From contig NZ_QVAI01000015.1 of assembly GCF_003427025.1 (NCBI RefSeq), positions 1 through 64,000 of the forward strand: DNA of 64,000 nucleotides, given 5' to 3'. The notes under the pieces are model-generated. The model saw nothing but the letters and a program-made list of their open reading frames with translations, was not told the origin of the DNA and made no database searches. Positions 1 through 64,000 of this stretch are shown piece after piece. Position numbers and translations under genes: made by a program. The stretch is from Jiangella endophytica (lineage in GTDB: Bacteria; Actinomycetota; Actinomycetes; Jiangellales; Jiangellaceae). Numbering within the stretch: position 1 is the stretch's first letter; every line of letters starts with the position of its first letter.

Positions 1-751
1 CGGTGTAGACGCCGATCAGCACGAGCGCGATCGCGGCGACGCCCAGCACCGACGGCGCGGTGAGGCGACCCTCGGCCTCGATCCGCGACAGCGCGAACAG
101 CAACCCGGCGACGCCCGGGCCGACGAGTGCGAGGCCGACGAGGTCGAGGCGAGGATGCGGTCCGCCCCGGCCGGGGGCGTCGGCGGGGAGGTGGCGGACC
201 GCGAGGGCGAAGGCGGCGAGCACGATCGGGATGTTCACCACGAAGAGCCATCGCCAGTCGGCGACCTGCAGGATCACTCCGCCGACGACGGGACCGGCCA
301 CCGGGCCGCTCGAGCCGACGATGCCCATGATGCCCATGACCCGGCCGATCCGGGCCGGTCCGGCGGCCCGCGCGAGCAGGGTCAGCATCAGCGGATCGAG
401 GATGCCGGCGCCGACCCCCTGCAACGCGCGGAAGGTGATGAGGGCCTCCAGGTTCCACGCGAGCGCCGAGGCGGCCGACCCCACGAAGAACACGGCCAAC
501 CCGATCAGCCACAGGCGCCGGCCCCCGATCCGGAGCACGGCCCAGGCGCCGACGGGGATCGTGACGGCGACCGCGAGGAGGTACACCGTCGAGGCCCAGC
601 CGGCCTGGGCGAGGCCGGTGCCGAGGTCGGCGGCGAGCGCCTCCATCGCCACCAGCACCATCGAGCCGTCCAGGATCCCCATGACGCCACCGAGCAGGAT
701 CACTCCGACGATCCGGCGAAGACTACGATCAGACTGGTCTACTAGACTCAT
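1..751 (-). CDS. DHA2-type MFS drug exporter (3' end outside window)
   Basis: This is a proton-driven multidrug exporter of the EmrB/QacA (DHA2, 14-TM) type. About 250 N-terminal residues are visible; the rest lies beyond base 1. The protein starts MSLVDQSDRSLRRIVG and runs straight into membrane helices. The antiporter motif C appears as SSGPVAGPVVGGVI, and the family's DWRWLFVVNIPI segment follows about 15 residues later. The ATG at 749-751 has no Shine-Dalgarno sequence and sits inside a palindrome, so the mRNA may be leaderless. The gene is divergent from the TetR gene at 821, which probably represses it. The substrate cannot be read from the sequence. Confidence 0.9.
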   Translation of the reverse strand, partial: MSLVDQSDRSLRRIVGVILLGGVMGILDGSMVLVAMEALAADLGTGLAQAGWASTVYLLAVAVTIPVGAWAVLRIGGRRLWLIGLAVFFVGSAASALAWNLEALITFRALQGVGAGILDPLMLTLLARAAGPARIGRVMGIMGIVGSSGPVAGPVVGGVILQVADWRWLFVVNIPIVLAAFALAVRHLPADAPGRGGPHPRLDLVGLALVGPGVAGLLFALSRIEAEGRLTAPSVLGVAAIALVLIGVYT

Positions 752-770
752 GAGTCTGTTTTAGCAGACT
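731..770. promoter_or_regulatory. Cluster of palindromes, likely TetR operators
   Basis: Three overlapping inverted repeats share the half-site GTCT/AGAC. They are GTCTA-C-TAGAC at 737-747, the perfect 14-mer AGACTCATGAGTCT at 744-757 (which contains the exporter start codon), and AGTCTG-N6-CAGACT at 753-770. Their place between the divergent exporter and TetR gene is typical of local autorepression. Binding itself is inferred. Confidence 0.6.
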
Positions 771-820
771 GGAATGAGCGGTCTGACAGTCGGCCGGTCG
801 GATCCAGGTAGCATCGACGT

Positions 821-1465
821 ATGGTCGAGGTCGGCGGCACGCGTGGCAGGATCGAGAAGCGCAGCGCCATCCTCGAGGCCGCGGCCGATGTCTTCGCGGC
901 GGAGGGCTTCGCGCTGGCGAGCGTCGACGACATCGCCGCCGCGGCCGGCGTGGCGAAGGCCACCGTCTACAGTCACTTCGGCGACAAGGAAGGCCTGCTG
1001 CGTGCGGTGCTGACGGTCGAGGCCGACCGTGCGGCGGAGTCCAATCTCGCCGCCATCGAGCGGCTGTTGCACGTCGAGGGCGACGTCGACGACGCCCTCC
1101 GCGACGTCGGCCGCCGCCTGGTCGACTGCTTCTGCGACCCCAAGGCACAGGCGTTGCGCCGGCTGGTGACCGGCGAGCTGGCTCGCTACCCCGACCTCGC
1201 CGACCTGCTGTTCGGCCGAACACCACAGCGGGTCCACCAGGCACTCGCCGACCGGCTCCTCGCGCTGTCCGTGCAGGGCCGCCTCGTCGTCGACGACCCG
1301 CTCACGGCGGCCGAGCACTTCGGCAGCCTGCTCACCGGCTCCATCGACGCTCGCTCCCGCCTGGGGTCGCGCCGCCTGCCCGACGCCGAGCTCGACGCGA
1401 TCGTCGAGTCCGGCGTGCGTGTCTTCCTCCGCGCCTACGGCGCGACCCCCGCCGCCGGTCGCTGA
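821..1465 (+). CDS. TetR/AcrR-family transcriptional regulator
   Basis: This is a cytoplasmic one-component repressor of 214 residues, the usual TetR size. The N-terminal DNA-binding domain (about residues 10-58) has the family pattern ILEAAADVFAAEGF followed by DDIAAAAGVAKATVYSHF. The C-terminal ligand domain resembles AefR-type TetR_C regions (LRRLVTGELARYPDLADLLF). It is divergent from the DHA2 exporter with 69 bp between them, and palindromes fill that gap. The simplest reading is a drug-responsive repressor of the exporter and of itself. The ligand is unknown. Confidence 0.9.
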   Translation: MVEVGGTRGRIEKRSAILEAAADVFAAEGFALASVDDIAAAAGVAKATVYSHFGDKEGLLRAVLTVEADRAAESNLAAIERLLHVEGDVDDALRDVGRRLVDCFCDPKAQALRRLVTGELARYPDLADLLFGRTPQRVHQALADRLLALSVQGRLVVDDPLTAAEHFGSLLTGSIDARSRLGSRRLPDAELDAIVESGVRVFLRAYGATPAAGR

Positions 1466-1493
1466 GAGCGGCGCCGACGTCCTACCTCGTGGT

Positions 1494-2488
1494 TCAGGCG
1501 GGCGAGGCGGTGTGCCGGCCCGGCCGGCCGCTGAGTCCGCCGGCGAACAGCTCACGCAGCTCGGCCTCCTCGCCGGGCGACGGACGCCAGCCGGTGGCGG
1601 CGGCGTTCTGCTCGACCTGCGCGACGGTGGTGGCTCCGGTGACGAGGCCGGAGACGCCGGCCTGGGCGAGCAGCCACCCGTAGGCGACATGGATCGGCGT
1701 GATCGCGCGGGCGGCCGCGAACTCGTGCAGCCGCTCGAGCGCGTCCCAGGGCGCCGATTCCAGCAGCTGCGGCTTGAACCGCGTGATCTTGCCCGACGAC
1801 GGCGCCTCGGTCCGCGTGTGCTTGCCGGTGAGCAGCCCGTTCTGCAGCGGGAAGTAGGCCAGAGCCCGAGCCCGTAGTGCCGGACGGCGGGCAGCAGGTC
1901 GTGCTCGGGCGCCCGCCACAGCAGGTTGTACTCGTGCTGCACGGAGACGAAGCCGGCCAACCGGCCCGCGCGGGCGACGTGGTGGGCGTCGGCGACCCGC
2001 CACGCCGGCAGGTTGGACGCGCCCGCGTACCGGATCTTGCCCTCGCGGACGAGGTCGTCGAGCACGCCGAGGGTCTCCTCGATCGGCGTCGCGGGGTCCG
2101 GCGTGTGGATCTGGTAGAGGTCGATCCAGTCCGTCCCCAGCCGGCGTAGCGAGTCCTCGACCGCCCGGCGCACGTTTCCGCGCGAGCCCAGCGTGCCGCG
2201 CGAGGCCGACCGGTCCCGGGTCCGGGTGCCGAACTTGGTCGAGATCACGGCCTCGTCCCGGCGTCCGAGCAGCGCCTTGCCGAGGATCGCCTCGCTGTCA
2301 CCGGGCTCGTCGCCGTAGGAGTCGGCGGTGTCGAAGGTCGTGACGCCGAGGTCGAGCGCGGTGCGGACGATGCTGTCGGCACCGGCCTGCCCGTCGGCGA
2401 CTCGGCCGGCCTTGCCGAAGGCGGCCGTGCCGATGGCCAGTTCGGAGACGACGAGTCCGGACGTGCCCACCTGCCGGTAGCCGCTCAC
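1494..2488 (-). pseudogene. Aldo/keto reductase, interrupted by a -1 frameshift
   Basis: This is an NADPH-dependent aldo/keto reductase of about 331 residues once the frame is repaired. The N-terminal part has GTSGLVVSELAIGTAAFG, FDTADSYG (Asp/Tyr), VISTKFG (Lys) and DLYQIHTPDP (His), the AKR catalytic tetrad. After YGLG the frame is lost near 1861-1868. The other frame continues ALAYFPLQNGLLTGKH to a normal C-terminus. One extra G in the GGG run would restore YGLGALAYFPL, so this is either a one-base deletion or a sequencing error. The GTG start (2486-2488) overlaps the stop of the upstream gene. The repaired protein has no Cys and no Met after the start. It is the last gene of the sulfur operon. 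Confidence 0.8.
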
Positions 2489-4269
2489 GGCGTCAGCACC
2501 ACCTTGCCGCGCACGTGGCCGTCCTCGCTGAGCCGATGCGCCTGTGCCACGTCGTCCAGCGGCAGTTCCGCGGCGATCTCCCAGGCGAATGCCTCCTTGG
2601 CGGCCAGTTCGACGGCGAGTGCGACACCTTCGTGCCGCAGCGCGCGCTCGTCCGGCGTCAGCCACCCGGGCCGGCTGCCGCTCCAGGCGCGGATGCCCAG
2701 CTCCTCGGCCCGCTCGACGGCGACGACGGTGCCGATGCGGGTGCGGTCGGCCACCAGCGCGAGCGACACGTCCAGCGCCTCGGCGGTGCCGGCGGCGTCG
2801 AGGACGACGTCGACACCGCCGGGTGCGGCGGCCCGGACGCGGTCGAGCAGTCCAGGACCGTACTCGACGGGGACGGCGCCCAGCTCGCGCAGCCGGTCGT
2901 GGTTGCCCGGCCGCGCCGTGGCGATCGCCCGCACGCCCCACTGACGGGCGAACTGCAGGGCGGCCTGTCCGACGGCGCCGGCTCCGGCGTGCACGAGCAG
3001 CGTCTCCTCGCCGACCAGCCGCAGCGACGTCAGCGCCTGGTAGGCGGTGCCGGTGGGGATCCCGACGGCGGCGGCCTGCGCCCAGCTGAGCTGCCGCGGC
3101 TTGAGCAGTGTCCGGGCCGGTGTCGTGACGACGTGCGAGGCATAGCTGCCCTGCGAGCCGACGACGATGACCTCGTCGCCCACGGAGCGTGCGCCGACGC
3201 CGTCGCCCACCGCGACCACGACGCCGGCCGCGTCCGAGCCCAGCCCGCGCGGCGCCTCCAGCGGCGTGGTCGACCGCTGACCGAGCCGGATCCTCCAGTC
3301 GACCGGGTTGACGCCGGCCGCGCGCACCTCCACCAGCACCTCGCCGGGGCCCGGGACCGGCCGCGGCAGGTCGACGACCTCCAGGACCTCGGGTCCGCCG
3401 TAAGCGCGGATGCGGACCGCCCGGGCGAGTCCGCGATCCGGTCCGGTCGCGACCGGGCGCTCCAGGTCGGCCGACCACGCCGACCACGACCCCACGAACA
3501 GCGCGGCGTCGATCCCCAGCGACTTCAGCACCAGTACCTGGTGAGCGGCCGCGACCCCGCCACCGCAGTAGGCGCCTACCGGGGTGCCGGCCCGGACGCC
3601 GAGCGCCTCGAACCGGGACCGCAGCGTCTCCTCGCCGGCCAGCCGGCCGGACTCGGACAGGTTGTGCCGGGTGCCGGCGTCCAGTGCGCCGGGAATGTGT
3701 CCCTGGCCCGGTTCACCGCCCTGATAGGCGGCGGTGCCACGGGAGTCGAGCAGCACGCCGGTCAGCGCCAGCTCCTGCGCCTCGTCGGCGGTCAGCGTCG
3801 GCAGCTGGCCCGGCCGGACGACCACCCGGCCGGGCGCCGGGGCCGCCGGCTCCTCGGTCGTCGTCGCCCCGCCGGAGTCGGCCCAGGCGCCGTACCCTCC
3901 GTCGAGCAACCGCACGTTCGTCAGGCCGGCCCACGTGAGCACCCACCAGGCTCGGCCGGCGGTCAGGCCGTTGCGGTTGTCGTAGACGACGACGGGCTGG
4001 TCGAGGTCGTCGATGCCCCAGCCGCGCAGCGTCTCCTGCAGGGCTTCCGGGGAGGGGAGTGGGCGGCGGCCCTCGGTGCCGCCGCCGGGGCCGGCGAGCT
4101 GCGCCTGCAGCTCGACGAAGTGCGCGCCGGGCAGGTGCCCGGCCTCGTACTCCGGCCGCAGGTCCGGGCCCGACGGCGAGAACCGGACGTCGAGGAGCAG
4201 AGGCGGGGGGCCGGCGGCGAGCTCGGCGGCGAGGTCCGCGGGGTCGACGAAGAACGGGCTGCTGGTCAC
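2485..4269 (-). CDS. Tandem rhodanese - quinone oxidoreductase fusion protein
   Basis: The protein has 594 residues and two enzyme modules. Residues 1-275 are a two-domain thiosulfate/3-mercaptopyruvate sulfurtransferase. The first domain (to about 135) is non-catalytic, with YDNRNG at the loop. The second carries the active-site loop AYCGGGVAAAH with Cys235 and ends in the family's RPVATGP tail. From about residue 283 a zinc-independent MDR/quinone oxidoreductase begins (AVRIRAYGGPEVLEVVDLP), with an NADPH loop AGAGAVG at 428-434. I saw no frameshift at the join. Cys235 is the only cysteine, and there is no Met beyond the start. It lies 11 bp after the monooxygenase gene. It may handle sulfane sulfur released by desulfonation, but the two-step role is inference. 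Confidence 0.85.
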   Translation of the reverse strand: MTSSPFFVDPADLAAELAAGPPPLLLDVRFSPSGPDLRPEYEAGHLPGAHFVELQAQLAGPGGGTEGRRPLPSPEALQETLRGWGIDDLDQPVVVYDNRNGLTAGRAWWVLTWAGLTNVRLLDGGYGAWADSGGATTTEEPAAPAPGRVVVRPGQLPTLTADEAQELALTGVLLDSRGTAAYQGGEPGQGHIPGALDAGTRHNLSESGRLAGEETLRSRFEALGVRAGTPVGAYCGGGVAAAHQVLVLKSLGIDAALFVGSWSAWSADLERPVATGPDRGLARAVRIRAYGGPEVLEVVDLPRPVPGPGEVLVEVRAAGVNPVDWRIRLGQRSTTPLEAPRGLGSDAAGVVVAVGDGVGARSVGDEVIVVGSQGSYASHVVTTPARTLLKPRQLSWAQAAAVGIPTGTAYQALTSLRLVGEETLLVHAGAGAVGQAALQFARQWGVRAIATARPGNHDRLRELGAVPVEYGPGLLDRVRAAAPGGVDVVLDAAGTAEALDVSLALVADRTRIGTVVAVERAEELGIRAWSGSRPGWLTPDERALRHEGVALAVELAAKEAFAWEIAAELPLDDVAQAHRLSEDGHVRGKVVLTP

Positions 4270-4280
4270 GGACGGCTCCT

Positions 4281-5645
4281 CTAGGACGCGACGGAGGCGA
4301 GGTCGGGCCGGGCGGCGTGGCGGTTCGCGGGTCGGCCGGGCAGGCCGAAGATCTCACGGAACGTCGTGGGTGCGCCGTACTCCTTCTTGAACAGGTCGCG
4401 CCGCTGCAGCTCGGGGACGACGAGGTCGACGAACGCGTCCAGCGGGCCGGGCAGGTAGGGCGGGAAGATGATGAAGCCGTCGGTGGTGCGTTCCTCGAAC
4501 TGTTCCTGGATGTAGTCGGCGACGTCGACGGCGTCGCCCACCACGGCCTGCTTGCCGTGGGTGCGCTTGAAGAACAGCGCCAGTTCGCGCAGCGTCGGCG
4601 ACGGGTCGTCGTAGGCCTCGCGGGCGCGGTCGAGGATGAGCCGGGCGCGGCCCTCCAGGCCGGCCAGCTCCGGGACGTCGTCGAGCGGGGTGTCGAGCCG
4701 GCGGCCGGTGAGGTCGGCGCCGAGCGCCTCCGACACCGGGCCGAGGGTCGCCTCGACCACGGTCAGCGACTGGATCTGGCGGAACTTCTCGTGCGCCTCG
4801 CGGGCGGTCCCGGCCACGTACACCGGCAGCCCGGCCACCGTCTGCTGGCCGTCCGGGAAGCCGGCCTCGGCGCGGCGCCGCTGCAGGTCGGCGTAGTAGG
4901 CCTTCGCCTTGGCGGTGTCCTGCAGCAGGATGAACCGGATGTCGGCGTGCTGGGCGCCGAACACGTGCGACTCCTCCGAGGAGCCCGCGTGCAGGATCGG
5001 GATGTGCCCCTGCGGAGGCCGGGCGATGTTGAGCGGCCCGGTGACGGCGAAGTGCTCGCCGCGGTGGTTGATCGCGTGGACGCGGTCCTCGTCGATGAAC
5101 AGCCCGCCGGTCTTGTCGCCGATGAGCGCGCCGTCCTCCCAGCTGTCCCAGAGGCCTTTGACGACGTCGACGAACTCGCCGGTCCACTCGTACCGCTTGA
5201 CCGAGTCCCAGTGCTCGTCACGGCCGAAGTTGCCGGCCGCCTCCTCGTTCTTGCCGGTGACGATGTTCCAGGCCAGCCGGCCCCGGCTCAGGTGGTCCAG
5301 CTGGGCGGTGGCCCGGGCCAGCGTGTAGGGCTCGGCATAGGTGGTGTTGACGGTGGTGACGATGCCGATGTGGGTCGAGAGCGCGGCGACGTACGCGGCC
5401 AGCGTGAGCGCCTCGGGCCGTAGCACCTCGTTGGGGCTCTCGTGCTGCGACGACGGCAGCCCGACGACGCGGTCGCCGATGAAGTAGAAGTCGAGCAGTC
5501 CGCGTTCGGCCGCCCGGACGGTGTCGGCGATGAAACCGGGGTCGAAGGTGCCGTGCGCGTTGGCCTCCGGGAGCCGCCAGCCGGCCGGGTGGATGCCGGT
5601 GGCCCAGATCGAGAAGCCGAGCTTGACGTGCTTCCTGTCCGTCAT
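4281..5645 (-). CDS. LLM-class flavin-dependent monooxygenase (NtaA/SnaA/DszA type)
   Basis: This is an FMNH2-dependent bacterial-luciferase-like monooxygenase of 454 residues, the size typical of the NtaA/DszA/DmoA branch. Visible features are an N-terminal KLGFSIWATGIHPAGWR, the WNIVTGKNEEAAGNFG region with RYEWTGEFVDVVKGLWDSWE, and AGSSEESHVFGAQHAD. Genes of this type beside SsuABC-like transporters usually cleave C-S bonds of sulfonates, sulfones or sulfides. The ATG at 5643-5645 follows a GGAGAA ribosome-binding site; longer in-frame versions look non-coding. The protein contains no Cys and no Met apart from the initiator. The exact substrate and the partner flavin reductase are not shown. 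Confidence 0.9.
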   Translation of the reverse strand: MTDRKHVKLGFSIWATGIHPAGWRLPEANAHGTFDPGFIADTVRAAERGLLDFYFIGDRVVGLPSSQHESPNEVLRPEALTLAAYVAALSTHIGIVTTVNTTYAEPYTLARATAQLDHLSRGRLAWNIVTGKNEEAAGNFGRDEHWDSVKRYEWTGEFVDVVKGLWDSWEDGALIGDKTGGLFIDEDRVHAINHRGEHFAVTGPLNIARPPQGHIPILHAGSSEESHVFGAQHADIRFILLQDTAKAKAYYADLQRRRAEAGFPDGQQTVAGLPVYVAGTAREAHEKFRQIQSLTVVEATLGPVSEALGADLTGRRLDTPLDDVPELAGLEGRARLILDRAREAYDDPSPTLRELALFFKRTHGKQAVVGDAVDVADYIQEQFEERTTDGFIIFPPYLPGPLDAFVDLVVPELQRRDLFKKEYGAPTTFREIFGLPGRPANRHAARPDLASVAS

Positions 5646-5662
5646 GGGTTCTCCGTTCGAGG

Positions 5663-6475
5663 TCAGACGTCCGCGCCGAGGTCGCGGCGGATGCGGTCCT
5701 GCAGGTCGGCCAGGACGTCGTCGCGCAGCGCGTCGTGCCGGCGCGGGCGGCCGGAGCCGCTGATGGTGTAGTCGCCGAGGATCCGGCCGGGCCGGGGCGC
5801 GAGGGTCACGATGCGGTCCGAGAGCGAGACGGCCTCGCCGACGTCGTGGGTCACCAGGATCGCCGTCGTCCCGAGCTCGGCCTGGACGTCGAGCAGCAGG
5901 TCGTGCAGCGACTCGCGGGTCCACACGTCCAGCGCCCCGAACGGCTCGTCCATGAGCAGGACGGCGGGTTCGTAGACCAGGGCCTGGGCGATGGCCACGC
6001 GCTGACGCATGCCGCCGGAGAGCTGGTCCGGGCGCTGGTGGGCGGCGTCGCCGAGCCCGACCCGCTCCAGCAGCCGCCGGGCGCGGTCCAGCCGCTCCTT
6101 CTTGCCGACGCCATGCAGCTCCAGAGGCAGCGCCACGTTCTGCAACGCCGTCCGCCACGGCAGCAGCCTGGTGTCCTGGGTGATGTAGCCGCGGTTGGGC
6201 AGGCCCGGCAGTCCGGACCCGTGCACCGTGATCTCGCCGCCGGTCGGTGTCAGCAGCCCGGCCAGGATGTTGAGCAGCGTCGACTTGCCGCAGCCGCTCT
6301 TGCCGACCAGCGAGACGAACTGCCCCGCCGGGATCTCCAGGCTGATCCCGCGCAACGCCTCGACGACGGCGGTGTCGGCGGCGAACGCGTGCCCGACGTC
6401 GCGAACGGAGATCGCCGGGTCCGGGGTGTCCGCACCGTCGACGCGGGGCGGGGAGCCGGTGGCGAGCGTCGTCAC
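5663..6475 (-). CDS. ABC transporter ATPase, nitrate/sulfonate/taurine type
   Basis: This is the ATP-hydrolysing subunit (270 residues) of an SsuB/TauB-like importer. Walker A is GKSGCGKST, the signature is LSGGMRQRVAIAQAL, Walker B is VLLMDEPFGALD, and the switch histidine is in LVTHDVGEA. TQDTRLLPWRTALQNVALPLEL is typical of the NrtD/SsuB family. The GTG start (6473-6475) overlaps the permease stop as GTGA, so the two are translationally coupled. Only one Cys and two internal Met are present. The operon context points to organosulfur uptake. Confidence 0.92.
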   Translation of the reverse strand: MTTLATGSPPRVDGADTPDPAISVRDVGHAFAADTAVVEALRGISLEIPAGQFVSLVGKSGCGKSTLLNILAGLLTPTGGEITVHGSGLPGLPNRGYITQDTRLLPWRTALQNVALPLELHGVGKKERLDRARRLLERVGLGDAAHQRPDQLSGGMRQRVAIAQALVYEPAVLLMDEPFGALDVWTRESLHDLLLDVQAELGTTAILVTHDVGEAVSLSDRIVTLAPRPGRILGDYTISGSGRPRRHDALRDDVLADLQDRIRRDLGADV

Positions 6476-7341
6476 TTCTTCTCCTTCGGCACCCAGGTGA
6501 GCAGCCGCGACTCCAGCGCCGCGGCCGCCAGTGTGAGGATCTGGACCAGTGCCGTCACCACCAGCACGGCGGCGAAGAGACTGGCCATGTCCAGCAGGTT
6601 GCTGGCGCGGATGAGCAGGAACCCGATGCCGCGGTTCGAGCCGAGGAACTCCGCGGTCACGACGGCGAGCGCGGTGGCCGGCAGCGCCAGTTTGAACGCC
6701 GACGCCAGGAACGGCACCGCAGCCCAGAGCCGGAACTTCACCAGCCGCTGCCAGGTGTTCGCCTCCAGCACCCGGGCCAGCTCGAGATAGCGCGAGTCGG
6801 TGTTGCGCAGTGCCTGGAACGAGGCGATGAAGACGATGAAGAACACCGTCAGGAAACCCATGAAGATCTTCGTCTCGATGCCGAACCCGAACCAGACGAT
6901 GAACACCGGGATCAGCGCGATCGTCGGGATGCCGTTGAAGACGATGATGTAGATCTCCGCGAACCGCCCGGTCCGCGGCAGCTCGGCGAACAGCACCGCC
7001 AGCCCGAACGCCACCACCGCGCCCAGCAGGAACCCGATGGCCAGCGCCGTCAGCGTGAACTGCAGGTGGAACACCAGGTGACCGGTGACGATCCAGTCCC
7101 ACAGCTGGCGCAGCACCTCCGAGGGCTTGCTCAGCAGCAGCGGGTCGATCCAGCGGCCGGACGAGACCTCCCAGGCGGCGAGGACCGCGCCGACGAAGCC
7201 GACGTGCAGCAGGACACGCAGGGCGAGCCCTCGACGACGGCGACGAGGCGGCTGCGGCGCCACGGCGGCAGGAGGCTCGGCGGCGGGCACTTCGGCCGGG
7301 CGGTTCTCGCTGACGACGACGGTGGACACGATGGTGGACAT
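6472..7341 (-). CDS. ABC transporter permease, sulfonate/taurine type
   Basis: This is the membrane subunit (289 residues) of an SsuC/TauC-like importer, with about six helices. A basic N-terminal stretch (RRRRRG) precedes the first helix. The cytoplasmic coupling loop lies around YLELARVLEANTWQRLVKFRLWAAVPF, the BPD_transp_1 EAA-like region. The ATG at 7339-7341 lies 11 bp after the binding-protein stop. It contains two internal Met and no Cys, which is low for a membrane protein. The partner genes are the ATPase at 5663 and the lipoprotein at 7353. Confidence 0.92.
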   Translation of the reverse strand: MSTIVSTVVVSENRPAEVPAAEPPAAVAPQPPRRRRRGLALRVLLHVGFVGAVLAAWEVSSGRWIDPLLLSKPSEVLRQLWDWIVTGHLVFHLQFTLTALAIGFLLGAVVAFGLAVLFAELPRTGRFAEIYIIVFNGIPTIALIPVFIVWFGFGIETKIFMGFLTVFFIVFIASFQALRNTDSRYLELARVLEANTWQRLVKFRLWAAVPFLASAFKLALPATALAVVTAEFLGSNRGIGFLLIRASNLLDMASLFAAVLVVTALVQILTLAAAALESRLLTWVPKEKK

Positions 7342-7352
7342 GGCGGCTCCCG

Positions 7353-8432
7353 TCACTCCGCGGGCAGGTACTCGTCGGTGTAGACCTCGTCGATCGGCAG
7401 CGGATCGGTGATGTTCCCGCTGGCGACCGCGAAGTCGATCTGCGCCTGGATGGCCTCCTCGGCGTGCCGGCTGTCCGGCGGGAGGTTCTCCTTGTTCACC
7501 TCGACGACGGTGCGGATGCGCTCGACGTCGAAGTCGGCGTACTGCTCCTCGGCGATGGCCAGGATGTCGTCGACGCTGTTCTCCACGACGAAGTCGGCGC
7601 CGCGCTGGTACGCCCGGAAGAACGCCTCCGCCAGCTCGCGGTTGTCCTGCGCCCAGTCGTCGTTGACGATCGTCTCCGCCGCCCGGGCGTTGGCGACCAG
7701 CGGCACCTCGTCGACCAGCTCTTGCGTGCTCAGCGCCTCGACGGCATCGCCGGACTCCACCAGCAGCCGGTTGTCCGGCGAGCTGGCCAGCCAGACCTGC
7801 ACCGAGCCGTCCTTGATGCCGGCGATCTTGTTGATGTTCTCCAACGGCGCCAGCTGGACGTCGGTCTCGGGGTCGAAGCCGAACCAGTCCGCGAGGTAGG
7901 CGCTGGCGCGCTCCCACAGTCCGCCGGCCGAGTTCGTCGCCCACAGCGCGTCGTCCCCGAGGACGGCGCCGCGCTCCTCGATCGGCCAGGTGGCGTACTC
8001 CTGCGGGTCGATGCCCTGGTCCTCCAGCCACGCGGTCGAGACGATGAGGCTCCAGTCGTTGGTGATCTGCACCGCCGCGGCCAGCTTGACGTTGCGCCCC
8101 TGCTCGACCGCCTGCGCCGTCGTCGACAACGACAGAAAACCGACGTTGACCTGGTCGTTGATCAGCGCCTGGAGGGTGTTGGGTGCGGTGTCGGTGATGT
8201 AGTTCTCGATCCGGACGCCCTCCTCCTCGAAGTAGCCGTTGGCGACGGCCATCGTGTAGGCGAGCTGACCGCCGGTGAAGTCGTCGGCCGAGGTGGCGAC
8301 CACGACGGTGCCGAGGTTGTCGCCGTCGTCGGCCGTCGCCTCATCGCTCGCGCACCCGGCCGCCCCGAGAACGGCCGCGGCCAGGAGGGCCGGGAGCGCC
8401 GGCCGGCGCCGGACGAGGGGTCGAAGAGTCAC
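7353..8432 (-). CDS. ABC transporter substrate-binding lipoprotein (SsuA/NMT1-like)
   Basis: This is a membrane-anchored periplasmic-type binding protein of 359 residues. It has a basic start, a hydrophobic core and the lipobox LGAAGC. The mature part resembles NMT1/SsuA proteins, with AVANGYFEEEGVRIE and INDQVNVGFLSLSTTAQAVEQG, where a ligand pocket forms between two lobes. The start is GTG at 8430-8432, preceded by GGAGG. The mature chain has one Met, and its only Cys is the lipidated one. As first structural gene of the operon, it sits about 150 nt downstream of a candidate leader ORF. The ligand is presumably an organosulfur compound. Confidence 0.9.
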   Translation of the reverse strand: MTLRPLVRRRPALPALLAAAVLGAAGCASDEATADDGDNLGTVVVATSADDFTGGQLAYTMAVANGYFEEEGVRIENYITDTAPNTLQALINDQVNVGFLSLSTTAQAVEQGRNVKLAAAVQITNDWSLIVSTAWLEDQGIDPQEYATWPIEERGAVLGDDALWATNSAGGLWERASAYLADWFGFDPETDVQLAPLENINKIAGIKDGSVQVWLASSPDNRLLVESGDAVEALSTQELVDEVPLVANARAAETIVNDDWAQDNRELAEAFFRAYQRGADFVVENSVDDILAIAEEQYADFDVERIRTVVEVNKENLPPDSRHAEEAIQAQIDFAVASGNITDPLPIDEVYTDEYLPAE

Positions 8433-8581
8433 GTGATCCTCCAGGTGAGGGGACGGCTCCGGGCAGCGTGCGGCGGCCGGCGCCGGGCAGGACGTCGGGA
8501 AGGGTGCGGGCAGGGGGCGCCCTCGGAACGGGCGCGAGCGACTCGTGCGGTGGCGGCGTGACGGGCGCGAACGGCGTCCGC
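8433..8581 (-). promoter_or_regulatory. C-rich leader region between leader ORF and sulfur operon
   Basis: Read on the minus strand, this untranslated stretch is rich in C and poor in A/T, with runs such as CGCCCCCTGCCCGCACCC. It ends in a GGAGG ribosome-binding site for the binding-protein gene. A C-rich region after a stalling ORF would suit Rho-dependent attenuation, but no simple U-tailed terminator is visible. The functional assignment is tentative. Confidence 0.35.
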
Positions 8582-8668
8582 TCAGGCCACCCGTCCCGGC
8601 GGACACAGCTGACCGGCGATGCGCATCAGGTCGACGTAGCGCCGTTGGGTCAGGTGGGAGTCGAACAC
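8582..8668 (-). CDS. Short leader peptide of cysteine/sulfur-operon type
   Basis: This 28-residue ORF is too short for ordinary gene finding. It starts GTG at 8666-8668, nine bases after AGGAAA, and ends TGA at 8582-8584. The core LTQRRYVDLMRIAGQLC matches, from memory, the short 'putative leader peptide' ORFs found ahead of sulfur-assimilation genes in Streptomyces and relatives, with a conserved R-Y/H-V-D-L-x-R segment and a late cysteine. Such ORFs are thought to sense cysteine-tRNA supply through ribosome stalling. Here it precedes the SsuA-like gene by about 150 nt of C-rich leader RNA. The family match is good; the mechanism here is inferred. Confidence 0.72.
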   Translation of the reverse strand: MFDSHLTQRRYVDLMRIAGQLCPPGRVA

Positions 8669-8691
8669 ACCAAGCAGTTTCCTATCAAAAC

Positions 8692-8709
8692 ACTAGGATT
8701 ACTAGGTAA
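8692..8709. repeat. Tandem 9-bp direct repeat upstream of the leader ORF
   Basis: ACTAGGATT at 8692-8700 is followed directly by ACTAGGTAA at 8701-8709. This AT-rich island stands out in the GC-rich surroundings. It lies 24 bp upstream of the leader start and so falls in the likely promoter. It could be a regulator site or part of the promoter itself. Confidence 0.4.
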
Positions 8710-8803
8710 TATCCATCATGTGAGACCCACGAGTTCGGCACGTGGACATCCGCGACCGTGGCCGCGTGGCGCTCCGCCTGCCGGGCCGCACCACACGGAA
8801 CGC

Positions 8804-8836
8804 GACACGGCCCCGCAACCTCTGCGGGGCCGTGTC
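8804..8836 (-). terminator. Hairpin terminator after the sugar-dehydrogenase-like gene
   Basis: GACACGGCCCCGC pairs with GCGGGGCCGTGTC around a short loop (8804-8836), a 13-bp perfect stem 14 bp past the stop codon at 8851. There is no strong U tract, as is common for terminators in high-GC actinomycetes. Confidence 0.7.
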
Positions 8837-8850
8837 GATGGGCTGGCCGG

Positions 8851-11166
8851 TCAGTTGTCGAGGAACCGGCGGTACTGCCTCAGGATCTCCTGCGCCTCCA
8901 GGTTGTCGTCGAAGAACATCAGCGCGTCCATCCGGCAGTTGCACGGATTGCGCTCGGCGCCGTTCTGCGGGTACGAGCCGCCGATCTTGATGCCACGGGG
9001 ATTGGTGGGCGAGGTGCCCGTGCCGTCGATCTGCCAGGGGTCGCCGGGGGTGGTGTAGAAGCCCTCGATCGGCCGGCCGTTGCGGTAGAGCGCCATCTCC
9101 CCGGTCGTGTAGTCGAACGTCGCGGCCAGGTGAACCCACTCGTCCTGGGGGAGGAGCTCGCGCCAGTCCTGCTCCGCGGCGAACGTCTGCGAGGCACCGG
9201 TGTCGATGCGCCGGCCGAGGGCGACGAGTCTCAGCTGCCCCTGGACGTCGATCAGCTCCAGCAGGGCACGGACCCCGTGACCGTCGGAGTTGCCGCTCAG
9301 GATGCCGGCGAGACCGATCGCGTTGTAGCCGGGGGTCGGGTTCTGGCCGTTCATCTTGAACCAGCCCATCACCGTGATGCCCTCGGCGCCGTTGAAGCGG
9401 CTCAGCGACTCCACGCCGTCGGCGTCGGCGGCGTACACGCCCGCCTTCCACGCCTGGCCGGTCGGCGACTCGGCGACGCTGCGCACCTGCAGGGCGTTGA
9501 GGCTGCCCGGGTACGCGCCGTCGTCGACCCGCATGTTCTCGCCACCGTTGACCAGGCTGATCAAGGTGCGCGACGCCGCCTGGTCCTCCTCCCGGGAGTC
9601 GTCGGCCGCGAACGGGTGCTCGAAGTCGTACGACGCGACGAGATCCTGCGCGATCGACGGGTGGACCTCCGACTGGACCGATCCGTACCGCATGCCCACC
9701 ACCCGCCAGATCATCCCGTTGGCCTTCGCCAGCAGGTAGAGGTTCTGCTCGGCGTCGGTGCCGAAGCGCAGGTCGACGCGTCCGTCGCCGACGAAGTCCG
9801 TCATCCGCATCCGGGTGCCGCTGGTGTCGTAGAGCGCGAGCTCATGCACCTGCGCCTCCCTCGACACGTCGTTGTCGTGGCCGCGGTCGTCGCGTCGCCC
9901 GGCGATGTCGGCGTAGTACACGCGGCCCTCGACCAGGTCGCCGAAGACGTACGTGCCGTACAGGCCGTGCAGGTCGCCGCGCTGCACGAACCCGCCGGAG
10001 ATGGCGTGCCCGGAGTCGGAGTTGCACGGCCAGTTGGCCGGCTTGTCGTGGTCGTACGAGGTCGCCGGGTACTCGTAGCCGGCGTCCTTCAGCTCCGGCG
10101 TCATCGGGTAGAGCCAGCACTGGTTCTCGTTGCGGTAGGCGTAGCGGCCCTCGATCACCGGCCACCCGAAGTTGTCTCCCGCGTCGACGGCGTAGACCGC
10201 CTCGATGGCGCGCTGGCCGATGTGCCCGAGGTACATGTCCTTGCGGTTGCGGCTGTCCCAGCTGAACCGGTGCGGGTCGCGCATACCGAGGGCGTAGATC
10301 TCGCCGATGGCGCCCGGTTCGCCGGCGAAGGGGTTCGACGCGGGGATGCCGTACCGGCCGTTGGGACCGTTCGTGCCCGCCGGGTCGATGCGCAGGATCT
10401 TGCCCGACGGCGTCGCGAGGTCCTGGGGCACGTCGCTGCTCACCCCGATGCCGCCGTCGCCGACGGCGAGGTAGAGCAGCCCGTAGTCCTCGTCGCCGCG
10501 CTGGGCGTGCGGGTTGAAGTCGATCTGCTGGATCGCGTGGATCTGACCCCCGAAGCGGAATCGGAAGATCTCCCGGCTGGTGCCGCTGAACGTGCCGGCC
10601 GCGGGGTCCGCGGCGGTCCACTCGGTGACCACGCTCGTCACGGAGGAGGAGGTCACCGGCTGGGACGGGTAGGTCAGCTCGCCCGGGGCGTCGGGCGTCT
10701 CGGTGTGGACGGTGTAGAACCTGCCGTTGTCCTCGAACTCGGGATGGAACGTCACGAACCCGAACCCGGAGCCGAGACCGCGCCAGGACAGGAAGTGCGG
10801 GAACCGCGCCGCGACGTCGAGGTAGAGCCGCGGCTCGCCGCCCTCCAGGAGGTACAGCGGGCCGTTGAGGTCCGGCACGTACATCCGGCCGGAGCCGTCG
10901 GGCACCTCGCCGAGGTAGTTGATGCGGTTGTGCCGCGAGCCGATCCGGACGTCCGTCACCGGCCCGTTGGGCGTCGACGGGGGGAGCTGGGCGTACTCCT
11001 CGAGGACCAGGCCGCGGGTGGAGGGCTTGATCGGCTGCGGGATCGGGTCGGTGATGGGGACGTCCGGGTCGGGTGCGCCGGCCGTGGCCGGCGGATCGAA
11101 GGGGGTGAGCGCCGCCGCGAGCAGGAAAGCCGTGACAGCCGCGAGCCATCGACGAGATCTGCGCAT
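8851..11166 (-). CDS. Secreted PQQ-type sugar-dehydrogenase-like protein with LamG domain
   Basis: The protein has 771 residues. A Sec signal peptide (RRSRRWLAAVTAFLLAAALT, cleaved near residue 29) is followed by a soluble-glucose-dehydrogenase-like beta-propeller (about 70-480). This carries GLLYLAVGDGGIG, GKILRIDP, YALGMRDPHRFSWD and GDNFGWPVIEGRY, all typical of the GSDH/HHIP family. A C-terminal concanavalin-like LamG domain (about 545-770; VMGWFKMNG, WVHLAATFDYTTGEMALYRNG) probably binds glycan. It may oxidise sugars outside the cell with PQQ; no PQQ biosynthesis genes are nearby. It lies 71 bp after livF on the same strand, so it may be the last gene of the LIV-type operon. Confidence 0.85.
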   Translation of the reverse strand: MRRSRRWLAAVTAFLLAAALTPFDPPATAGAPDPDVPITDPIPQPIKPSTRGLVLEEYAQLPPSTPNGPVTDVRIGSRHNRINYLGEVPDGSGRMYVPDLNGPLYLLEGGEPRLYLDVAARFPHFLSWRGLGSGFGFVTFHPEFEDNGRFYTVHTETPDAPGELTYPSQPVTSSSVTSVVTEWTAADPAAGTFSGTSREIFRFRFGGQIHAIQQIDFNPHAQRGDEDYGLLYLAVGDGGIGVSSDVPQDLATPSGKILRIDPAGTNGPNGRYGIPASNPFAGEPGAIGEIYALGMRDPHRFSWDSRNRKDMYLGHIGQRAIEAVYAVDAGDNFGWPVIEGRYAYRNENQCWLYPMTPELKDAGYEYPATSYDHDKPANWPCNSDSGHAISGGFVQRGDLHGLYGTYVFGDLVEGRVYYADIAGRRDDRGHDNDVSREAQVHELALYDTSGTRMRMTDFVGDGRVDLRFGTDAEQNLYLLAKANGMIWRVVGMRYGSVQSEVHPSIAQDLVASYDFEHPFAADDSREEDQAASRTLISLVNGGENMRVDDGAYPGSLNALQVRSVAESPTGQAWKAGVYAADADGVESLSRFNGAEGITVMGWFKMNGQNPTPGYNAIGLAGILSGNSDGHGVRALLELIDVQGQLRLVALGRRIDTGASQTFAAEQDWRELLPQDEWVHLAATFDYTTGEMALYRNGRPIEGFYTTPGDPWQIDGTGTSPTNPRGIKIGGSYPQNGAERNPCNCRMDALMFFDDNLEAQEILRQYRRFLDN

Positions 11167-11237
11167 GGGTCCTCGTCCCTACTGTCGGATGCGGATGGGA
11201 ACAGTGCTGCGTACTTCTCGGGGTGCGGTCGTGCCGT

Positions 11238-11978
11238 TCATCGGGACGCGGCGGGCCGGCCGCCGAGGTACAGCTCCGCGAGCTGGGGATCCTCCAGCAG
11301 TTCGGCGGCGGGGCCGTCGATGTGGACCCGGCCGAGGTCCAGCACGCAGCCCAGGTCGGCGGTCTGGAGCGCGCGGCGTGCGTTCTGCTCGACGAGCAGG
11401 ACGGCGGTTCCCGCGTCGCGCATCCGGATCACCTGCTCGAAGACGGACTCCGTGGCCTTGGGGTCGAGGCCCATCGACGGTTCGTCGAGGAGCACCACCC
11501 GCGGGCTGACCATCAGCGAACGGGCGAACTCGACCTGCTTCTGCTGTCCGCCCGACAGCGCACCGGCCAGGGCCTTCCACCGGTCGCCGACGACGGGGAA
11601 CAGGTCCCTGACGAGTCCGACGCGCTCGGCGATCACGGCGCTGTCCCGGACCGAGTAGGCGCCCAGCAGCACGTTCTCCTCGACCGTCATCTCCCTGAAC
11701 ACGCTGTGTCCTTGGAGCACGTGGGAGAGGCCGGCGGTCAGCATCTGCTGCGGTCCGTAGCCCGTCACGTCCTCGCCGCCGACCCGGATCGTGCCGGAAC
11801 GGGGCGCGAGCATCCCGCTGGCGACCTTGAGGACGGTGGACTTGCCCGCGCCGTTGGGGCCGACCAGGCAGACGACCGACCCGGCGGGCACCTTCACGGT
11901 CAGGCCGCGCAGCACCAGGGCAGCCCGGCCGTAGCCCGCCTCGATGTCGTCGAGCTCGAGCAGGTGTTCAGACGCCAA
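11238..11978 (-). CDS. livF: LIV-type ABC transporter ATPase, LivF
   Basis: This is the second ATPase of a branched-chain-amino-acid-type (HAAT) importer, 246 residues. Walker A is GPNGAGKST, the signature is LSGGQQKQVEFARSL, Walker B is VVLLDEPSMGLD, and the switch region is VLLVEQNARRAL, the LivF hallmark (EQN). The start overlaps the end of livG by 11 bp. The HAAT family also imports amides, urea and aromatic acids, so the substrate is open. It carries six internal Met and two Cys, a useful contrast with the sulfur operon's ATPase. Confidence 0.93.
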   Translation of the reverse strand: MASEHLLELDDIEAGYGRAALVLRGLTVKVPAGSVVCLVGPNGAGKSTVLKVASGMLAPRSGTIRVGGEDVTGYGPQQMLTAGLSHVLQGHSVFREMTVEENVLLGAYSVRDSAVIAERVGLVRDLFPVVGDRWKALAGALSGGQQKQVEFARSLMVSPRVVLLDEPSMGLDPKATESVFEQVIRMRDAGTAVLLVEQNARRALQTADLGCVLDLGRVHIDGPAAELLEDPQLAELYLGGRPAASR

Positions 11979-12744
11979 GGTAGGCCTCCAGGACTCGGGG
12001 GTCGTTCTGGACCACCGAAGGCGGGCCTTCGCTGATCCGGCGGCCGCGGTCGAAGACGACCACGTGGTCGGAGAGGCTCATGACGAGCTCCATGTTGTGC
12101 TCCACCACGATGAAGGTCTTGCCCTCGGCGTTGAGAGAGCGGACCAGCCCGGCGATCCGCTCGATGAGAGCCGGGTTCACGCCGCCGGCCGGCTCGTCGA
12201 GCATGATCGTGTCAGGGTCGGCCATCAGCACGCCCGCGAGCTCGAGCAGCTTCTGCTGTCCGTAGGACAGGTCCCGCGCGTCGGCGCGCTCGAGGTGCTC
12301 GATGCCGACCCGGGACAGCAGCTCGCGCGCCCGCGCGACGTCGTCGCGGTGGTGGGCGGAGGCGAGCAGCCGGGTCCTGCTCGGTGGCCGGACCGCGGCC
12401 AGCACGTTCTCCAGCACGGTCATCCGCGGGAAGATCCGGCACAGCTGGAAGCTGCGTCCGATGCCGGCCCGGGCGATGCGGTGCGCGGCTTTGCCGGTGA
12501 TGTCGGCGCCGTCGTACGTGACCGTCCCGCTGTCGGGCTTGATCATCCCGGTGACGCAGTTGAAGAACGTCGTCTTCCCCGAGCCGTTGGGGCCGATCAG
12601 CGCGTTGACCTTGCCGTGGTGGAACGAGACCGTGGCGTCGTCGACGGCACGGACACCGCCGAACGCCTTCGACAGGCCCGTGGCGGCCAGCCCGATCCGT
12701 GCCGACTCCCGCTGCTCGGCCGGCTGCTCATGGGTGCTGGTCAT
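11968..12744 (-). CDS. livG: LIV-type ABC transporter ATPase, LivG
   Basis: This is the first ATPase of the HAAT importer, 258 residues. Walker A is GPNGSGKTT, the signature LSYGQQKLLELAGVL has the LivG-type LSYG, and Walker B is TIMLDEPAGGVNP. The C-terminus RVLEAYLGV is the usual LivG ending. The start overlaps the livM stop by four bases (12741-12744), indicating coupling. It works with LivF on the LivH/LivM membrane pair. Confidence 0.93.
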   Translation of the reverse strand: MTSTHEQPAEQRESARIGLAATGLSKAFGGVRAVDDATVSFHHGKVNALIGPNGSGKTTFFNCVTGMIKPDSGTVTYDGADITGKAAHRIARAGIGRSFQLCRIFPRMTVLENVLAAVRPPSRTRLLASAHHRDDVARARELLSRVGIEHLERADARDLSYGQQKLLELAGVLMADPDTIMLDEPAGGVNPALIERIAGLVRSLNAEGKTFIVVEHNMELVMSLSDHVVVFDRGRRISEGPPSVVQNDPRVLEAYLGV

Positions 12745-13823
12745 CGCTTCGCCCCCTGGGTGATCGGGCCGGACTCCTGGCTCTCGCGCTGCTCGGCGAG
12801 CTCGGCCTGGGTGACCTCACGGATGGACGACGCCTGCGGGCGGAAGCGCCGCAGCAGGGCCGCGAGGGCCGGGATGACGCCGTCGGGCATGAACAGCACG
12901 ACCAGCCCGAGCAGGAGCCCGGTGGCGACGAGGTGGAACTGGGTGTCGCCGTACTCGTTCTTGAAGAACTCGACGGAATACCCGACGACCAGGGCGCCGA
13001 GCAGCGGCCCGTACAGGCTGCGGATGCCACCCAGCAGGCTCATCAGCACCATGTAGGAGCCGATGAGGATCGAGAACTGGAAGATCGGGTCGAGGTAGCC
13101 GAACCACAGCGCGTAGAGCCCGCCGCCGATCGCGGTGAAGAACGCGGAGACGACGAACGCCACGAGCTTGTACGTGAACGTCGGGATGCCGAGGGCCTGC
13201 GCCTTGTCCTCGTCCTCGCGGATCGCCTTGAGACCGATCCCGAACCGCGACCGGTCGATCAGCCACCAGGCGAGCAGCGCGATGGCGAGCACCGCGGCGT
13301 GCAGGTAGAAGAAGCGCTCGTGCTGCTCGGGACGGAGCACGTCGGGCCCGAACGGCCGCGGCACCCGCAGCCCGTTCGACCCGCCGGTGAACTCGCCCCA
13401 CGACTGGAAGACCAGCTGCAGGATCAGCACGAAGGCGATCGAGACGATCACGAAGGACGCTCCGCGCACCCGCAGGCTGGCGATGCCCACCGGCACCGCG
13501 ATCAACGCGGTGAGCAGCGCACCGAGACACAGTGCCAGCCAGGGATTCAGCCCGGACTCGATGATCAGCAGGGCGGTGGCGTAGCCGCCGAGGCCGGAGT
13601 AGGCGGCGTGGCCGAGCGACATGTAGCCGGTGAAGCCGCCGACGAAGTTCCATCCGGTCGCCAGAACGGCGTAGCTCATGATCACCACGCCGACCGACAG
13701 GATGAACGGGTTGGCCGCGACGGAGGGGAAGGACAGCACCGCGGCGGCGAGGACGAGCAGCCCGGCCAGCCTGAGCAGGGTGGTCAGGCCCGGGCCGCGG
13801 GTCCGGTCAGAAGCGCTGGGCAA
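12741..13823 (-). CDS. livM: LIV-type ABC transporter permease, LivM
   Basis: This is an integral membrane subunit of about 360 residues with roughly nine helices. It contains GGFTGYMSLGHAAYSGLGGY and GLKAIREDEDKAQALGI, the conserved LivM coupling motif. I chose the TTG at 13821-13823 because GGAGG lies five bases upstream. The reading frame continues further upstream but overlaps livH deeply and looks non-coding. The chosen start overlaps livH by 17 bp. A charged tail follows the last helix. Confidence 0.88.
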   Translation of the reverse strand: MPSASDRTRGPGLTTLLRLAGLLVLAAAVLSFPSVAANPFILSVGVVIMSYAVLATGWNFVGGFTGYMSLGHAAYSGLGGYATALLIIESGLNPWLALCLGALLTALIAVPVGIASLRVRGASFVIVSIAFVLILQLVFQSWGEFTGGSNGLRVPRPFGPDVLRPEQHERFFYLHAAVLAIALLAWWLIDRSRFGIGLKAIREDEDKAQALGIPTFTYKLVAFVVSAFFTAIGGGLYALWFGYLDPIFQFSILIGSYMVLMSLLGGIRSLYGPLLGALVVGYSVEFFKNEYGDTQFHLVATGLLLGLVVLFMPDGVIPALAALLRRFRPQASSIREVTQAELAEQRESQESGPITQGAKR

Positions 13824-14685
13824 GACGACCTCCGAAGAATCCCTGCGGGCGGACCATGAGGGTGACGAAGAGCGCCACGTAGAAGATCGTCTGCGCCCAC
13901 GTCGTGCTGAGCGGGATCTGGAGCAGGGCCTGCCCCATCCCGAGGAGCATCGCGGCGATCGCGGCGCCCGGGATGCTGCCCAGACCACCCACGACGATGA
14001 TCGCCATCAGCGGCCCGATCCAGTGCCAGTGCATCGACGGATAGATCGTCGAGTCCAGCGCCAGCGCGGTCCCGCCGACCGCCGCCGTGGCCAGCCCGAT
14101 GCCGAAGCCGTAGCCGGCGGTGCGTTCGGTGTCGATCCCCACCAGCCGGGCGGCCTCGGGGTGCTGGATCGTCGCGCGCAGCGCCTGGCCGAAGCGGGTA
14201 CGGGTCAGCACCAGGTACAGCGCCAGCAGCGACAGGGCGGCCAGGCCGAACGCGATCAGCTTGACCACGGCCACGTTGACGCCGGCCACCTCGATGTCGG
14301 CGCCGCCGTAGGGAAGCTGGATCCGGCGCTGCGTGCCGGTGAAGACGTAGCCGAGCAGGCCCTCGATGACCAGCGCGATCGAGAAGGTCAGCAGCACCGA
14401 CATCATCGTCAGCGTGGCCGGGCGGAGGCGGGCGATCAGCAGCCGTTGGATCGCGACGCCCAGCACGAAGAAGAGCGGCACCGTCGCGACCATGGAGAAC
14501 AGCGGGTCGAGGCCGGTCTCCCGGGCGAACACCCAGGCGAGGTAGGCGGCCAGGATGAGGAACGCCGAGTGGGCGATCATCACGACGCGCATCACGCCGA
14601 AGTAGAGCGTGAGGCCCGCCGCCAGGAGGGCGTAGAGCCCGCCCAGCAGGATCCCGAGCACCAGGCTCTGGACGAACAGCGACAT
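13807..14685 (-). CDS. livH: LIV-type ABC transporter permease, LivH
   Basis: This is an integral membrane subunit of 292 residues with about eight helices. The N-terminus SLVLGILLGGLYALLAAGLTLYFGVMRVV is characteristic. ALRATIQHPEAARLVGID is the LivH coupling loop, and GGLGSIPGAAIAAMLLG follows near the end. It pairs with LivM and lies 37 bp after the binding-protein gene. Confidence 0.93.
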   Translation of the reverse strand: MSLFVQSLVLGILLGGLYALLAAGLTLYFGVMRVVMIAHSAFLILAAYLAWVFARETGLDPLFSMVATVPLFFVLGVAIQRLLIARLRPATLTMMSVLLTFSIALVIEGLLGYVFTGTQRRIQLPYGGADIEVAGVNVAVVKLIAFGLAALSLLALYLVLTRTRFGQALRATIQHPEAARLVGIDTERTAGYGFGIGLATAAVGGTALALDSTIYPSMHWHWIGPLMAIIVVGGLGSIPGAAIAAMLLGMGQALLQIPLSTTWAQTIFYVALFVTLMVRPQGFFGGRLAQRF

Positions 14686-14722
14686 CCCAGTCAGACCTTT
14701 CGGAGCTCGTGACCTGCGGCCG

Positions 14723-15949
14723 TCACCACACCGGCTTGTCGAGGATCAGCTCGGCCTCGGCCTGATCCGCCGGCAGGACGATGCGGATGCGGCCGTCGAC
14801 GTACTGCTGGATCAGGTGGGCACCCTGCGGGCGGCCTTCGGCGTCCCAGCTCAGCGGGCCGACGACGGTCTCGACCTCGTTGTCGCGCAGCCAGTCGATG
14901 AGCTGCTGCTGGCACTCGGGCTCGGGCTCGGCGCACTCGACGGCCTCGACCGCGGCGGCGACGACCTGGCCGGTCGTCCAGGCGTTGGCCTGGTCCTCGC
15001 CCGGCGCGGTGCCGTACTCCTCGGTGTAGAACTCGACGAACTCCTGGTTGGAGGGGTAGGCCGCCTCCGGGGTGTACCCGGTCGGCGAGAGGATGCCCTC
15101 GGTCTTGTCGCCGATCGCCTGCGGGAACTCCGGATTGGTCGGCGCGGTCGAGAACGCGGTCATCCGCGGCTGGTAGTTCAGCTGCTGGAGCGCGAGGATC
15201 AGGTTGACCGCGTCCTGGTACTGCGTCCCGCCGACCATGATGTCGGCGTCGCTGTTGGCGATCTTCGCCGCGATGCTGCTGAAGTCGGTGGTGTTCGGCG
15301 GGTAGACCTCGTCGGCCACCGTCGTGACGCCCATCGCCTCCAGGCGCGCCTTGAGTCCGTAGGCGGTGCCCATCGCGAACGGATCGTCCATCGCCGCGTA
15401 GGCGGCGGTCGTGGGCCGCTCGGCCGCCGGCATCGCCTCGATCGCGTCGGCGAGGTGGTCGTAGTGGTCGTCGGCGACGGCGGGAGCCGCGTAGAAGAGG
15501 TTGTCGAAGCCCTGGGCGAACACCTCGGGCGCGGCGCCGGCGGGCTCGACGAACAGGAAGCCGTAGTCCTGGGCCACCTGCGCGGCGGGGATCACGAGGC
15601 GGGTGGAGAACGGCCCGAAGACGAGGTCGACGCCGTCGTCGTTGATGAGCTTCTCGTAGTCCGCGGCGACCCGGTCCGCGCTCGACTGGTCGTCCAGGAT
15701 CGTCAGCTCGACGTTCCTGCCCAGCAGGCCGCCGTTCGCGTTCGTATACGCCGCCCAGGCCTCGTAGCCCTGCTGCACACCCTTGCCCGGCTCGGCGAAG
15801 TCGCCGGTCAGGGGGAGGGAGATGCCGATCGTGATCGTGTCGTCGCCGCCTTCGGTGCCCGGGTCGTCGCCGCCGCTGATGCAAGCCGCGAGCACGAGCC
15901 CGCTGAGGACGGCGAGAGCAGTGAGCCGAAGGCCGGTGGGGACGGTCAT
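14723..15949 (-). CDS. LIV-type substrate-binding lipoprotein (LivJ/LivK-like)
   Basis: This is a Peripla_BP_6-type binding lipoprotein of about 408 residues. The lipobox is SGLVLAAC. The mature protein begins ITIGISLPLTGDFAEPGKG, the standard start of this family, followed by VFGPFSTRLVIPAAQVA. The ATG at 15947-15949 has GAGGAG upstream; a longer start is possible but would put the signal peptide inside the chain. It is the first gene of the livJHMGF-ordered operon. A LacI-type palindrome lies 39 bp upstream, which hints at a carbon source rather than an amino acid. The ligand is unknown. Confidence 0.9.
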   Translation of the reverse strand: MTVPTGLRLTALAVLSGLVLAACISGGDDPGTEGGDDTITIGISLPLTGDFAEPGKGVQQGYEAWAAYTNANGGLLGRNVELTILDDQSSADRVAADYEKLINDDGVDLVFGPFSTRLVIPAAQVAQDYGFLFVEPAGAAPEVFAQGFDNLFYAAPAVADDHYDHLADAIEAMPAAERPTTAAYAAMDDPFAMGTAYGLKARLEAMGVTTVADEVYPPNTTDFSSIAAKIANSDADIMVGGTQYQDAVNLILALQQLNYQPRMTAFSTAPTNPEFPQAIGDKTEGILSPTGYTPEAAYPSNQEFVEFYTEEYGTAPGEDQANAWTTGQVVAAAVEAVECAEPEPECQQQLIDWLRDNEVETVVGPLSWDAEGRPQGAHLIQQYVDGRIRIVLPADQAEAELILDKPVW

Positions 15950-15987
15950 GTCGCTCCTCGTTGAACTGACCGAAGTCGTACCAGGCT

Positions 15988-16013
15988 GGAAAGCGTTTTC
16001 GTAAGCGCTTTCC
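15988..16013. promoter_or_regulatory. LacI-type palindrome upstream of the LIV operon
   Basis: GGAAAGCG at 15988-15995 and CGCTTTCC at 16006-16013 form an 8-bp inverted repeat with a 10-base spacer. The right half alone contains AAGCGCTT, a palindrome close to common LacI-family operators with a central CG. It lies upstream of the binding-protein gene and would overlap its promoter. The matching regulator is not adjacent. Confidence 0.5.
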
Positions 16014-16146
16014 GGGAGCCTATTGGCGCTGATTCGGTGTGGCAAGGGTGCGCATGGGGCGCGTCAGGCGGCGGCCGCACCGCCGGGGCGCCGCCTCCTG
16101 ACGGCGCGGTCGAGGACGGGCGCCGACCGGCGCCGTCGTCCTGGAG

Positions 16147-16190
16147 GCGGGCCCGGCGCCGATACAGGGGGTTCGAAACGCCGGGCCCGC
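16147..16190 (-). terminator. Hairpin after the GH13 gene
   Basis: GCGGGCCCGGCG (16147-16158) and CGCCGGGCCCGC (16179-16190) form a perfect 12-bp stem around a 20-base loop, just past the GH13 stop at 16194. The loop is longer than usual and there is no U tract, so termination strength is uncertain. Confidence 0.55.
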
Positions 16191-16193
16191 CGG

Positions 16194-17894
16194 TCAGAAG
16201 GTGCGGGCGGCGGACCGGCCGGGGAGCAGGAACCAGGCCGCGCCGTCCGCCGGCACCTTCTCGCCCGTCTCGGGATCGCTGGCGATCAGCAGCGATCCCA
16301 TCGGGGCGCGAACGGGCTGCGACGAGCAGTTCACCATGCAGACGAACCCGTCACCGCGGGTGAAGCAGAGCACGCCGGGCTCGGCCGAGATCCACCGCAG
16401 CCGCTGCGAGGACATCGCCGGGATGCGGTGGCGCAGCGCGATGGCGGCACGGTAGAGCTGCAGCATCGAGTCACCGAGGTCCAGCTGCCGCTCGACGGTG
16501 TAGCGGGCGAACCAGTCCGGCTGCGGGAGCCACGGCGGCGTGGCGCCGTCGGGGGAGAACCCGAACGAGTCGCCGACGGCCGACCACGGCAGCGGCACCC
16601 GGCAGCCGTCGCGGCCGCGACGCGCGCCGCCGGTGCGGTGGAACACCGGGTCGGACAGCGCCTCGTCGGGCAGGTCGGTCACCTCGGGGAGGCCGAGCTC
16701 CTCACCCTGGTAGAGGTACGCCGTTCCCGGCAGCGCGAGCAGCAGCAGCGCGGCCGCGGCGGCGCGGCGCAGCCCCAGGGCCACGTCGCCGGCGCCGTGG
16801 CCCGGCGCGCCGCCGGCGTAGCGGGTCACCGATCGCGGCATGTCGTGGTTGTTCAGCACCCACGCGACCGGCGCGCCCGGCCCGGCCACCGTCCGGGTGC
16901 CCTTGTCGATGACCTCCCGCAGGGCCGGTGCCTCCCAGGGCGCCCGCAGGAAGTCGAAGTAGAAGCTCTGGTGCAGTTCGCCGGGACGCTGATAGGTCGC
17001 CAGCTGTTCGGCGTCCAGCAGGCCGACCTCACCGACGAGCAGCCGCGCCCGCCCGGTCCGCCGGGCGTACCCGTCCGCGATCGCCCGCCAGCGCCGCCAC
17101 ACGTCGTGCACCTCGCGTTGGTTCCACGCATGCGGGTTGACGGGGTCGCCGGTGAGCTCGTCACCGACGGCGAGGTCGTGGTCCGGGAGCCGATCGCGCT
17201 TGTGCAGGCCGTGTGCCACGTCGATGCGCAGTCCGTCCACGCCGAGGTCGAACCAGAACCGGAGCACCCGGTCGAAGTGCGCGACGACCTCCGGGTGCCG
17301 CCAGTTGAAGTCCGGCTGCTCGGGCGCGAACGAGTGCAGGAACCACTGACCCGGCGCGCCGCCGCGCTCGGCGACGCGCTCCCAGGCCGAGCCGCCGAAG
17401 ATCGATCGCCAGTTGTTGGGCGGCAGCTCGCCGTCCTCGCCGCGGCCGTCGGCGAAGTGGAACCGCTGCCGCTCCGGCCCGGCCGGCTCGGCGGCCACGG
17501 CGGCGGCGAACCAGGGGTGCTCGACGGAGCAGTGGTTGGGGACGATGTCGACGACGACCCGCAGGCCGAGCCGATGCGCGTCGCCGACCAGGTCGCCCGC
17601 GTCGGCGAGCGTGCCGTAGTCGGAGTGCACGCCGGTGTAGTCGGACACGTCGTAGCCGTGGTCGTGCTGGGGCGAGGGGTAGAACGGGGCGAGCCAGATG
17701 CCGTCCACGCCGAGGCCGCGCAGGTAGGGCAGCCGTTCGCGGAGGCCTTGCAGGTCGCCGATGCCGTCGCCGTCGGAGTCCTGGAAACTGCGGAGGTAGA
17801 CCTGGTAGATCACGGCGTTGTGCCACCAGTCGTCGCCGGCGGACTCGATCGGCGGTGACGACGGGCGCGGGGACTGGGCGCTGGGGGCGAGCAT
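16194..17894 (-). CDS. GH13 alpha-glucosidase (oligo-1,6-glucosidase-like)
   Basis: This cytoplasmic (beta/alpha)8 glycosidase of 566 residues has no signal peptide. All GH13 regions are present: DIVPNH (region I), GLRIDVAHG with nucleophile Asp225 (II), VGEVGLL with acid/base Glu289 (III) and VLNNHD with Asp351 (IV). VIYQVYLRSFQDSDGDGIGDL at the N-terminus is typical of the oligo-1,6-glucosidase/alpha-glucosidase subfamilies. It would split imported alpha-gluco-oligosaccharides. It follows the LuxR gene by 108 bp on the same strand and may be controlled by it. Sucrose or trehalulose hydrolysis cannot be excluded. Confidence 0.9.
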   Translation of the reverse strand: MLAPSAQSPRPSSPPIESAGDDWWHNAVIYQVYLRSFQDSDGDGIGDLQGLRERLPYLRGLGVDGIWLAPFYPSPQHDHGYDVSDYTGVHSDYGTLADAGDLVGDAHRLGLRVVVDIVPNHCSVEHPWFAAAVAAEPAGPERQRFHFADGRGEDGELPPNNWRSIFGGSAWERVAERGGAPGQWFLHSFAPEQPDFNWRHPEVVAHFDRVLRFWFDLGVDGLRIDVAHGLHKRDRLPDHDLAVGDELTGDPVNPHAWNQREVHDVWRRWRAIADGYARRTGRARLLVGEVGLLDAEQLATYQRPGELHQSFYFDFLRAPWEAPALREVIDKGTRTVAGPGAPVAWVLNNHDMPRSVTRYAGGAPGHGAGDVALGLRRAAAAALLLLALPGTAYLYQGEELGLPEVTDLPDEALSDPVFHRTGGARRGRDGCRVPLPWSAVGDSFGFSPDGATPPWLPQPDWFARYTVERQLDLGDSMLQLYRAAIALRHRIPAMSSQRLRWISAEPGVLCFTRGDGFVCMVNCSSQPVRAPMGSLLIASDPETGEKVPADGAAWFLLPGRSAARTF

Positions 17895-18002
17895 GGGACG
17901 CTCCGAGTGGGGGATCGGATTCGGACCGTGTCACCCAGCATCCGGGTCGCCGGCCGGTCCTGGCGTCGGGACAACTACGGGGACCCCTACGTATTCCGGT
18001 GG

Positions 18003-20348
18003 CTACGTCGCCTCCCGGTGCCCCGCCAGCCAGCGGGCGACCTGGCTCCTGGACGTGAAGCCGAGCTTGCTCAGGATGTGCTCGACATGTGTCTCGGCGG
18101 TCCGCTGCGCGATCACCAGCCGGGCGGCGATGTCCTTGTTGCTCAGCCCCTGGGCCAGCAACTCGGCGATCTCCAGCTCGCGCCGGGTCAGCCCGCCCGG
18201 CCGGCGTGACGAGACGCCGGCGGCCGGTGCGCGTCCCTCGGCCTTGCGGGCGGTATCGGCGCCGAGCGCGAGGTCGACGGCCCGGGCGAACGAGAGCGCC
18301 GCGCCGCGGTCGAACTCGCGCTGGAACGACTCGTCGCCGAGCGCGTGCCTGACGGTCCGGGTCCATCGCTCGTCGAACTCGCGGTACGGCGTCGTCTCGT
18401 TGATGCGCGCGCCGCTGACCCGCCACACCGCTCGTGCCGCACCGAGGAGCGCGGCCGCGCGGGTGTCCGGCGCCGTGGCGCACGCGCACCACGCAAGCCC
18501 TTCGACGGCGAAGGCGATGCCCGTGTTGTCGTTCATCGGCTGCCACAGCCGGACCGCCTGGCGCAGGGAGTCCGTCGCCGCCTCGTACCGGTTCTCGCGC
18601 CAGGCCGCGAGGCCGACGGTCAGCAGGCCGTAGGCCTTCGAGGACGTCGCGCCGTGGGTCTCGGCGAGGTCGAGCGCGGCCCGGCTGTGCTCGGCCAGCC
18701 GGGCGTCGTCGAGGAAGAACGTCGCCAGCGACAACAGGATCCGGACGTCGAACTCGCCCAGCGGGTCGCCGAGCGCCTGGTACCGCGACAACCCGTCCTC
18801 CAGGACGGCGACGGCGTCGGTCAGGTCGCCCCGCCAGATGGTCGCCTGGCCGAGGCACTCCGAGATGCGCGCCCGCAGCCGGGCGTCGTCGAAACGGTCG
18901 GCCAGCTGCGCGGCCTCGGCCAGCATGGCCGGGGTCGGCGCCGGATCGCCGGCGACCAGGGCCAGGTAGCTCGCCGCCCACAGCGCGGTGGCCCGCGCCG
19001 GCGACGGCTCGGGCGCCAGCGCCAGGCCGCGGCGCAGGTACTCGTAGCCCTCGCGCAGGTACCCGGCGAACCAGAAGTTCCACATCGCCGCGGCGATCTC
19101 CAGACCCACCGCCGCCTCGCCGGGTTCGGTGAGGCAGAACTCCAGCGCGGTGCGGATGTTGCCGTGCTCGCGGCGCAGCCGGATGAACCACTCTCCCTGA
19201 CGCGGCCCGAAGCTCTCGGCGGCGCATCGCTCGGCGAGCGACCGGTAGTGGTCGCGGTGGCGGACACGCAGGGCGCGCCGCTGTTCGTCCGTGCCGGCCG
19301 CGGCCCACCCGTACGACTTGATCGTCTCCAGCAGCCGGTACCAAGCGGCCGTCCCGTGACCCAGCGGTTCCCTGATGATGATCGACTTGTGCACCAGGCC
19401 GGCGATCAGGTCCAGGACGTCGTCCCGCTCGATGCCGTCGCCCGAGCACACCGCCTCGGCCGCGTCGAGGTCGAAGCCGCCCGCGAAGACCGAGAGACGC
19501 GACCAGATCACCCGCTCCGCCGGCGTGCACAGGTCGAAGCTCCACGCGATGGTCGTCTCCAGAGCGCGCCGGTGCGACACCGACGGCCGCGGACCCGCGT
19601 CCAGGAGCCGGAAGCGGTCGTCGAGACGGTCCACGATCTGCTGCGGCGTGAGCGTCCGCAGCCACACCGCGGCCAGCTCGATGGCCAGGGGCATGCCGTC
19701 CAGGCGGCGGCACAGCTCCAGTACCGCCGCCCCGTTCGTGGCGTCGACGGCGAAGTCCGGCGCCACGGCCCTGCCCCGGTCGACGAGGAGCGCCAGCGCG
19801 TCGTACCGGACCGCGTCGGCCTCGGTGGTCTCCGTGCCCTCGGCGGGGACGGCGAGCGGCCGCACCGGCACGACCAGCTCACCCTCGACGCTGAGCAGGT
19901 GGCGGCTCGTCGCGAGGATCCGCAGCTCCGGCGACGCGGCCAGCAGCTTCCCGGCCAGGATGGCGCACGAACCCGTGAGGTGCTCGCAGTTGTCCAGCAC
20001 CAGCAGGAGTTGCCGCGACTCCAGGTACTGCGCGAGATCGCCGCCGGGATCGCTCGACACCTGACGCAACTGCAGCGCCTCGGCCACCGTGGAGGCCAGC
20101 AGGTTCTCGTCCATGAGCGCCGCCAGCGGGACGAACCAGACGCCGTCGCGGAACGTGCGCCGCATGCCCGCGGCCATGCGGATGGCCAGCCTGGTCTTGC
20201 CCACCCCGGCCGCGCCGGTCAGCGTGACCAGGCGACCGGCGGACAACAGCCGACGCGCCTCGGACAGCTCGCCGCGCCGACCGATGAAGGTCGTCAACTC
20301 GGCGGGCAGACTCGTCCGAGTCGTTGATCTGCGCTTCGTCCGTGCCAT
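18003..20348 (-). CDS. Large ATP-binding LuxR-family transcriptional regulator
   Basis: The protein has about 781 residues. The N-terminus TTFIGRRGELSEARRLL leads into an AAA/NB-ARC-type ATPase with Walker A GAAGVGKTRLA and LLLVLDNCEHL as Walker B. A long TPR-like helical middle follows, then a C-terminal LuxR/NarL helix-turn-helix (LTRRELEIAELLAQGLSNKD, then AQRTAETHVEHILSKLGF). This layout is common among actinomycete regulators related to LAL/AfsR ATPases. I chose the ATG at 20346-20348; an upstream start at 20399 adds residues with no resemblance to the family. It may activate the GH13 gene downstream. Confidence 0.88.
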   Translation of the reverse strand: MARTKRRSTTRTSLPAELTTFIGRRGELSEARRLLSAGRLVTLTGAAGVGKTRLAIRMAAGMRRTFRDGVWFVPLAALMDENLLASTVAEALQLRQVSSDPGGDLAQYLESRQLLLVLDNCEHLTGSCAILAGKLLAASPELRILATSRHLLSVEGELVVPVRPLAVPAEGTETTEADAVRYDALALLVDRGRAVAPDFAVDATNGAAVLELCRRLDGMPLAIELAAVWLRTLTPQQIVDRLDDRFRLLDAGPRPSVSHRRALETTIAWSFDLCTPAERVIWSRLSVFAGGFDLDAAEAVCSGDGIERDDVLDLIAGLVHKSIIIREPLGHGTAAWYRLLETIKSYGWAAAGTDEQRRALRVRHRDHYRSLAERCAAESFGPRQGEWFIRLRREHGNIRTALEFCLTEPGEAAVGLEIAAAMWNFWFAGYLREGYEYLRRGLALAPEPSPARATALWAASYLALVAGDPAPTPAMLAEAAQLADRFDDARLRARISECLGQATIWRGDLTDAVAVLEDGLSRYQALGDPLGEFDVRILLSLATFFLDDARLAEHSRAALDLAETHGATSSKAYGLLTVGLAAWRENRYEAATDSLRQAVRLWQPMNDNTGIAFAVEGLAWCACATAPDTRAAALLGAARAVWRVSGARINETTPYREFDERWTRTVRHALGDESFQREFDRGAALSFARAVDLALGADTARKAEGRAPAAGVSSRRPGGLTRRELEIAELLAQGLSNKDIAARLVIAQRTAETHVEHILSKLGFTSRSQVARWLAGHREAT

Positions 20349-20516
20349 GTCGGCTGGTCCCGCGTTCGCTACCCCGCCGAGACGGCACTTCCGGTACACC
20401 CGGCCGGGCGCACCAACGCCGCCGTCGCACCTTCCAGTCTACGAGCCATCCGCGCCGGTGAGGAGCGGGGATGCCCCCTCGCCCCGATCACCCGCCGCGC
20501 GCTGCGGCACCCGGGC

Positions 20517-21110
20517 TCAGGCGCGGGTGCGAATCACCCGCGCCGGCACACCGGCCACCACGCTGCCACGAGGGACGTCCTTGGTGACCACGGCGCCCGC
20601 CGCCAGGACGGAGCCCGCACCGACACGGACACCGGCCATGATGGACACTCGACCGGCGACCCAGACGTCGTCGTCGATCGTGATGGGCGCCGAGCGAAGC
20701 CCTTGCCCATGGATCGGCCGGGTGACGTCGTCGAAGACATGGTTGGCGGCGATGATCATCGCGTGTGCGGCGATGCGCACCCCGTTCCCGATCGTGATCC
20801 GGCCGGGCGGCCCGCCCCCGGCACTCGGGTTCCCGACGATGACCGCGAACGGCTGTACGGAACAGTCGGTCCCGAAGGTCACGTCGCCCTGGATGACCGC
20901 GTGAGGTGCGACGAGACAGTTCTCGCCGAACGTGATGGAGCCGGCCCGGGGCTGCAGGCGCGCCTCCGGGTGGATGCGGCACGAGCGGGGGACATGGACG
21001 CCCGGGTGCCGGCGTGCCTTGTAGCTTCCGACGGCGTTCGTGAGTCGCTGCCCCCAGGTGCGGCTCTGCGGATAGCTCCACCCTCCGTCGAGCCAGGACC
21101 ACACTGTCAT
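20517..21110 (-). CDS. Left-handed beta-helix (hexapeptide) acyltransferase
   Basis: This is a LbH/CysE-LacA-type transferase of about 197 residues that likely moves an acetyl group from acetyl-CoA to a sugar hydroxyl. Repeating hexapeptides run from ITFGENCLVAPHAVIQGDV through VRIAAHAMIIAANHVF to VWVAGRVSIMAGVRVGAGSV and VVAGVPARVIRTRA. The catalytic His is probably in AANHVFDD. The ATG at 21108-21110 (MTVWSWLDGG) is preferred; an in-frame start at 21137 is also possible. The acceptor is unknown. It lies 69 bp after the beta-propeller gene on the same strand. Confidence 0.8.
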   Translation of the reverse strand: MTVWSWLDGGWSYPQSRTWGQRLTNAVGSYKARRHPGVHVPRSCRIHPEARLQPRAGSITFGENCLVAPHAVIQGDVTFGTDCSVQPFAVIVGNPSAGGGPPGRITIGNGVRIAAHAMIIAANHVFDDVTRPIHGQGLRSAPITIDDDVWVAGRVSIMAGVRVGAGSVLAAGAVVTKDVPRGSVVAGVPARVIRTRA

Positions 21111-21179
21111 GGCGGTAGTGTCGCGGCTGGCGCGCACCGCCGCCAGGGGTCATCCGCCGGGTGTTTGTGCTGACCGCCT

Positions 21180-22379
21180 TCAGCCCGGCACGTCGAGCTC
21201 GACCAGCGTCGCCAGCTCCCCGGGGAGTGCGTTGACGAGGACGCGGTCGCCGTCGGGATGGAAGACGGGGTGATGGTCGGTGCGGAACCGGCTTCGTCCG
21301 GGCGGAGCGTCGGGGAGGAACCGCGGGAGCTCGACGGTCGCGACGACCTCGCCGGTGCTGCGGGAGAGGAAGACGACGTTGCCACCGGTGGGCGTCCATT
21401 CGTCGGTGACCAGCAGGTCGCGCTCCACCGGGCTGGCGGACGGATGGCCGCCGGAGGCGTGGGAGCTCAGCCGGCGGTAGCCGCTGCCGTCGTGGCGCAC
21501 CTCCGCGAGGCAGGCCTGAGCGGGATTCTCCGGGTCGGGGCCGTACCCCAGCAGGGTCTGACCGTCGGGCTGCCAGGACCAGTGCAGACCGGGCCGCCCG
21601 AAACTCAGGTCGACCGCCATCGAGATCTCCGACAGGTCGGGCCGCGCCGTCATGACGTAGCCGACCCGTTCCTCCCCGCGGCCCTTGGCTGCCAGGTGGT
21701 TACCGAAGTGGAAGATCAAGCGGGATCCGTCACCGTTCCAGCGAACGCAGTAGGCCATCAGCGACAGGCCGTCGCCCGTCAGTGACCGCTGACGCTCGTC
21801 GGCCGCGAGCACGCGGTCGCGCTCCGGGTGCTCGTCGAGGATGCGGGCCACCGGAAGGACCAGTTCGGCGGCGGCCTTGTCGGCCGCCGCGTCGAAGTCG
21901 TACCTGAACAGCCCATGCCGGTCGCGGGCGGCGAACGGCACCGGCGCCCGATGCCCGCGGTAGACCCCGTCGCCGGCCCCGGCCGCGTGCAACATGCCGA
22001 GCAGGCCCGACAGGAGGGGCGCGTCCGCGACCGGGGGAGCGCCCTCGAGGTCGCCCGAGATCCGCACCTCCCGGCCGGTCGCCACCTCACGCCTGACGAT
22101 CGACGGATCGTGCAACGTCCCGGCCGTGTAGTAGATGTAGCGTGCGTCCTGCGACCAGGTCTGCCACCGCCCGGTGTGGAAGAATGACGCCTCGATCGGG
22201 CCCTCGCCGAAACGGTCGAGCACGGTTCCGTCGTCGGAAAGGACAAGAACCTCACCACGGCGAGCATGCGGATCGGCCCCGGCGGCCAGTAGCCGGCCGG
22301 TCTCGTCCGGGGCGTACGGGCTGACGGTGTAGTAGGCGTGCACGAGCCAGCGGCCGGGAATGGCGATGGTGCGCCTCAT
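21180..22379 (-). CDS. Cytoplasmic beta-propeller protein, possibly oligogalacturonate-lyase-like
   Basis: This is a 399-residue protein without signal peptide or membrane segment. Repeated blade-like units are visible: QTWSQDARYIYYTAG, YCVRWNGDGSRLIFHFG, LHWSWQPDGQTLLGYGP and TDHHPVFHPDGDRVLVNA. This pattern fits TolB/WD40-like propellers and loosely fits PL22 oligogalacturonide lyases, where His residues bind a metal. I do not see enough to assign PL22. It starts 33 bp from the divergent AraC regulator, and the nearby RraA/GH105/ABC locus would suit pectin metabolism. Confidence 0.7.
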   Translation of the reverse strand: MRRTIAIPGRWLVHAYYTVSPYAPDETGRLLAAGADPHARRGEVLVLSDDGTVLDRFGEGPIEASFFHTGRWQTWSQDARYIYYTAGTLHDPSIVRREVATGREVRISGDLEGAPPVADAPLLSGLLGMLHAAGAGDGVYRGHRAPVPFAARDRHGLFRYDFDAAADKAAAELVLPVARILDEHPERDRVLAADERQRSLTGDGLSLMAYCVRWNGDGSRLIFHFGNHLAAKGRGEERVGYVMTARPDLSEISMAVDLSFGRPGLHWSWQPDGQTLLGYGPDPENPAQACLAEVRHDGSGYRRLSSHASGGHPSASPVERDLLVTDEWTPTGGNVVFLSRSTGEVVATVELPRFLPDAPPGRSRFRTDHHPVFHPDGDRVLVNALPGELATLVELDVPG

Positions 22380-22412
22380 CGGCGGTCACATCCTCGAAGG
22401 GGAGGGGACAGG

Positions 22413-23240
22413 GTGAACGGATCTGGGGCGGAGCACATCTCCCCGCCCGCATCGGACCCTTTCGATCTCGGGGTGACCGACATCGAGTTCGTCATCGACC
22501 GTCCGCCGAACGCCGCATGGGGGATCCGCGACTTCGTGAACTCTCGGTCCAACCTCATCGCCCTGGCGCTGTCGGGCCGGGCGCACTACCAGATCGCCGG
22601 GACCGCGTACGCGATCCGCGAGCGATCGCTCATCTTCATGCCGGCGGGGACCGAGCACACGGCGTCGAGCGACCCGCGGGCGCCGTGGCACTTCGTGTCC
22701 GTGGCCTTCGACACCCACAGTCGTTCCCACGACACCGCCGAACTGCTGCACCGTCTGCCGACCGTGACGACCAGTCTCCCGCCCGAGTTCCCCGTCGTGT
22801 TCCGCGACATGTACGCCGCCTGGCTGGCGAAAGAGCCCGGCTACCTGATCCAGATCCGCGGGCTGGTGTCGCGGATCCTGTTCCATCTCGTGCGGGAGCA
22901 CAGCCTCCCCGCGTTGCTGCAGCCGCACGCGCAGCGCATCGCCGCGATCACCCGGCTGCTGGTCGAGAACTACGCGCAGACCTATTCCGTCGACGAGCTG
23001 GCGCAGCGGGCGGGTCTGAGCCCGTCCCACTTCCGGCTGGTCTTCAAGCGCGTCACCGGCGTCACCGTCACCGCCTACCAACAAGGGGTGAAGGTCGCGA
23101 AGGCGACCGAGTTCCTCGTGAGTGGGGAGTACAACGTGACCCAGACCGCACATCTCACCGGTTTCAGCGATGTCTACTACTTCAGCCGCACCTTCAAACG
23201 CATCACGGGCGTCAACCCGTCGTCGTTGTACCGACGGTGA
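22413..23240 (+). CDS. AraC-family transcriptional regulator
   Basis: The protein has about 275 residues. The N-terminal cupin-like sensor has ALSGRAHYQIAGTAYAIRERSLIFMPAGTEH. The C-terminal double helix-turn-helix spans about 175-273: YSVDELAQRAGLSPSHFRLVFK and NVTQTAHLTGFSDVYYFSRTFK, ending GVNPSSLYRR. The GTG at 22413 is preceded by AAGGGGAGGGG; upstream codons in this frame look non-coding. It is divergent from the beta-propeller gene and lies close to the SDR/RraA/GH105/ABC genes, whose sugar it probably senses. Confidence 0.9.
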   Translation: MNGSGAEHISPPASDPFDLGVTDIEFVIDRPPNAAWGIRDFVNSRSNLIALALSGRAHYQIAGTAYAIRERSLIFMPAGTEHTASSDPRAPWHFVSVAFDTHSRSHDTAELLHRLPTVTTSLPPEFPVVFRDMYAAWLAKEPGYLIQIRGLVSRILFHLVREHSLPALLQPHAQRIAAITRLLVENYAQTYSVDELAQRAGLSPSHFRLVFKRVTGVTVTAYQQGVKVAKATEFLVSGEYNVTQTAHLTGFSDVYYFSRTFKRITGVNPSSLYRR

Positions 23241-23257
23241 CCGGCTGACCCGCGGGT

Positions 23258-23977
23258 TCACGACCCGTCCCCGGGCGTGCCGGCGCGCGGAACGCCGCTG
23301 GACTCGAACTGGAGGTCGTGCACGACGACGTGCCGCGGCCGGGTGAGCACCCAGACGACGGTGTCGGTCACATCGGCCGCACTCATCAGGGCGGTCCGGT
23401 CGACCGGCCGGTCACCCCAGAACGGCGTGTCCACTCCGCCCGGGCTGAGCGTCGTCACCCGCAGGCCCCGTTCCTTGACCTGGAGTGCGAAGGCCTTGGC
23501 GAACATGGCGACCGCCGCCTTCGCGGTGCAGTACAACGGGGCCGTCGCGTTGGCACGGAGGCCGGCCATCGAGCTCATGACGATCACCTGGCCCGCGTCG
23601 TCCAGCCGGGCGGCCGCGTATTTGCACGCCAGGAACGCTCCCGTCACGTTGACGTCCAGGAGGTCCCGGACGGTCTGCGTCGTGGTCTCCGCCACGAGGC
23701 CCGGCACCGACGCGCCAGCCAGTACGACCACCGCGTCCAGTCCGCCGAGCCCGATGGCCGCGGTCTCGAAGAAGTGCTCGACCTGTCCTTCCTCCCGGAT
23801 GTCCGCGCGATGGGTGAGCGCCGTCGGCACCTCGGCGGCGAGGGCGGCGAGGCGTTCGGTCGACGATCCGGTGGCCGCGACCCGGGCGCCGGCGCCGGCA
23901 AGGGTGGCCACGAGGTGACGGCCGATCCCTCCGGTGGCTCCGGTGACCGCGATCCGTCGTCCGGCGAGCGTTGTCAC
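23258..23977 (-). CDS. Short-chain dehydrogenase/reductase
   Basis: This is an NAD(P)-dependent classical SDR of about 239 residues. The cofactor motif is TGATGGIG, the NAG-like region is VVVLAGAS, the catalytic Ser is in VIVMSSMAG, and the active-site pair is Tyr149/Lys153 (YCTAK). The GTG at 23975-23977 is chosen because GGAGG lies ten bases upstream; an ATG at 24022 would also be in frame. It converges on the AraC gene (17 bp apart) and diverges from the RraA gene. A role in uronate or deoxy-sugar reduction is inferred from context. Confidence 0.85.
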   Translation of the reverse strand: MTTLAGRRIAVTGATGGIGRHLVATLAGAGARVAATGSSTERLAALAAEVPTALTHRADIREEGQVEHFFETAAIGLGGLDAVVVLAGASVPGLVAETTTQTVRDLLDVNVTGAFLACKYAAARLDDAGQVIVMSSMAGLRANATAPLYCTAKAAVAMFAKAFALQVKERGLRVTTLSPGGVDTPFWGDRPVDRTALMSAADVTDTVVWVLTRPRHVVVHDLQFESSGVPRAGTPGDGS

Positions 23978-24132
23978 TTCGGGTGAACCTCCATCGATCC
24001 GTCGGGGACTGGACTCGGCCATGGTCGCTCGTGGCGAGGGCCCGGACCACCTCAGCCGAGACGAGCTTTTGTGCGATCCGACGGCTGCCGCGAATGTGCG
24101 GGTTTCTGGTTCACGGTGAGCAGGGACCAGCA

Positions 24133-24148
24133 GATCGTGCAAACGATC
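24133..24148. promoter_or_regulatory. Small inverted repeat between SDR and RraA genes
   Basis: GATCGT-GCAA-ACGATC lies in the 289-bp divergent gap (23978-24266). The central GCAAACG and the position ahead of the RraA/GH105/ABC operon make it a candidate operator for a sugar regulator. Nothing else clear was found in this gap. Confidence 0.35.
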
Positions 24149-24266
24149 GGCAGATGCTGAATCGGAGGACGTGAGCGCGGCCCGTAATCTCGACCGCGTC
24201 GACGCCGACGCTCGCCGCTGCCGAGGTCGGCCACATCTGGGCCTAACGACGGAGTGGACGAGACAC

Positions 24267-24992
24267 GTGACGAGTCAGCCGATCGAAGCAACCGACGACC
24301 ACGACATCCGGGCGGACCCGGCAGGGCGATCCGAAGCGTCGCCCAACGCCAGCGATATGTGCAATCGCTTCGAACGCGTGCCGACCGCTGCGATCAACGA
24401 CGTCCTCCGATCGCGTGGACTGATCACCCAGACGCTGCCGCCACACATCAATGGCCTCGCCCCGTCGATGCGGGTCGCGGGCATCGCCTTCACCATCAAG
24501 GGCGCGAAGAGCCTCGAGCTCGACAACGAGATGTCCGAGCGGGCGGCCATGCTCGAAGCCATCCACGAGGACGCCGTGTGCGTGTGGGACACGTCGGGCG
24601 ACGACGAGTCGGCCCAGTGGGGCGAGGTCATGACGATGGCCGCGAAGAGGGCCGGGTGTCGCGGCGCCATCGTCGACGGCGGGGTTCGCGACACCGACAA
24701 GGTTCTGCGGCAGGACTTCCCGGTGTTCTGCCGGTACCGGACCTCCAACGGCATGCTCGGCCGGTTCCGGATGACCGCGTACCAGGTTCCGATTCGCATC
24801 GGCGTCGTCGTCGTGCAGCCCGGCGACGTCCTCGTCGGAGACATCGACGGCGTGATCGTGGTTCCTCGCCGGCTGGCCGTCGACACCCTGATCGCCGCGG
24901 AGCGGATCGTCGCGAGCGAGGTGGAGATCAAGGAGATGATCGCCGCCGGCGCGACCCCGAAGGAGGTGGTGGAACGTGGCGGCTACTTCTGA
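24267..24992 (+). CDS. RraA-like protein / 4-hydroxy-4-methyl-2-oxoglutarate-aldolase family
   Basis: The protein has about 241 residues. The family core is clear: RGAIVDGGVRD (metal/substrate Asp and Arg) and VQPGDVLVGDIDGVIVVPRR. Members are either class II pyruvate aldolases for hydroxy-oxoacids or RNase E regulators; in catabolic operons the aldolase role is usual. The GTG at 24267 was chosen for a GGAG upstream, but an ATG at residue 31 would also give a full domain. Its 3' end contains AAGGAGGTGG, the ribosome-binding site of the overlapping GH105 gene. It may process sugar-acid intermediates from the glycan imported by this locus. Confidence 0.75.
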   Translation: MTSQPIEATDDHDIRADPAGRSEASPNASDMCNRFERVPTAAINDVLRSRGLITQTLPPHINGLAPSMRVAGIAFTIKGAKSLELDNEMSERAAMLEAIHEDAVCVWDTSGDDESAQWGEVMTMAAKRAGCRGAIVDGGVRDTDKVLRQDFPVFCRYRTSNGMLGRFRMTAYQVPIRIGVVVVQPGDVLVGDIDGVIVVPRRLAVDTLIAAERIVASEVEIKEMIAAGATPKEVVERGGYF

Positions 24993-26106
24993 CGCCCCGG
25001 CGCCCGGTCGCGTGGCGGGGCCGGCGCGGCCGCCCCGCGCGGTCGGTGTCGGCGTCTACGACCGGTACGAGTCCCTGACCGAGGTGAAGGCGTACTACGG
25101 CGTCCTGGCGATCTACGCTCTCGCCCGGCTCGCCGATCGCTACCAGGACCGTGGGCTGCTGGCGCGCGTGGAGCGCATCCTGGCGCGGTTCCCCGACGAG
25201 GTCGACCACCCTCCCTACAACTTCGCCAGCTACCGGATCGGCGGCTGCGCGACCGCGTACGAGGCCGCCCGCGGCCGCGCCACCGGGCGTCACGACCTCC
25301 TCGCCGAGTACGCGGAGGAGATGATGACCGCGCCCAGAGACGCCCGCGGCATCCTCGAGCACATCGCGCCACCACGTGGACGCATCTGGATCGACGTCGC
25401 CATGGCGGCCGCGCCGTTCCTGTTGTACGCCGGGCGCGCACTGGACCGGCCGGAGTACGTCGACGAGGCCGTGCACCAGGCCGTGGCCCTCCACGACGCC
25501 CTCCTGGACACCGCGACAGGCCTGCTCCATCAGTGCGAGGGTTTCCTCGGCGCCGGAGTCCGCTCCACCGATCACTGGGGACGCGGCAACGGATGGGGGC
25601 ACCTCGCCCTGGCGGAACTGGCGGCCGGCTTGTCTGAGGACCACCCGGGCCACGCTGACGTCGTCGCCCGGTTCGTCGCCTTGTCGGCACGGCTGCTCCC
25701 GTATCAGAGCCGCCGGGGACTCTGGCGACAGGAGCTCCCGGACCCCGGGTCGTGGGAGGAGAGCTCGGGCACGGGGCTCATCACCTATTCGCTCGGCCGG
25801 GGCATCGAGGCCGGAGTGCTCGACCCGCAGACCTACGGCCCGGCCGTCCGCCGTGGTATCGCCGGCCTCGGCGGCTACGCGGTCAACCCGGACTGGTCGA
25901 CGGAGAATTCCTGTCCGGGCACGCTGTGCCCTGGCGACGGGACTGCCCGTGCCTACGTCGAGCTGCGCGAGCCCCACCGCGACGAGGTGCACTCGTTCGC
26001 GGCGATCATCCTCGCGATGTCGGTGGCGCCGGTCGTCGGCGTCGAGTCCGTGGCGCTGCGCGCCGCGAGGCAGACGACGACCTACCTCGAGGCGGCGGAT
26101 CGATGA
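24976..26106 (+). CDS. GH105/GH88-type unsaturated uronyl hydrolase
   Basis: This is a cytoplasmic (alpha/alpha)6-barrel hydrolase of 376 residues. The STDHWGRGNGWGHLALAEL segment contains the WGRGNGW motif of the YteR/GH105 family, and RIWIDVAMAAAPFLLYAGRA corresponds to the region of a catalytic Asp. These enzymes remove the unsaturated galacturonyl unit left by pectin or rhamnogalacturonan lyases. The start is GTG at 24976, overlapping the RraA stop by 17 bp. The stop overlaps the permease ATG (ATGA). The ABC genes downstream presumably import its substrate. Confidence 0.85.
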   Translation: MAATSDAPAPGRVAGPARPPRAVGVGVYDRYESLTEVKAYYGVLAIYALARLADRYQDRGLLARVERILARFPDEVDHPPYNFASYRIGGCATAYEAARGRATGRHDLLAEYAEEMMTAPRDARGILEHIAPPRGRIWIDVAMAAAPFLLYAGRALDRPEYVDEAVHQAVALHDALLDTATGLLHQCEGFLGAGVRSTDHWGRGNGWGHLALAELAAGLSEDHPGHADVVARFVALSARLLPYQSRRGLWRQELPDPGSWEESSGTGLITYSLGRGIEAGVLDPQTYGPAVRRGIAGLGGYAVNPDWSTENSCPGTLCPGDGTARAYVELREPHRDEVHSFAAIILAMSVAPVVGVESVALRAARQTTTYLEAADR

Positions 26107-27107
26107 GCCTCACCGGGCAGCGGACCCGCGCGGGCGGGCCGGCGCAGACGGCGGACCACACCCAGCCCGGCCGGCGGACCCGGCCGCCGCGGCCGGCGCG
26201 CCGGGCCGACCGGCGCAAGCGGTTCCGCCGGGACCGCCTGCTGCTCGTCCTGCTGGCACCCGGCGTGGCCTACCTGCTCGCCTTCCAGTACCTGCCGCTG
26301 GCCGGCAACGTCATCGCTTTCCAGGACTTCGTGCCGTTCCTGGGCATCGAGGAGTCGGCGTGGGTCGGGCTGGAGAACTTCCGGCGGCTCTTCTCCGACC
26401 CGGCGATCTGGCAGGCGGTCTGGAACACGATCCAGATCTCCGTGCTGCAACTGGTCTTCTACTTCCCGGCGCCGATCGCCTTGGCGATCTTCCTGCACAG
26501 TGTGCAGTTCAGCTGGGTGCGCACGTTCGTGCAGAGCGTCGTGTACCTGCCGCACTTCATCTCGTGGGTCATCGTCGTCGCCCTGTTCCAGCAGATGCTC
26601 GGCGCCACCGGGCTGCTGAACAACTGGCTCGGTGACGCAGGTCTCTCGACGGTGGACATCATCGGCAACCCGGACGCGTTCAAGCCGCTGGTGGTGGCGC
26701 AGGTCATCTGGAAGGACTGCGGCTGGGCGACGATCATCTTCCTGGCCGCCCTCCACCGGGTCGACGACCAGCTGTACGAGGCCTCGGCCATCGACGGCGC
26801 GGGGTGGTGGGGGCGGCTGTGGCACGTGACGTTGCCGTCGATGCGGCCGATCATCGTGCTGCTCTTCATCCTCAAGCTCGGCGACATCCTCAGCGTCGGA
26901 TTCGAACAGATCTTCCTGCAACGCAGCGCCGTCGGCCCCGAGGCGGCGGAGGTCATCGACACGTTCGTCTACTACGCCGGGGTCGTGGGTGGCGACTGGG
27001 GCTACGCCGCGGCGGTGGGCCTGCTGAAGGGCGTCGTCGCCGCCGTTCTGGTGTTCGCGGCGAATCGCGTCGCCCACCGGCTGGGAGAGGACGGACTGTA
27101 CCGATGA
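26103..27107 (+). CDS. CUT1 ABC transporter permease (LplB/YtcP type)
   Basis: This is a membrane subunit of 334 residues. A long Arg/Pro-rich N-terminus precedes six helices (first LLLVLLAPGVAYLLAFQYLPL). The coupling motif is YEASAIDGAGWWGRLWHVTLP. PLAGNVIAFQDF and FISWVIVVALFQQML are typical of the LplB branch that imports complex oligosaccharides such as rhamnogalacturonan fragments. The ATG overlaps the GH105 stop by four bases. It partners with the next gene and the lipoprotein at 28091. No ATPase is encoded here. Confidence 0.92.
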   Translation: MSLTGQRTRAGGPAQTADHTQPGRRTRPPRPARRADRRKRFRRDRLLLVLLAPGVAYLLAFQYLPLAGNVIAFQDFVPFLGIEESAWVGLENFRRLFSDPAIWQAVWNTIQISVLQLVFYFPAPIALAIFLHSVQFSWVRTFVQSVVYLPHFISWVIVVALFQQMLGATGLLNNWLGDAGLSTVDIIGNPDAFKPLVVAQVIWKDCGWATIIFLAALHRVDDQLYEASAIDGAGWWGRLWHVTLPSMRPIIVLLFILKLGDILSVGFEQIFLQRSAVGPEAAEVIDTFVYYAGVVGGDWGYAAAVGLLKGVVAAVLVFAANRVAHRLGEDGLYR

Positions 27108-28036
27108 GCAACCATCTGACGCGCGCCCTGAACTCCACGGTGCTCAAGAAGGATCAACGCCCCGCCTGGATGCCGCCGACGTCGCCTCTGGTCGTCGCAC
27201 TGAAGGCGGTGTCGCTGGTGATCATCCTGTTGCTGGTGCTGTTCCCGTTCCTGGTCGTCGTGTCCACCAGCCTGGCCGACAAGGACGAGGTGATCGACGC
27301 GGGGGGCTGGGTGGTCTGGCCCGGTGACCTGAGCTTCGAGGCGTACTCGACGATCCTCGCCGGAGGGGTCGTGACGCGCGCGACCCTGATCAGCATCGGC
27401 GTAACGGTCATCGGCACGGCGATCTCGCTCGTCGTCACGATCGGCATGGCCTACGCGCTGGCCAGGCCGCGCCTCTATGCGGGCAAGCCCATCGTGATCC
27501 TGGTGCTCCTGACGTTCCTGTTCTCGCCCGGCATGATCCCGACCTACCTCGTCGTGCAGGCGTTCGGGCTGATCGACTCGCTGGCCGCACTCATCGTCCC
27601 GGTGACGGTGAACGCGTTCAACCTCATCGTCCTGCGCGCGTTCTTCCAGGGCATCCCCGACGAGCTCTACGAGTCCGCGCGGCTCGACGGCGCCGGCGAC
27701 CTGCGGATCCTGCGCCAGATCGTGTTGCCGCTGTCGAAGGCGGCCATCGCGGTCGTCGGTCTGTTCTACGCCGTCAGCTACTGGAACTCATTCTTCGGCG
27801 CGATCCTGTACCTCAACGACTCGTCCAAGTGGCCGCTCCAGGTGGTCCTGCGCCAGTACGTCCTCGAGGCCTCACCGATCGCGGGATCCATCTCCTCAGC
27901 GGAGGCCATGGTGAGCTCGCCGAACTCCATTCAGATGGCGGTCCTCGTCCTGGCGCTGATCCCGATTCTCTGCGTCTATCCCTTCGTCCAGCGTCACTTC
28001 ACGAAGGGCGTTCTCACCGGCGCGGTGAAGGGCTGA
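27104..28036 (+). CDS. CUT1 ABC transporter permease (LplC type)
   Basis: This is the second membrane subunit, 310 residues with six helices. It has PFLVVVSTSLADKDEV after the first helix and the coupling motif YESARLDGAGDLRILRQIVLP. The end, VQRHFTKGVLTGAVKG, is the standard terminus of this subgroup. ATGA overlaps the previous gene. It forms the membrane channel with the permease at 26103. Confidence 0.93.
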   Translation: MSNHLTRALNSTVLKKDQRPAWMPPTSPLVVALKAVSLVIILLLVLFPFLVVVSTSLADKDEVIDAGGWVVWPGDLSFEAYSTILAGGVVTRATLISIGVTVIGTAISLVVTIGMAYALARPRLYAGKPIVILVLLTFLFSPGMIPTYLVVQAFGLIDSLAALIVPVTVNAFNLIVLRAFFQGIPDELYESARLDGAGDLRILRQIVLPLSKAAIAVVGLFYAVSYWNSFFGAILYLNDSSKWPLQVVLRQYVLEASPIAGSISSAEAMVSSPNSIQMAVLVLALIPILCVYPFVQRHFTKGVLTGAVKG

Positions 28037-28090
28037 TCGGCCCGCCGGTTCCCATCGTCCATCTGCTCATCGTCGTCAACGGAGATCATC

Positions 28091-29716
28091 ATGAGCCAGC
28101 CATCGCGTCGTACCTTCCTCCAGTTCGCCGTCGCCGCCGGCATCGGCGCCGGGCTCGGCGCCTGCTCCACGGGCAGCGGCAGCACCGGGAACAACGGCTC
28201 ATCCGCGGGTCCGGCACCGTGGCCGACGTTCAAGGCGGCCGCCGGCCCGACGCCGGACCTGCGCAGCACCATCGAGGGCGGCGGGCCCGATGCGTTCCTC
28301 CGCTACCCCGACCAGATCGTCGCCACGATCACCGAGCCGCCCGGTGACGGATCGGTGGTCGAAGCCCTCATCCCCACCTACTCGCCGCCACCCACGCCGG
28401 TCGCCGGCAACGTGTTGTGGTCGGCGATCAACGCCGCACTCGACGCCGACGTCCGGCTCAACCTCGTCCCGGTGTCGGAGTACGGCGACCGGCTGGCGAC
28501 CGTCACCGCATCGAACGACCTCCCTGACACGATGCTCATCACCGACCTGCCGCGGGCGAGGCAGTTCGTCCAGGCCAAGTGTGCGGACATCACCGACTTC
28601 GTCAGCGGTGACGCCATTCTCGAGTACCCGAACCTCGCCGCCATCCCCAGGTACGCCTGGCAGGCGATGGGCCGGGTGGACGGCCGCATCTACGGCGTCC
28701 CGCTGCCGCGTGGCCGGCAGTCCCAGACCATCCACGTCAACCGGTCGGCACTCGACGCCGTCGGGGCGGCCGATCCCTGGACGCGCGACGAGTTCGCCGA
28801 GGCGATGCACGCGGTGACCCGCGACGGCCGGTACGGCATCGGCATCCAGTCCGGGTCGAACTACGTGATGGACATCTGGGCCGGCGGGTTCGGGGCGCCG
28901 AACCGCTGGGAGATCGTCGACGGCGAGTTCGTCCAGGCCGAGGCCAGCGACGCCTTCTACGAGGCTCTCGACTTCGTCCGCGGCATGTATGCCGACGGCC
29001 TGTTCCATCCGGGGAGCGGGTCGCTGTCGCAGAACGACCTCATGAACGAGTACTACGCCCAGAACGTCGTCTGCGTCGCCGGCAACTTCACCAACTACTC
29101 GACCGGGACCTACTTCGAACGGGTGGGAGATCGGTTCGTCACCGACATCGCGCCGATCTTCGCCCCGGACTACAAGAACTGGCTCGGGGCCGGGCTGTTC
29201 GGCTACACGGTGTTCAAGCAGGCCGACCCCGATCGCATCCGCATGCTGTTGCGCTTGTGCGACTACATCGCCGCTCCGTACGGCAGCGCCGAGTGGGAGC
29301 TGCTGAACCACGGCGTGGAGGGCGAGCATTTCACCCGGGGAGCGGACGGAGCGATCGCGAAGACACCGCTGGCCGACACCGAGAACTGGAACACGGTCCC
29401 GTTCAAGTACATCGCCGACTCGATGGACATCATCCAGGTGCCGGGCAACGAGGACGCCACGCGCCGCGCCTTCGAGTACGTCGAGACGGTGGTGCCGTCG
29501 GGGACCGTCAATCCCGCCGTCGGCCTCGCCTCGGACACGCTCGACCGCCAGGGCGCCGCGCTCGAGCAGCGCTTCACCGACGCCGTCATCGCGATCGTCA
29601 CGGGTCGCGAGGACATCTCCACCTGGGCGGACGTCGCGGAGGAGGTGCGGCGCGACGGCGGTGACGCGATCGCCGCCGAGCTCGCCGAGTCCGCCGCCGA
29701 GGACAGCACCGCGTGA
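28091..29716 (+). CDS. Tat-exported extracellular solute-binding lipoprotein (LplA type)
   Basis: This is a large binding protein of 541 residues. The start SRRTFLQFAVAAG is a twin-arginine signal, and GLGAC is the lipobox. The size and sequence (DVRLNLVPVSEYGDRLATVTA, YGIGIQSGSNYVMDIWAGGFG) fit the long LplA/YtcQ class rather than short maltose-type proteins. It likely binds an oligosaccharide for the two permeases upstream and the GH105 enzyme. A strong hairpin follows the stop codon. Confidence 0.9.
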   Translation: MSQPSRRTFLQFAVAAGIGAGLGACSTGSGSTGNNGSSAGPAPWPTFKAAAGPTPDLRSTIEGGGPDAFLRYPDQIVATITEPPGDGSVVEALIPTYSPPPTPVAGNVLWSAINAALDADVRLNLVPVSEYGDRLATVTASNDLPDTMLITDLPRARQFVQAKCADITDFVSGDAILEYPNLAAIPRYAWQAMGRVDGRIYGVPLPRGRQSQTIHVNRSALDAVGAADPWTRDEFAEAMHAVTRDGRYGIGIQSGSNYVMDIWAGGFGAPNRWEIVDGEFVQAEASDAFYEALDFVRGMYADGLFHPGSGSLSQNDLMNEYYAQNVVCVAGNFTNYSTGTYFERVGDRFVTDIAPIFAPDYKNWLGAGLFGYTVFKQADPDRIRMLLRLCDYIAAPYGSAEWELLNHGVEGEHFTRGADGAIAKTPLADTENWNTVPFKYIADSMDIIQVPGNEDATRRAFEYVETVVPSGTVNPAVGLASDTLDRQGAALEQRFTDAVIAIVTGREDISTWADVAEEVRRDGGDAIAAELAESAAEDSTA

Positions 29717-29725
29717 CAACCCTGC

Positions 29726-29771
29726 GACGGCCCCGGCCGGCGCCACTGGTGTGGTGCCGGCCGGGGCCGTC
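29726..29771. terminator. Bidirectional hairpin terminator
   Basis: GACGGCCCCGGCCGGC-type arms flank a short loop, forming a nearly perfect stem of about 20 bp between two convergent genes whose stops are at 29716 and 29794. It can serve both transcripts. Confidence 0.75.
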
Positions 29772-29793
29772 CTGATCGACCGAACCGGTGGTT

Positions 29794-32028
29794 CTAGTCC
29801 GCGACCGTCACGGGGATGCGCAGCCGCTCGCCGCGGTAGAGCGCGACCACCTCGGTGGTGCCCGCGGCGAGGCCTTCGACGTCGACCGTCGCGCCGCGCG
29901 ACGCGAGCAGCCGGGCGGTGTCACCCGCATCCGAGTACCAGACGATCCGCTCGGGATCGGTCACCGGCTGGTTCGCGGCATCGGTGACGGACACGGTGAC
30001 GGACACGCTCTCCTGGACCTCGACGGCGACCGAGGGGGCGCCCGTCGTGATCGTGTAGGGCGTGTCGTGATCGCCGCCGCTGTGGTAGCCCCTGGTCGTG
30101 CCGTAGACCTGGCTGTCGAAGGCGTCGCTGCCGCCTTCCCAGGCCGCGTCGTCACCTTCGACGAACTGCGGGTCCGTGCCCTGCACCCCGGCGATGAACT
30201 CCTCGGTGCGGTGCGGCGTCACCGTTCCGCCGCCGAGACTGTACAGCTCGGTGCCGTTCGTCTTCGCCACGATCGAGTCGTGGAGGTCGACACGGTCGGC
30301 GTTCTCCAGCCCGATCTCCTGGTTCTCGTTCTCGGTGAAGGTGCTGAAGTAGACGTCGGCGATGCCGGCGCCCGTGACGTGCAAGCCGAGGGAGTTGCCC
30401 GATCCGCCGCGGCGGTGCGAGTGCCCGCCGACGACGTTGAAGTACTGCGCGCCCTCGTGCGACCAGATCCGGTAGTTGCGCTTGTTGCCGAACGCGATCG
30501 TGTCCACGTACGCCGGATCGTTCGACTTGTCGTCGAACCCGCCGTCGGTGCTGTCGAACGCCCTGCTGCGGATGTAGGTGATGTCGCGCGAGTCCCGCTC
30601 GGCGGCGAAGCCGTCGCCGTTCCAATAGCCCGCCGCCTCGTGGTGACTGTTGCGGCTGACGACGTCCTGGAACACGATGTCGTGCTCGACGATGCCCGGC
30701 TGGCCCGAGGTGCCCGCGCCGACGCGGAAGCCCATGGGGAAGTTGCCGGCCACCCAGTTGGCCGCTCCGCCGGCGTCGGCGCGCGTGTCGATGACGCTGG
30801 CGAGGTAGTTGCCGTTGCGGAATCGGACGGCACTCTTCGTGTAGTTCAGGTAGTCGCCGCCGGTGATGATGATGTCGTGCGACGCGGTGGCGGGGTCGGC
30901 CGTGGAGTCGCGGGGGAGACCCCAGAGGTAGATGGCGTCGCTGGTGTTCGCGACGTCGAAGTCGTCGATGCGAACACCGACGTGGTGGCCCTCGGTCATG
31001 ATGCCGTAGAAGTAGTTCTCCACGCGCAGCCCACTGACCCGCCAGTGGCTGACGCCTTCCGCCACGTGGATGAACGCGCGGCTTCCCTGATTCGCGAGCG
31101 TGAAGTCGCCGACGAAGGTCGGCAGGCCGGCGCCGGTGTCCACGCCTGAGACCGTCTTGAGCGACGCGACGCTCTCACCGCCGGAGGCCATGATGAAGGT
31201 CTGTGGCGTCGTGTACTCGCCGCTGCCGACGAACAGGGTGTTCGTCGTGCCGGTGGCGTCCCAGGCCCGCTGCAGGCCGCCGGCCTGGTCGCCGGGGAAC
31301 GCGTTCGCCCAGCTGCTGCCGTCCTGGGCGCCCGCTCCCAGCGGCGTGACGTAGCGGTCGCCCTCCGGCACCGGCCGCAGGTCGGTGACCACGACGTCGT
31401 CGATGCCGAACGTCCCTCGGGTGTATCCGCCGGCCGCGATCATGCCGGCCGCGAGCGACGCGTCGGTGGCCGAGACGAGCTGCTGGCCGTCGATCCGGCC
31501 GGCGATGGCGCCGCCGACCATCTCGAGCTCGAGGTGGTAGGGCACGCCGACGTCGAGGGGAACGGAAGCGGTCTGCAGTGTCGTGGCGACGCCGCCCACG
31601 AGCGCGATGAGGCTCACCGTGTCGTTCTTCGTGCTGAGCTGCAGCAGATACGCGTTGTCGGCATCGGTGTACCGCCCGCGCAGCGAGGTCGCGTTGTCGG
31701 CGTGCCCGGTCGTGACCACGGCCTCGACGGAGTAGTCCGACCACGTCGTGCTGCCGGCCCAGCCGGTCAGCGTGGTCGACCCGCCGTCGTTGTGCGTGGC
31801 GAGGTACTCCTTGGAGGTCGCACCGTCGACCACGGCCCAAGTGCCACCGCGAGTGGCCCAGCCGTCGGCCGTCCCGTCCTCGAAGTCGTCGGCGAACAGG
31901 ACGTCTCCCGGCGCCAGGGCACCACGAACGGTGTCCGGTTCCGGCGCGGCCTCGGCCGGCGCCCACGAGAGCGTTGGTACGAGAAGTGCTGCGACGCTGA
32001 CGGCAATCGATCGTCGTCGTCCGATCAT
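29794..32028 (-). CDS. Secreted LamG-like / right-handed beta-helix protein
   Basis: The protein has about 744 residues. A Sec signal (RRRSIAVSVAALLVPTLSWA, cleaved after APAEA) is followed by a laminin-G/3-keto-disaccharide-hydrolase-like jelly roll (about 45-190: VLFADDFEDGTADGWATRGG). A long parallel beta-helix follows (about 215-640; repeated HDIIITGGDYLNYTKSAVRF-type rungs with RNSHHEAAGYWNGDG). A C-terminal Ig-like domain (VAVEVQESVSVTVSV) ends the chain. This is the architecture of extracellular pectin lyases and other polysaccharide enzymes; no family number can be given. The ATG at 32026-32028 follows GAAAGG; an ATG 21 bp upstream is also in frame. Confidence 0.78.
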   Translation of the reverse strand: MIGRRRSIAVSVAALLVPTLSWAPAEAAPEPDTVRGALAPGDVLFADDFEDGTADGWATRGGTWAVVDGATSKEYLATHNDGGSTTLTGWAGSTTWSDYSVEAVVTTGHADNATSLRGRYTDADNAYLLQLSTKNDTVSLIALVGGVATTLQTASVPLDVGVPYHLELEMVGGAIAGRIDGQQLVSATDASLAAGMIAAGGYTRGTFGIDDVVVTDLRPVPEGDRYVTPLGAGAQDGSSWANAFPGDQAGGLQRAWDATGTTNTLFVGSGEYTTPQTFIMASGGESVASLKTVSGVDTGAGLPTFVGDFTLANQGSRAFIHVAEGVSHWRVSGLRVENYFYGIMTEGHHVGVRIDDFDVANTSDAIYLWGLPRDSTADPATASHDIIITGGDYLNYTKSAVRFRNGNYLASVIDTRADAGGAANWVAGNFPMGFRVGAGTSGQPGIVEHDIVFQDVVSRNSHHEAAGYWNGDGFAAERDSRDITYIRSRAFDSTDGGFDDKSNDPAYVDTIAFGNKRNYRIWSHEGAQYFNVVGGHSHRRGGSGNSLGLHVTGAGIADVYFSTFTENENQEIGLENADRVDLHDSIVAKTNGTELYSLGGGTVTPHRTEEFIAGVQGTDPQFVEGDDAAWEGGSDAFDSQVYGTTRGYHSGGDHDTPYTITTGAPSVAVEVQESVSVTVSVTDAANQPVTDPERIVWYSDAGDTARLLASRGATVDVEGLAAGTTEVVALYRGERLRIPVTVAD

Positions 32029-32357
32029 GATCAGCAGCCTTTCTGCCATGGGGAGCGCGCTCCGCGGAGCGGCAACGGACGGCGTCATCCTGCTGGTCAG
32101 CGGCCGGGGCGAGACAGTGATCGGGAGACGAACTCTTGCATGATCCGCCGCTGCGGCGCCCATGGCGCAACGAGGTCGCACGGCGTCGGCGAGCACCCGG
32201 CGAATCAGACAAGGCATCGGCGAATCCGGACTCCATGCGGCCCGCCCGGCCACGTAGCCTCGATCTTCCGTGCGCCGTCGCCCGACCGCGTGCGGCGACC
32301 ACACAAGACCGGCCGCAGGTCGCTCGAGGCGCGGCTCACTCCTGGGAGGACGTCACT
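32029..32357. promoter_or_regulatory. Divergent intergenic region with a 12-bp palindrome
   Basis: These 329 bp separate the secreted beta-helix gene (minus) from the alpha-galactosidase gene (plus). They contain the perfect palindrome GGAGCGCGCTCC at 32052-32063, 24 bp upstream of the beta-helix start, a candidate site for a LacI-type regulator with a central CG. I see no convincing gene here. The reading frame that runs from 32136 into the galactosidase is Arg/Pro-rich and looks non-coding. Confidence 0.4.
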
Positions 32358-33689
32358 GTGGGATTCGAGGACGTGGCGCAGATCCCCGTCGATCCCGCTC
32401 GCGGACAGATCTACGAGCACGGGTGGCAGTCGCGGTCGCCGACGACCAGCTACCCCGTCAACCTCACGTCCGCGAGACCGGTCAACGACCGGCGGCGCCG
32501 GATGCGCTACCGGCCCGAGACGCCCGCGCCGTCGACGGGATTCCAGGGCGAGGGCCTGCTGGTGGTCGACAACGGCGACCGGGTCCAGGTGATCTCGGCA
32601 GCGGACCCCACGAGCGCCGTGCCGTCGATCCGAGCGGGCCTGACCGGCCGGTCGGTCACGGTCAGCGCCGACGGCCCGGTCGACGTGCTCACCGTGGGGG
32701 AGCCGCTCGGTCCGGCCCTGGCCACCTGGGCCGACGGTCTCGTCGATCGGCTCGGCACGGCAGTGCCGCGGCCGGCGCCGACCGTGTGGTCCTCGTGGCA
32801 CCACTACTCCACCAAGGTGCGTGAGGCGGACATCGACGAGAACCTCGTCGCGCTCGCACGTCTGGAGCTGCCGGTCGACGTCGTCCAGATCGACGACGGC
32901 TGGCAGACGGAGGTCGGCGACTGGCTCGGCCTGTCGAGCCGCTTCACCTCACTGGAGGCGGTCGCGGACCGCATCCGCGGCGCCGGTCGCGACGCGGGCA
33001 TCTGGCTCGCGCCGTTCCTGGCGGGATCGCGGAGCGCGCTCGCGGCCGGCCATCCGGACTGGCTGATCCGGACGCCCGACGGCAGCCCGGTGCCGGCAGG
33101 GCGCAACTGGAACCAGGACCTGTTCGGGCTCGACGTGACCCGTCCCGCTGTGCGAGAACACCTGCGCGCGGTGTTCGGCCGCCTGCGACATCTGGGCTTC
33201 AGTTACTTCAAGATCGATGTCCTCTACGCGGGAGCGCTTCCCGGCGTCCGGCACACCGGGCACGGCCCGATCGCCGCCTACCGGCAGGGGCTCGAGCTGA
33301 TCCGGGACACGATCGGGCCCGACTCCTATCTCGTCGGCTGCGGCGCACCGATCCTGCCGTCGATCGGACTCGTCGACGCCATGCGCGTGTCGGCCGACAC
33401 GGCCCCCACCTATGAACCCGGCGACGGCGACCTCGGCGGCCCGTCCCAGCGCGGCGCGACGATCTCGATAGTCGGCCGGGCCTGGCAGCACGGCCGCTTC
33501 TGGGTGAACGACTCCGACTGCCTGATCGCGCATCCGGCGGTGGAGCGGCGCACGGAGTGGGCGGACGTCGTCACGCGGTACGGCGGCCTGCGCGCGTCGT
33601 CGGACCGACTCGCCGATCTCGACGACTGGGGCCTGGCCGCCACCCGCCGGCTGCTGTCGGACGTGCCGCCGCCGAAGCCGTTCGCATGA
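32358..33689 (+). CDS. Short GH36-type alpha-galactosidase
   Basis: This is a retaining clan GH-D glycosidase of about 443 residues without signal peptide. VDVVQIDDGWQ is the conserved barrel strand, FSYFKIDVLYAG carries the nucleophile Asp287, and DAMRVSADTAP carries the acid/base Asp347. Canonical GH36 enzymes are about 700 residues, so most of the N-terminal beta-sandwich is missing. GTG at 32358 is chosen because GGAGGA lies seven bases upstream. The stop overlaps the next ATG (ATGA). It probably trims alpha-galactosides in the cytoplasm after import. Confidence 0.85.
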   Translation: MGFEDVAQIPVDPARGQIYEHGWQSRSPTTSYPVNLTSARPVNDRRRRMRYRPETPAPSTGFQGEGLLVVDNGDRVQVISAADPTSAVPSIRAGLTGRSVTVSADGPVDVLTVGEPLGPALATWADGLVDRLGTAVPRPAPTVWSSWHHYSTKVREADIDENLVALARLELPVDVVQIDDGWQTEVGDWLGLSSRFTSLEAVADRIRGAGRDAGIWLAPFLAGSRSALAAGHPDWLIRTPDGSPVPAGRNWNQDLFGLDVTRPAVREHLRAVFGRLRHLGFSYFKIDVLYAGALPGVRHTGHGPIAAYRQGLELIRDTIGPDSYLVGCGAPILPSIGLVDAMRVSADTAPTYEPGDGDLGGPSQRGATISIVGRAWQHGRFWVNDSDCLIAHPAVERRTEWADVVTRYGGLRASSDRLADLDDWGLAATRRLLSDVPPPKPFA

Positions 33690-35431
33690 ACCGGGTGACG
33701 GTCGTCCACGACGTCATGGTGGGCATGCGCGACGGCGTCCGGCTGGCCACTGACATCTACCACCCCTGGGCGGAGCCGTCGCCGGTTGCTGGTCCGGTCC
33801 TCCTGCGTCGCACGCCTTACGGCAAGAGCGAACCGGCGGACGGGTCCGGGTGGGCGAGACGGTTCGCCGAGCACGGCTTCGTGACCGTGGTCCAGGACTG
33901 CCGCGGGTGCTTCCGGTCCGAGGGCGACCTGGACTTCCTGATGGCCGAGGCGGCAGACGGCCAGGACACCGTCACCTGGTTGCGCGACCAGCCGTGGTGC
34001 GACGGGCGGGTCGGGACGTGGGGCGGATCCTGGTCGGGCTGGGTGCAGACGGCGATGGCTGCCGCCGGCACCGCCGGCCTGGCCGCCATGGTCCCCGTCA
34101 CCAGCGGGTCCGATGCCCTGACCAGCTCGGTACGCCACGGCGGCGCGATGGAGCTGCGCTGGATCGCGTGGGCCTTCGCGCAGCTCGCGCGCCGTGGCGG
34201 AGCATCGTCGCCGCCGTTCGGGCAGTGGCTGCGCCGCTGGCCGATCGCGCCTGGCGAGACCCAGCTCGCCGACTCGCCCGCACTCGAGCGATGGGTCTTC
34301 CAGTTGCTCCGCGGCGCACCGGACGACCCGGTGTGGAGCCATCCGAGCCTGGCCCCGACGAGGCATCTCGAGACCTATACGGACGCGCCGACGCTGCTGA
34401 TCGGCGGATGGTACGACTCGTACGCGCGCGGCACCCTCGAGCTCTACGAGCGTCTCGCCGCCACCCGACGCGGCTCGGTGCGGGCGATCGTCGGGCCGTG
34501 GGCGCACAACGGTGTCGCGGAGGCATACGCCGGCGACGTGTGGTTCGGCGAGGAAGCCGTGCTCGATCTCGCCGCAATGCACCTGCGGTGGTTCGATCGT
34601 TGGCTCCGTGGCCGCGACGGCCGCGATGGCGACGACCCCGCGGTCCGGATCTTCGTCATGGGCGGGGGCAGCGGTCGTCGCCGCGGCGACGGGCGTCTCG
34701 ACCACGGCGGGCGCTGGCGCGTCGAGAGCGGCTGGCCGCCCGCGACCGCCGTCGCGACCGACCTGTATCTGCATTCCGGCGGCCGGCTCGCGCCGCAGCG
34801 GCCTGCGGCGGGGACCGCGGCGACGACCTACCGGTTCGATCCGGCGGATCCGGTGCCGACCATCGGCGGCAACGTCTCGGCCCTCTCCGAGCCCGGCGGC
34901 CGGGAGCTGGCGCCGGGCGGTGGCTACGACCAGCGCACCGGACCCCAGGTCTTCGGCGCGATCGCGCCCTATGGACCGTTGTCCGAGCGGCCGGATGTGG
35001 TCGTGTTCGAGACCGAGGCCCTGCGCGAGCCCGTCGAGGTGACCGGAACGATCCTTGTGCGGCTCTGGGTCAGCACCACGGCGGCCGGAACCGACGTCAC
35101 AGCCAAGCTGATCGACGTCTACCCGCCGTCGCCGGACCGTCCCGGCGGCTATGCGCTCAACCTGACCGATTCGATCGTCCGGGTCGGCGCGGCGGACCTC
35201 GCGAACGCACCGGCCGAGGTCGAGGTCGTGCTCTACCCCACGGCGAACCTGTTCGCGGCCGGCCACCGGATCAGGCTCGACATCTCGAGCTCGAACTTCC
35301 CGCGCTTCGACGTCAATCCGAACACCGGAGCGCCCGCGTGGCTCCCCGGACGCACCGTCGTCGCGGACACGACCGTGCACCACGACGCGGCCCATCCCTC
35401 GCGCGTGGTCCTCCCGGTCGTACCCGCGTGA
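33686..35431 (+). CDS. CocE/NonD-family alpha/beta hydrolase (peptidase S15-like)
   Basis: This is a serine hydrolase or acylase of about 581 residues. The N-terminal catalytic domain begins MVGMRDGVRLATDIYHP, the standard CocE start. GTWGGSWSGW holds the nucleophile Ser near residue 114, LIGGWYDSYARG the Asp near 242 and GPWAHNG the His near 273. The C-terminal jelly roll (TDVTAKLIDVYPP, then HRIRLDISSSNFPRFDVNP) is diagnostic for the family. Family members cleave esters and amides such as cocaine or acylated amino acids. Its coupling to an alpha-galactosidase suggests removal of ester groups from a plant metabolite or glycan, which is inference. Confidence 0.88.
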   Translation: MNRVTVVHDVMVGMRDGVRLATDIYHPWAEPSPVAGPVLLRRTPYGKSEPADGSGWARRFAEHGFVTVVQDCRGCFRSEGDLDFLMAEAADGQDTVTWLRDQPWCDGRVGTWGGSWSGWVQTAMAAAGTAGLAAMVPVTSGSDALTSSVRHGGAMELRWIAWAFAQLARRGGASSPPFGQWLRRWPIAPGETQLADSPALERWVFQLLRGAPDDPVWSHPSLAPTRHLETYTDAPTLLIGGWYDSYARGTLELYERLAATRRGSVRAIVGPWAHNGVAEAYAGDVWFGEEAVLDLAAMHLRWFDRWLRGRDGRDGDDPAVRIFVMGGGSGRRRGDGRLDHGGRWRVESGWPPATAVATDLYLHSGGRLAPQRPAAGTAATTYRFDPADPVPTIGGNVSALSEPGGRELAPGGGYDQRTGPQVFGAIAPYGPLSERPDVVVFETEALREPVEVTGTILVRLWVSTTAAGTDVTAKLIDVYPPSPDRPGGYALNLTDSIVRVGAADLANAPAEVEVVLYPTANLFAAGHRIRLDISSSNFPRFDVNPNTGAPAWLPGRTVVADTTVHHDAAHPSRVVLPVVPA

Positions 35432-35482
35432 ACGCCGCGCGGCCACCGTGCTCGGCCGGCGGACGTACTCGACGCGTTCGCG

Positions 35483-36556
35483 TCAGGTGTGCGCCCATGG
35501 CTGGCTCGTCCCGGCCAGGGGCGTGCCGCTGCGCGCGGCCTCGTCGACGAGCAGACTCAGGTACTGGTCCTGCGCGGCGTCGACGAGACCGTAGCCGCCC
35601 CGGCCGGTGCGGACGAAATCCGCCATCTCCGCGAGGATCGCCGCGCCGGCGAGCTCGTCGTCGGACAGGCGGGCCGTGCCGAAGGGGTTCTGCCAGACCC
35701 GACGGCCATCGCAGGTCAGCTCGCGCAGGCACAACCCCGCCAGGTCGCCGTCGCGGCCGGTGTCGTCACGCCGGATCGTCGAGCGTACGACGTCGCGCGG
35801 CCCCCGGACGTAGCTGAGCTGGTCGTCGACGATCTCACCGCGCTCACCGCGGATGGCCAGGTGCCTGCCGCGAATCGGGGACAGATACTGCTCGCCGCTG
35901 AACTCGTAGACCGCCGTGCGGTCGCCGAAGTCGAGGGTGGCGATGGTGTTCGTCCCCGGCTCGACGGTCAGTTCGTCGCGCCAGCCGTCCCGGTCGTGGG
36001 GGCGGACGGCCGGGTCGGCGAACCGCACGGCGCGGACCACGGGCGCCGCCATCTCGGTGCCCAGGGCGAGCCGGACGAGGCTCATCGCGTGGTACCCGTG
36101 CGCCACGGAGATCCGGGTGTAGGTGACCGGACCGATCAGCCCGGACCCGGCGAGCGCGAGGCGGGCCGCATGGTGCGGCTGGTGCCGGTACTGCTCGGCG
36201 ACCCGCACCGGCGCCGTCGCGCCCAGCTCGTCGTACAGGGCCAGCAGGCCTGGGAGATCGGGCGCGGGTGGTGTCTCGGTCAGGACCGGGATCCCGGAGC
36301 CGACGAACGAGGTCGTGAGCGCCGGCGCCGAGCTCGCCGGCACCGAGACCACGGCGAAGTCCACCGTGCCGAACCCGCGCAGCTCGCAGGGGTCGTCCAC
36401 GACCGGAACGCCGAACGTCGTCGTCAGCCCCGCTGCGCGAGACGCCGAGCGGGCGAGCACCGCGCGGACCTCGAACCGTTCGGGCAGCGCCTGCGCGATG
36501 CGGAGGAAGAACTCGGCGCGCCAGCCGGTCCCGACGACGTGGAACGCCGTCCTCAC
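35483..36556 (-). CDS. Gfo/Idh/MocA-family oxidoreductase
   Basis: This is an NAD(P)-dependent sugar or inositol dehydrogenase-like protein of about 357 residues. The N-terminal Rossmann region has HVVGTGWRAEFFLRIAQALP, then VVSVPASSAP and PVLTETPPAPD (the usual EKP appears as ETP). The C-terminal half forms the substrate domain. The GTG at 36554-36556 overlaps the stop of the upstream Gfo gene (GTGA), and the pair is likely co-translated. The altered EKP motif could change catalysis, since that Lys is often functional. Confidence 0.82.
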   Translation of the reverse strand: MRTAFHVVGTGWRAEFFLRIAQALPERFEVRAVLARSASRAAGLTTTFGVPVVDDPCELRGFGTVDFAVVSVPASSAPALTTSFVGSGIPVLTETPPAPDLPGLLALYDELGATAPVRVAEQYRHQPHHAARLALAGSGLIGPVTYTRISVAHGYHAMSLVRLALGTEMAAPVVRAVRFADPAVRPHDRDGWRDELTVEPGTNTIATLDFGDRTAVYEFSGEQYLSPIRGRHLAIRGERGEIVDDQLSYVRGPRDVVRSTIRRDDTGRDGDLAGLCLRELTCDGRRVWQNPFGTARLSDDELAGAAILAEMADFVRTGRGGYGLVDAAQDQYLSLLVDEAARSGTPLAGTSQPWAHT

Positions 36557-37668
36557 AGCCGCCTGCCGTCGCGTCCGCCGCCCACGCCGGCATAAGGAGC
36601 ACCCGGATCCCAGCCGGAACGCTCGGGAGCGACGAAGTGCTCCAGCGGGAGGCTCACCGCGGCCCGTTCCCGGTGCGAGAGATACGCCGCCTCGACCACC
36701 TCCAGCGCGGCGAGCGACGTGGCCGGCACGACGTCGTCGACCGTGTTCGTCGCGAGGAGGTCGGCCAGGTGATCGAGGTGGTACTGGTGCCCGCTGACGC
36801 CCAGCGGCGCGCCCGTGACGACGGATCGCGGCGCGCCCGCCGCGGCGATGGCGTACTCGTTCTCCCAGGGTGCGTACTCGATCAGGCCGTCGGTGCCGAC
36901 GATCCTGATGACGGCGCCGGTTCGGCTGCCGGCGACCGGGAGGTGATCGCCGGTGTTCATGATCATGCGTGTGCCGTTGCGGCAGCGCGCGACCACCGTC
37001 GCCTCCGTCTCGACCTGCATGCCGTCGCGGAACGTCCGTGTCGAGGTGTCGCAGGCCGCGAGCACACTGACGACCGGTTCCGGGTGCACCAGGGCGAGAA
37101 AGAACTGCAGCCAGTGAATGCCGGCATTGATGACGTCCCAGTCCGCGCACTCGATCTCGACCAGCCTCAGCTCGCCGAGGTCGCCCTCGCGCACCCGCCG
37201 GACGACCTCGCGCGGTCCCGTCATCGCCATGAGCCCGTGCGGGACCACGACGGGGATGCCGCGCTCGCGGGCCAGGGCGAGGATCGCGCGCCCGCCCGCT
37301 GTCGTGTCGGACAGCGGCTTCTCCACCAGCAGCCCACGTACCGGAAGGTCGATCGCCGCCGCCGCGATCGCCTCGTGTGTCGGCGCATAGGTCGAGATGC
37401 AGAGCACGTCCGGGGCGACGCTGGACAGCAGGTCGCGGTGGTCGAGCGCCGTCGCCACCGCCGGGGCGTACGTCTCCAGCGCTTCCGGCCGCAGGTCCGC
37501 GACCCCGACGAGCTCGTAGCGGGCGGAGTTCCGCAACGCCGTGATGCTCAGCGACCCGCCCGTGCCGGCGCCGACCACGGCGGCGCGCAGCCGTGGTGTC
37601 GTCCTGTGCGCCACGGATGGCCGCCGCGCTGCCGGGTCGTTCGTCTCAGTCGTCGTCGTCACACGCAC
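36553..37668 (-). CDS. Gfo/Idh/MocA-family oxidoreductase
   Basis: The protein has 371 residues. The Rossmann start is LRAAVVGAGTGGSLSITAL, followed by VLCISTYAPTHEAIAAAA and the canonical LLVEKPLSD with the EKP lysine. NAGIHWLQFFLALV holds the catalytic-region His. The two nearby GTG codons at the start both suit an AAGGAG upstream. It is coupled to the next Gfo gene, suggesting two consecutive oxidation/reduction steps on one sugar or inositol-type substrate. Substrate unknown. Confidence 0.85.
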   Translation of the reverse strand: MRVTTTTETNDPAARRPSVAHRTTPRLRAAVVGAGTGGSLSITALRNSARYELVGVADLRPEALETYAPAVATALDHRDLLSSVAPDVLCISTYAPTHEAIAAAAIDLPVRGLLVEKPLSDTTAGGRAILALARERGIPVVVPHGLMAMTGPREVVRRVREGDLGELRLVEIECADWDVINAGIHWLQFFLALVHPEPVVSVLAACDTSTRTFRDGMQVETEATVVARCRNGTRMIMNTGDHLPVAGSRTGAVIRIVGTDGLIEYAPWENEYAIAAAGAPRSVVTGAPLGVSGHQYHLDHLADLLATNTVDDVVPATSLAALEVVEAAYLSHRERAAVSLPLEHFVAPERSGWDPGAPYAGVGGGRDGRRL

Positions 37669-37843
37669 CCGCTCCTTCGTCGGTCACGCCCGGTCAGGGA
37701 GACCATGTGGTCGGTCGTGCCGTCTCGACGCTACGGGCGCCGACACGCGTGCGCCGATTCAGCATCCGCCGAAGACTTGTGAGATCCGACGGTCCCGCCG
37801 GGCCGGAGCGGCAGCCCGAACGGGACGAAGGCGGGGCAGCGCC

Positions 37844-38125
37844 CTAGCAGGGGTCGCCGGTCGCGACGACGTCCCACACCGTGGCGCTGGGACCGATGTA
37901 CTGGCTCTCGCCGGCCGGGACGCACGCGTAGTTGAACAGTGACGGCGGCATGACGCTGTGCCAGCGAACCTCTTGGCCATGGGTCGTGCAGTTGGACCAA
38001 TAGCGGTTGCCGTTGACGGAGTAGCTGCCGCAGACCTCGTCGGAGGCCGACGCGGGGGCGGACATGGTTCCCACGGTCAGGACGGCCGCCGCCAGCCCGA
38101 CCGCGACCGCGTTCCCCCGCATCAT
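37844..38125 (-). CDS. Small secreted cysteine protein (DUF6355-like), copy 2
   Basis: This 93-residue protein has a Sec signal (AVAVGLAAAVLTVGTMSAPASA). The mature part of about 65 residues has four cysteines: VCGSYSV, YWSNCTTH, FNYACVPAG and the C-terminal TGDPC. The spacing resembles small secreted actinomycete proteins annotated DUF6355, from memory. It begins ATGATG, and the first ATG overlaps the TGA stop of the upstream paralogue. Function unknown; two disulfides are likely. Confidence 0.72.
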   Translation of the reverse strand: MMRGNAVAVGLAAAVLTVGTMSAPASASDEVCGSYSVNGNRYWSNCTTHGQEVRWHSVMPPSLFNYACVPAGESQYIGPSATVWDVVATGDPC

Positions 38126-38436
38126 CCCTCGGGATTCGAACACGGTTCCCCCTCGGAGTAGGCGTTCACGACGCTTGCATTGAAGTAGTCGTACAAATTG
38201 TGCACACCGGGCGACAAGCAGGCGGTGTACTGGTTGTAGATACCGAAACCGACCATCGTCACGAGAACCGGATGGTCGCCACAGTGGTTGTACATGTCGT
38301 CGTGGACGAGGCCGCTGCCCACCTCGTAGAAGCCACATGGTGGCGGCACGGCCTGCGCCGAGGTGGCGGCACTCGCCGCGAGAAATCCGCCCACGACCAC
38401 CGTCACGGCCACCGAACCCATAATTGTCCGTTTCAT
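38122..38436 (-). CDS. Small secreted cysteine protein (DUF6355-like), copy 1
   Basis: This 104-residue protein has a Sec signal (VAVTVVVGGFLAASAATSAQA). The mature part carries PCGFYEV, MYNHCGDH, YTACLSPG and EGEPC, so the cysteine pattern is shared with the next gene, showing a tandem duplication. The ATG at 38434-38436 has GGGAGG eight bases upstream, a strong start. Function unknown. It lies beside decayed genes and looks unrelated to the glycan loci. Confidence 0.75.
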   Translation of the reverse strand: MKRTIMGSVAVTVVVGGFLAASAATSAQAVPPPCGFYEVGSGLVHDDMYNHCGDHPVLVTMVGFGIYNQYTACLSPGVHNLYDYFNASVVNAYSEGEPCSNPEG

Positions 38437-38620
38437 GGTAATGCCTCCCTGCCGGCATTTCGAATTCACATCCCCGAATACCCGGCGGTCGGCGTGGTAA
38501 ACCTCTCGATCGGCAGGGGCGCGCCATCGAATATCGCGAATCACCCGAATTCCGGGCACTGGTCACCGACTGCCCCGAGTGGCGTTCGGCCGGCCCGTCG
38601 AGACGTCGCCGGCGCGGGAC

Positions 38621-39150
38621 TCACAGGGCCGGGCCGGCTCCGGCGACGCCGAGCAGCCGGTTGAGGGTGCCGGTCTCCTCGGCCGGGGTCAGCAGGACCT
38701 GGCGGAGGCCGGGATGGCCGATGACCTGCATGGTGGTCAGCCGGAGCGACAGCACACCCGCCGCAGGGTGTTCGATCTCCTTGATCCCGTGCAAGCTCTC
38801 GCTGACCTCCTGGTTCTTCCAAGGGGCGGCGAGCTCCACGCTGTCGTCGCGCAGCTTGTGCACGCGGTCGCGGAGGCCGGTCGTGCGGTCGAAGGCGTGC
38901 AGGCAACTGCGGCCGCGCCGGTCGGCCGGGCTCAGCCCGCGGGTGGCCTCGTTCTCGCCGCGGATCCGCCAGTACCGGTCGCGCACACGGGCCGGATTCG
39001 GCAGCCATTGCTCCATGATCGTGTGGAAGACCGGTGGAATCGCGTCCGGTGTCGGTTGAGTCGGAGCGCGGAGAGGCGACGGAATGCAGGATGTCCGCGG
39101 TGACCTCGGCGGTCGCGCAGGAACTCGGTCAGTTCATGGCGCTTCGCCAC
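38621..39150 (-). pseudogene. Decayed XRE-family regulator with MmyB-type ligand domain
   Basis: The gene seems to begin GTG at 39148-39150 (VAKRHELTEFLRDRRG), the usual start of MmyB-type helix-turn-helix proteins. The frame then breaks. Only a C-terminal piece is readable (about 131 residues to the stop at 38621), with DDSVELAAPWKNQEVSE, then HGIKEIEHPAAGVLSLRLTT and QVLLTPAEE, matching the end of the MmyB ligand domain. Most of the HTH and the middle of about 280 expected residues are gone. It is clearly non-functional. Confidence 0.7.
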
Positions 39151-39417
39151 GTGTGTTGCCCCTGTGCATCGCCTGCATGGCCGAACCTGGTGCCGATGCC
39201 GCCAGCAGAGATGCCACCTGGTTCGCGAACAAGGCGCGCGATTTGACACAATGCAGTCGGGAAATTGTCATGCCGTTCGAGGTGATGTTCGGCGGATGAG
39301 GGCGGGGTCGCTCGGAAAAAGAGCGCGGAAGGGCTGCAGAATCGGCGTTGCCGGAAATCGCACTACCCGCCGTGGGGAAGCCCGGATTGGCCCGCCTCTG
39401 CGACATTGCTCGCCCGG

Positions 39418-39860
39418 GTGCCCGCCGATCGTGAGCGCCGGCGGGCCGGGTTCGACCTCCTCGGCGCCGGGCTCCTGGCGTCCGGACGGTTCCTCCTCCT
39501 GCGGCCGATCGGTCGCAGCGGTGACCAGCGGTGATCGGCGGAACAGGGCGGTGAACCGCTGGGTGCTGCGCGGGTTCTCCCGGGGCATCCGGCCGTGCTG
39601 TTGTTCTACGGCGCCAATGGCGCCTTCCGGTTCGTCCTGGCCTGCGACCTCCAGGACGGCCTCGGCCTCACCCCGCTGGAGCCCGCGCTCGCGTCCAGGG
39701 GTGGACCGTGCCGCCGGGACTGGTGCTGTACGGGCTCGCGGGCGGAGTCGTCGTGACCTTGCTCATGGGTGTCGTGCTCAGCCGATCGAACCCCCGCGAC
39801 GCCGGCGCGGCGTCGAATCGCGGCCTGCTGGCCGCGATTCAGGCCCGCCACGTTTCGGCC
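39418..39860 (+). pseudogene. Decayed DHA2-type MFS exporter
   Basis: Fragments of an EmrB/QacA-like exporter can be followed. The first is RRRAGFDLLGAGLLASGRFL, which ends in an in-frame TGA near 39534. In the same frame after the stop comes HPAVLLFYGANGAFRFVLA, then DLQDGLGLTPLEPALA. From about 39708 a shifted frame continues LVLYGLAGGVVVTLLMGVVL, then NPRDAGAAS. About 150 of some 480 residues remain. It diverges from the decayed MmyB gene, so both may be leftovers of one exporter/regulator pair. Confidence 0.68.
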
Positions 39861-39970
39861 CGAACGCGCACGACACCAGGCCGCTCGACCGGGCCTGGAC
39901 GCCTCGCGTCGGCGCTGTCCGACCCGCTAGGGTTACTCGTGTAACTCCGCCTCGAGTCCTAGGAGTCTCC

Positions 39971-41167
39971 GTGTCGTTCGCCCTCGGCGTCGTAGGTGCC
40001 GGTCAGTTCGCCGGCAGCTTCGCCAAGCTGTTCAAGGCCCATCCCGGGGTCTCGCGGGTCACCGCGACGGACCTGCTACCCGAGCGTGCCGAGCGGCTCG
40101 TGCGCGACCTCGGGCTCGACGGCGTCGAGCCCGACTTCGACGCCATGCTGGCCTCCGACGTCGACGCGGTGATGATGTTCACCCAGCGGTGGACCCACGG
40201 GCCGCTCGTGGTGCGCGCCCTGCGCGCGGGCAAGCACGTCTACTCGGCGGTCCCGATGGCGATCAGCCGTGAGGAGATCGGCGCGATCATCGAGGCGGTC
40301 GAGGAGACCGGTCTCACCTACATGATGGGCGAGACCAGCTACTACAACCCGATCACGGTGCTCGCCCGGCGCAAGCTCGCCGAGGGCGCCTTCGGGCGGG
40401 TCTTCTACGCCGAGGGCGACTACGTGCACGACATGGACCACGGCTTCTACGACGCCTACGCCTACAGCGGCGGCGAGGACTGGAAGAGGACGGCCAGCTA
40501 CCCGCCGCTGCTGTACCCGACGCACGCGATCGGCGGTGTCCTCGGCGCGTGGGACGCCCACGCCGTCAGCGTCAGCGCGATCGGCATCCCCGACACCCGC
40601 CGCGACGGCGTCTTCGACCGCACGGTCAGCATGTTCGACAACGACTTCTCCAACGCGACCGCTCTGTTCGAGATGGCCGGCGGCGGCTCCATGCGGACCA
40701 ACGAGTTCCGGCGCGTCGGGCTGGCACGCGGCGTTCCGGAGTCGCGGTTCGTGTTCTACGGCACCGAGGCGATCCTCGAGCAGAACTCCGGCGGCACGTT
40801 CTGGCACGCGAAGTCTCCGCTGGAGGACCTGAGCGAGCAGGTGCGGCCGGGGAAGGGCGGCGCGACGGACGAGAGCGTGCTCGCCGGTGTGGCGCCCGAG
40901 CTGCTCGACTCGTTCGTCTCGGGCCACGCCCCGGTGCACGACATCTCGGACCTTCCGGAGTCGTTCGCCGGCCTGCCCAACGGGCACGAAGGCAGCCACC
41001 ACCTCCTGGTGCACGAGTTCGTCACCGCGGTGGAGCAGCAGCGCCTGCCTGCGGTCAACGCGTGGGTCGCCGCGCGGTACACGCTGCCGGGCATCGTCGC
41101 CCACGAGTCGGCGCGGCGCGGTGGCGAGCGGCTCGCCGTCGACGACTTCGGTAACCCGCCCGGGTGA
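39971..41167 (+). CDS. Gfo/Idh/MocA-family oxidoreductase
   Basis: The protein has about 398 residues. The Rossmann start is FALGVVGAGQFAGSFAKLF, followed by DVDAVMMFTQRWTHGPLVVRAL and AGKHVYSAVPMAIS (the EKP position is replaced). The substrate domain includes YDAYAYSGGEDWKRTASYPP and LYPTHAIGG with a conserved His. The GTG at 39971 follows AGGAG by five bases. A longer upstream frame runs through pseudogene sequence and is rejected. The stop overlaps the LacI start as GTGA. Confidence 0.85.
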   Translation: MSFALGVVGAGQFAGSFAKLFKAHPGVSRVTATDLLPERAERLVRDLGLDGVEPDFDAMLASDVDAVMMFTQRWTHGPLVVRALRAGKHVYSAVPMAISREEIGAIIEAVEETGLTYMMGETSYYNPITVLARRKLAEGAFGRVFYAEGDYVHDMDHGFYDAYAYSGGEDWKRTASYPPLLYPTHAIGGVLGAWDAHAVSVSAIGIPDTRRDGVFDRTVSMFDNDFSNATALFEMAGGGSMRTNEFRRVGLARGVPESRFVFYGTEAILEQNSGGTFWHAKSPLEDLSEQVRPGKGGATDESVLAGVAPELLDSFVSGHAPVHDISDLPESFAGLPNGHEGSHHLLVHEFVTAVEQQRLPAVNAWVAARYTLPGIVAHESARRGGERLAVDDFGNPPG

Positions 41168-42138
41168 GCCCGACCCAGCCGGGCCGCCGGCGTGTGACGC
41201 GCGCCGACGTGGCCCGTCATGCGGGGGTGAGCACCGCCGTCGTCAGCTACACGCTCAACGAGGGTGCGAAGAAGGTGTCCGACGCCACCCGCGCCCGTGT
41301 GCTGGAGGCGGTCAGGGTGCTCGGCTACCGCCCGAACGCGGCGGCCCGGGCGCTCAAGATCGGGAGCACGGCACAGCTGGGGCTGGTGATCCCGGGAGTG
41401 CTCAACAGGTTCTTCGCCGAGCTCGCCGACCACGCGGAGCGGGAGGCCGCCGCCCACGGGCTGGCGCTGGTGGTCACGAGCGCTCGCGACGGGCTGGCGG
41501 CGGCCCTCGGTCACCTCGCCTCGCGGCAGGTCGACGGTGTGCTGGTCGTCGGGCGTGCCGACGTGGCGGACCTCGGGGGACTGGAGATCCCCGTCGCGCT
41601 GCTCGACCAGGTGCGTGCCGTGAACGGCGTGGCGGGCATCGGCGCCGACCGCTACGGCGGTGCGCGGCACGCCGTCGAGCACCTGCTCGGGCACGGGCAC
41701 CGCCGGGTCGGCTTCGTCGGACCCGCCGGGGGCTCCGACGACCGTCTGCGGGGGTGGACGGACGCCGTCGCCGCCGCTGGACTGGCCGCGGAGCCCCTGA
41801 TCGACTCGGACTTCACCCGCGCGGGCGGGTACGAGGCGGGACGGCGGCTGGCGTCCTTACCCGACCGCCCGTCGTCGGTGTTCGTCAGCTCCGACGACCA
41901 GTCGATCGGCCTCCTGCTGGCCCTGCACGAGGCCGCCGTCCGGGTGCCCGGCGACGTCGCGATCGTCTCGTTCGACGGCTCGCAGGAGGCGGCGTACTGC
42001 TGGCCGCCGCTCACGACCGTCGCGCAACCACTCGCCGAGATGGTGCGCCTCGCCGTCGGTCGCGTGCTCGACCCGTCGCCCGGGTACGTCGAGCTACCGA
42101 CCGAGCTCGTGGTGCGGCGCAGCTGCGGGTGCCGCTGA
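41164..42138 (+). CDS. LacI-family transcriptional regulator
   Basis: The protein has 324 residues. The N-terminal HTH is VTRADVARHAGVSTAVVSYTLNEG with hinge helix RPNAAARALKIG, followed by a Peripla_BP-type sensor (LGLVIPGVLNRFFAELADH) and a typical dimer end (IVSFDGSQEAAYCWPPLTTV). It is translationally coupled to the Gfo oxidoreductase at 39971, so it probably senses that enzyme's sugar. It ends 20 bp from the convergent beta-helix gene. Confidence 0.92.
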   Translation: MSPTQPGRRRVTRADVARHAGVSTAVVSYTLNEGAKKVSDATRARVLEAVRVLGYRPNAAARALKIGSTAQLGLVIPGVLNRFFAELADHAEREAAAHGLALVVTSARDGLAAALGHLASRQVDGVLVVGRADVADLGGLEIPVALLDQVRAVNGVAGIGADRYGGARHAVEHLLGHGHRRVGFVGPAGGSDDRLRGWTDAVAAAGLAAEPLIDSDFTRAGGYEAGRRLASLPDRPSSVFVSSDDQSIGLLLALHEAAVRVPGDVAIVSFDGSQEAAYCWPPLTTVAQPLAEMVRLAVGRVLDPSPGYVELPTELVVRRSCGCR

Positions 42139-42158
42139 CCGCTTCGGTGTCTCGCCCC

Positions 42159-43520
42159 CTACCCGGCGATGAAGGTGCTGTCGGTGTCCAGGCCGGTCGC
42201 GGCCGTCCACGCGGCTGACTGCTCGATCGTCTCGGTGCGCTGGTACTGGATCTTGGTTCCGGCGGCGAGTTCGATGATGTTGGCGCTCGCGACCAGAAGC
42301 TCAGGCGGGGTGGGGCTGCCGCCCGAGAAGTAGCAGTAGCTGCTGTACGCCCGCCTGAACTCGTTCCGTTCGATCCGGATGTCGGTCGGCAGTTCCTTGT
42401 AGTAGAAGAGGAGATGAACGCCGTTCTTGTCGGGGCGAACCGGCATGGCCCACGAGAACCCGGCGTCCTCGCAGAGGTTGTCGCTGAAGGTGCAGTTCGT
42501 GAAGCCCGCGCCGGGAGAGGTGACGTCGGTGCCGCGACTCCACACCTCGAACGACTGCGTGCAGTTCCGGATCGTGTTGTTCGTCGCGTGGACGTCGGTC
42601 CAGCCGATCATGGCTCCCTCCTGCGGGCCCTGGTAGGTGATCGCCACGTCATAGACGTCGAAGATCTCGTTCGCGTCGATGAGGATGTCGCTGCAGCCGA
42701 TCCAGATCTCGACCCCGTTGCCGTACCGTGTGGTGCCGCCGAGCGAGCTGCCGCCGACTTCATGGATGACGTTGTTCCGGACGACCGCCTCGGTGGCCGA
42801 GAGTGCGCGCACGGCGTGCCCGCCGGTGCCGACGAGCTCCAGCCCCTCGACCGTGGTGTGGCTCGCGACGACGACGAGCACCTCGTCGACGGCGCAGCGC
42901 ACGTCGCCGTGAGTGGTGGGGTTGCCCTCGCTTCGGACGTGCAGGAGACCCGCGGTCTGGTCGGAGTAGAAGTCCCATTGAGCGGCGAGCTCTGCGGCCG
43001 CCCATTTCTTGGCGCCGAAGATCTCACCGTCGACGCGGAGGAAGCCGACGTCGGCGTTCATGGACCCGGTGTTCCCGGTGAACGCGGTGGCGTCGGTGAG
43101 GTCGATGGTCCAGACGGACGGTGAGGTCTGCGTCCATGCGCTCGCGACGTCGCAGATCTTGTAGGCGGAGACGCGGGGAGCGGAGCCAGCGCCGTAGGAG
43201 GTGATGGTCAGTCGTTCCGGTCCGGCCGTGGCCGCGGGCAGGTGGCGGATGGATCCGAAGAACTCGTCGCCCGCCTTGAGCCGGACGGTGTCGCCCATGA
43301 CGACCTCGCCCGAGGTCAGCGCCGTGTCGAGTCGGGCCAGGCTCGACCACGCGTCGGCGGGGGAGGTGCCGGTGTTGACGTCGTCGCCGTCGCTGCTGCT
43401 GAGGTACCAGCACGTGCCTGATCGACGACGGCGAGTCGCAACGGCCGGCGCCGCTCCGGCGGCCATCGCCACTGGCACGGCGCCCACGGTTCCGGCGAGG
43501 AAGGTGCGGCGTGTGATCAT
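42159..43520 (-). CDS. Tat-exported right-handed beta-helix protein
   Basis: The protein has about 453 residues. The start MITRRTFLAGTVGAVPVAMA is a twin-arginine signal. The body is a parallel beta-helix with rungs such as TTVEGLELVGTGGHAVRALS, AVVRNNVIHEVGG, DILIDANEIFDVYDVAI and RNCTQSFEVWSRG. Pectate-lyase-like secreted proteins share this fold; I see no family-specific catalytic motif. The ATG at 43518-43520 follows AAAGGAG. It lies 65 bp after the permease gene and is probably the last gene of the 49447-42159 operon. Confidence 0.82.
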   Translation of the reverse strand: MITRRTFLAGTVGAVPVAMAAGAAPAVATRRRRSGTCWYLSSSDGDDVNTGTSPADAWSSLARLDTALTSGEVVMGDTVRLKAGDEFFGSIRHLPAATAGPERLTITSYGAGSAPRVSAYKICDVASAWTQTSPSVWTIDLTDATAFTGNTGSMNADVGFLRVDGEIFGAKKWAAAELAAQWDFYSDQTAGLLHVRSEGNPTTHGDVRCAVDEVLVVVASHTTVEGLELVGTGGHAVRALSATEAVVRNNVIHEVGGSSLGGTTRYGNGVEIWIGCSDILIDANEIFDVYDVAITYQGPQEGAMIGWTDVHATNNTIRNCTQSFEVWSRGTDVTSPGAGFTNCTFSDNLCEDAGFSWAMPVRPDKNGVHLLFYYKELPTDIRIERNEFRRAYSSYCYFSGGSPTPPELLVASANIIELAAGTKIQYQRTETIEQSAAWTAATGLDTDSTFIAG

Positions 43521-43585
43521 GCGAGATCTCCTTTGATTCACCGGCGTGTGTGAGGTTGCGTCGTGCTTCTTTCACTGGGAGCGCG

Positions 43586-44452
43586 TCAACGAAGTCCGCT
43601 CGTGGCGATCCCGTCGACCAGTTGCCGCTGGAAGAACACGAAGAGTGCGACCACTGGAATGAGCGACAACACCGACATCGCCAGCATGCTGCCGTACTGA
43701 CTGCCGCCGTGGCTGTCGAGGAACTGTTGCAGTCCGAGTGCGACCGTGAAGAGCTTCGGATTCGAGATGTAGATGAGCTGGCTGAAGAAGTCGCCGTAGG
43801 ACCAGATGAACGAGAAGATCGCGGTGGTGGCCAGGGCCGGCCGGAGAAGCGGGAGTGTGATGTGCCAGAAGGTGCGTAGCGGATTGCAGCCGTCGATTCG
43901 AGCGGCTTCGTCCAGGGCCAAGGGAATCGTCCTGATGAACTGGTGCAGAAGGAAAACGAAGAAGGCGTCGGTCGCGAGGAAGGTCGGAACGATCAGCGGG
44001 AGATAGGTGTCCACCCAGCCGAGCTCCGAGAAGAGGATGTACTTGGGCACGAGGGTCACGTGCGCGGGAAGCATGATCGTCACGATCATGAGGGCGAACC
44101 AGAACCGGCGCAGCGGAAAGCGCAGGCGTGCGAAGGCGTAGGCCGTGACCGAGCAGGAGATCACGGTACCGATCGCGACCAGCGAGGAGATGATGAACGA
44201 GTTCAGGAGCAGCTGGGGGAAGGGCGTGCTCCCGGCGTTCCAGCCGTCCACGTAGTGTTCGGCGGTGAGCGACCGCGGGATCAGCTCCGTCGCCGTGGTG
44301 AAGATCTGCTCCTCGGGTTTGACGGAGCTGCTGATCATCCAGGCCAGCGGATAGAACATGACGACCGCGCCCAGGATCACGGCCGAAAGACGGGCGATGG
44401 ACGGCTTGTCGGCGCGGCGACCGGCGGCGGCGTGCGCAATCCTAGGAGTCAT
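43586..44452 (-). CDS. CUT1 ABC transporter permease (MalG/UgpE type)
   Basis: This membrane subunit has 288 residues and six helices. The N-terminal helix [20 protein letters not shown] is followed by VKPEEQIF, usual for MalG. The coupling motif is [22 protein letters not shown]. The C-terminus [16 protein letters not shown] is typical (RGLTxGAVKG-like position). It overlaps the upstream permease by 11 bp and pairs with it. Confidence 0.92.
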
Positions 44453-45353
44453 AGACGACCCATTTCTTGCTCAGCGCGAAGTTCGCGGCGGTGAACACCC
44501 CGATGATGACGAGCAGAATCCACGCCATCGCGGACGCGTAGCCCATCCGGAAATTGGTGAACGCTTCCTGGTACAGGTACAGCGTGTAGAAGAGGGTGGA
44601 ATCAGTGGGCCCGCCGGTTCCGCCCGAGACGACGAATGCCGGAGTGAAGGTCTGGAACGAACCGATGATGCGGAGAATGAGATTGAAGAAGATGACCGGC
44701 GTGAGCATCGGCAGGGTGATCGACACGAAGGACCTGAATGCCCCGGCTCCGTCCAGCGACGCCGCTTCGTACAACTCGCCTGGTATCTGACGCAGTGCCG
44801 CCAGGAAGATCACCATCGGGGAACCGAACTGCCACACACCGAGCACGATGAGGGTGCCCAAGCTCGTTTCCGGCCGGCTGACCAGGGCCGGCGCGTCGGC
44901 CCAGCCGAGCGAGATCAGCAGCTGCTGGACGAGTCCGTCCGTCCCGAACACCTGCCGCCACAGAATGGCGATCGCGACGCTGCCGCCGAGCAGGCTCGGG
45001 AGGTAGTACACGGCCCTGAGGAGGCTCGCTCCTCGCATCCGGCGATTCAGCAGGACGGCGACCAGCAGCGCGAAGCTCAGCTCCAGCGGCACCGCGAAGG
45101 CGACGTAGGTGGCCGTCACCTCGAGCGCCTGCAGGAACCGCTGGTCCTCGGTGAACAGGTGAACGTAGTTGCTCAGGCCGACCCAGTCGAACGGCCCGAT
45201 GAACGCGTAGTCCGTGAACGACAGATACAACGACGCCAGCATCGGCCCCGCGGTGAGGGTGACGAGACCGATCAGCCACGGTGCGAGCAGGGCATAGCCC
45301 CAGACTCCCTCACGGAACGAGCCGCCGCGGCGGCGTCCTGGACGGGTGATCAC
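44442..45353 (-). CDS. CUT1 ABC transporter permease (MalF/UgpA type)
   Basis: This membrane subunit has 303 residues and six helices. It has [20 protein letters not shown] early, [19 protein letters not shown], and the coupling motif [45 protein letters not shown] is a UgpA/MalF signature. The GTG at 45351-45353 overlaps the binding-protein stop (GTGA). No ATPase is encoded in the operon. Confidence 0.92.
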
Positions 45354-46651
45354 CGCTGGCTGTCATCGAAGAAGCCGCCGACCGCCTCGGCCACCGCTTT
45401 GCTGCCGAAGGCGAGGTTCTCGGACGCCGAGGCGAGCGCGGTCGAGACGGCCGCGGAGCCCGAGGCGAGTTTGTAGCCCTTGTTCTCGGAGCTGGCGCGG
45501 ACGTACTCGACGTACTCGAGGACGGCGGTCTCGCGTTCGTCGAGTGTGGGTGCCAGGGCCTCGCGAACCTCGACGTTCGGCGGAATGCCACGGTCCAGTC
45601 TCAGGGCGAGGCCGGCGTCCACGTCGTTGAGGAAGAAGCCGGCGAAGTCCGCGGCCGCGTCCTGCTGCTCCGATTCCGCGTAGATGGTCAGCCAGCTGCT
45701 CCCCGAGACCCACTGCTGGCCGGCCGGCTTGGCGGGGTCGACATTGGGCAGACTCACGATGGCGAGTTCGTGATCGGTCATGCCGGACAACGACGTGAGC
45801 AGCAGCGCGTAGTTGACGAGGTTGACGGCCTTGTTGAGGATCAGCGGCGAGGAGTCGTCGCTGGACTGCTCGGCGGTGACCTCGGGCGAGACGACGGCCC
45901 CCGCATCCATCAGCTCGGTCCAGAACGTGAACCATTCCGTGAGGGTGTCCTCCTCCAGGGCCAGACCGGTCTCGTCGAACACCCCGACACCGCCCTGGAG
46001 CTGGCGGGCGAAGATCTCGAGGGCCCACATGTTGCCGGCGAGATTGTCCGTCCCGGCGAATCCGCCTCCGACCCGCCGCGTGAGATCGACCGCGAACGCC
46101 GCGAACTCGTCCCAGGTCCACTGCGCTTCGGGAAGCGCGACCCCCGCGTCGTCCAGCACGGTCAGGTCCATGAACATCCCCGGCGCCGAGTCACCGAGGC
46201 TCAGCGCGGTCAGAACCCCGCCGAACGTGCCCGACTCGAGGGTGCTGTCGTCGTACTGGTCGAGCTCGAGCGTGTCACGGAACGTGTTCAGGTCGGCCAG
46301 GACGCCCCGTCCGGCGAAGTCGGGCAGCAGAGACTGCTGGATCTGCATCAGGTCGGGGGCGTTGCCGCCCGCGGCGGAGGTGAGGAGCTTCTCGTGGTAG
46401 TTGTCGTAACCGCCGTAGCTCGGTGTGATGCTCACGCCTTCGTGGCGCTGCGCGTAGAGGTCGATGACGTCCTGCGTCACTCGGTTGCGGTCCGAAGATC
46501 CCCACCACGAGAAGCGGAACTCCGGCGCGCCGCCGGTGCCTCCGGAGGAGCAGCTGGTGGCGGAGATGCCGACGCCGAGGGCCAGGCCGGCCGTGGCGCC
46601 GATCCGCAGGAACCCTCGGCGGGAGAGTGCGGTGCGGCGTTGTTCGCTCAT
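45350..46651 (-). CDS. Tat-exported CUT1 solute-binding lipoprotein
   Basis: The protein has about 433 residues. SRRGFLRIGATAG is a twin-arginine signal and ISATSC the lipobox. The mature protein starts EFRFSWWGSSDRNRVTQDVIDLY, typical of SBP_bac_1 sugar-binding proteins. The ATG at 46649-46651 follows AAGGAG; an upstream in-frame GTG would put extra residues before the signal. It lies 64 bp after the FAD oxidoreductase gene and feeds the two permeases downstream. Sugar unknown. Confidence 0.9.
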   Translation of the reverse strand: MSEQRRTALSRRGFLRIGATAGLALGVGISATSCSSGGTGGAPEFRFSWWGSSDRNRVTQDVIDLYAQRHEGVSITPSYGGYDNYHEKLLTSAAGGNAPDLMQIQQSLLPDFAGRGVLADLNTFRDTLELDQYDDSTLESGTFGGVLTALSLGDSAPGMFMDLTVLDDAGVALPEAQWTWDEFAAFAVDLTRRVGGGFAGTDNLAGNMWALEIFARQLQGGVGVFDETGLALEEDTLTEWFTFWTELMDAGAVVSPEVTAEQSSDDSSPLILNKAVNLVNYALLLTSLSGMTDHELAIVSLPNVDPAKPAGQQWVSGSSWLTIYAESEQQDAAADFAGFFLNDVDAGLALRLDRGIPPNVEVREALAPTLDERETAVLEYVEYVRASSENKGYKLASGSAAVSTALASASENLAFGSKAVAEAVGGFFDDSQR

Positions 46652-46715
46652 CGTGAGAAGGCTCCTTCGCCTGGTCATGGGTGGGACGGTTCCTGGGGCG
46701 GGCCGCCGGTCGGGG

Positions 46716-48275
46716 CTAGGGCCAGGTGGTCACCTGGCCGCGTTCGGCAAGGAGCCGACGCAGTTCGGTGATCGGCACGTCCTGGACATCGAGGCCGGTC
46801 CGGACGGCGAGGGCGGCTGCCGCGGCGGCGGACTCGCCGAGCACGCAGAAGACGGGCTCCATTCGCGTGGCCGCATAGGCGATGTGGGTGGCGGCCAGGC
46901 ATACGGGGACGAGGAGGTTCGAGCAGTCCGCGGTGGCGGGAGTGATCGCTCGGTACGGGACCGGATACGGGGTGCCGGTTCCCAGGTGGCCTCCGATGAA
47001 CATGTTCCCCTCGGTGGCGACGCCCGTGGCGCCGGTCTCGTTCGTGCGAGCGATGCGCCGGGTCGGGTAGATGTCCACACCGAACAGCGCCAGCCCGACG
47101 CTGTCGTCGATCTGTGCGCGATTCAGGACGTCGTGGTGGGACATCGTGTAGCGGCCGACCATCCGGCGCGCGACACGGACGTACAACTGGTGGGGCCAGC
47201 CCTGGGTGTCGCCGAACTGACCGGAGTCGAGCCCGTACTCGGCCACGACGGTTCGCACGTCCGCCGGCACCACGGGCGCGGTCGACATGAAATGGTGCAG
47301 GCCGCGGACGTAGTCGAGGTGCTCCTGCCAGATCCGGGAGCGGACGTCCCAGTCTCCGTCCTGGTAGTGGCGGCTGGGCCCGACGAGTGAGTTCGTGACC
47401 AGCGACTTCCGATCGAAGTTGAAGTCGTGTGTGTTCAGCCACCCGGGGAAGATCCGGAGAAGCCTCTTCCGAAGCCAGGCTTCGTCGCGCGCCACGTCGA
47501 CCAGGTGCGCCACGTAGCGCCGGACGAGTTCGTAGTCGGCCGCCCGGTAGTCGTCGGGTGGTGTGATGGCGGCACGCGATGCCGGGTCGGTCGTCAGGTA
47601 GAGGCGGAAGTTGTAGGCCTGGGTGTAGGAGTCGCCGGCGCCGGCCGGAAGGCCGTGATCCTCTTCCACCAGCGGGAGGAGACCGCTTCGTGGGTCACCA
47701 GGCACCACGTACGGATCGACGGGGGTCCAGTTCGTCGCGGCACCGACGCCCGCCGGCTCCTCCATGAACTGCGCGCGACTCTCGCGGCCGGTGCGGAACC
47801 CGACACCGGCCGCCGCCATGAGGTCACCCTCGTAGGACGCGTCGATGAAAGTCCGTGCCCTGATGGCACCGGTGGGAGCAGCGTCCCTCGCGGGCAGCGG
47901 CACGCCCGAGGCGTTCGGGGTGCTCGACTCCAACTGGATCGTCGAGATGCGTGTGCCCGTACGCACCACGTTCCGCACGCGTTGCTCGTAGCGCACCGGA
48001 ACCTGCTCGCGAGCGATCCATCGGACGAACTCGTCGCGGACCCGCGCCGGCTCGTCACCGAACCGGAAGACCTCCGTGCCGGTCAGCCCTCCCACCGCTG
48101 CGGGCAGCGGGCAGTCCTGCAGCGGCTTGATCCCGGCCCCCAGCATCCCTCCGAGCCATCGACCCGGCTCGACGAGGACCACGGAGCACCCCAGCTGGCG
48201 GGCCGCGACGGCCGCGACGCAGCCGGCCGCCGTGCCGCCGTAGACACAGACGTCGTAGACCTGGTCGGCGGTCAT
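46716..48275 (-). CDS. FAD-dependent oxidoreductase (FAD_oxidored family)
   Basis: This is a flavoprotein of about 519 residues with the start YDVCVYGGTAAGCVAAVAARQ (GGTAAG in place of GxGxxG) and VVLVEPGRWLGGMLGAG. The middle holds RTFIDASYEGDLMAAAGV, and the C-terminal FAD region has GNMFIGGHLGTGTPYPVPYR. The PF12831-type family occurs widely in glycan-use clusters, but the substrate is not established. There is no signal peptide, so it should act in the cytoplasm. The ATG overlaps the upstream hydrolase stop (ATGA), so it is co-translated with it. Confidence 0.82.
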   Translation of the reverse strand: MTADQVYDVCVYGGTAAGCVAAVAARQLGCSVVLVEPGRWLGGMLGAGIKPLQDCPLPAAVGGLTGTEVFRFGDEPARVRDEFVRWIAREQVPVRYEQRVRNVVRTGTRISTIQLESSTPNASGVPLPARDAAPTGAIRARTFIDASYEGDLMAAAGVGFRTGRESRAQFMEEPAGVGAATNWTPVDPYVVPGDPRSGLLPLVEEDHGLPAGAGDSYTQAYNFRLYLTTDPASRAAITPPDDYRAADYELVRRYVAHLVDVARDEAWLRKRLLRIFPGWLNTHDFNFDRKSLVTNSLVGPSRHYQDGDWDVRSRIWQEHLDYVRGLHHFMSTAPVVPADVRTVVAEYGLDSGQFGDTQGWPHQLYVRVARRMVGRYTMSHHDVLNRAQIDDSVGLALFGVDIYPTRRIARTNETGATGVATEGNMFIGGHLGTGTPYPVPYRAITPATADCSNLLVPVCLAATHIAYAATRMEPVFCVLGESAAAAAALAVRTGLDVQDVPITELRRLLAERGQVTTWP

Positions 48276-49447
48276 CGCCCGGCTCCGTCGGCCGGCATGC
48301 CTGCGTCCACGGTCGTGGAGCGCGTGGACGCCGGCACGATCCGCGGCGGCCGGTCGTCGGCCCAGGCCTCGGACCACGCCCGCGCGAACCGGAGGTCGGC
48401 GAGGCCGGCGGCCGGCAGCGCGATCGCGTGCTCGGACTCCCGTGGCGGGACGTGGGTGCTCCTGAGGTCCGCGACCGTCTCGGCGAACCTCCTGCCGCAG
48501 TCCTTCGGGCGGTTGTCGACGTCCAGCAGCCCCAGGTCGTACTCGAGCTCGTCGAATCCCTCGTGCGAACGTGCGACGTCGTGGGATGCCCACCACGTGA
48601 TCGCACTCACGCCGGGGGACGCGGCGGTGCTCCGGAGCAGGCGCTCGGTCGCCTCGGCCTGCGAGATCGTGTCGAGCCAGGTGGTCGCCACTCCGATCTC
48701 CTGAACCCAGACGTTCCCGGGCTCGTCCTGATGAGCTCGCGCCACCTGGGACAGGTAAGCGCCGACGGACCACGCCGCGGGGTGGTGCTCGCCGAACGCC
48801 CGCAGGAAGCCCGTGAACCCCGGCCAGGCGTGCACCGTCGTGATCGATGGTTCTCGCGCGAGGAACCGGGGTGAGAACGTCGCGCCGCCGACCATCCAGC
48901 TCTTGTGGTCCGCCCCGACGACGGCCGGCAGGCCGCTCCTCCGGATCGCGCCGAGCATCTCGGTGGCCCAGGAATCCAGCTGCTGGGCAGTGGCATGGTT
49001 CCGGCTCTTCTCGGCCAGCACGTTGGGTTCGTTGCCGATGTCGATGCCGGCGCAGGCGGGATGATCACACACTGCGACGGCCACGTCATCGAGGAAGGTC
49101 GCGGCCCACGCGATCGCGGCCGGGTCCGTGAAGAGATTGACGTCCCTCAGCCACGCGGGACGGAAGTCGAATCCGCTGAGGAAGCCGTTGAGCACGGTCA
49201 CCCACACCCGCAGCCCGAAGGTTCCCGCGATGTCCAGGACGTGGTGGAGGCGCCGGAGCATCAGGGCCGAGGTCTCACCGGGAAACGGCTGGAAGAGCGG
49301 CCACAGCAGCTGGATGCGGATGTGGTCGGCACCCAGCTCGGCGATCGCGGCGAGATCGGCTTCGATCTCGCCCGCGTCGAACTCCGTCCAGGCATGGCAC
49401 CACTGCTGACTCGGCAGGTAGTTCACTCCGAACGCGGGGACGGTCAC
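48272..49447 (-). CDS. Clan GH-A glycoside hydrolase (GH5/mannanase-like)
   Basis: This is a (beta/alpha)8 hydrolase of 391 residues without signal peptide. It starts AFGVNYLPSQQWCHAW. GADHIRIQLLWPLFQPFP marks an early strand, GIDIGNEPNVLAEKSR contains the acid/base Glu140, and VWVQEIGVATTW the nucleophile Glu250. This fits GH-A families such as GH5; the exact family is not certain. The GTG at 49445-49447 has GGAG just upstream. It heads the minus-strand operon (hydrolase, FAD oxidoreductase, binding protein, two permeases, beta-helix protein), opposite the LacI gene. Confidence 0.78.
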   Translation of the reverse strand: MTVPAFGVNYLPSQQWCHAWTEFDAGEIEADLAAIAELGADHIRIQLLWPLFQPFPGETSALMLRRLHHVLDIAGTFGLRVWVTVLNGFLSGFDFRPAWLRDVNLFTDPAAIAWAATFLDDVAVAVCDHPACAGIDIGNEPNVLAEKSRNHATAQQLDSWATEMLGAIRRSGLPAVVGADHKSWMVGGATFSPRFLAREPSITTVHAWPGFTGFLRAFGEHHPAAWSVGAYLSQVARAHQDEPGNVWVQEIGVATTWLDTISQAEATERLLRSTAASPGVSAITWWASHDVARSHEGFDELEYDLGLLDVDNRPKDCGRRFAETVADLRSTHVPPRESEHAIALPAAGLADLRFARAWSEAWADDRPPRIVPASTRSTTVDAGMPADGAGR

Positions 49448-49520
49448 GCTGCTCCGATCGACGCTGAACGTGGCTGGTGGCCGGAACGCTAGGTACTTAA
49501 ACGGTTCTTGTCAACGCTGG

Positions 49521-49538
49521 AACGAGCTATGGCTCGTT
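49521..49538. promoter_or_regulatory. Inverted repeat between GH-A operon and divergent LacI gene
   Basis: AACGAGC-TATG-GCTCGTT has 7-bp arms in the 190-bp divergent gap, 74 bp upstream of the hydrolase start and 99 bp upstream of lacI. The flanking sequence is AT-richer (TACTTAAACGG), as expected for promoters. It is a good candidate operator for the LacI protein at 49638. Confidence 0.5.
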
Positions 49539-49637
49539 GACCTGCTATTTAATGGCCGTCGGTTGTGGGCTGTGTGTGCTGCGTGGGTCCGAACTGAACG
49601 TGTTAAGCTCGGGTGCCGACGGCGAGGAGAGAACTAC

Positions 49638-50660
49638 ATGGCAACGTTGGCGGACATCGCACGAGCGGCCGGCGTCACGAAGAGCGCGGTATCGTACGCC
49701 CTCAACGGGCAGCCGGGTGTGAGCGCTGAGCGAAGGGCCCACATCCTGGAGCTGGCAGCCTCGATGGGCTACCAGCCGAACCACGCCGCGCGTGCGCTCG
49801 TGAAGTCGCGTGCCGACGCCGTCGGGCTCGTCATCCCGCGAGATCCGCGCATCCTGAGCTACGACACCTTCTATGCCGACTTCATCGCCGGCATCGAGAG
49901 CGTGCTCTCGGCGAAGGGCACGATCCTGCTCTTCGAGATGACCGACGATCGCCGAGCCGAGCTTGCCAGCTACAAGCAGCTGGTGGGTGAGCGACGAGTC
50001 GACGGGTTCTTCCTGACCGACATCCGCCCGGACGACGAACGCATCCGGTTCCTCAGGTCCACCTCGACGCCTGTCGTCATGCTCGGGCCGCCGGTGCCGG
50101 GCTGGGACGCTCCCGTCGTGAATGACGACGGGTTCGGCGACCGTCATCCCGCGGTGGAACACCTGGCCAGCTACGGTCATCGGCATATCGCCCATGTGTC
50201 CGGCCCGCTGTCCATGCTGCACAACCTGAAGCGCATCGATCAGATCACCTCCACCGCGCGGCGACTGGAAATGGCGCCGCCGCAGGTCATCGAGAGCGAC
50301 TTCTCGCCGGACGGCGGCGTGCGGGCGACGACGTCCATACTCGCCCTGTCGAAGCGGCCGACGGCGATCATCTACGGCAACGCCGTGATGGCCATCGCCG
50401 GCATCGCCACGGCACAGCGGGCCGGCCTGGACGTTCCCGGCGACCTGTCGGTCGTGGCGTGCGACGAAACGGCTCTCACCACCTATCTGAAGCCGGCGGT
50501 GACGGCGGTGGCGCAGGACGACGTGGCCGTCGGCCGGTACGCGGCCGACCTGCTCCTCGCGACGATTCAGCAGACCGAGCCTCCGCCCAGGCCTGCGCAG
50601 GCGGCGGCACGGCTCGTCGCACGCGACACCGTCGGCCCGGCGCGTCCGTCGACCCGTTGA
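49638..50660 (+). CDS. LacI-family transcriptional regulator
   Basis: The protein has 340 residues. The HTH is MATLADIARAAGVTKSAVSY with hinge PNHAARALVKS, and the sensor domain is FYADFIAGIESVLSAKGTILL. LSVVACDETALTTYLKPAVTAV is the usual C-terminal LacI block. The ATG follows GGAGAG. It is divergent from the GH-A/FAD/ABC operon and likely represses it until the imported sugar binds. Confidence 0.92.
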   Translation: MATLADIARAAGVTKSAVSYALNGQPGVSAERRAHILELAASMGYQPNHAARALVKSRADAVGLVIPRDPRILSYDTFYADFIAGIESVLSAKGTILLFEMTDDRRAELASYKQLVGERRVDGFFLTDIRPDDERIRFLRSTSTPVVMLGPPVPGWDAPVVNDDGFGDRHPAVEHLASYGHRHIAHVSGPLSMLHNLKRIDQITSTARRLEMAPPQVIESDFSPDGGVRATTSILALSKRPTAIIYGNAVMAIAGIATAQRAGLDVPGDLSVVACDETALTTYLKPAVTAVAQDDVAVGRYAADLLLATIQQTEPPPRPAQAAARLVARDTVGPARPSTR

Positions 50661-51202
50661 GGCCGCGCGGGCCGAGTCTCCGCGGAGGCGGCTCGCGGAG
50701 CTGACGGCTCGCTCGCGCCGGCAGCCTCGCCTGAAAGAGAAGGTCGCCAGGCTCGTCGCAGTCCACGGTCGGCGAGAGAAGGGCGGCCTGCACTACGGCC
50801 GGGGCTTGACCACCAGGGCTCCGGGCTCGGTCGTCGATCCTGAGCTCGAGCGTGACCGGCCGTTCGGTGGTCTCCTGGCGCAACCGGGCCGCTGCCGTCT
50901 GAGTGTGCTCTGGGGGCCGGAGAGTTCATCCAGGATCGGTGGCGTCCAGGCGCCACCGATCCTGGATGATCAATGGCGCTGTCCCGGGTAGGTGCGGCGG
51001 CGTCGGTCGCCCGGTTCGCCGGAGCTGCTGGCGGGCCGTCATGAGGCGTTCTGGTGCGTGCCGAGGCATGCCCGCCTGACGGAGTGGGAGAACGCCTGGT
51101 GGTGGCCGGGTTCTCGACGGCGTCCCGGCCGTGACCAGCGCGCCGGACTCGGCGCCCGGCCACACCGGGCCCATCTTGACCGCGTCTCGTTGTCCGTTTA
51201 TC
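50661..51202. other. Gene-poor stretch between LacI and GntR genes
   Basis: These 540 bp have no reading frame with convincing codon use or a recognisable product on either strand. The notable item is a perfect hairpin at 50926-50969. The stretch may hold remnants of a lost gene or a mobile element, but I cannot identify one. Confidence 0.4.
50926..50969. repeat. Perfect 19-bp inverted repeat (hairpin)
   Basis: TCATCCAGGATCGGTGGCG (50926-50944), a six-base loop, and its exact complement (50951-50969) form a 44-nt hairpin. It sits 266 bp after the LacI stop, far for a terminator, and has no U tract on either strand. It could be a structured RNA element, a terminator or a small mobile-element relic. 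Confidence 0.6.
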
Positions 51203-51222
51203 GTCCACCGTTAACAGTAGAC
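51203..51222. promoter_or_regulatory. Palindromic operator upstream of GntR gene
   Basis: GTCCACCGTTAACAGTAGAC is a 20-bp palindrome with 16 of 20 positions matching and a central GTTAAC. It lies 14 bp before the GntR start, within or just after the promoter. FadR-type GntR proteins often bind such sites and control themselves and the following operon. Confidence 0.6.
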
Positions 51223-51235
51223 GAAAGGTGACACG

Positions 51236-51958
51236 GTGGTCACGAAGAAGCCGACCCGGGCGCCGTCGCTCGGGGAGCAGCTCGCCTCGGTGCTGCGCGA
51301 CCAGATCGTGCGCCGGGTGATCGGCCCGGGCACGCATCTGGTCGAGGACACTCTCGCGGCGGAGTACGACGTCAGCCGCGGCCCGGTGCGCGACGCGCTG
51401 CGCCAGCTCGAGTCGCAGGGGCTGGTCGAGTCCAGGCGCCGCGGGTTCTACGTCCTCGGGCTCACCCTGCGCGACGTCGACGACCTCTACGAGCTGCGCG
51501 AGGCCATCGAGGTCGTCGCGGTCACCCGGGCGATCGAGCTCGCCTCGCCGGCCCAGCTGGCGGCGGGCCGCGCCATCGTGGACGAGATGATCGCCGCGGC
51601 GGACCGGTCGGCGGCGACGGACTTCGCCCAGGCCGACCTGCGTTTCCACGAGCTGCTGTACGACATGGGCGGCAACCGCAAGCTGGTCGACGTCTGGCAG
51701 GAGTACAAGCCGGTCATCGCGAGCCTCATGCAGCTGACGGTCGAGGAGGACGTCGACCTGCACCCGTCCGCGCTCGACCACGCACGTCTGCTCGACCTCA
51801 TCGTCGCCGGTGACGCGACGCCGCTGGGCGTCGAGCTGCGGGGGCACCTTCGCGGCGCCCGCTCCCGGATGACGCACGCCGTCGACGCCATGATCGGTGG
51901 CGGCACCACCGATCTCACGTCCACTCCCGATGCCGTGGCGGCGGAGCGCGTCTCGTGA
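51236..51958 (+). CDS. GntR-family (FadR subfamily, FCD domain) regulator
   Basis: The protein has 240 residues. The winged HTH covers about 12-75 (LASVLRDQIVRRVIGPGTHL, EDTLAAEYDVSRGPVRDAL). The all-helical FCD domain follows, with DLRFHELLYDMGGNRKL and DHARLLDLIVAGD carrying the Asp/His metal ligands expected for carboxylate sensing. The start is GTG at 51236 after GAAAGGTG. Its stop overlaps the first permease (GTGA). It probably senses a sugar acid from the rhamnose-glycan locus and binds the palindrome at 51203. Confidence 0.9.
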   Translation: MVTKKPTRAPSLGEQLASVLRDQIVRRVIGPGTHLVEDTLAAEYDVSRGPVRDALRQLESQGLVESRRRGFYVLGLTLRDVDDLYELREAIEVVAVTRAIELASPAQLAAGRAIVDEMIAAADRSAATDFAQADLRFHELLYDMGGNRKLVDVWQEYKPVIASLMQLTVEEDVDLHPSALDHARLLDLIVAGDATPLGVELRGHLRGARSRMTHAVDAMIGGGTTDLTSTPDAVAAERVS

Positions 51959-52917
51959 CGTCGCCTGCCGACGTGACGGTCGCCGACGCGGCCGCGCCGC
52001 CACCCCCGTCCGCGCCACGGGCCGGGCGACGCTCCCGCCGCGGCGGCCCGGCCGGGCTGTCGCGCGGCCTGCTCTGGTTCGCCGTCCCCGCCCTCGCGTT
52101 CTACCTGTTCGCCGTGGTCGCGCCCACTCTGCGCGGCGGGATGCTCGCGTTCACGAACTGGGACGGCCTGTCGCAGAACTACGACTTCATCGGGTTCGAG
52201 AACTTCACCCGCATCTTCACGACGTCGAGCTCGCTGGACGCGCTGAAGATGACGCTGGTGTTCGCGTTCGCGATCACGATCCTGCAGAACGGCATCGGGC
52301 TGCTGCTCGCGCTGGGCGTCAACAGCGGCCTGCGCTCGCAGAACCTGTTGCGCGTGGTGTTCTTCGCGCCGGTCGTCATCACGCCGGTCGTCGTCGCGTA
52401 CCTGTGGAAGTTCATGCTCACGCCCGAGGGCGCGGTCAACAGCACGCTCGAGGCGCTGGGCCTGGGGTTCCTGAAGCAGAGCTGGCTGGGCGACCCGACG
52501 TGGGCCGCGGTGTCGGTCGTCATGGTCGTGGTGTGGCAGCACGCCGGCTACTCGATGGTCATCTACCTCGCCGGGCTGCAGTCGATCCCGCAGGACCTGC
52601 ACGAGGCGGCCGCCGTCGACGGCGCGGGCGCGTGGCGCCGGTTCCGGTCGGTGACGTGGCCGCTGCTGGCACCCGCGACGACGATCAACGTCATGCTCAC
52701 GATCATCGGCGGGCTGAAGATGTTCACCGAGGTGTTCGTGCTCACCGGCGGCGGTCCCGGCGGGTCGACGGAGACGCTGTCGACCCTGCTCTACAAGTCG
52801 GCGTTCCAGTTCAACGAGTTCGGTTACGGCATCGCGCTGGCGCTCGTGCTGGCGGCGGTCGTCGCGGTCTTCTCCATCGGCCAGTACCGGCTCTCGAACC
52901 GGAAGGCGGACGTCTGA
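51955..52917 (+). CDS. CUT1 ABC transporter permease (MalF type)
   Basis: This membrane subunit has 320 residues and six helices after an Ala/Pro-rich N-terminus. YLFAVVAPTLRGGMLAFTNWDGL precedes the first loop. The coupling motif is LHEAAAVDGAGAWRRFRSVTWP, and TGGGPGGSTETLSTLLYKSAF is a MalF signature. It overlaps the GntR stop by four bases and the next ATG by one (TGATG). Confidence 0.92.
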   Translation: MTSPADVTVADAAAPPPPSAPRAGRRSRRGGPAGLSRGLLWFAVPALAFYLFAVVAPTLRGGMLAFTNWDGLSQNYDFIGFENFTRIFTTSSSLDALKMTLVFAFAITILQNGIGLLLALGVNSGLRSQNLLRVVFFAPVVITPVVVAYLWKFMLTPEGAVNSTLEALGLGFLKQSWLGDPTWAAVSVVMVVVWQHAGYSMVIYLAGLQSIPQDLHEAAAVDGAGAWRRFRSVTWPLLAPATTINVMLTIIGGLKMFTEVFVLTGGGPGGSTETLSTLLYKSAFQFNEFGYGIALALVLAAVVAVFSIGQYRLSNRKADV

Positions 52918-53738
52918 TGTTCCGCTACACCAGGATCACCTTCGCCCGCGAGATCCTCATGTTCGTGGTGGCGATCGTCTTCGTCATCCCGATCTACGTG
53001 CTGGTCAACCTGTCGCTGCGCGAGGGCGGCGACGTGACCTCGCCGCTGGTCCCGGTGTTCTCGCCGACCTTCGACAACTACGCCGACGCGTGGAGCCAGG
53101 CGGGCCTGGCGACCGCGCTGCTCAACAGCGCGATCGTCACCGTCGTGAGCGTCACGATCATCGTGGTGATCTCCTCGATGGCGGCCTACCCGCTCGCGCG
53201 CATCATGTCGGGCCTGTCGACGACGGTGTTCTGGCTGATCCTCGCCGGCATGCTGATCCCGTTCCAGGTCGCGCTCATCCCGCTGTACCAGACGATGCGT
53301 GACGTGGGCCTGCTCGGGTCGCTGTGGGCGCTGATCATCTTCTACTGCGGCTCGCAGGTGCCGTTCTCGGTGTTCCTGTACACGGGGTTCCTGCGCGCGC
53401 TGCCGCGCGAGTACGAGGAGGCCGCGGCCATCGACGGCGCCGGGACGCTGCGCACCTTCCGCAGCGTGGTGTTCCCGCTGCTGCGGCCGATCACCGGCAC
53501 GGTGGTCATCCTGAACGCGATCACCGTGTGGAACGACTTCCTCGTGCCGCTGCTCTACCTGAGCGGCACGCCGCAGCAGACGGTGACGGTCGCGCTGTAC
53601 GCGTTCGTCGGGCAGTTCGTGTCCAACTGGCCGGTCGTGTTCGCCGGCCTCGTCATCAGCATCGTCCCGGTCCTGGTCGTGTACTTCCTCATGCAGAAGC
53701 AGATCATCCGCGGCTTCGCCGGAGGGCTGAAGGGATGA
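52917..53738 (+). CDS. CUT1 ABC transporter permease (MalG type)
   Basis: This membrane subunit has 273 residues and six helices. It has YVLVNLSLREGGDVTSPLVP, and the coupling motif is YEEAAAIDGAGTLRTFRSVVFP. The end QKQIIRGFAGGLKG is the classic MalG terminus. ATG at 52917 overlaps the upstream stop by one base, and its stop overlaps the GH78 start by four. The operon lacks an ATPase. Confidence 0.93.
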   Translation: MFRYTRITFAREILMFVVAIVFVIPIYVLVNLSLREGGDVTSPLVPVFSPTFDNYADAWSQAGLATALLNSAIVTVVSVTIIVVISSMAAYPLARIMSGLSTTVFWLILAGMLIPFQVALIPLYQTMRDVGLLGSLWALIIFYCGSQVPFSVFLYTGFLRALPREYEEAAAIDGAGTLRTFRSVVFPLLRPITGTVVILNAITVWNDFLVPLLYLSGTPQQTVTVALYAFVGQFVSNWPVVFAGLVISIVPVLVVYFLMQKQIIRGFAGGLKG

Positions 53739-56422
53739 CGTCGCTGGAGGTCCGCACGCTGCGCGTGGACGGCCAGCGCGAGCCGCAGGGCATCGTCGCC
53801 GCGCCGGCGTTCGCGTGGACGCTGGCGTCGGCGCGCCGCGGCGCGCGCCAGACGGCCGTCCGGATCCGGGTCCGGCAGCGGACGAGCGGCGGCCCGGTGC
53901 AGGTCTGGGACTCCGGCGAGGTCGCCGAGGAGCGCACGACCGGGTTCCGGTACGCCGGGGCGCCGCTGGTCAGCTCGGCCGACTACGAGTGGACGGTCGA
54001 GGTCGCCGACGAGGCGGGGGAGCGGGCGAGCGGCACCGCGACGTTCGCGACCGGCATCGTGCACGCCGACGAGTGGTCGGCGGCGTGGATCGGCCGCAAC
54101 CCCGTGTACCGGAAGGTCGCGCTGCCGCCGCAGGACACCGACCTCACCTACACCGTCAACAAGCTGCAGCCGGTGCGGCGCTTCGTCCGCCACTTCGACC
54201 TCGACGAGGCGCCGGTCCGGGCCAAGGTGCACGCGTCGGCGAAGGGCGTGTACCGCCTCTACGTCAACGGCGTCCGGGTCGGCCGCGACGAGCTCGTCCC
54301 CGGCTGGACGGAGTACCGCGACCGCATCGCCTACCAGTCGTGGGACGTGACGGCGCTGCTGCGGCCGGGACGCAACAGCATCGCGGCGCTGCTGGGCGAC
54401 GGCTGGTACGCGGGCTTCATCGGCACCGACCGCCGGCAGCAGGCGCAGCACTACGGCAAGGAGCCGGCGTTCCTCGCCCAGCTCGTGCTGGACGGCGCGA
54501 GCGGCGGCCGCGAGGTCGTCGCGACGGGGGAGGGCTGGAAGGAGTCGCCCAGCGACATCCTCTACGCCGACCTCCTCATGGGGCAGTACGAGGACTCGCG
54601 CCGCGCGGAAACGGACTGGCACCTCCCGGGGGCGGACCTCGGGACGTGGTCCGACGCCGTCGTCGTCGACTCCGGCACCGGCCTGCTCACGCCGGAGGCC
54701 GACCCGGCGGTGCGCGTCACCGAGCGGGTGCCGGCGGTGTCGGTGACCCGGCGGGGCCCGGGCCGGCACGTCGTCGACTTCGGCCAGAACCTCGTCGGCC
54801 GGGTCCGCCTGACGCTGCGCGACCAGCCCGCCGGCACCCGGGTGCAGCTGACCCACGCCGAGGTGCTCGACGCCGCGGGCGACCTCTACACGGCCAACCT
54901 GCGCACCGCCGAGCCCGTCGACGTGTTCTGGACCGACGGGTCGGGGGAGCAGGTCTTCGAGCCGCGGTTCACCCTGCACGGCTTCCGGTACGCCGAGGTC
55001 AGCGGCCTGGCCGGTGACCTCGAGCCGGCCGGCGTCGAGGCCGTCGTCCTGCACAACGAGTTCGGTCCGGCCGGCGAGTTCGCCTCGTCCAGCGCGGACC
55101 TCGACGCGCTGCACTCCAACATCTCCTGGAGTCTGCGGGGCAACTTCGTCGCCATCCCGACCGACTGCCCGCAGCGCGACGAGCGACTGGGCTGGCTGGC
55201 CGACGCGCAGGTGTTCGCGCCGACCGCACTGGCCTTCGCCGACGTTGGACCGCTGCTGCGGCGGTGGCTGCGCGACGTGCGAGGCGCCCAGTCCGCCGAC
55301 GGCGCCTTCCCCGACATCGCCCCGCCGCTCATCCACCTGCGCGAGGGCGCCCCGGCCTGGGGCGACGGCGGCGTCACGGTGCCGTGGGAGCTGTACCGCG
55401 CGGGCGGCGACGTCTCGGTGCTGGTCGAGGCGGCCGACTCGATGATCGCCTGGGTGCGCCACGTCGAACGGCACAACCCGGACCTGATCTGGCGCGACCA
55501 GGTCGGCAACGACTACGGCGACTGGCTGCAGATCGGCGAGGAGACCTCCAAGCGGGTGCTGGCCACCGCCTACTTCGCCCGCAGCACCGACCTGACGGCG
55601 CGGGCGCTGCGCGTGCTCGGCCGCGACGAGCAGGCCGCGGAGATCGACGAGCTGGCGGCGCGCATCCGGGCGGCCTACCGTGCGGCGTTCCTCGCCCCCG
55701 ACGGCACGGTCGAGGGCGACACCCAGGGTGGCTACCTGCTCACGCTGGCCTTCGACCTGTGCCTGCCGGAACAGCGCGACGCCGTCGCCGCGAGGCTCGT
55801 CGCCGCCGTCGAGCGGCGCGACGTGGCGCTCACGACGGGCTTCGTGACGGTGGGCCTGCTGTGCCCCGTCCTCGCCTCGATCGGCCGGGCCGACCTCGCG
55901 TTCGCGCTGCTCCACCGCGACCGCTACCCGTCCTGGCTGTTCTCGATCCGCAACGGCGCCACCACGATCTGGGAGCGCTGGGACGGCTGGACCCCCGAGC
56001 AGGGGTTCCAGTCGCCGCGGATGAACAGCTTCAACCACTACGCACTCGGGTCGGTCGGGGAGTGGTTCTACTCCGGTCTGCTGGGGATCGGGCAGCACCC
56101 GGACTCCGCCGGACACGCCGGCCTCGTGCTCGAGCCACGGCTCGACCCGTCGTTGTCGTGGGCTCGCGGCGCCCGGGAGACCGCCCGCGGTCGTGTCGAG
56201 AGCTCGTGGCGACGCGACGGCGACCACGTGGAGTGGTCGGTGGTGGTCCCGCCCGGACGACCGGCCGTCGCCGTCGTCCCCGCCGCCGGCGCGGCCGTCA
56301 TCGAGGAAGGAGGCGAGAGCGCAACACGTTCCGAAGGCATCGTCGTCCTGGCTGAGGACCCTCAGCACACCCGACTGCAGCTGGAACCCGGAAGGTACGA
56401 CTTCCGCTTCCCTGCCGGCTGA
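53735..56422 (+). CDS. GH78 alpha-L-rhamnosidase
   Basis: This cytoplasmic inverting alpha-L-rhamnosidase of 895 residues has no signal peptide. N-terminal beta domains (WTLASARRGARQTAVRIRV; VRAKVHASAKGVYRLYVNGVRVG) lead into the (alpha/alpha)6 barrel. FVAIPTDCPQRDERLGWLAD holds the conserved Asp/Glu acid cluster, and TTIWERWDGW the base-side Glu. AGFIGTDRRQQAQHYGKEP lies in an N-terminal domain. It removes terminal rhamnose from imported rhamnosides, such as rhamnogalacturonan fragments or plant glycosides. It is coupled to the permease by ATGA. Confidence 0.93.
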   Translation: MTSLEVRTLRVDGQREPQGIVAAPAFAWTLASARRGARQTAVRIRVRQRTSGGPVQVWDSGEVAEERTTGFRYAGAPLVSSADYEWTVEVADEAGERASGTATFATGIVHADEWSAAWIGRNPVYRKVALPPQDTDLTYTVNKLQPVRRFVRHFDLDEAPVRAKVHASAKGVYRLYVNGVRVGRDELVPGWTEYRDRIAYQSWDVTALLRPGRNSIAALLGDGWYAGFIGTDRRQQAQHYGKEPAFLAQLVLDGASGGREVVATGEGWKESPSDILYADLLMGQYEDSRRAETDWHLPGADLGTWSDAVVVDSGTGLLTPEADPAVRVTERVPAVSVTRRGPGRHVVDFGQNLVGRVRLTLRDQPAGTRVQLTHAEVLDAAGDLYTANLRTAEPVDVFWTDGSGEQVFEPRFTLHGFRYAEVSGLAGDLEPAGVEAVVLHNEFGPAGEFASSSADLDALHSNISWSLRGNFVAIPTDCPQRDERLGWLADAQVFAPTALAFADVGPLLRRWLRDVRGAQSADGAFPDIAPPLIHLREGAPAWGDGGVTVPWELYRAGGDVSVLVEAADSMIAWVRHVERHNPDLIWRDQVGNDYGDWLQIGEETSKRVLATAYFARSTDLTARALRVLGRDEQAAEIDELAARIRAAYRAAFLAPDGTVEGDTQGGYLLTLAFDLCLPEQRDAVAARLVAAVERRDVALTTGFVTVGLLCPVLASIGRADLAFALLHRDRYPSWLFSIRNGATTIWERWDGWTPEQGFQSPRMNSFNHYALGSVGEWFYSGLLGIGQHPDSAGHAGLVLEPRLDPSLSWARGARETARGRVESSWRRDGDHVEWSVVVPPGRPAVAVVPAAGAAVIEEGGESATRSEGIVVLAEDPQHTRLQLEPGRYDFRFPAG

Positions 56423-56491
56423 GCCGAAGCCACCGCCACCACCCACTGAACGGGGGCACCCGCCCCCTTCCAGCATTGGAGTCTATCCAGA

Positions 56492-57763
56492 ATGAAGACC
56501 CGGAACATCGCCGTCGTCGCCGGTGTTGCCGCCGCCGCGCTGGGCCTCTCGGCCTGCGGCTCGGACGGCTCGTCGGCCACGTCCGGCAACACGGAGCCCA
56601 CCGACTCCCTGACGGTCGCGACCACCTCGAACAACCAGGCGCCGATGGAGGCCGTCGTCGCGGCCTACGAGGAGGAGTCCGGCGTCGACGTCAACCTGAC
56701 CGTCGCGGACACCTCGCAGTTCCAGACGACCATCCGCACCCAGCTCTCGTCCGGCACCGCGCCCGACGTCTTCACCGTCTGGGCCGGCGGCGGCAACCCC
56801 GGCGCCATCGACGTCCTGCAGGGAGCGGGCTACCTCGCCGACCTCTCCGACCGGTCCTGGGTGTCCGAGGTCGACCCCGGCACCGCGGAGACGTTGCAGA
56901 TCGACGGCAAGACCTACGGGCTGCCGTCCAAGCTCGACGCGGTCGGCACGATCTACAACGTCGCCACGCTCGACGAGCTCGGCCTCACCGTGCCGCAGAC
57001 CTACAGCGACCTGCTGCAGTACTGCCAGGACGTGCGCGACCAGGGCAAGGTCGCCTTCGCGCTCGGCATCCAGACCGACTGGGTCACCCAGCTGATCCCG
57101 TACGCGCTGGTCGCCTCGACGGTCTACGGCGAGGACCCGGATTTCAACGACCAGCTGGCCTCCGGTGACGCGACGTTCGCCGGCTCGGGCTGGGACGCCG
57201 CGTTCCAGCAGTACCTCGAGATGAACGACGCCGGGTGCTTCAACGACGACCCGCTCGGCACCGACGTGAACGCCTCGTACACGCTGCTCAACACCGGCGA
57301 GGCGGTCGGCGTCGTGCAGGTGCTCGCCTCCTTCCCGCAGATCCAGTCCACCGCTCCGGAGGGCACCGAGTTCGGGTTCTTCCCGCTGCCCGGCGACGAC
57401 TCCGGCACCAACCCGATCCCGCGTGGCATCGGTGTCAGCTTCGCGGTGAACGAGGCGGCGAAGAACAAGGCGAACGCCCTCGACTTCGTGGACTGGCTGG
57501 CGACCCAGGAGGCGATCGACGTCTGGTTCGGGGCCGCTCCCGGCATCCCGGCGATCCAGGGCGCAGAGCTCGAGGTCGACCCCGTCATCCAGTCCGCCGT
57601 CGACATCATCGGCGCCGGCGACGTCGCCCCGTTCCCCGACCAGTCCTGGCCCAGCGCCAAGACGCAGGCCGCGCTGTTCACCTCGGTGCAGCAGCTCTTC
57701 TCCGGCCAGGCGAGCGTCGAGAACGCGCTGCAGGCGATGGACGAGGCGTACGCCGCAGGCTGA
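56492..57763 (+). CDS. CUT1 solute-binding lipoprotein
   Basis: The protein has 423 residues. The signal AVVAGVAAAALGLSAC ends in a lipobox. The mature part includes TSNNQAPMEAVVAAYEEESGVDV and DVFTVWAGGGNPGAIDVLQ, typical of SBP_bac_1 sugar-binding proteins. It lies 70 bp after GH78 and feeds the two permeases at 51955 and 52917. The ligand is probably a rhamnose-containing oligosaccharide or glycoside. Confidence 0.92.
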   Translation: MKTRNIAVVAGVAAAALGLSACGSDGSSATSGNTEPTDSLTVATTSNNQAPMEAVVAAYEEESGVDVNLTVADTSQFQTTIRTQLSSGTAPDVFTVWAGGGNPGAIDVLQGAGYLADLSDRSWVSEVDPGTAETLQIDGKTYGLPSKLDAVGTIYNVATLDELGLTVPQTYSDLLQYCQDVRDQGKVAFALGIQTDWVTQLIPYALVASTVYGEDPDFNDQLASGDATFAGSGWDAAFQQYLEMNDAGCFNDDPLGTDVNASYTLLNTGEAVGVVQVLASFPQIQSTAPEGTEFGFFPLPGDDSGTNPIPRGIGVSFAVNEAAKNKANALDFVDWLATQEAIDVWFGAAPGIPAIQGAELEVDPVIQSAVDIIGAGDVAPFPDQSWPSAKTQAALFTSVQQLFSGQASVENALQAMDEAYAAG

Positions 57764-57849
57764 TCCACGTCCTCGGGTCCAGGGCGGCGCGCATCCGCGC
57801 GCCGCTCTGCGAGCTGAGCCTGGATGCGGCACGAACCCCGAGAAGGACC

Positions 57850-58722
57850 ATGCAGAAGAACTCGCACGACATCATCACCGCCGTTCCGCTCTCCTTCCTC
57901 GACGACGGTTCGCTCGACGTGACCGGCACGCGGGAGATCCTCGAGTACGTGGCCGGGTCCGGCGTGCAGGGCGCGCTGATCCTCGGGACCACCGCCGAGT
58001 TCCCCGCACTGTCGATCGCCGAACGCAACGCCGTCGCCGCGCTCGCCGTCGAGGTGCTCCGCGACCTGCGGGTCATCGTGCACGTCGGCGCGGCCAGCCG
58101 GTACGAGGTGTCCCAGCTGATCGCCGGCGCCCGTGCGGCGGGGGCACGCGAGATCGCCGTGCTCACGCCGTTCTATCTGCCGACCCCGCCGGAGCAGGTG
58201 TACGACTTCTTCCGCGGGGTCGCCGAGGAGGCCGCGGGACTGGACGTCTTCCTGTACCTCTTCGAGGCGCGCACCGGCGTCGCCGTCGACGACGAGCTCC
58301 TCGCGCGGGTGGCCGTGCTGCCCGGCGTCGTGGGGGTCAAGGTCAGCGGTGAGGACCTCGGCCGCATCGCCGAGTTCCGCGCGCTGCTGCCCGAGGACTT
58401 CGTCATCTACACCGGCAGCGACGCGGACTTCGCGACCGCGCACACCGCCGGCGCCGACGGCGTCATCTCCGGCGTGGCCTCCGCGTTCGCCAAGCCGTTC
58501 GTGGCGATGCGCGACGCGCTGCGGCGCGGGGACGAGGAGGCCGTCGGCGCGCTGAAGGAGGACCTGGCCGAGGCGGTCGACGCCATCCGCGGCGAGCCGT
58601 CGCGGATGCGGGCGGTGCACCGCCTGGCCGGGCGGCCCGTCGGCGGTTCGCGGATGCCGATCCCCGAACCGGGCGGCGACGAGCTCGACCGGCTGGGCCG
58701 CGACGTCCTCCGGCTGCACTGA
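57850..58722 (+). CDS. DapA-family (DHDPS/NAL) aldolase or lyase
   Basis: This is a class I (Schiff-base) enzyme of 290 residues in a TIM barrel. Lys164 (GVKVSGED) forms the imine, and Tyr136 (FLYLFEARTG) is the conserved proton relay. GALILGTTAEFPALSIAER replaces the usual GTTGE motif with GTTAE. Family members include dihydrodipicolinate synthase, sialic-acid lyase and 2-keto-3-deoxy-sugar-acid aldolases. Between GH78 and a BNR protein, a role in cleaving a deoxy-keto sugar acid (from rhamnose or sialic acid) is more likely than lysine synthesis. The ATG at 57850 follows AAGGA. Confidence 0.85.
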   Translation: MQKNSHDIITAVPLSFLDDGSLDVTGTREILEYVAGSGVQGALILGTTAEFPALSIAERNAVAALAVEVLRDLRVIVHVGAASRYEVSQLIAGARAAGAREIAVLTPFYLPTPPEQVYDFFRGVAEEAAGLDVFLYLFEARTGVAVDDELLARVAVLPGVVGVKVSGEDLGRIAEFRALLPEDFVIYTGSDADFATAHTAGADGVISGVASAFAKPFVAMRDALRRGDEEAVGALKEDLAEAVDAIRGEPSRMRAVHRLAGRPVGGSRMPIPEPGGDELDRLGRDVLRLH

Positions 58723-58781
58723 GGTCCGTGCGAACACCCGATCACTCCGCCCTCCGATTGAAACGGTCAAGGAGACCCGCA

Positions 58782-60581
58782 ATGATGCGAACACCTGCCC
58801 GTCGCAGAGCGGCATCGCTCTCGCTAGGAGTCATCGCCACGGTGGCGGCCGCGACCCTCGTCGCGGCCCCAGCCCTGGCCGAGGAGCCGGCGCCGCTGCG
58901 CGTCGTCGACGGCCTCATCGACACGTCCGACCCCGTCGCGGTCGGCCTCGGCCGGGCCGAGAACGCCGAGACGATCACGATCTTCGCCCCCGGCGACGAC
59001 GACCTGAAGTTCAACCACGGCACCGTCCTGCTGCCGTTCAAGGGCCGGTTGTACGCGCAGTGGCAGAGCTCGGCGCTGGACGAGGACGCGCCGGACACGA
59101 TCGTGCGCTACAGCGTGAGCGACGACGGCGCCACCTGGTCCGAGCCCGTCGCGCTGACCGAGCCCCGCACCGACGGCTACACCTCGAACGGCGGTTGGTG
59201 GACCGACGGCGAGACGCTCGTCGCCTACCTCAACGTCTGGCCCGGCGACCGCGACCCCAAGAGCGGCTACGTCGAGTACGTCACGAGCACCGACGGCGTC
59301 ACCTGGACCGCGCCGCGGCGCGTGATGGGGGCCGACGGCCGGCCGGTCGAGGGAATCATCGAGCAGGACGTGAAAGCGCTGCCCAGCGGCCGGCTGCTCA
59401 CCGCCGTGCACGTCGCGCCGGGGCTGTTCGTCAAGCCGTACTACACCGACGACCCGCTCGGGATCTCCGGCTGGACGCAGGGCGAGTTCGACAACCAGCC
59501 GAACAACGACGGCATGAGCCGCGAGCTCGAGCCCAGCTGGTACCTGCGCGACGACGGCGCCGTCGTCATGGTCTTCCGCGACCAGGGCGGCGGCACGTTC
59601 CGCAAGCTCGCCGCCGTCAGCCGCGACGACGGGGAGACGTGGACCGAGTCCGTCGTCACGAACGTGCCCGACGCGCGGACCAAGCAGAGCGCCGGCAACC
59701 TGCCCGACGGCACCGCGTACCTCGTCGGCAACCCGACCGGCACCCGCAACCGGTACCCGCTGTCGATCCTGCTCAGCGCCGACGGCGAGACCTTCGACAC
59801 CGCGTACAACCTGCGCACCGCCGAGGACCTGCAGCCGCGCCGCTACGAGGGCCAGTTCAAGTCCGCCGGCTACAGCTACCCCAAGAGCGTCGTGTGGGGC
59901 GAGCACCTCTACGTCGCGTACGGCACGAACAAGGAGGACGTCGAGATCAGCCGGATCCCGGTCGCCGACATCTCGCTGCGCGGCGGGGACGACGGCGCCA
60001 CGGCGGCGCCGGCGCGGGCCGTCCTCTCCCACGACAACGGCTGGGACACCGGCCTGCAGGACGGCGACTACACCGTCACGATGCACCTGTGGTGGGGCGA
60101 GAACGGCAGCGTGTTCCGGCTGTTCGAGAACGGCGAGCTGATCGCGACCCGCCCGCTCGCCTACGGTGGCGTGGCGCGGCAGGCGGTGTCCGTGCCGGTC
60201 GAGGGGCGGCCGAACGGGACCTACGTCTACACCGGCGAGCTGCTCAACTCGAAGGGAACGACGCAGTCGTCGTCGATCACGGTCCGGGTCACGCAGGCCG
60301 CTCCGGCGGCACCCGTGCTCAGCCACGACAACCGGGACGGCGACGGCGACTACCGCGTGTCGGCTCACCTGTGGTGGGGCACCAACGCGACGTCGTACCG
60401 CTTTCTCGAGAACGGTGTCCCCGTCGCGTCCGGCGAGCTGACGCCTCGGACCCCGTCGGCGCAGTCGGCCTCCGTGGACCTGACGGGCCGCGCGCCGGGG
60501 ACCTACACGTACGTCGTCGAGTTCGGGAATGCCGCCGGCACCACCAGGAGCGAGGAACTGACGGTCGCGGTCCGCGGCTGA
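58782..60581 (+). CDS. Secreted BNR/sialidase-like beta-propeller with two C-terminal repeats
   Basis: The protein has about 599 residues. A Sec signal (SLSLGVIATVAAATLVAAPALA) is followed by a six-bladed propeller (about 45-390) with Asp-boxes YSVSDDGATW, TSTDGVTW, SRDDGETW and LSADGETF. No FRIP-type motif was seen, so true sialidase activity is doubtful. Two tandem Ig-like repeats end the protein: each has a DGDY segment followed by HLWWG and FxENG, as in chitinase accessory domains, and may bind glycan. The ATGATG start follows GGAG. It may cleave a capping sugar outside the cell so that the fragment can be imported. Confidence 0.8.
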   Translation: MMRTPARRRAASLSLGVIATVAAATLVAAPALAEEPAPLRVVDGLIDTSDPVAVGLGRAENAETITIFAPGDDDLKFNHGTVLLPFKGRLYAQWQSSALDEDAPDTIVRYSVSDDGATWSEPVALTEPRTDGYTSNGGWWTDGETLVAYLNVWPGDRDPKSGYVEYVTSTDGVTWTAPRRVMGADGRPVEGIIEQDVKALPSGRLLTAVHVAPGLFVKPYYTDDPLGISGWTQGEFDNQPNNDGMSRELEPSWYLRDDGAVVMVFRDQGGGTFRKLAAVSRDDGETWTESVVTNVPDARTKQSAGNLPDGTAYLVGNPTGTRNRYPLSILLSADGETFDTAYNLRTAEDLQPRRYEGQFKSAGYSYPKSVVWGEHLYVAYGTNKEDVEISRIPVADISLRGGDDGATAAPARAVLSHDNGWDTGLQDGDYTVTMHLWWGENGSVFRLFENGELIATRPLAYGGVARQAVSVPVEGRPNGTYVYTGELLNSKGTTQSSSITVRVTQAAPAAPVLSHDNRDGDGDYRVSAHLWWGTNATSYRFLENGVPVASGELTPRTPSAQSASVDLTGRAPGTYTYVVEFGNAAGTTRSEELTVAVRG

Positions 60582-60588
60582 CACCCAC

Positions 60589-60623
60589 GTGCCGGCCCGT
60601 CCCGCGTGTGGACGGGCCGGCAC
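60589..60623 (+). terminator. Hairpin terminator after the BNR gene
   Basis: GTGCCGGCCCGTCC (60589-60602) and its exact complement (60610-60623) form a 14-bp stem with a 7-base loop, eight bases after the stop. It ends the GntR-to-BNR operon. Confidence 0.75.
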
Positions 60624-60796
60624 GCCGGGCACGAGGTCGCGGTCTTCGGGTGAGCTTCCAGGTCGTCTACCGGCTGGCGGGTACGGCAGGAATCGAGGCA
60701 GCAGCAATGGGAAACTGCCGCTGACGGCGATGACGACGCGATCGCGCCGCGGAAGGCTGGGTCCATGGCCAGTTCATCACCCCCGACGAGGTCGCC

Positions 60797-61018
60797 ATGA
60801 ACATCCCCAGCTTCGATGACGTCCAGGCGCCGAACATCCGTGCGGCGAACGAACACCTGCGCCGGCAGGTCGACCGCATCCCGGCACTACTGCGGCAGAT
60901 CGCGGTGCTGGAGGCCGAACTCCAGGACGCTCGCACGCTGCTCGACGCGTCGGCGCGGGAACTGGCCGCGCGCTCGCCGCTCGTGTACGACTACGCCGCG
61001 GTCCGCACGGTCGCCTGA
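60797..61018 (+). CDS. Small coiled-coil protein, unknown function
   Basis: This ORF of 73 residues has nearly all G or C at third codon positions. The centre (NEHLRRQVDRIPALLRQIAV, LEAELQDARTLLDAS) is a predicted coiled coil without membrane segments. A GAGG lies upstream of the ATG. It ends three bases before the stop of the convergent kinase gene. I do not recognise a family. Confidence 0.55.
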   Translation: MNIPSFDDVQAPNIRAANEHLRRQVDRIPALLRQIAVLEAELQDARTLLDASARELAARSPLVYDYAAVRTVA

Positions 61019-61021
61019 ACG

Positions 61022-63001
61022 TCAGGCGAGGGGGAGCGCGACGCGGATCACCGTTCCCTGGCCCGCCGGGCTCGCCACGTCGATCGACCCGCCGAGAGCC
61101 TCGACCCTGTCGCGCAACCCGACCAGTCCCGAGCCGTGGTGTTCCTCGGCGCCGCCGACCCCGTCGTCCCGGACGCGCAGGCGCAACGTGGCGTCGCGCT
61201 GCTCGACGGCCACCTCGGCGTGGGTGGCCCGGGCATGCTTCGTCACGTTGGTGAGCGCCTCGGACACGACGTAGTAGGCCGCCACCTCCACCGGAGGGGG
61301 ATACCGTGAGACGGTCTCCAGGTGCATCTCGACGGGGACGGTGGACCGCCGGGCGAGCGTCCGCAACGCCGGGCCGAGTCCGCCCTCGGACAGGATCGAG
61401 GGATGGATGCCACGCGAGATCTCGCGTAGCTCGTCCTGGACCTCGATGAGCTCGTCGGCCACCTCCGCGAAGTCGTCCCGCACCGCCGGCCCCAGCTCCG
61501 CGGGCAGCGTCTCGAGGGCGAGGCGGAGCTTGAGCGCCAGCGAGACGAGCCGTTGCTGTGCGCCGTCGTGGAGGTCGCGCTCGATCCGCCGGCGCGTCTC
61601 GTCGGCGGTGGTGACCACCCGCGCGCGCGACTGGGTCAGCTTGGTGTGCGCCTCCGCGTTCGCGATCGCGGTCGCGGCGATCTCGGTGAACTCGACCAGC
61701 CGCAGTTCGGTGTCCGGGGCGAACGGGCCGTGCCGGGAGGCGACACTGATGCCACCCCAGTTGCGCCCCTCGACGACGATCGGGCTGGCCACCGCTGACC
61801 GGATGCCCCACCCGCGGAGGAGCTCGGGGAGTCGCTCGAGCGCCGCGTCATCGACGTCGTAGCGGGCGGACTCGCCCGTGGCCTGCACGGACGCGATGGC
61901 CGAGGGTGTGTCCAGGACCCGGCGATGGCCGACGCGTATCTCGTCCTCGCTCACGCCGCGCACTCCCATGAGAGTCGCCGATCCGTCGGACTCGAACCGG
62001 AAGATCCCGGTGATGTCGGCGCCGGTCAGCTCACCCAGCTCCTGGGCGACGGCCGCGAGCACGAGATCGGGAGCGACGCCGTGCGCCACGAGCGTCGCCA
62101 CGCGCCGCAGCGCGGCCTGCTCCTCGGCCATGCGGTGCAGCTCGGCCCGCGCCTCCGCGTTCTCCACCGCGGTGGCGACCAGCTCCGTGAAGCTCGCGAT
62201 CTGTGCCTCCGTGTTCGCCGGGAAGGGCTCATCGCTCCTCGTCGATGCGGCGATCACGCCCCACACGCCGCCGGCCACGATGATGGGGCAGCCGACGGAC
62301 GAGTGGATGCCGAGCGAGCGCGACTCCCCGGCGATCTCACCCATCGCGCCGGCGAAGCCGTCGAGCCGGACCGGCCCGCCACGCCGCCGCACCTCGCGGG
62401 CGACGCCCACCCCGTCGAGCTTCAGGCGCGTGCCGACGACGAGTTGCTCCGGCACCCTGCTCCAGGCGGCGACCCCGGTCACGGTGCCGTCCGCCTCATA
62501 GCGCTCCATGCGGGCGAGATCGGCACCGGAGAGCAGCCCGACCTCCCGGGTCACGGCTTCGAAGAGCGCCGAGCGCGGAACCGACTGCGCGACCAGGGTC
62601 GCGACCCGCCGCAATGCCGACTGCTCGTCGGTCAGGCGTACGGACTCGACCGCGGCCCGGCGCAACCGGACGGCCAACGCCGTCGTCAGGACGGCGGTCA
62701 GCAGGAACGACCCGAGCGCCACCGTCTCCTCCCGGTCGGCGACCCCGATCGAGCCCACGGGTGCCAGGAAGGCGAACTCGAAGATCACGACGCTGACGAG
62801 CGACGTCACGGCCGCCGGTCCCGCTCCCCAGACGATCGCGACCGGCAGCACCGCGAGGAGATAGAACACCAGGAGGGGGAGCACCGGCACGTACGGCTCG
62901 ACGAGCGCGAGGACGGCCGTGACCGCGCCCGCCAGTGCCGCGCCGAACAGCAGCCCGCGCGACCAGCGGGCCGCGGACGGTCTCACGCGGCTCCCGGCCA
63001 T
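61022..63001 (-). CDS. Sensor histidine kinase, DUF4118 + two GAF domains, NarL type
   Basis: The protein has 659 residues. A DUF4118-like block of about four helices (LLVFYLLAVLPVAIVWGAGP) is followed by two GAF domains (about 145-285 and 310-450). HisKA_3 follows, with the phospho-acceptor His478 (RRRIERDLHDGAQQRLVSL), then a HATPase with VSEALTNVTKHA (N box), DDGVGG (G1) and GSGLVGLRDRVEALGG. The ATG follows GAGGA. GAF domains may sense redox state or small molecules. No response regulator is adjacent, so the partner is elsewhere. Confidence 0.9.
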   Translation of the reverse strand: MAGSRVRPSAARWSRGLLFGAALAGAVTAVLALVEPYVPVLPLLVFYLLAVLPVAIVWGAGPAAVTSLVSVVIFEFAFLAPVGSIGVADREETVALGSFLLTAVLTTALAVRLRRAAVESVRLTDEQSALRRVATLVAQSVPRSALFEAVTREVGLLSGADLARMERYEADGTVTGVAAWSRVPEQLVVGTRLKLDGVGVAREVRRRGGPVRLDGFAGAMGEIAGESRSLGIHSSVGCPIIVAGGVWGVIAASTRSDEPFPANTEAQIASFTELVATAVENAEARAELHRMAEEQAALRRVATLVAHGVAPDLVLAAVAQELGELTGADITGIFRFESDGSATLMGVRGVSEDEIRVGHRRVLDTPSAIASVQATGESARYDVDDAALERLPELLRGWGIRSAVASPIVVEGRNWGGISVASRHGPFAPDTELRLVEFTEIAATAIANAEAHTKLTQSRARVVTTADETRRRIERDLHDGAQQRLVSLALKLRLALETLPAELGPAVRDDFAEVADELIEVQDELREISRGIHPSILSEGGLGPALRTLARRSTVPVEMHLETVSRYPPPVEVAAYYVVSEALTNVTKHARATHAEVAVEQRDATLRLRVRDDGVGGAEEHHGSGLVGLRDRVEALGGSIDVASPAGQGTVIRVALPLA

Positions 63002-63074
63002 CTCATCGCATCCTCAGTTGAACGCTAGTGGATACCTCGCTGGTGAGGGTGACGAGGTCGTTCGACGTGGGCCG

Positions 63075-63212
63075 ATGCCGGCGTCGCATTGGGTTCGCCG
63101 GGTGGAGCCGTCGGTCCCCGCAGTCGTCATGGCCGTGGTGGTCCTCCTCGTATCGGTCCTGGTACTGCGCAAGGTGATGACGACGTCCGGCGGCGAGCGA
63201 CCGGCCCGCTGA
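63075..63212 (+). CDS. Possible 45-residue single-pass membrane protein
   Basis: The ORF encodes one hydrophobic helix (VPAVVMAVVVLLVSVLVLRK) between charged ends. Codon use is GC3-rich, but there is no clear ribosome-binding site. It lies in the upstream region of the kinase gene on the other strand. It could be real or chance. Confidence 0.4.
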   Translation: MPASHWVRRVEPSVPAVVMAVVVLLVSVLVLRKVMTTSGGERPAR

Positions 63213-63297
63213 ACCGGCTCGCCGAGGAGCTGAGCCGGACGGACCCTCGCCGGCGACGCCGACGATCGCGCTCGGCGCCGACCGGCCACCGGCGTCG

Positions 63298-63498
63298 GTG
63301 CCGCGGCAGGTCGACGTCTGCGCGACGTGCCGTGCCGCGGCCGAGAAGACGATCGCGGTGGCCGATCCCCTCGTGCTCGACACCGGCGGCGGCCGCATGC
63401 GGGCGTACTGGATGCTCGACGTGACGCCGTGGGCCCAGCTCGGCGACGGCGTCAGGAGCCGCGAGTTGATCGACGCCCGGAACGGCTCGCGGGTCTAG
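63298..63498 (+). CDS. Small hypothetical protein
   Basis: This GTG-started ORF of 66 residues has about 97% G/C at third codon positions, which supports coding. It includes a CATC pair and the segment MLDVTPWAQLGDGVRSREL. I do not recognise it. It converges on the epimerase gene (46 bp apart). Confidence 0.4.
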   Translation: MPRQVDVCATCRAAAEKTIAVADPLVLDTGGGRMRAYWMLDVTPWAQLGDGVRSRELIDARNGSRV

Positions 63499-63544
63499 CG
63501 TGCCGCAGGTTGCGCGCCTGCTCACGGCCCCGAGCGGCCGCGGC

Positions 63545-64000
63545 TCAGATCCGCAGCGGCGCGTGGGCGAATTCCGCCATCCCTGCCGCGAACCCGACCT
63601 GTGACTCGAAGCCGAGGGCGTCGACGGCCCGGGCGGGGGAGGCGACGACGTGGCGGACGTCGCCGAGGCGGTAGTCGCCGGTGACGATGGGCGGGTGCGA
63701 TGTGGCCGCGAACGCATCGCAGAGAGCGTCTGCCATTTCGAGGATCGTATGCGGCTCACCGCTGGCGACGTTCAGCACTCCCGTCCAGTCGGACCCGAGG
63801 GCGAGGACGTTGGCGCGGGCGACGTCGCGGACGTGGACGAAGTCGCGCAGCTGACCGCCGTCCTCGAAGACCCGGGGAGCGTCGCCGCGCGCGAGGGCGC
63901 TGCGGAAGATGCTCGCGACGCCGGCGTACGGGGTGTCGCGCGGCATCCGTGGTCCGTAGACGTTGTGGTAGCGCAGCGCGCAGACCGCGCTGCCGGTCTC
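63545..64000 (-). CDS. NAD-dependent epimerase/dehydratase (5' end outside window)
   Basis: This is the C-terminal part (about 151 residues) of an extended SDR. Visible motifs are ALRYHNVYGPRMP (RxxNVYGP), the substrate loop GQLRDFVHVRDVARAN and VLNVASGEPHTILEMADAL, as in UDP-glucose 4-epimerases and dTDP-glucose dehydratases. The Rossmann and YxxxK parts lie beyond base 64000. The sugar-nucleotide substrate cannot be determined. Confidence 0.88.
   Translation of the reverse strand, partial: ETGSAVCALRYHNVYGPRMPRDTPYAGVASIFRSALARGDAPRVFEDGGQLRDFVHVRDVARANVLALGSDWTGVLNVASGEPHTILEMADALCDAFAATSHPPIVTGDYRLGDVRHVVASPARAVDALGFESQVGFAAGMAEFAHAPLRI

Follow-up and report, generated by a model that had tools for sequence, protein, structure and literature searches.

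The window, a stretch of 64,000 nt from contig NZ_QVAI01000015.1 of the soil actinobacterium Jiangella endophytica, carries near its start a six-gene operon on the reverse strand, preceded by a short leader ORF and adjoined on the opposite strand by a regulator gene (Table 1). The monooxygenase scores well above the threshold for the NtaA/DmoA family (TIGR03860, 415.2 bits against a cut-off of 279.7), and its nearest solved structures are YtnJ, MoxC, nitrilotriacetate monooxygenase and DszA. A PDB search with the substrate-binding protein returned no match and hence no clue to the substrate. The two halves of the fusion are separate genes in Virgisporangium, and the aldo/keto reductase, which is broken by a frameshift in the assembly, has an intact homologue in the sister species (G011) that also has neither Cys nor Met. 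The operon is found in only two of the 12 genomes of the genus and is thus accessory. No family matched in an Rfam search of positions 1–12000.

Table 1. Features at the start of the window. Counts leave out initiator residues; the reductase was translated across its frameshift.
Feature	Position	Strand	Length	Cys, Met	Remarks
TetR/AefR-like regulator	821..1465	+			Adjoins operon; PF00440, PF14246
Aldo/keto reductase	1494..2488	-	~331 aa	0, 0	Frameshifted near 1863 in assembly; PF00248 on both pieces
Double-rhodanese sulfurtransferase and quinone-oxidoreductase-like MDR fusion	2485..4269	-	594 aa	1, 0	Cys235, in CGGGV; PF00581 twice, PF08240, PF13602, PF00107
NtaA/DmoA-family FMN-dependent monooxygenase	4281..5645	-	454 aa	0, 0	TIGR03860
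ABC ATPase, TauB/SsuB-like	5663..6475	-	270 aa	1, 2	Walker A Cys62, signature Met156, Walker B Met175; PF00005; best NCBIfam TauB, under cut-off
ABC permease, SsuC/TauC-like	6472..7341	-	289 aa	0, 2	PF00528; best NCBIfam SsuC, under cut-off
Substrate-binding lipoprotein (SBP), NMT1/SsuA-like	7353..8432	-	359 aa	1, 1	Cys in lipobox; PF13379, PF09084; TIGR01728 under cut-off
Spacer, leader to first gene	8433..8581	-	149 nt		C-rich (74 C, 44 G); candidate attenuation region
Leader peptide ORF	8582..8668	-	28 codons		VFDSHLTQRRYVDLMRIAGQLCPPGRVA; 149 nt ahead of SBP gene; read directly
UGU cysteine codon of leader	8603..8605	-			TGT also in nearly all homologous leaders

The arrangement resembles SsuEADCB and TauABCD, in which a similar type of ABC transporter lies beside an FMN-dependent monooxygenase. 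However, the monooxygenase is not SsuD (TIGR03565, 45.8 bits against a cut-off of 518.2) and the SBP falls under the SsuA cut-off (TIGR01728, 30.3 bits against 163.5), which places the operon outside the Ssu alkanesulfonate system as these models define it. Unlike Ssu and Tau, it also adds the sulfurtransferase–MDR fusion and the aldo/keto reductase, and no flavin reductase was called within it; in the sister species, one lies immediately upstream.

Cysteine and methionine content

The first-pass annotation had counted about 2,300 residues with about 5 Met and 3 Cys across the six products, and our recount agrees (2,291 residues, 3 Cys and 5 Met, or 0.35%), as it does for the absence of both residues from the monooxygenase and the repaired reductase, for the single Cys235 of the fusion and for the 8 Cys+Met of a nearby LivF ATPase. 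Of the eight that remain in the operon, mainly those with a place in a functional motif have been kept: five belong to the lipobox, to ABC motifs or to the active site of the sulfurtransferase. Relative to the genome, Met stands at 0.17-fold and Cys at 0.23-fold, and no other residue is clearly depleted.

For the comparison with the genome we used a sample of 2.37 Mb (30%), with genes from our own codon-based caller, giving 1,752 proteins of at least 150 aa with a pooled Cys+Met content of 1.85% (Cys 0.57, Met 1.29). In this sample the operon has the lowest content among 180 multi-gene operons of at least 1,000 aa, and it keeps this rank among the 156 that remain once contigs picked for their luciferase clusters are excluded; at the genome rate, a content this low has a probability of about 1e-10 by chance. 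The monooxygenase, the fusion and the reductase each rank among the lowest 2% of genes, but in the ABC subunits the depletion is only moderate (SBP at the 7.5th percentile, permease at the 10.7th and ATPase at the 21.8th), so that the expectation of finding all six in the lowest tail of the genome holds for the operon as a whole and for the three enzymes, and not for the transporter.

Four of the five next-lowest operons are likewise organosulfur-scavenging, with SfnB, SsuD-like, NtaA/DmoA or sulfurtransferase genes, and the trait is therefore a property of this class of operons in general and is not peculiar to this one. Sulfur economy is a known phenomenon, the proteins that E. coli and Pseudomonas induce upon sulfate starvation being likewise sulfur-sparing, and here it takes an unusually complete form. 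The proteins of sulfate starvation in Rhodococcus qingshengii IGTS8 on dibenzothiophene are also sulfur-sparing: DszA has no Cys and 5 Met, DszB has 1 Cys and no Met, and SfnG, TauD and MetY are similarly low (PMC8557817). Like that set, the Jiangella proteins serve organosulfur acquisition with very few Cys and Met; what differs is that the content of a complete six-gene operon, and of several sister operons, has here been quantified against the genome. The earlier claim that the depletion spans the entire operon, cytoplasmic reductase included, is correct, but the four other organosulfur operons and the Rhodococcus proteins mean that it is not unique. In sum, the operon combines low Cys+Met with an organosulfur gene setting, and the low content is not common to homologues of its monooxygenase outside sulfur contexts.

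Selection against cysteine and methionine

Among 79 homologues of the monooxygenase, median Cys+Met is 0.68% beside sulfur genes compared to 2.54% elsewhere (Mann-Whitney, 5e-6), where sulfur context was called by automatic gene similarity and errs both ways (for instance, one homologue classed as “other”, L181, adjoins a TauD-like gene). The effect of context is retained when phylogeny is taken into account (PGLS, p=0.004), bearing out the suggestion that homologues outside sulfur contexts would not share the low content. Only nine of 15 independent contrast pairs differ in the expected direction (Wilcoxon, p=0.04), and much of the effect thus lies between clades. Substitutions involving Cys or Met, counted over independent sister pairs, are five-fold rarer in sulfur contexts (28 of 1,710) than elsewhere (161 of 1,869), a deficit with p=5e-10 when tested against half the other rate. 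Between the operon and its counterpart in the sister species there are 209 differences, none of which involves Cys or Met; the control available at genus level, made up of the genes that surround a free-standing sulfurtransferase, gives 2.2%, which lends weak support as this control is narrow, itself sulfur-poor and counts some operon genes twice. The operon is sulfur-poor and selection acts against Cys and Met in it, in agreement with the sulfur-sparing reading of the first-pass annotation, which both the residue-specific depletion and the substitution deficit uphold.

The low content could have been inherited from the protein families involved (luciferase-like barrels, ABC subunits and reductases) with no relation to sulfur economy, as the median for the sampled luciferase-like proteins is as low as 0.97%, in a set enriched in sulfur clusters, and much of the signal between homologues is phylogenetic. 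We consider this improbable: it is largely refuted by the context, phylogeny and substitution results, since homologues of this same monooxygenase outside sulfur contexts reach 2.5–4%, in family-matched sets from the genome sample no member has a lower content than the monooxygenase, the fusion or the reductase, and several unrelated protein families within one operon have the trait in common. Still less probable is an avoidance of Met and Cys, both of which oxidise easily, as a response to peroxide leaking from flavin monooxygenases. Though the operon encodes, by family assignment, an O2-using FMN enzyme, Cys+Met is normal in members of this enzyme family outside sulfur contexts, whose flavin/O2 chemistry is presumably no different. 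Nor is there depletion of other residues that can be oxidised (Trp 1.20-fold, His 1.01-fold, Tyr 0.89-fold). The transporter subunits are affected too, and so is a secreted peptidase whose gene follows a leader from the same leader family.

We give almost no weight to base composition or recent horizontal transfer, rather than selection, as what sets the composition. The accessory nature of the operon and the general reduction of Met (ATG) in GC-rich genomes speak for it, but it is contradicted by the residue-specific pattern, as residues with AT-rich codons are raised and not lowered (Lys 1.33-fold, Asn 1.23-fold, Ile 1.19-fold) and one of the Cys codons is GC-rich; additionally, GC content has no explanatory power in the regression that accounts for phylogeny (p=0.97).

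A leader peptide and its probable link to cysteine supply

The 28-codon leader ORF, absent from the first-pass annotation, resembles actinobacterial cysteine attenuators. Mycobacteria have cysteine-responsive attenuators (Canestrari et al. 2020, as cited in PMC9094748), and candidate cys leaders have been described (PMC1262725). Like the actinobacterial Cys-rich leader peptides (NF042933, NF042934), the leader is a short conserved ORF that precedes sulfur genes and carries a Cys codon close to its end, and it has in common with them the core R-x-[HY]-V-D-L-x-R; unlike them it has one Cys codon and not a run, and this UGU is nearly invariant. It scores just under the cut-off for NF042934, “putative leader peptide” (26.3 bits against 27), and 27.2 bits against a cut-off of 45 for NF042933, “Cys-rich leader peptide”; two other leaders of the same genome (C19 and C1) pass NF042934 with 30.2 and 30.9 bits. 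Pfam searches with the leaders gave no match. A single-sequence MFE fold of the C-rich spacer did not demonstrate a terminator or an alternative RNA structure.

The leader is kept in the sister species, and similar leaders precede other sulfur operons. The genome sample contains four leaders, each of which sits ahead of likely sulfur-acquisition genes; the two full operons and the secreted peptidase that follow such leaders are sulfur-poor. The combination of leader and sulfur-poor products recurs in other sulfur-acquisition operons of the genome. Matches of a broader leader pattern in C34 and C45 lie within coding sequence and were rejected as leaders. The terminal Cys codon is almost always UGU, with a single UGC in about 230 matches to the motif across 395 genomes of the class, though TGT makes up 8.2% of Cys codons in the J. 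endophytica genome, and internal Cys codons of the same leaders are UGC in 11 of 11 cases (sample of 61 leaders; Fisher, p=4e-12). The bases neighbouring UGU vary, so the constraint looks to be at the level of the codon. It is possible, and we propose it tentatively, that the leaders read cysteine supply via one specially chosen codon and belong, together with sulfur-stripped output proteins, to a single regulon; if so, a wobble-read UGU would let a single Cys position sensitively sense the charging of Cys-tRNA.

We think it likely (probability about 0.83) that this is an organosulfur-uptake operon from whose products Cys and Met were removed by selection for sulfur economy, and whose expression is coupled by the leader to cysteine supply. 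From the gene families, the operon would obtain sulfur from an organosulfur compound by ABC import and then oxidative breakdown through FMN-dependent C-S cleavage. The freed sulfur would probably be handled by the sulfurtransferase half of the fusion, while its MDR half, along with the aldo/keto reductase, would probably process the carbonyl product. Selection would have removed nearly all Met and Cys because these proteins would be needed when both are scarcest in the cell. Expression is most likely tied to cysteine supply via the leader: by analogy with its family, when Cys-tRNA is short the ribosome would stall at the UGU, and the downstream genes would be expressed.

The operon is an unusually clean natural case of a nutrient determining which amino acids go into the proteins used for its own acquisition, and homologous enzymes in and out of sulfur operons provide a direct, quantitative test of selection on elemental cost. 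The leader peptides are a sequence mark of sulfur-responsive genes that is independent of composition, and their fixed UGU makes single-codon sensing of amino-acid supply directly testable.

Composition and gene content of the operon

The single operon encodes six products that together contain 8 internal Cys and Met among 2,291 residues (0.35%), matching the first-pass annotation's rough count of 3 Cys and 5 Met, compared to a pooled 1.85% for the genome as judged from a 2.37-Mb sample of its 7.85 Mb. This sample has 180 multi-gene operons that reach 1,000 aa, and the operon ranks below all the others; with contigs picked for their luciferase clusters set aside, 156 remain and it is still lowest. 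The depletion is specific: relative to their genomic frequencies Met is down to 0.17 and Cys to 0.23, with all other residues between 0.89 and 1.33. The earlier expectation that the six proteins would rank in the extreme tail holds for the operon as a whole and for the monooxygenase, fusion and reductase, each within the lowest 2.1% of sampled proteins, but not for the lipoprotein (7.5%), permease (10.7%) and ATPase (21.8%). Functional motifs hold five of the eight remaining sulfur residues: all three of the ATPase (a Cys in Walker A and one Met each in the signature motif and Walker B), the lipobox Cys and sulfurtransferase Cys235. All five are identical in a sister species (G011, a genus-level relative) and in Virgisporangium aurantiacum (L131).

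Among solved structures, YtnJ, MoxC, nitrilotriacetate monooxygenase and DszA come closest to the operon's own enzyme of this type, the FMN monooxygenase. The sister species has the same operon with an intact aldo/keto reductase gene, and the frameshift in the window may reflect an assembly error or recent decay. Virgisporangium shares the gene set but encodes the fusion halves as two separate genes. Of 12 genomes in the genus just 2 have the fusion, so the operon is accessory. Of the five operons ranked next in the sample, four combine ABC transporter genes with genes for a sulfurtransferase, SfnB-type oxidoreductases, or monooxygenases of the SsuD-like or NtaA/DmoA kind, and the low-sulfur trait therefore tracks function rather than locus.

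Features of the operon, its leader and related loci (C, contigs of the same genome; other coordinates refer to the window unless a locus is named)
Feature	Location	Strand	Details
Six-gene operon	8432-1494	minus	
Gene 1, NMT1/SsuA-like lipoprotein		minus	internal Cys/Met 1/1
Gene 2, SsuC/TauC-like permease		minus	0/2
Gene 3, TauB/SsuB-like ATPase		minus	1/2
Gene 4, NtaA/DmoA-family FMN monooxygenase		minus	0/0; TIGR03860 415 bits, cut-off 280
Gene 5, 594-aa fusion, double-rhodanese sulfurtransferase and quinone-oxidoreductase-like protein		minus	1/0
Gene 6, aldo/keto reductase		minus	0/0; frameshift near 1863
Leader 1, preceding the operon	8668-8582	minus	VFDSHLTQRRYVDLMRIAGQLCPPGRVA; Cys codon 8603-8605
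Imperfect relative of the C19 palindrome	8669-8725		CCTAGTAATCCTAGTG...TAGG
Long unrelated gene	8851-11166		
Leader 2, preceding SfnB operon	C19		
Perfect palindrome upstream of leader 2	C19:7964-8120 (L075)		CCTACTG-ATC-CAGTAGG
Locus of leader 3 and the secreted M14 carboxypeptidase behind it	C34:281408-286907 (L261)		
Leader 4, preceding symporter-like gene	C1:537572		
Organosulfur-type low operons	C16:395-10528; C19:54-7862; C19:51703-59429; C3:13-11217		
Low Cys+Met operons, obvious sulfur genes absent	C45:76300-80077; C56:17907-21688		0.57%; 0.72%
Flavin reductase of G011	L243 6784-7338		no Cys or Met
Sphingobium 855-aa product	L181 9511-12078		

Sulfur context and substitution among monooxygenase homologues

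The first-pass annotation named an equally low Cys and Met content in homologues outside sulfur operons as a result that would refute its reading; for the monooxygenase, the two groups differ. We compared 79 monooxygenase homologues from public genomes, 40 of them with SsuABC/TauABC-like, SBP_bac_5-like, SfnB or SsuD neighbours, and the median Cys+Met content is 0.68% in this sulfur context against 2.54% in the other 39 (Mann-Whitney p=5e-6), with contexts assigned automatically and errors in both directions (a Sphingobium locus adjoining a TauD-like gene, for instance, was scored as other) that should mostly reduce the contrast. The association persists in phylogenetic regression (p=0.004), to which GC content contributes nothing (p=0.97). 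Fifteen independent contrast pairs give p=0.04, yet only 9 of them run in the expected direction. Between phylogenetically independent sister pairs, Cys or Met is involved in 28 of 1,710 substitutions (1.6%) in sulfur contexts versus 161 of 1,869 (8.6%) elsewhere, a deficit that holds (p=5e-10) even against half the elsewhere rate, the expectation if only gains were free. The operon itself differs from that of the sister species at 209 positions, none with Cys or Met, and from that of Virgisporangium at 776, four of which involve them.

In the same Sphingobium locus, a predicted product adjoining the monooxygenase homologue, outer-membrane-receptor-like judging by its N-terminus, has no Cys or Met besides the initiator, which suggests the same sulfur economy in proteobacteria.

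A leader peptide with a fixed terminal UGU codon

The leader, which the first-pass annotation did not list, is similar to two NCBIfam entries, NF042934 ("putative leader peptide"; 26.3 bits, below the cut-off of 27) and NF042933 ("Cys-rich leader peptide"), and the sister species keeps it as VFDSLLTQRRYVDLMRVAGQLCPQGRVA. Directly upstream of it the sister species has a flavin reductase, which is missing at the corresponding place in the window, where the long unrelated gene comes next. The palindrome-type element upstream of the C19 and window leaders is a possible regulator site.

Four leaders of this type occur in the sampled part of the genome. The M14 carboxypeptidase behind one of them contains 3 Cys+Met over 897 residues and ranks third from the bottom among 1,752 proteins by binomial tail, and the three genes that follow look, by sequence, like a MetNIQ methionine importer (MetN, MetI, MetQ-like), making this a possible operon for extracellular sulfur-amino-acid scavenging. 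The C1 leader is conserved in most genomes of the genus, and the gene behind it is possibly a cystine importer. Nonomuraea, Streptosporangium and Streptomyces likewise have such leaders in front of sulfur genes, and in further genomes of the class they precede genes that, by sequence, look like SsuD, TauD, CysH and FMN reductases.

TGT is the Cys codon throughout the initial set of ten leaders, although in this genome it serves 8.2% of Cys positions. A leader pattern ending in TGY matches in 122 of 395 genomes of the class (about 230 matches by hand sum), and the same pattern ending in TGC matches once. In a subset of 61 distinct leaders, 60 have TGT as the last codon, and the other in-frame Cys codons are TGC in 11 of 11 (Fisher p=4e-12). 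Codon choice elsewhere in the leaders leans GC-rich as usual, and the neighbouring bases of the terminal codon vary; this favours, without proving it, a codon-level explanation over a motif-level one. One text search of a literature collection turned up no account of a fixed terminal UGU codon, and it may be new.

Relation to known sulfur-sparing systems

We propose that the leader would sense charging of Cys-tRNA and that sulfur limitation would induce the operon, whose monooxygenase would cleave an organosulfur compound and whose remaining enzymes would process the products. Sulfur-sparing proteins are already known, also from an actinobacterium: in Rhodococcus IGTS8, DszA lacks Cys and contains five Met, DszB contains a single Cys but no Met, and the contents of SfnG, TauD and MetY are comparably low (PMC8557817). 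Cysteine leader peptides are likewise known (PMC1262725; Canestrari et al. 2020, as cited in PMC9094748). To the sulfur-sparing proteins this locus adds a new case, an unusually complete one, tied to a leader that resembles the known cysteine leaders.
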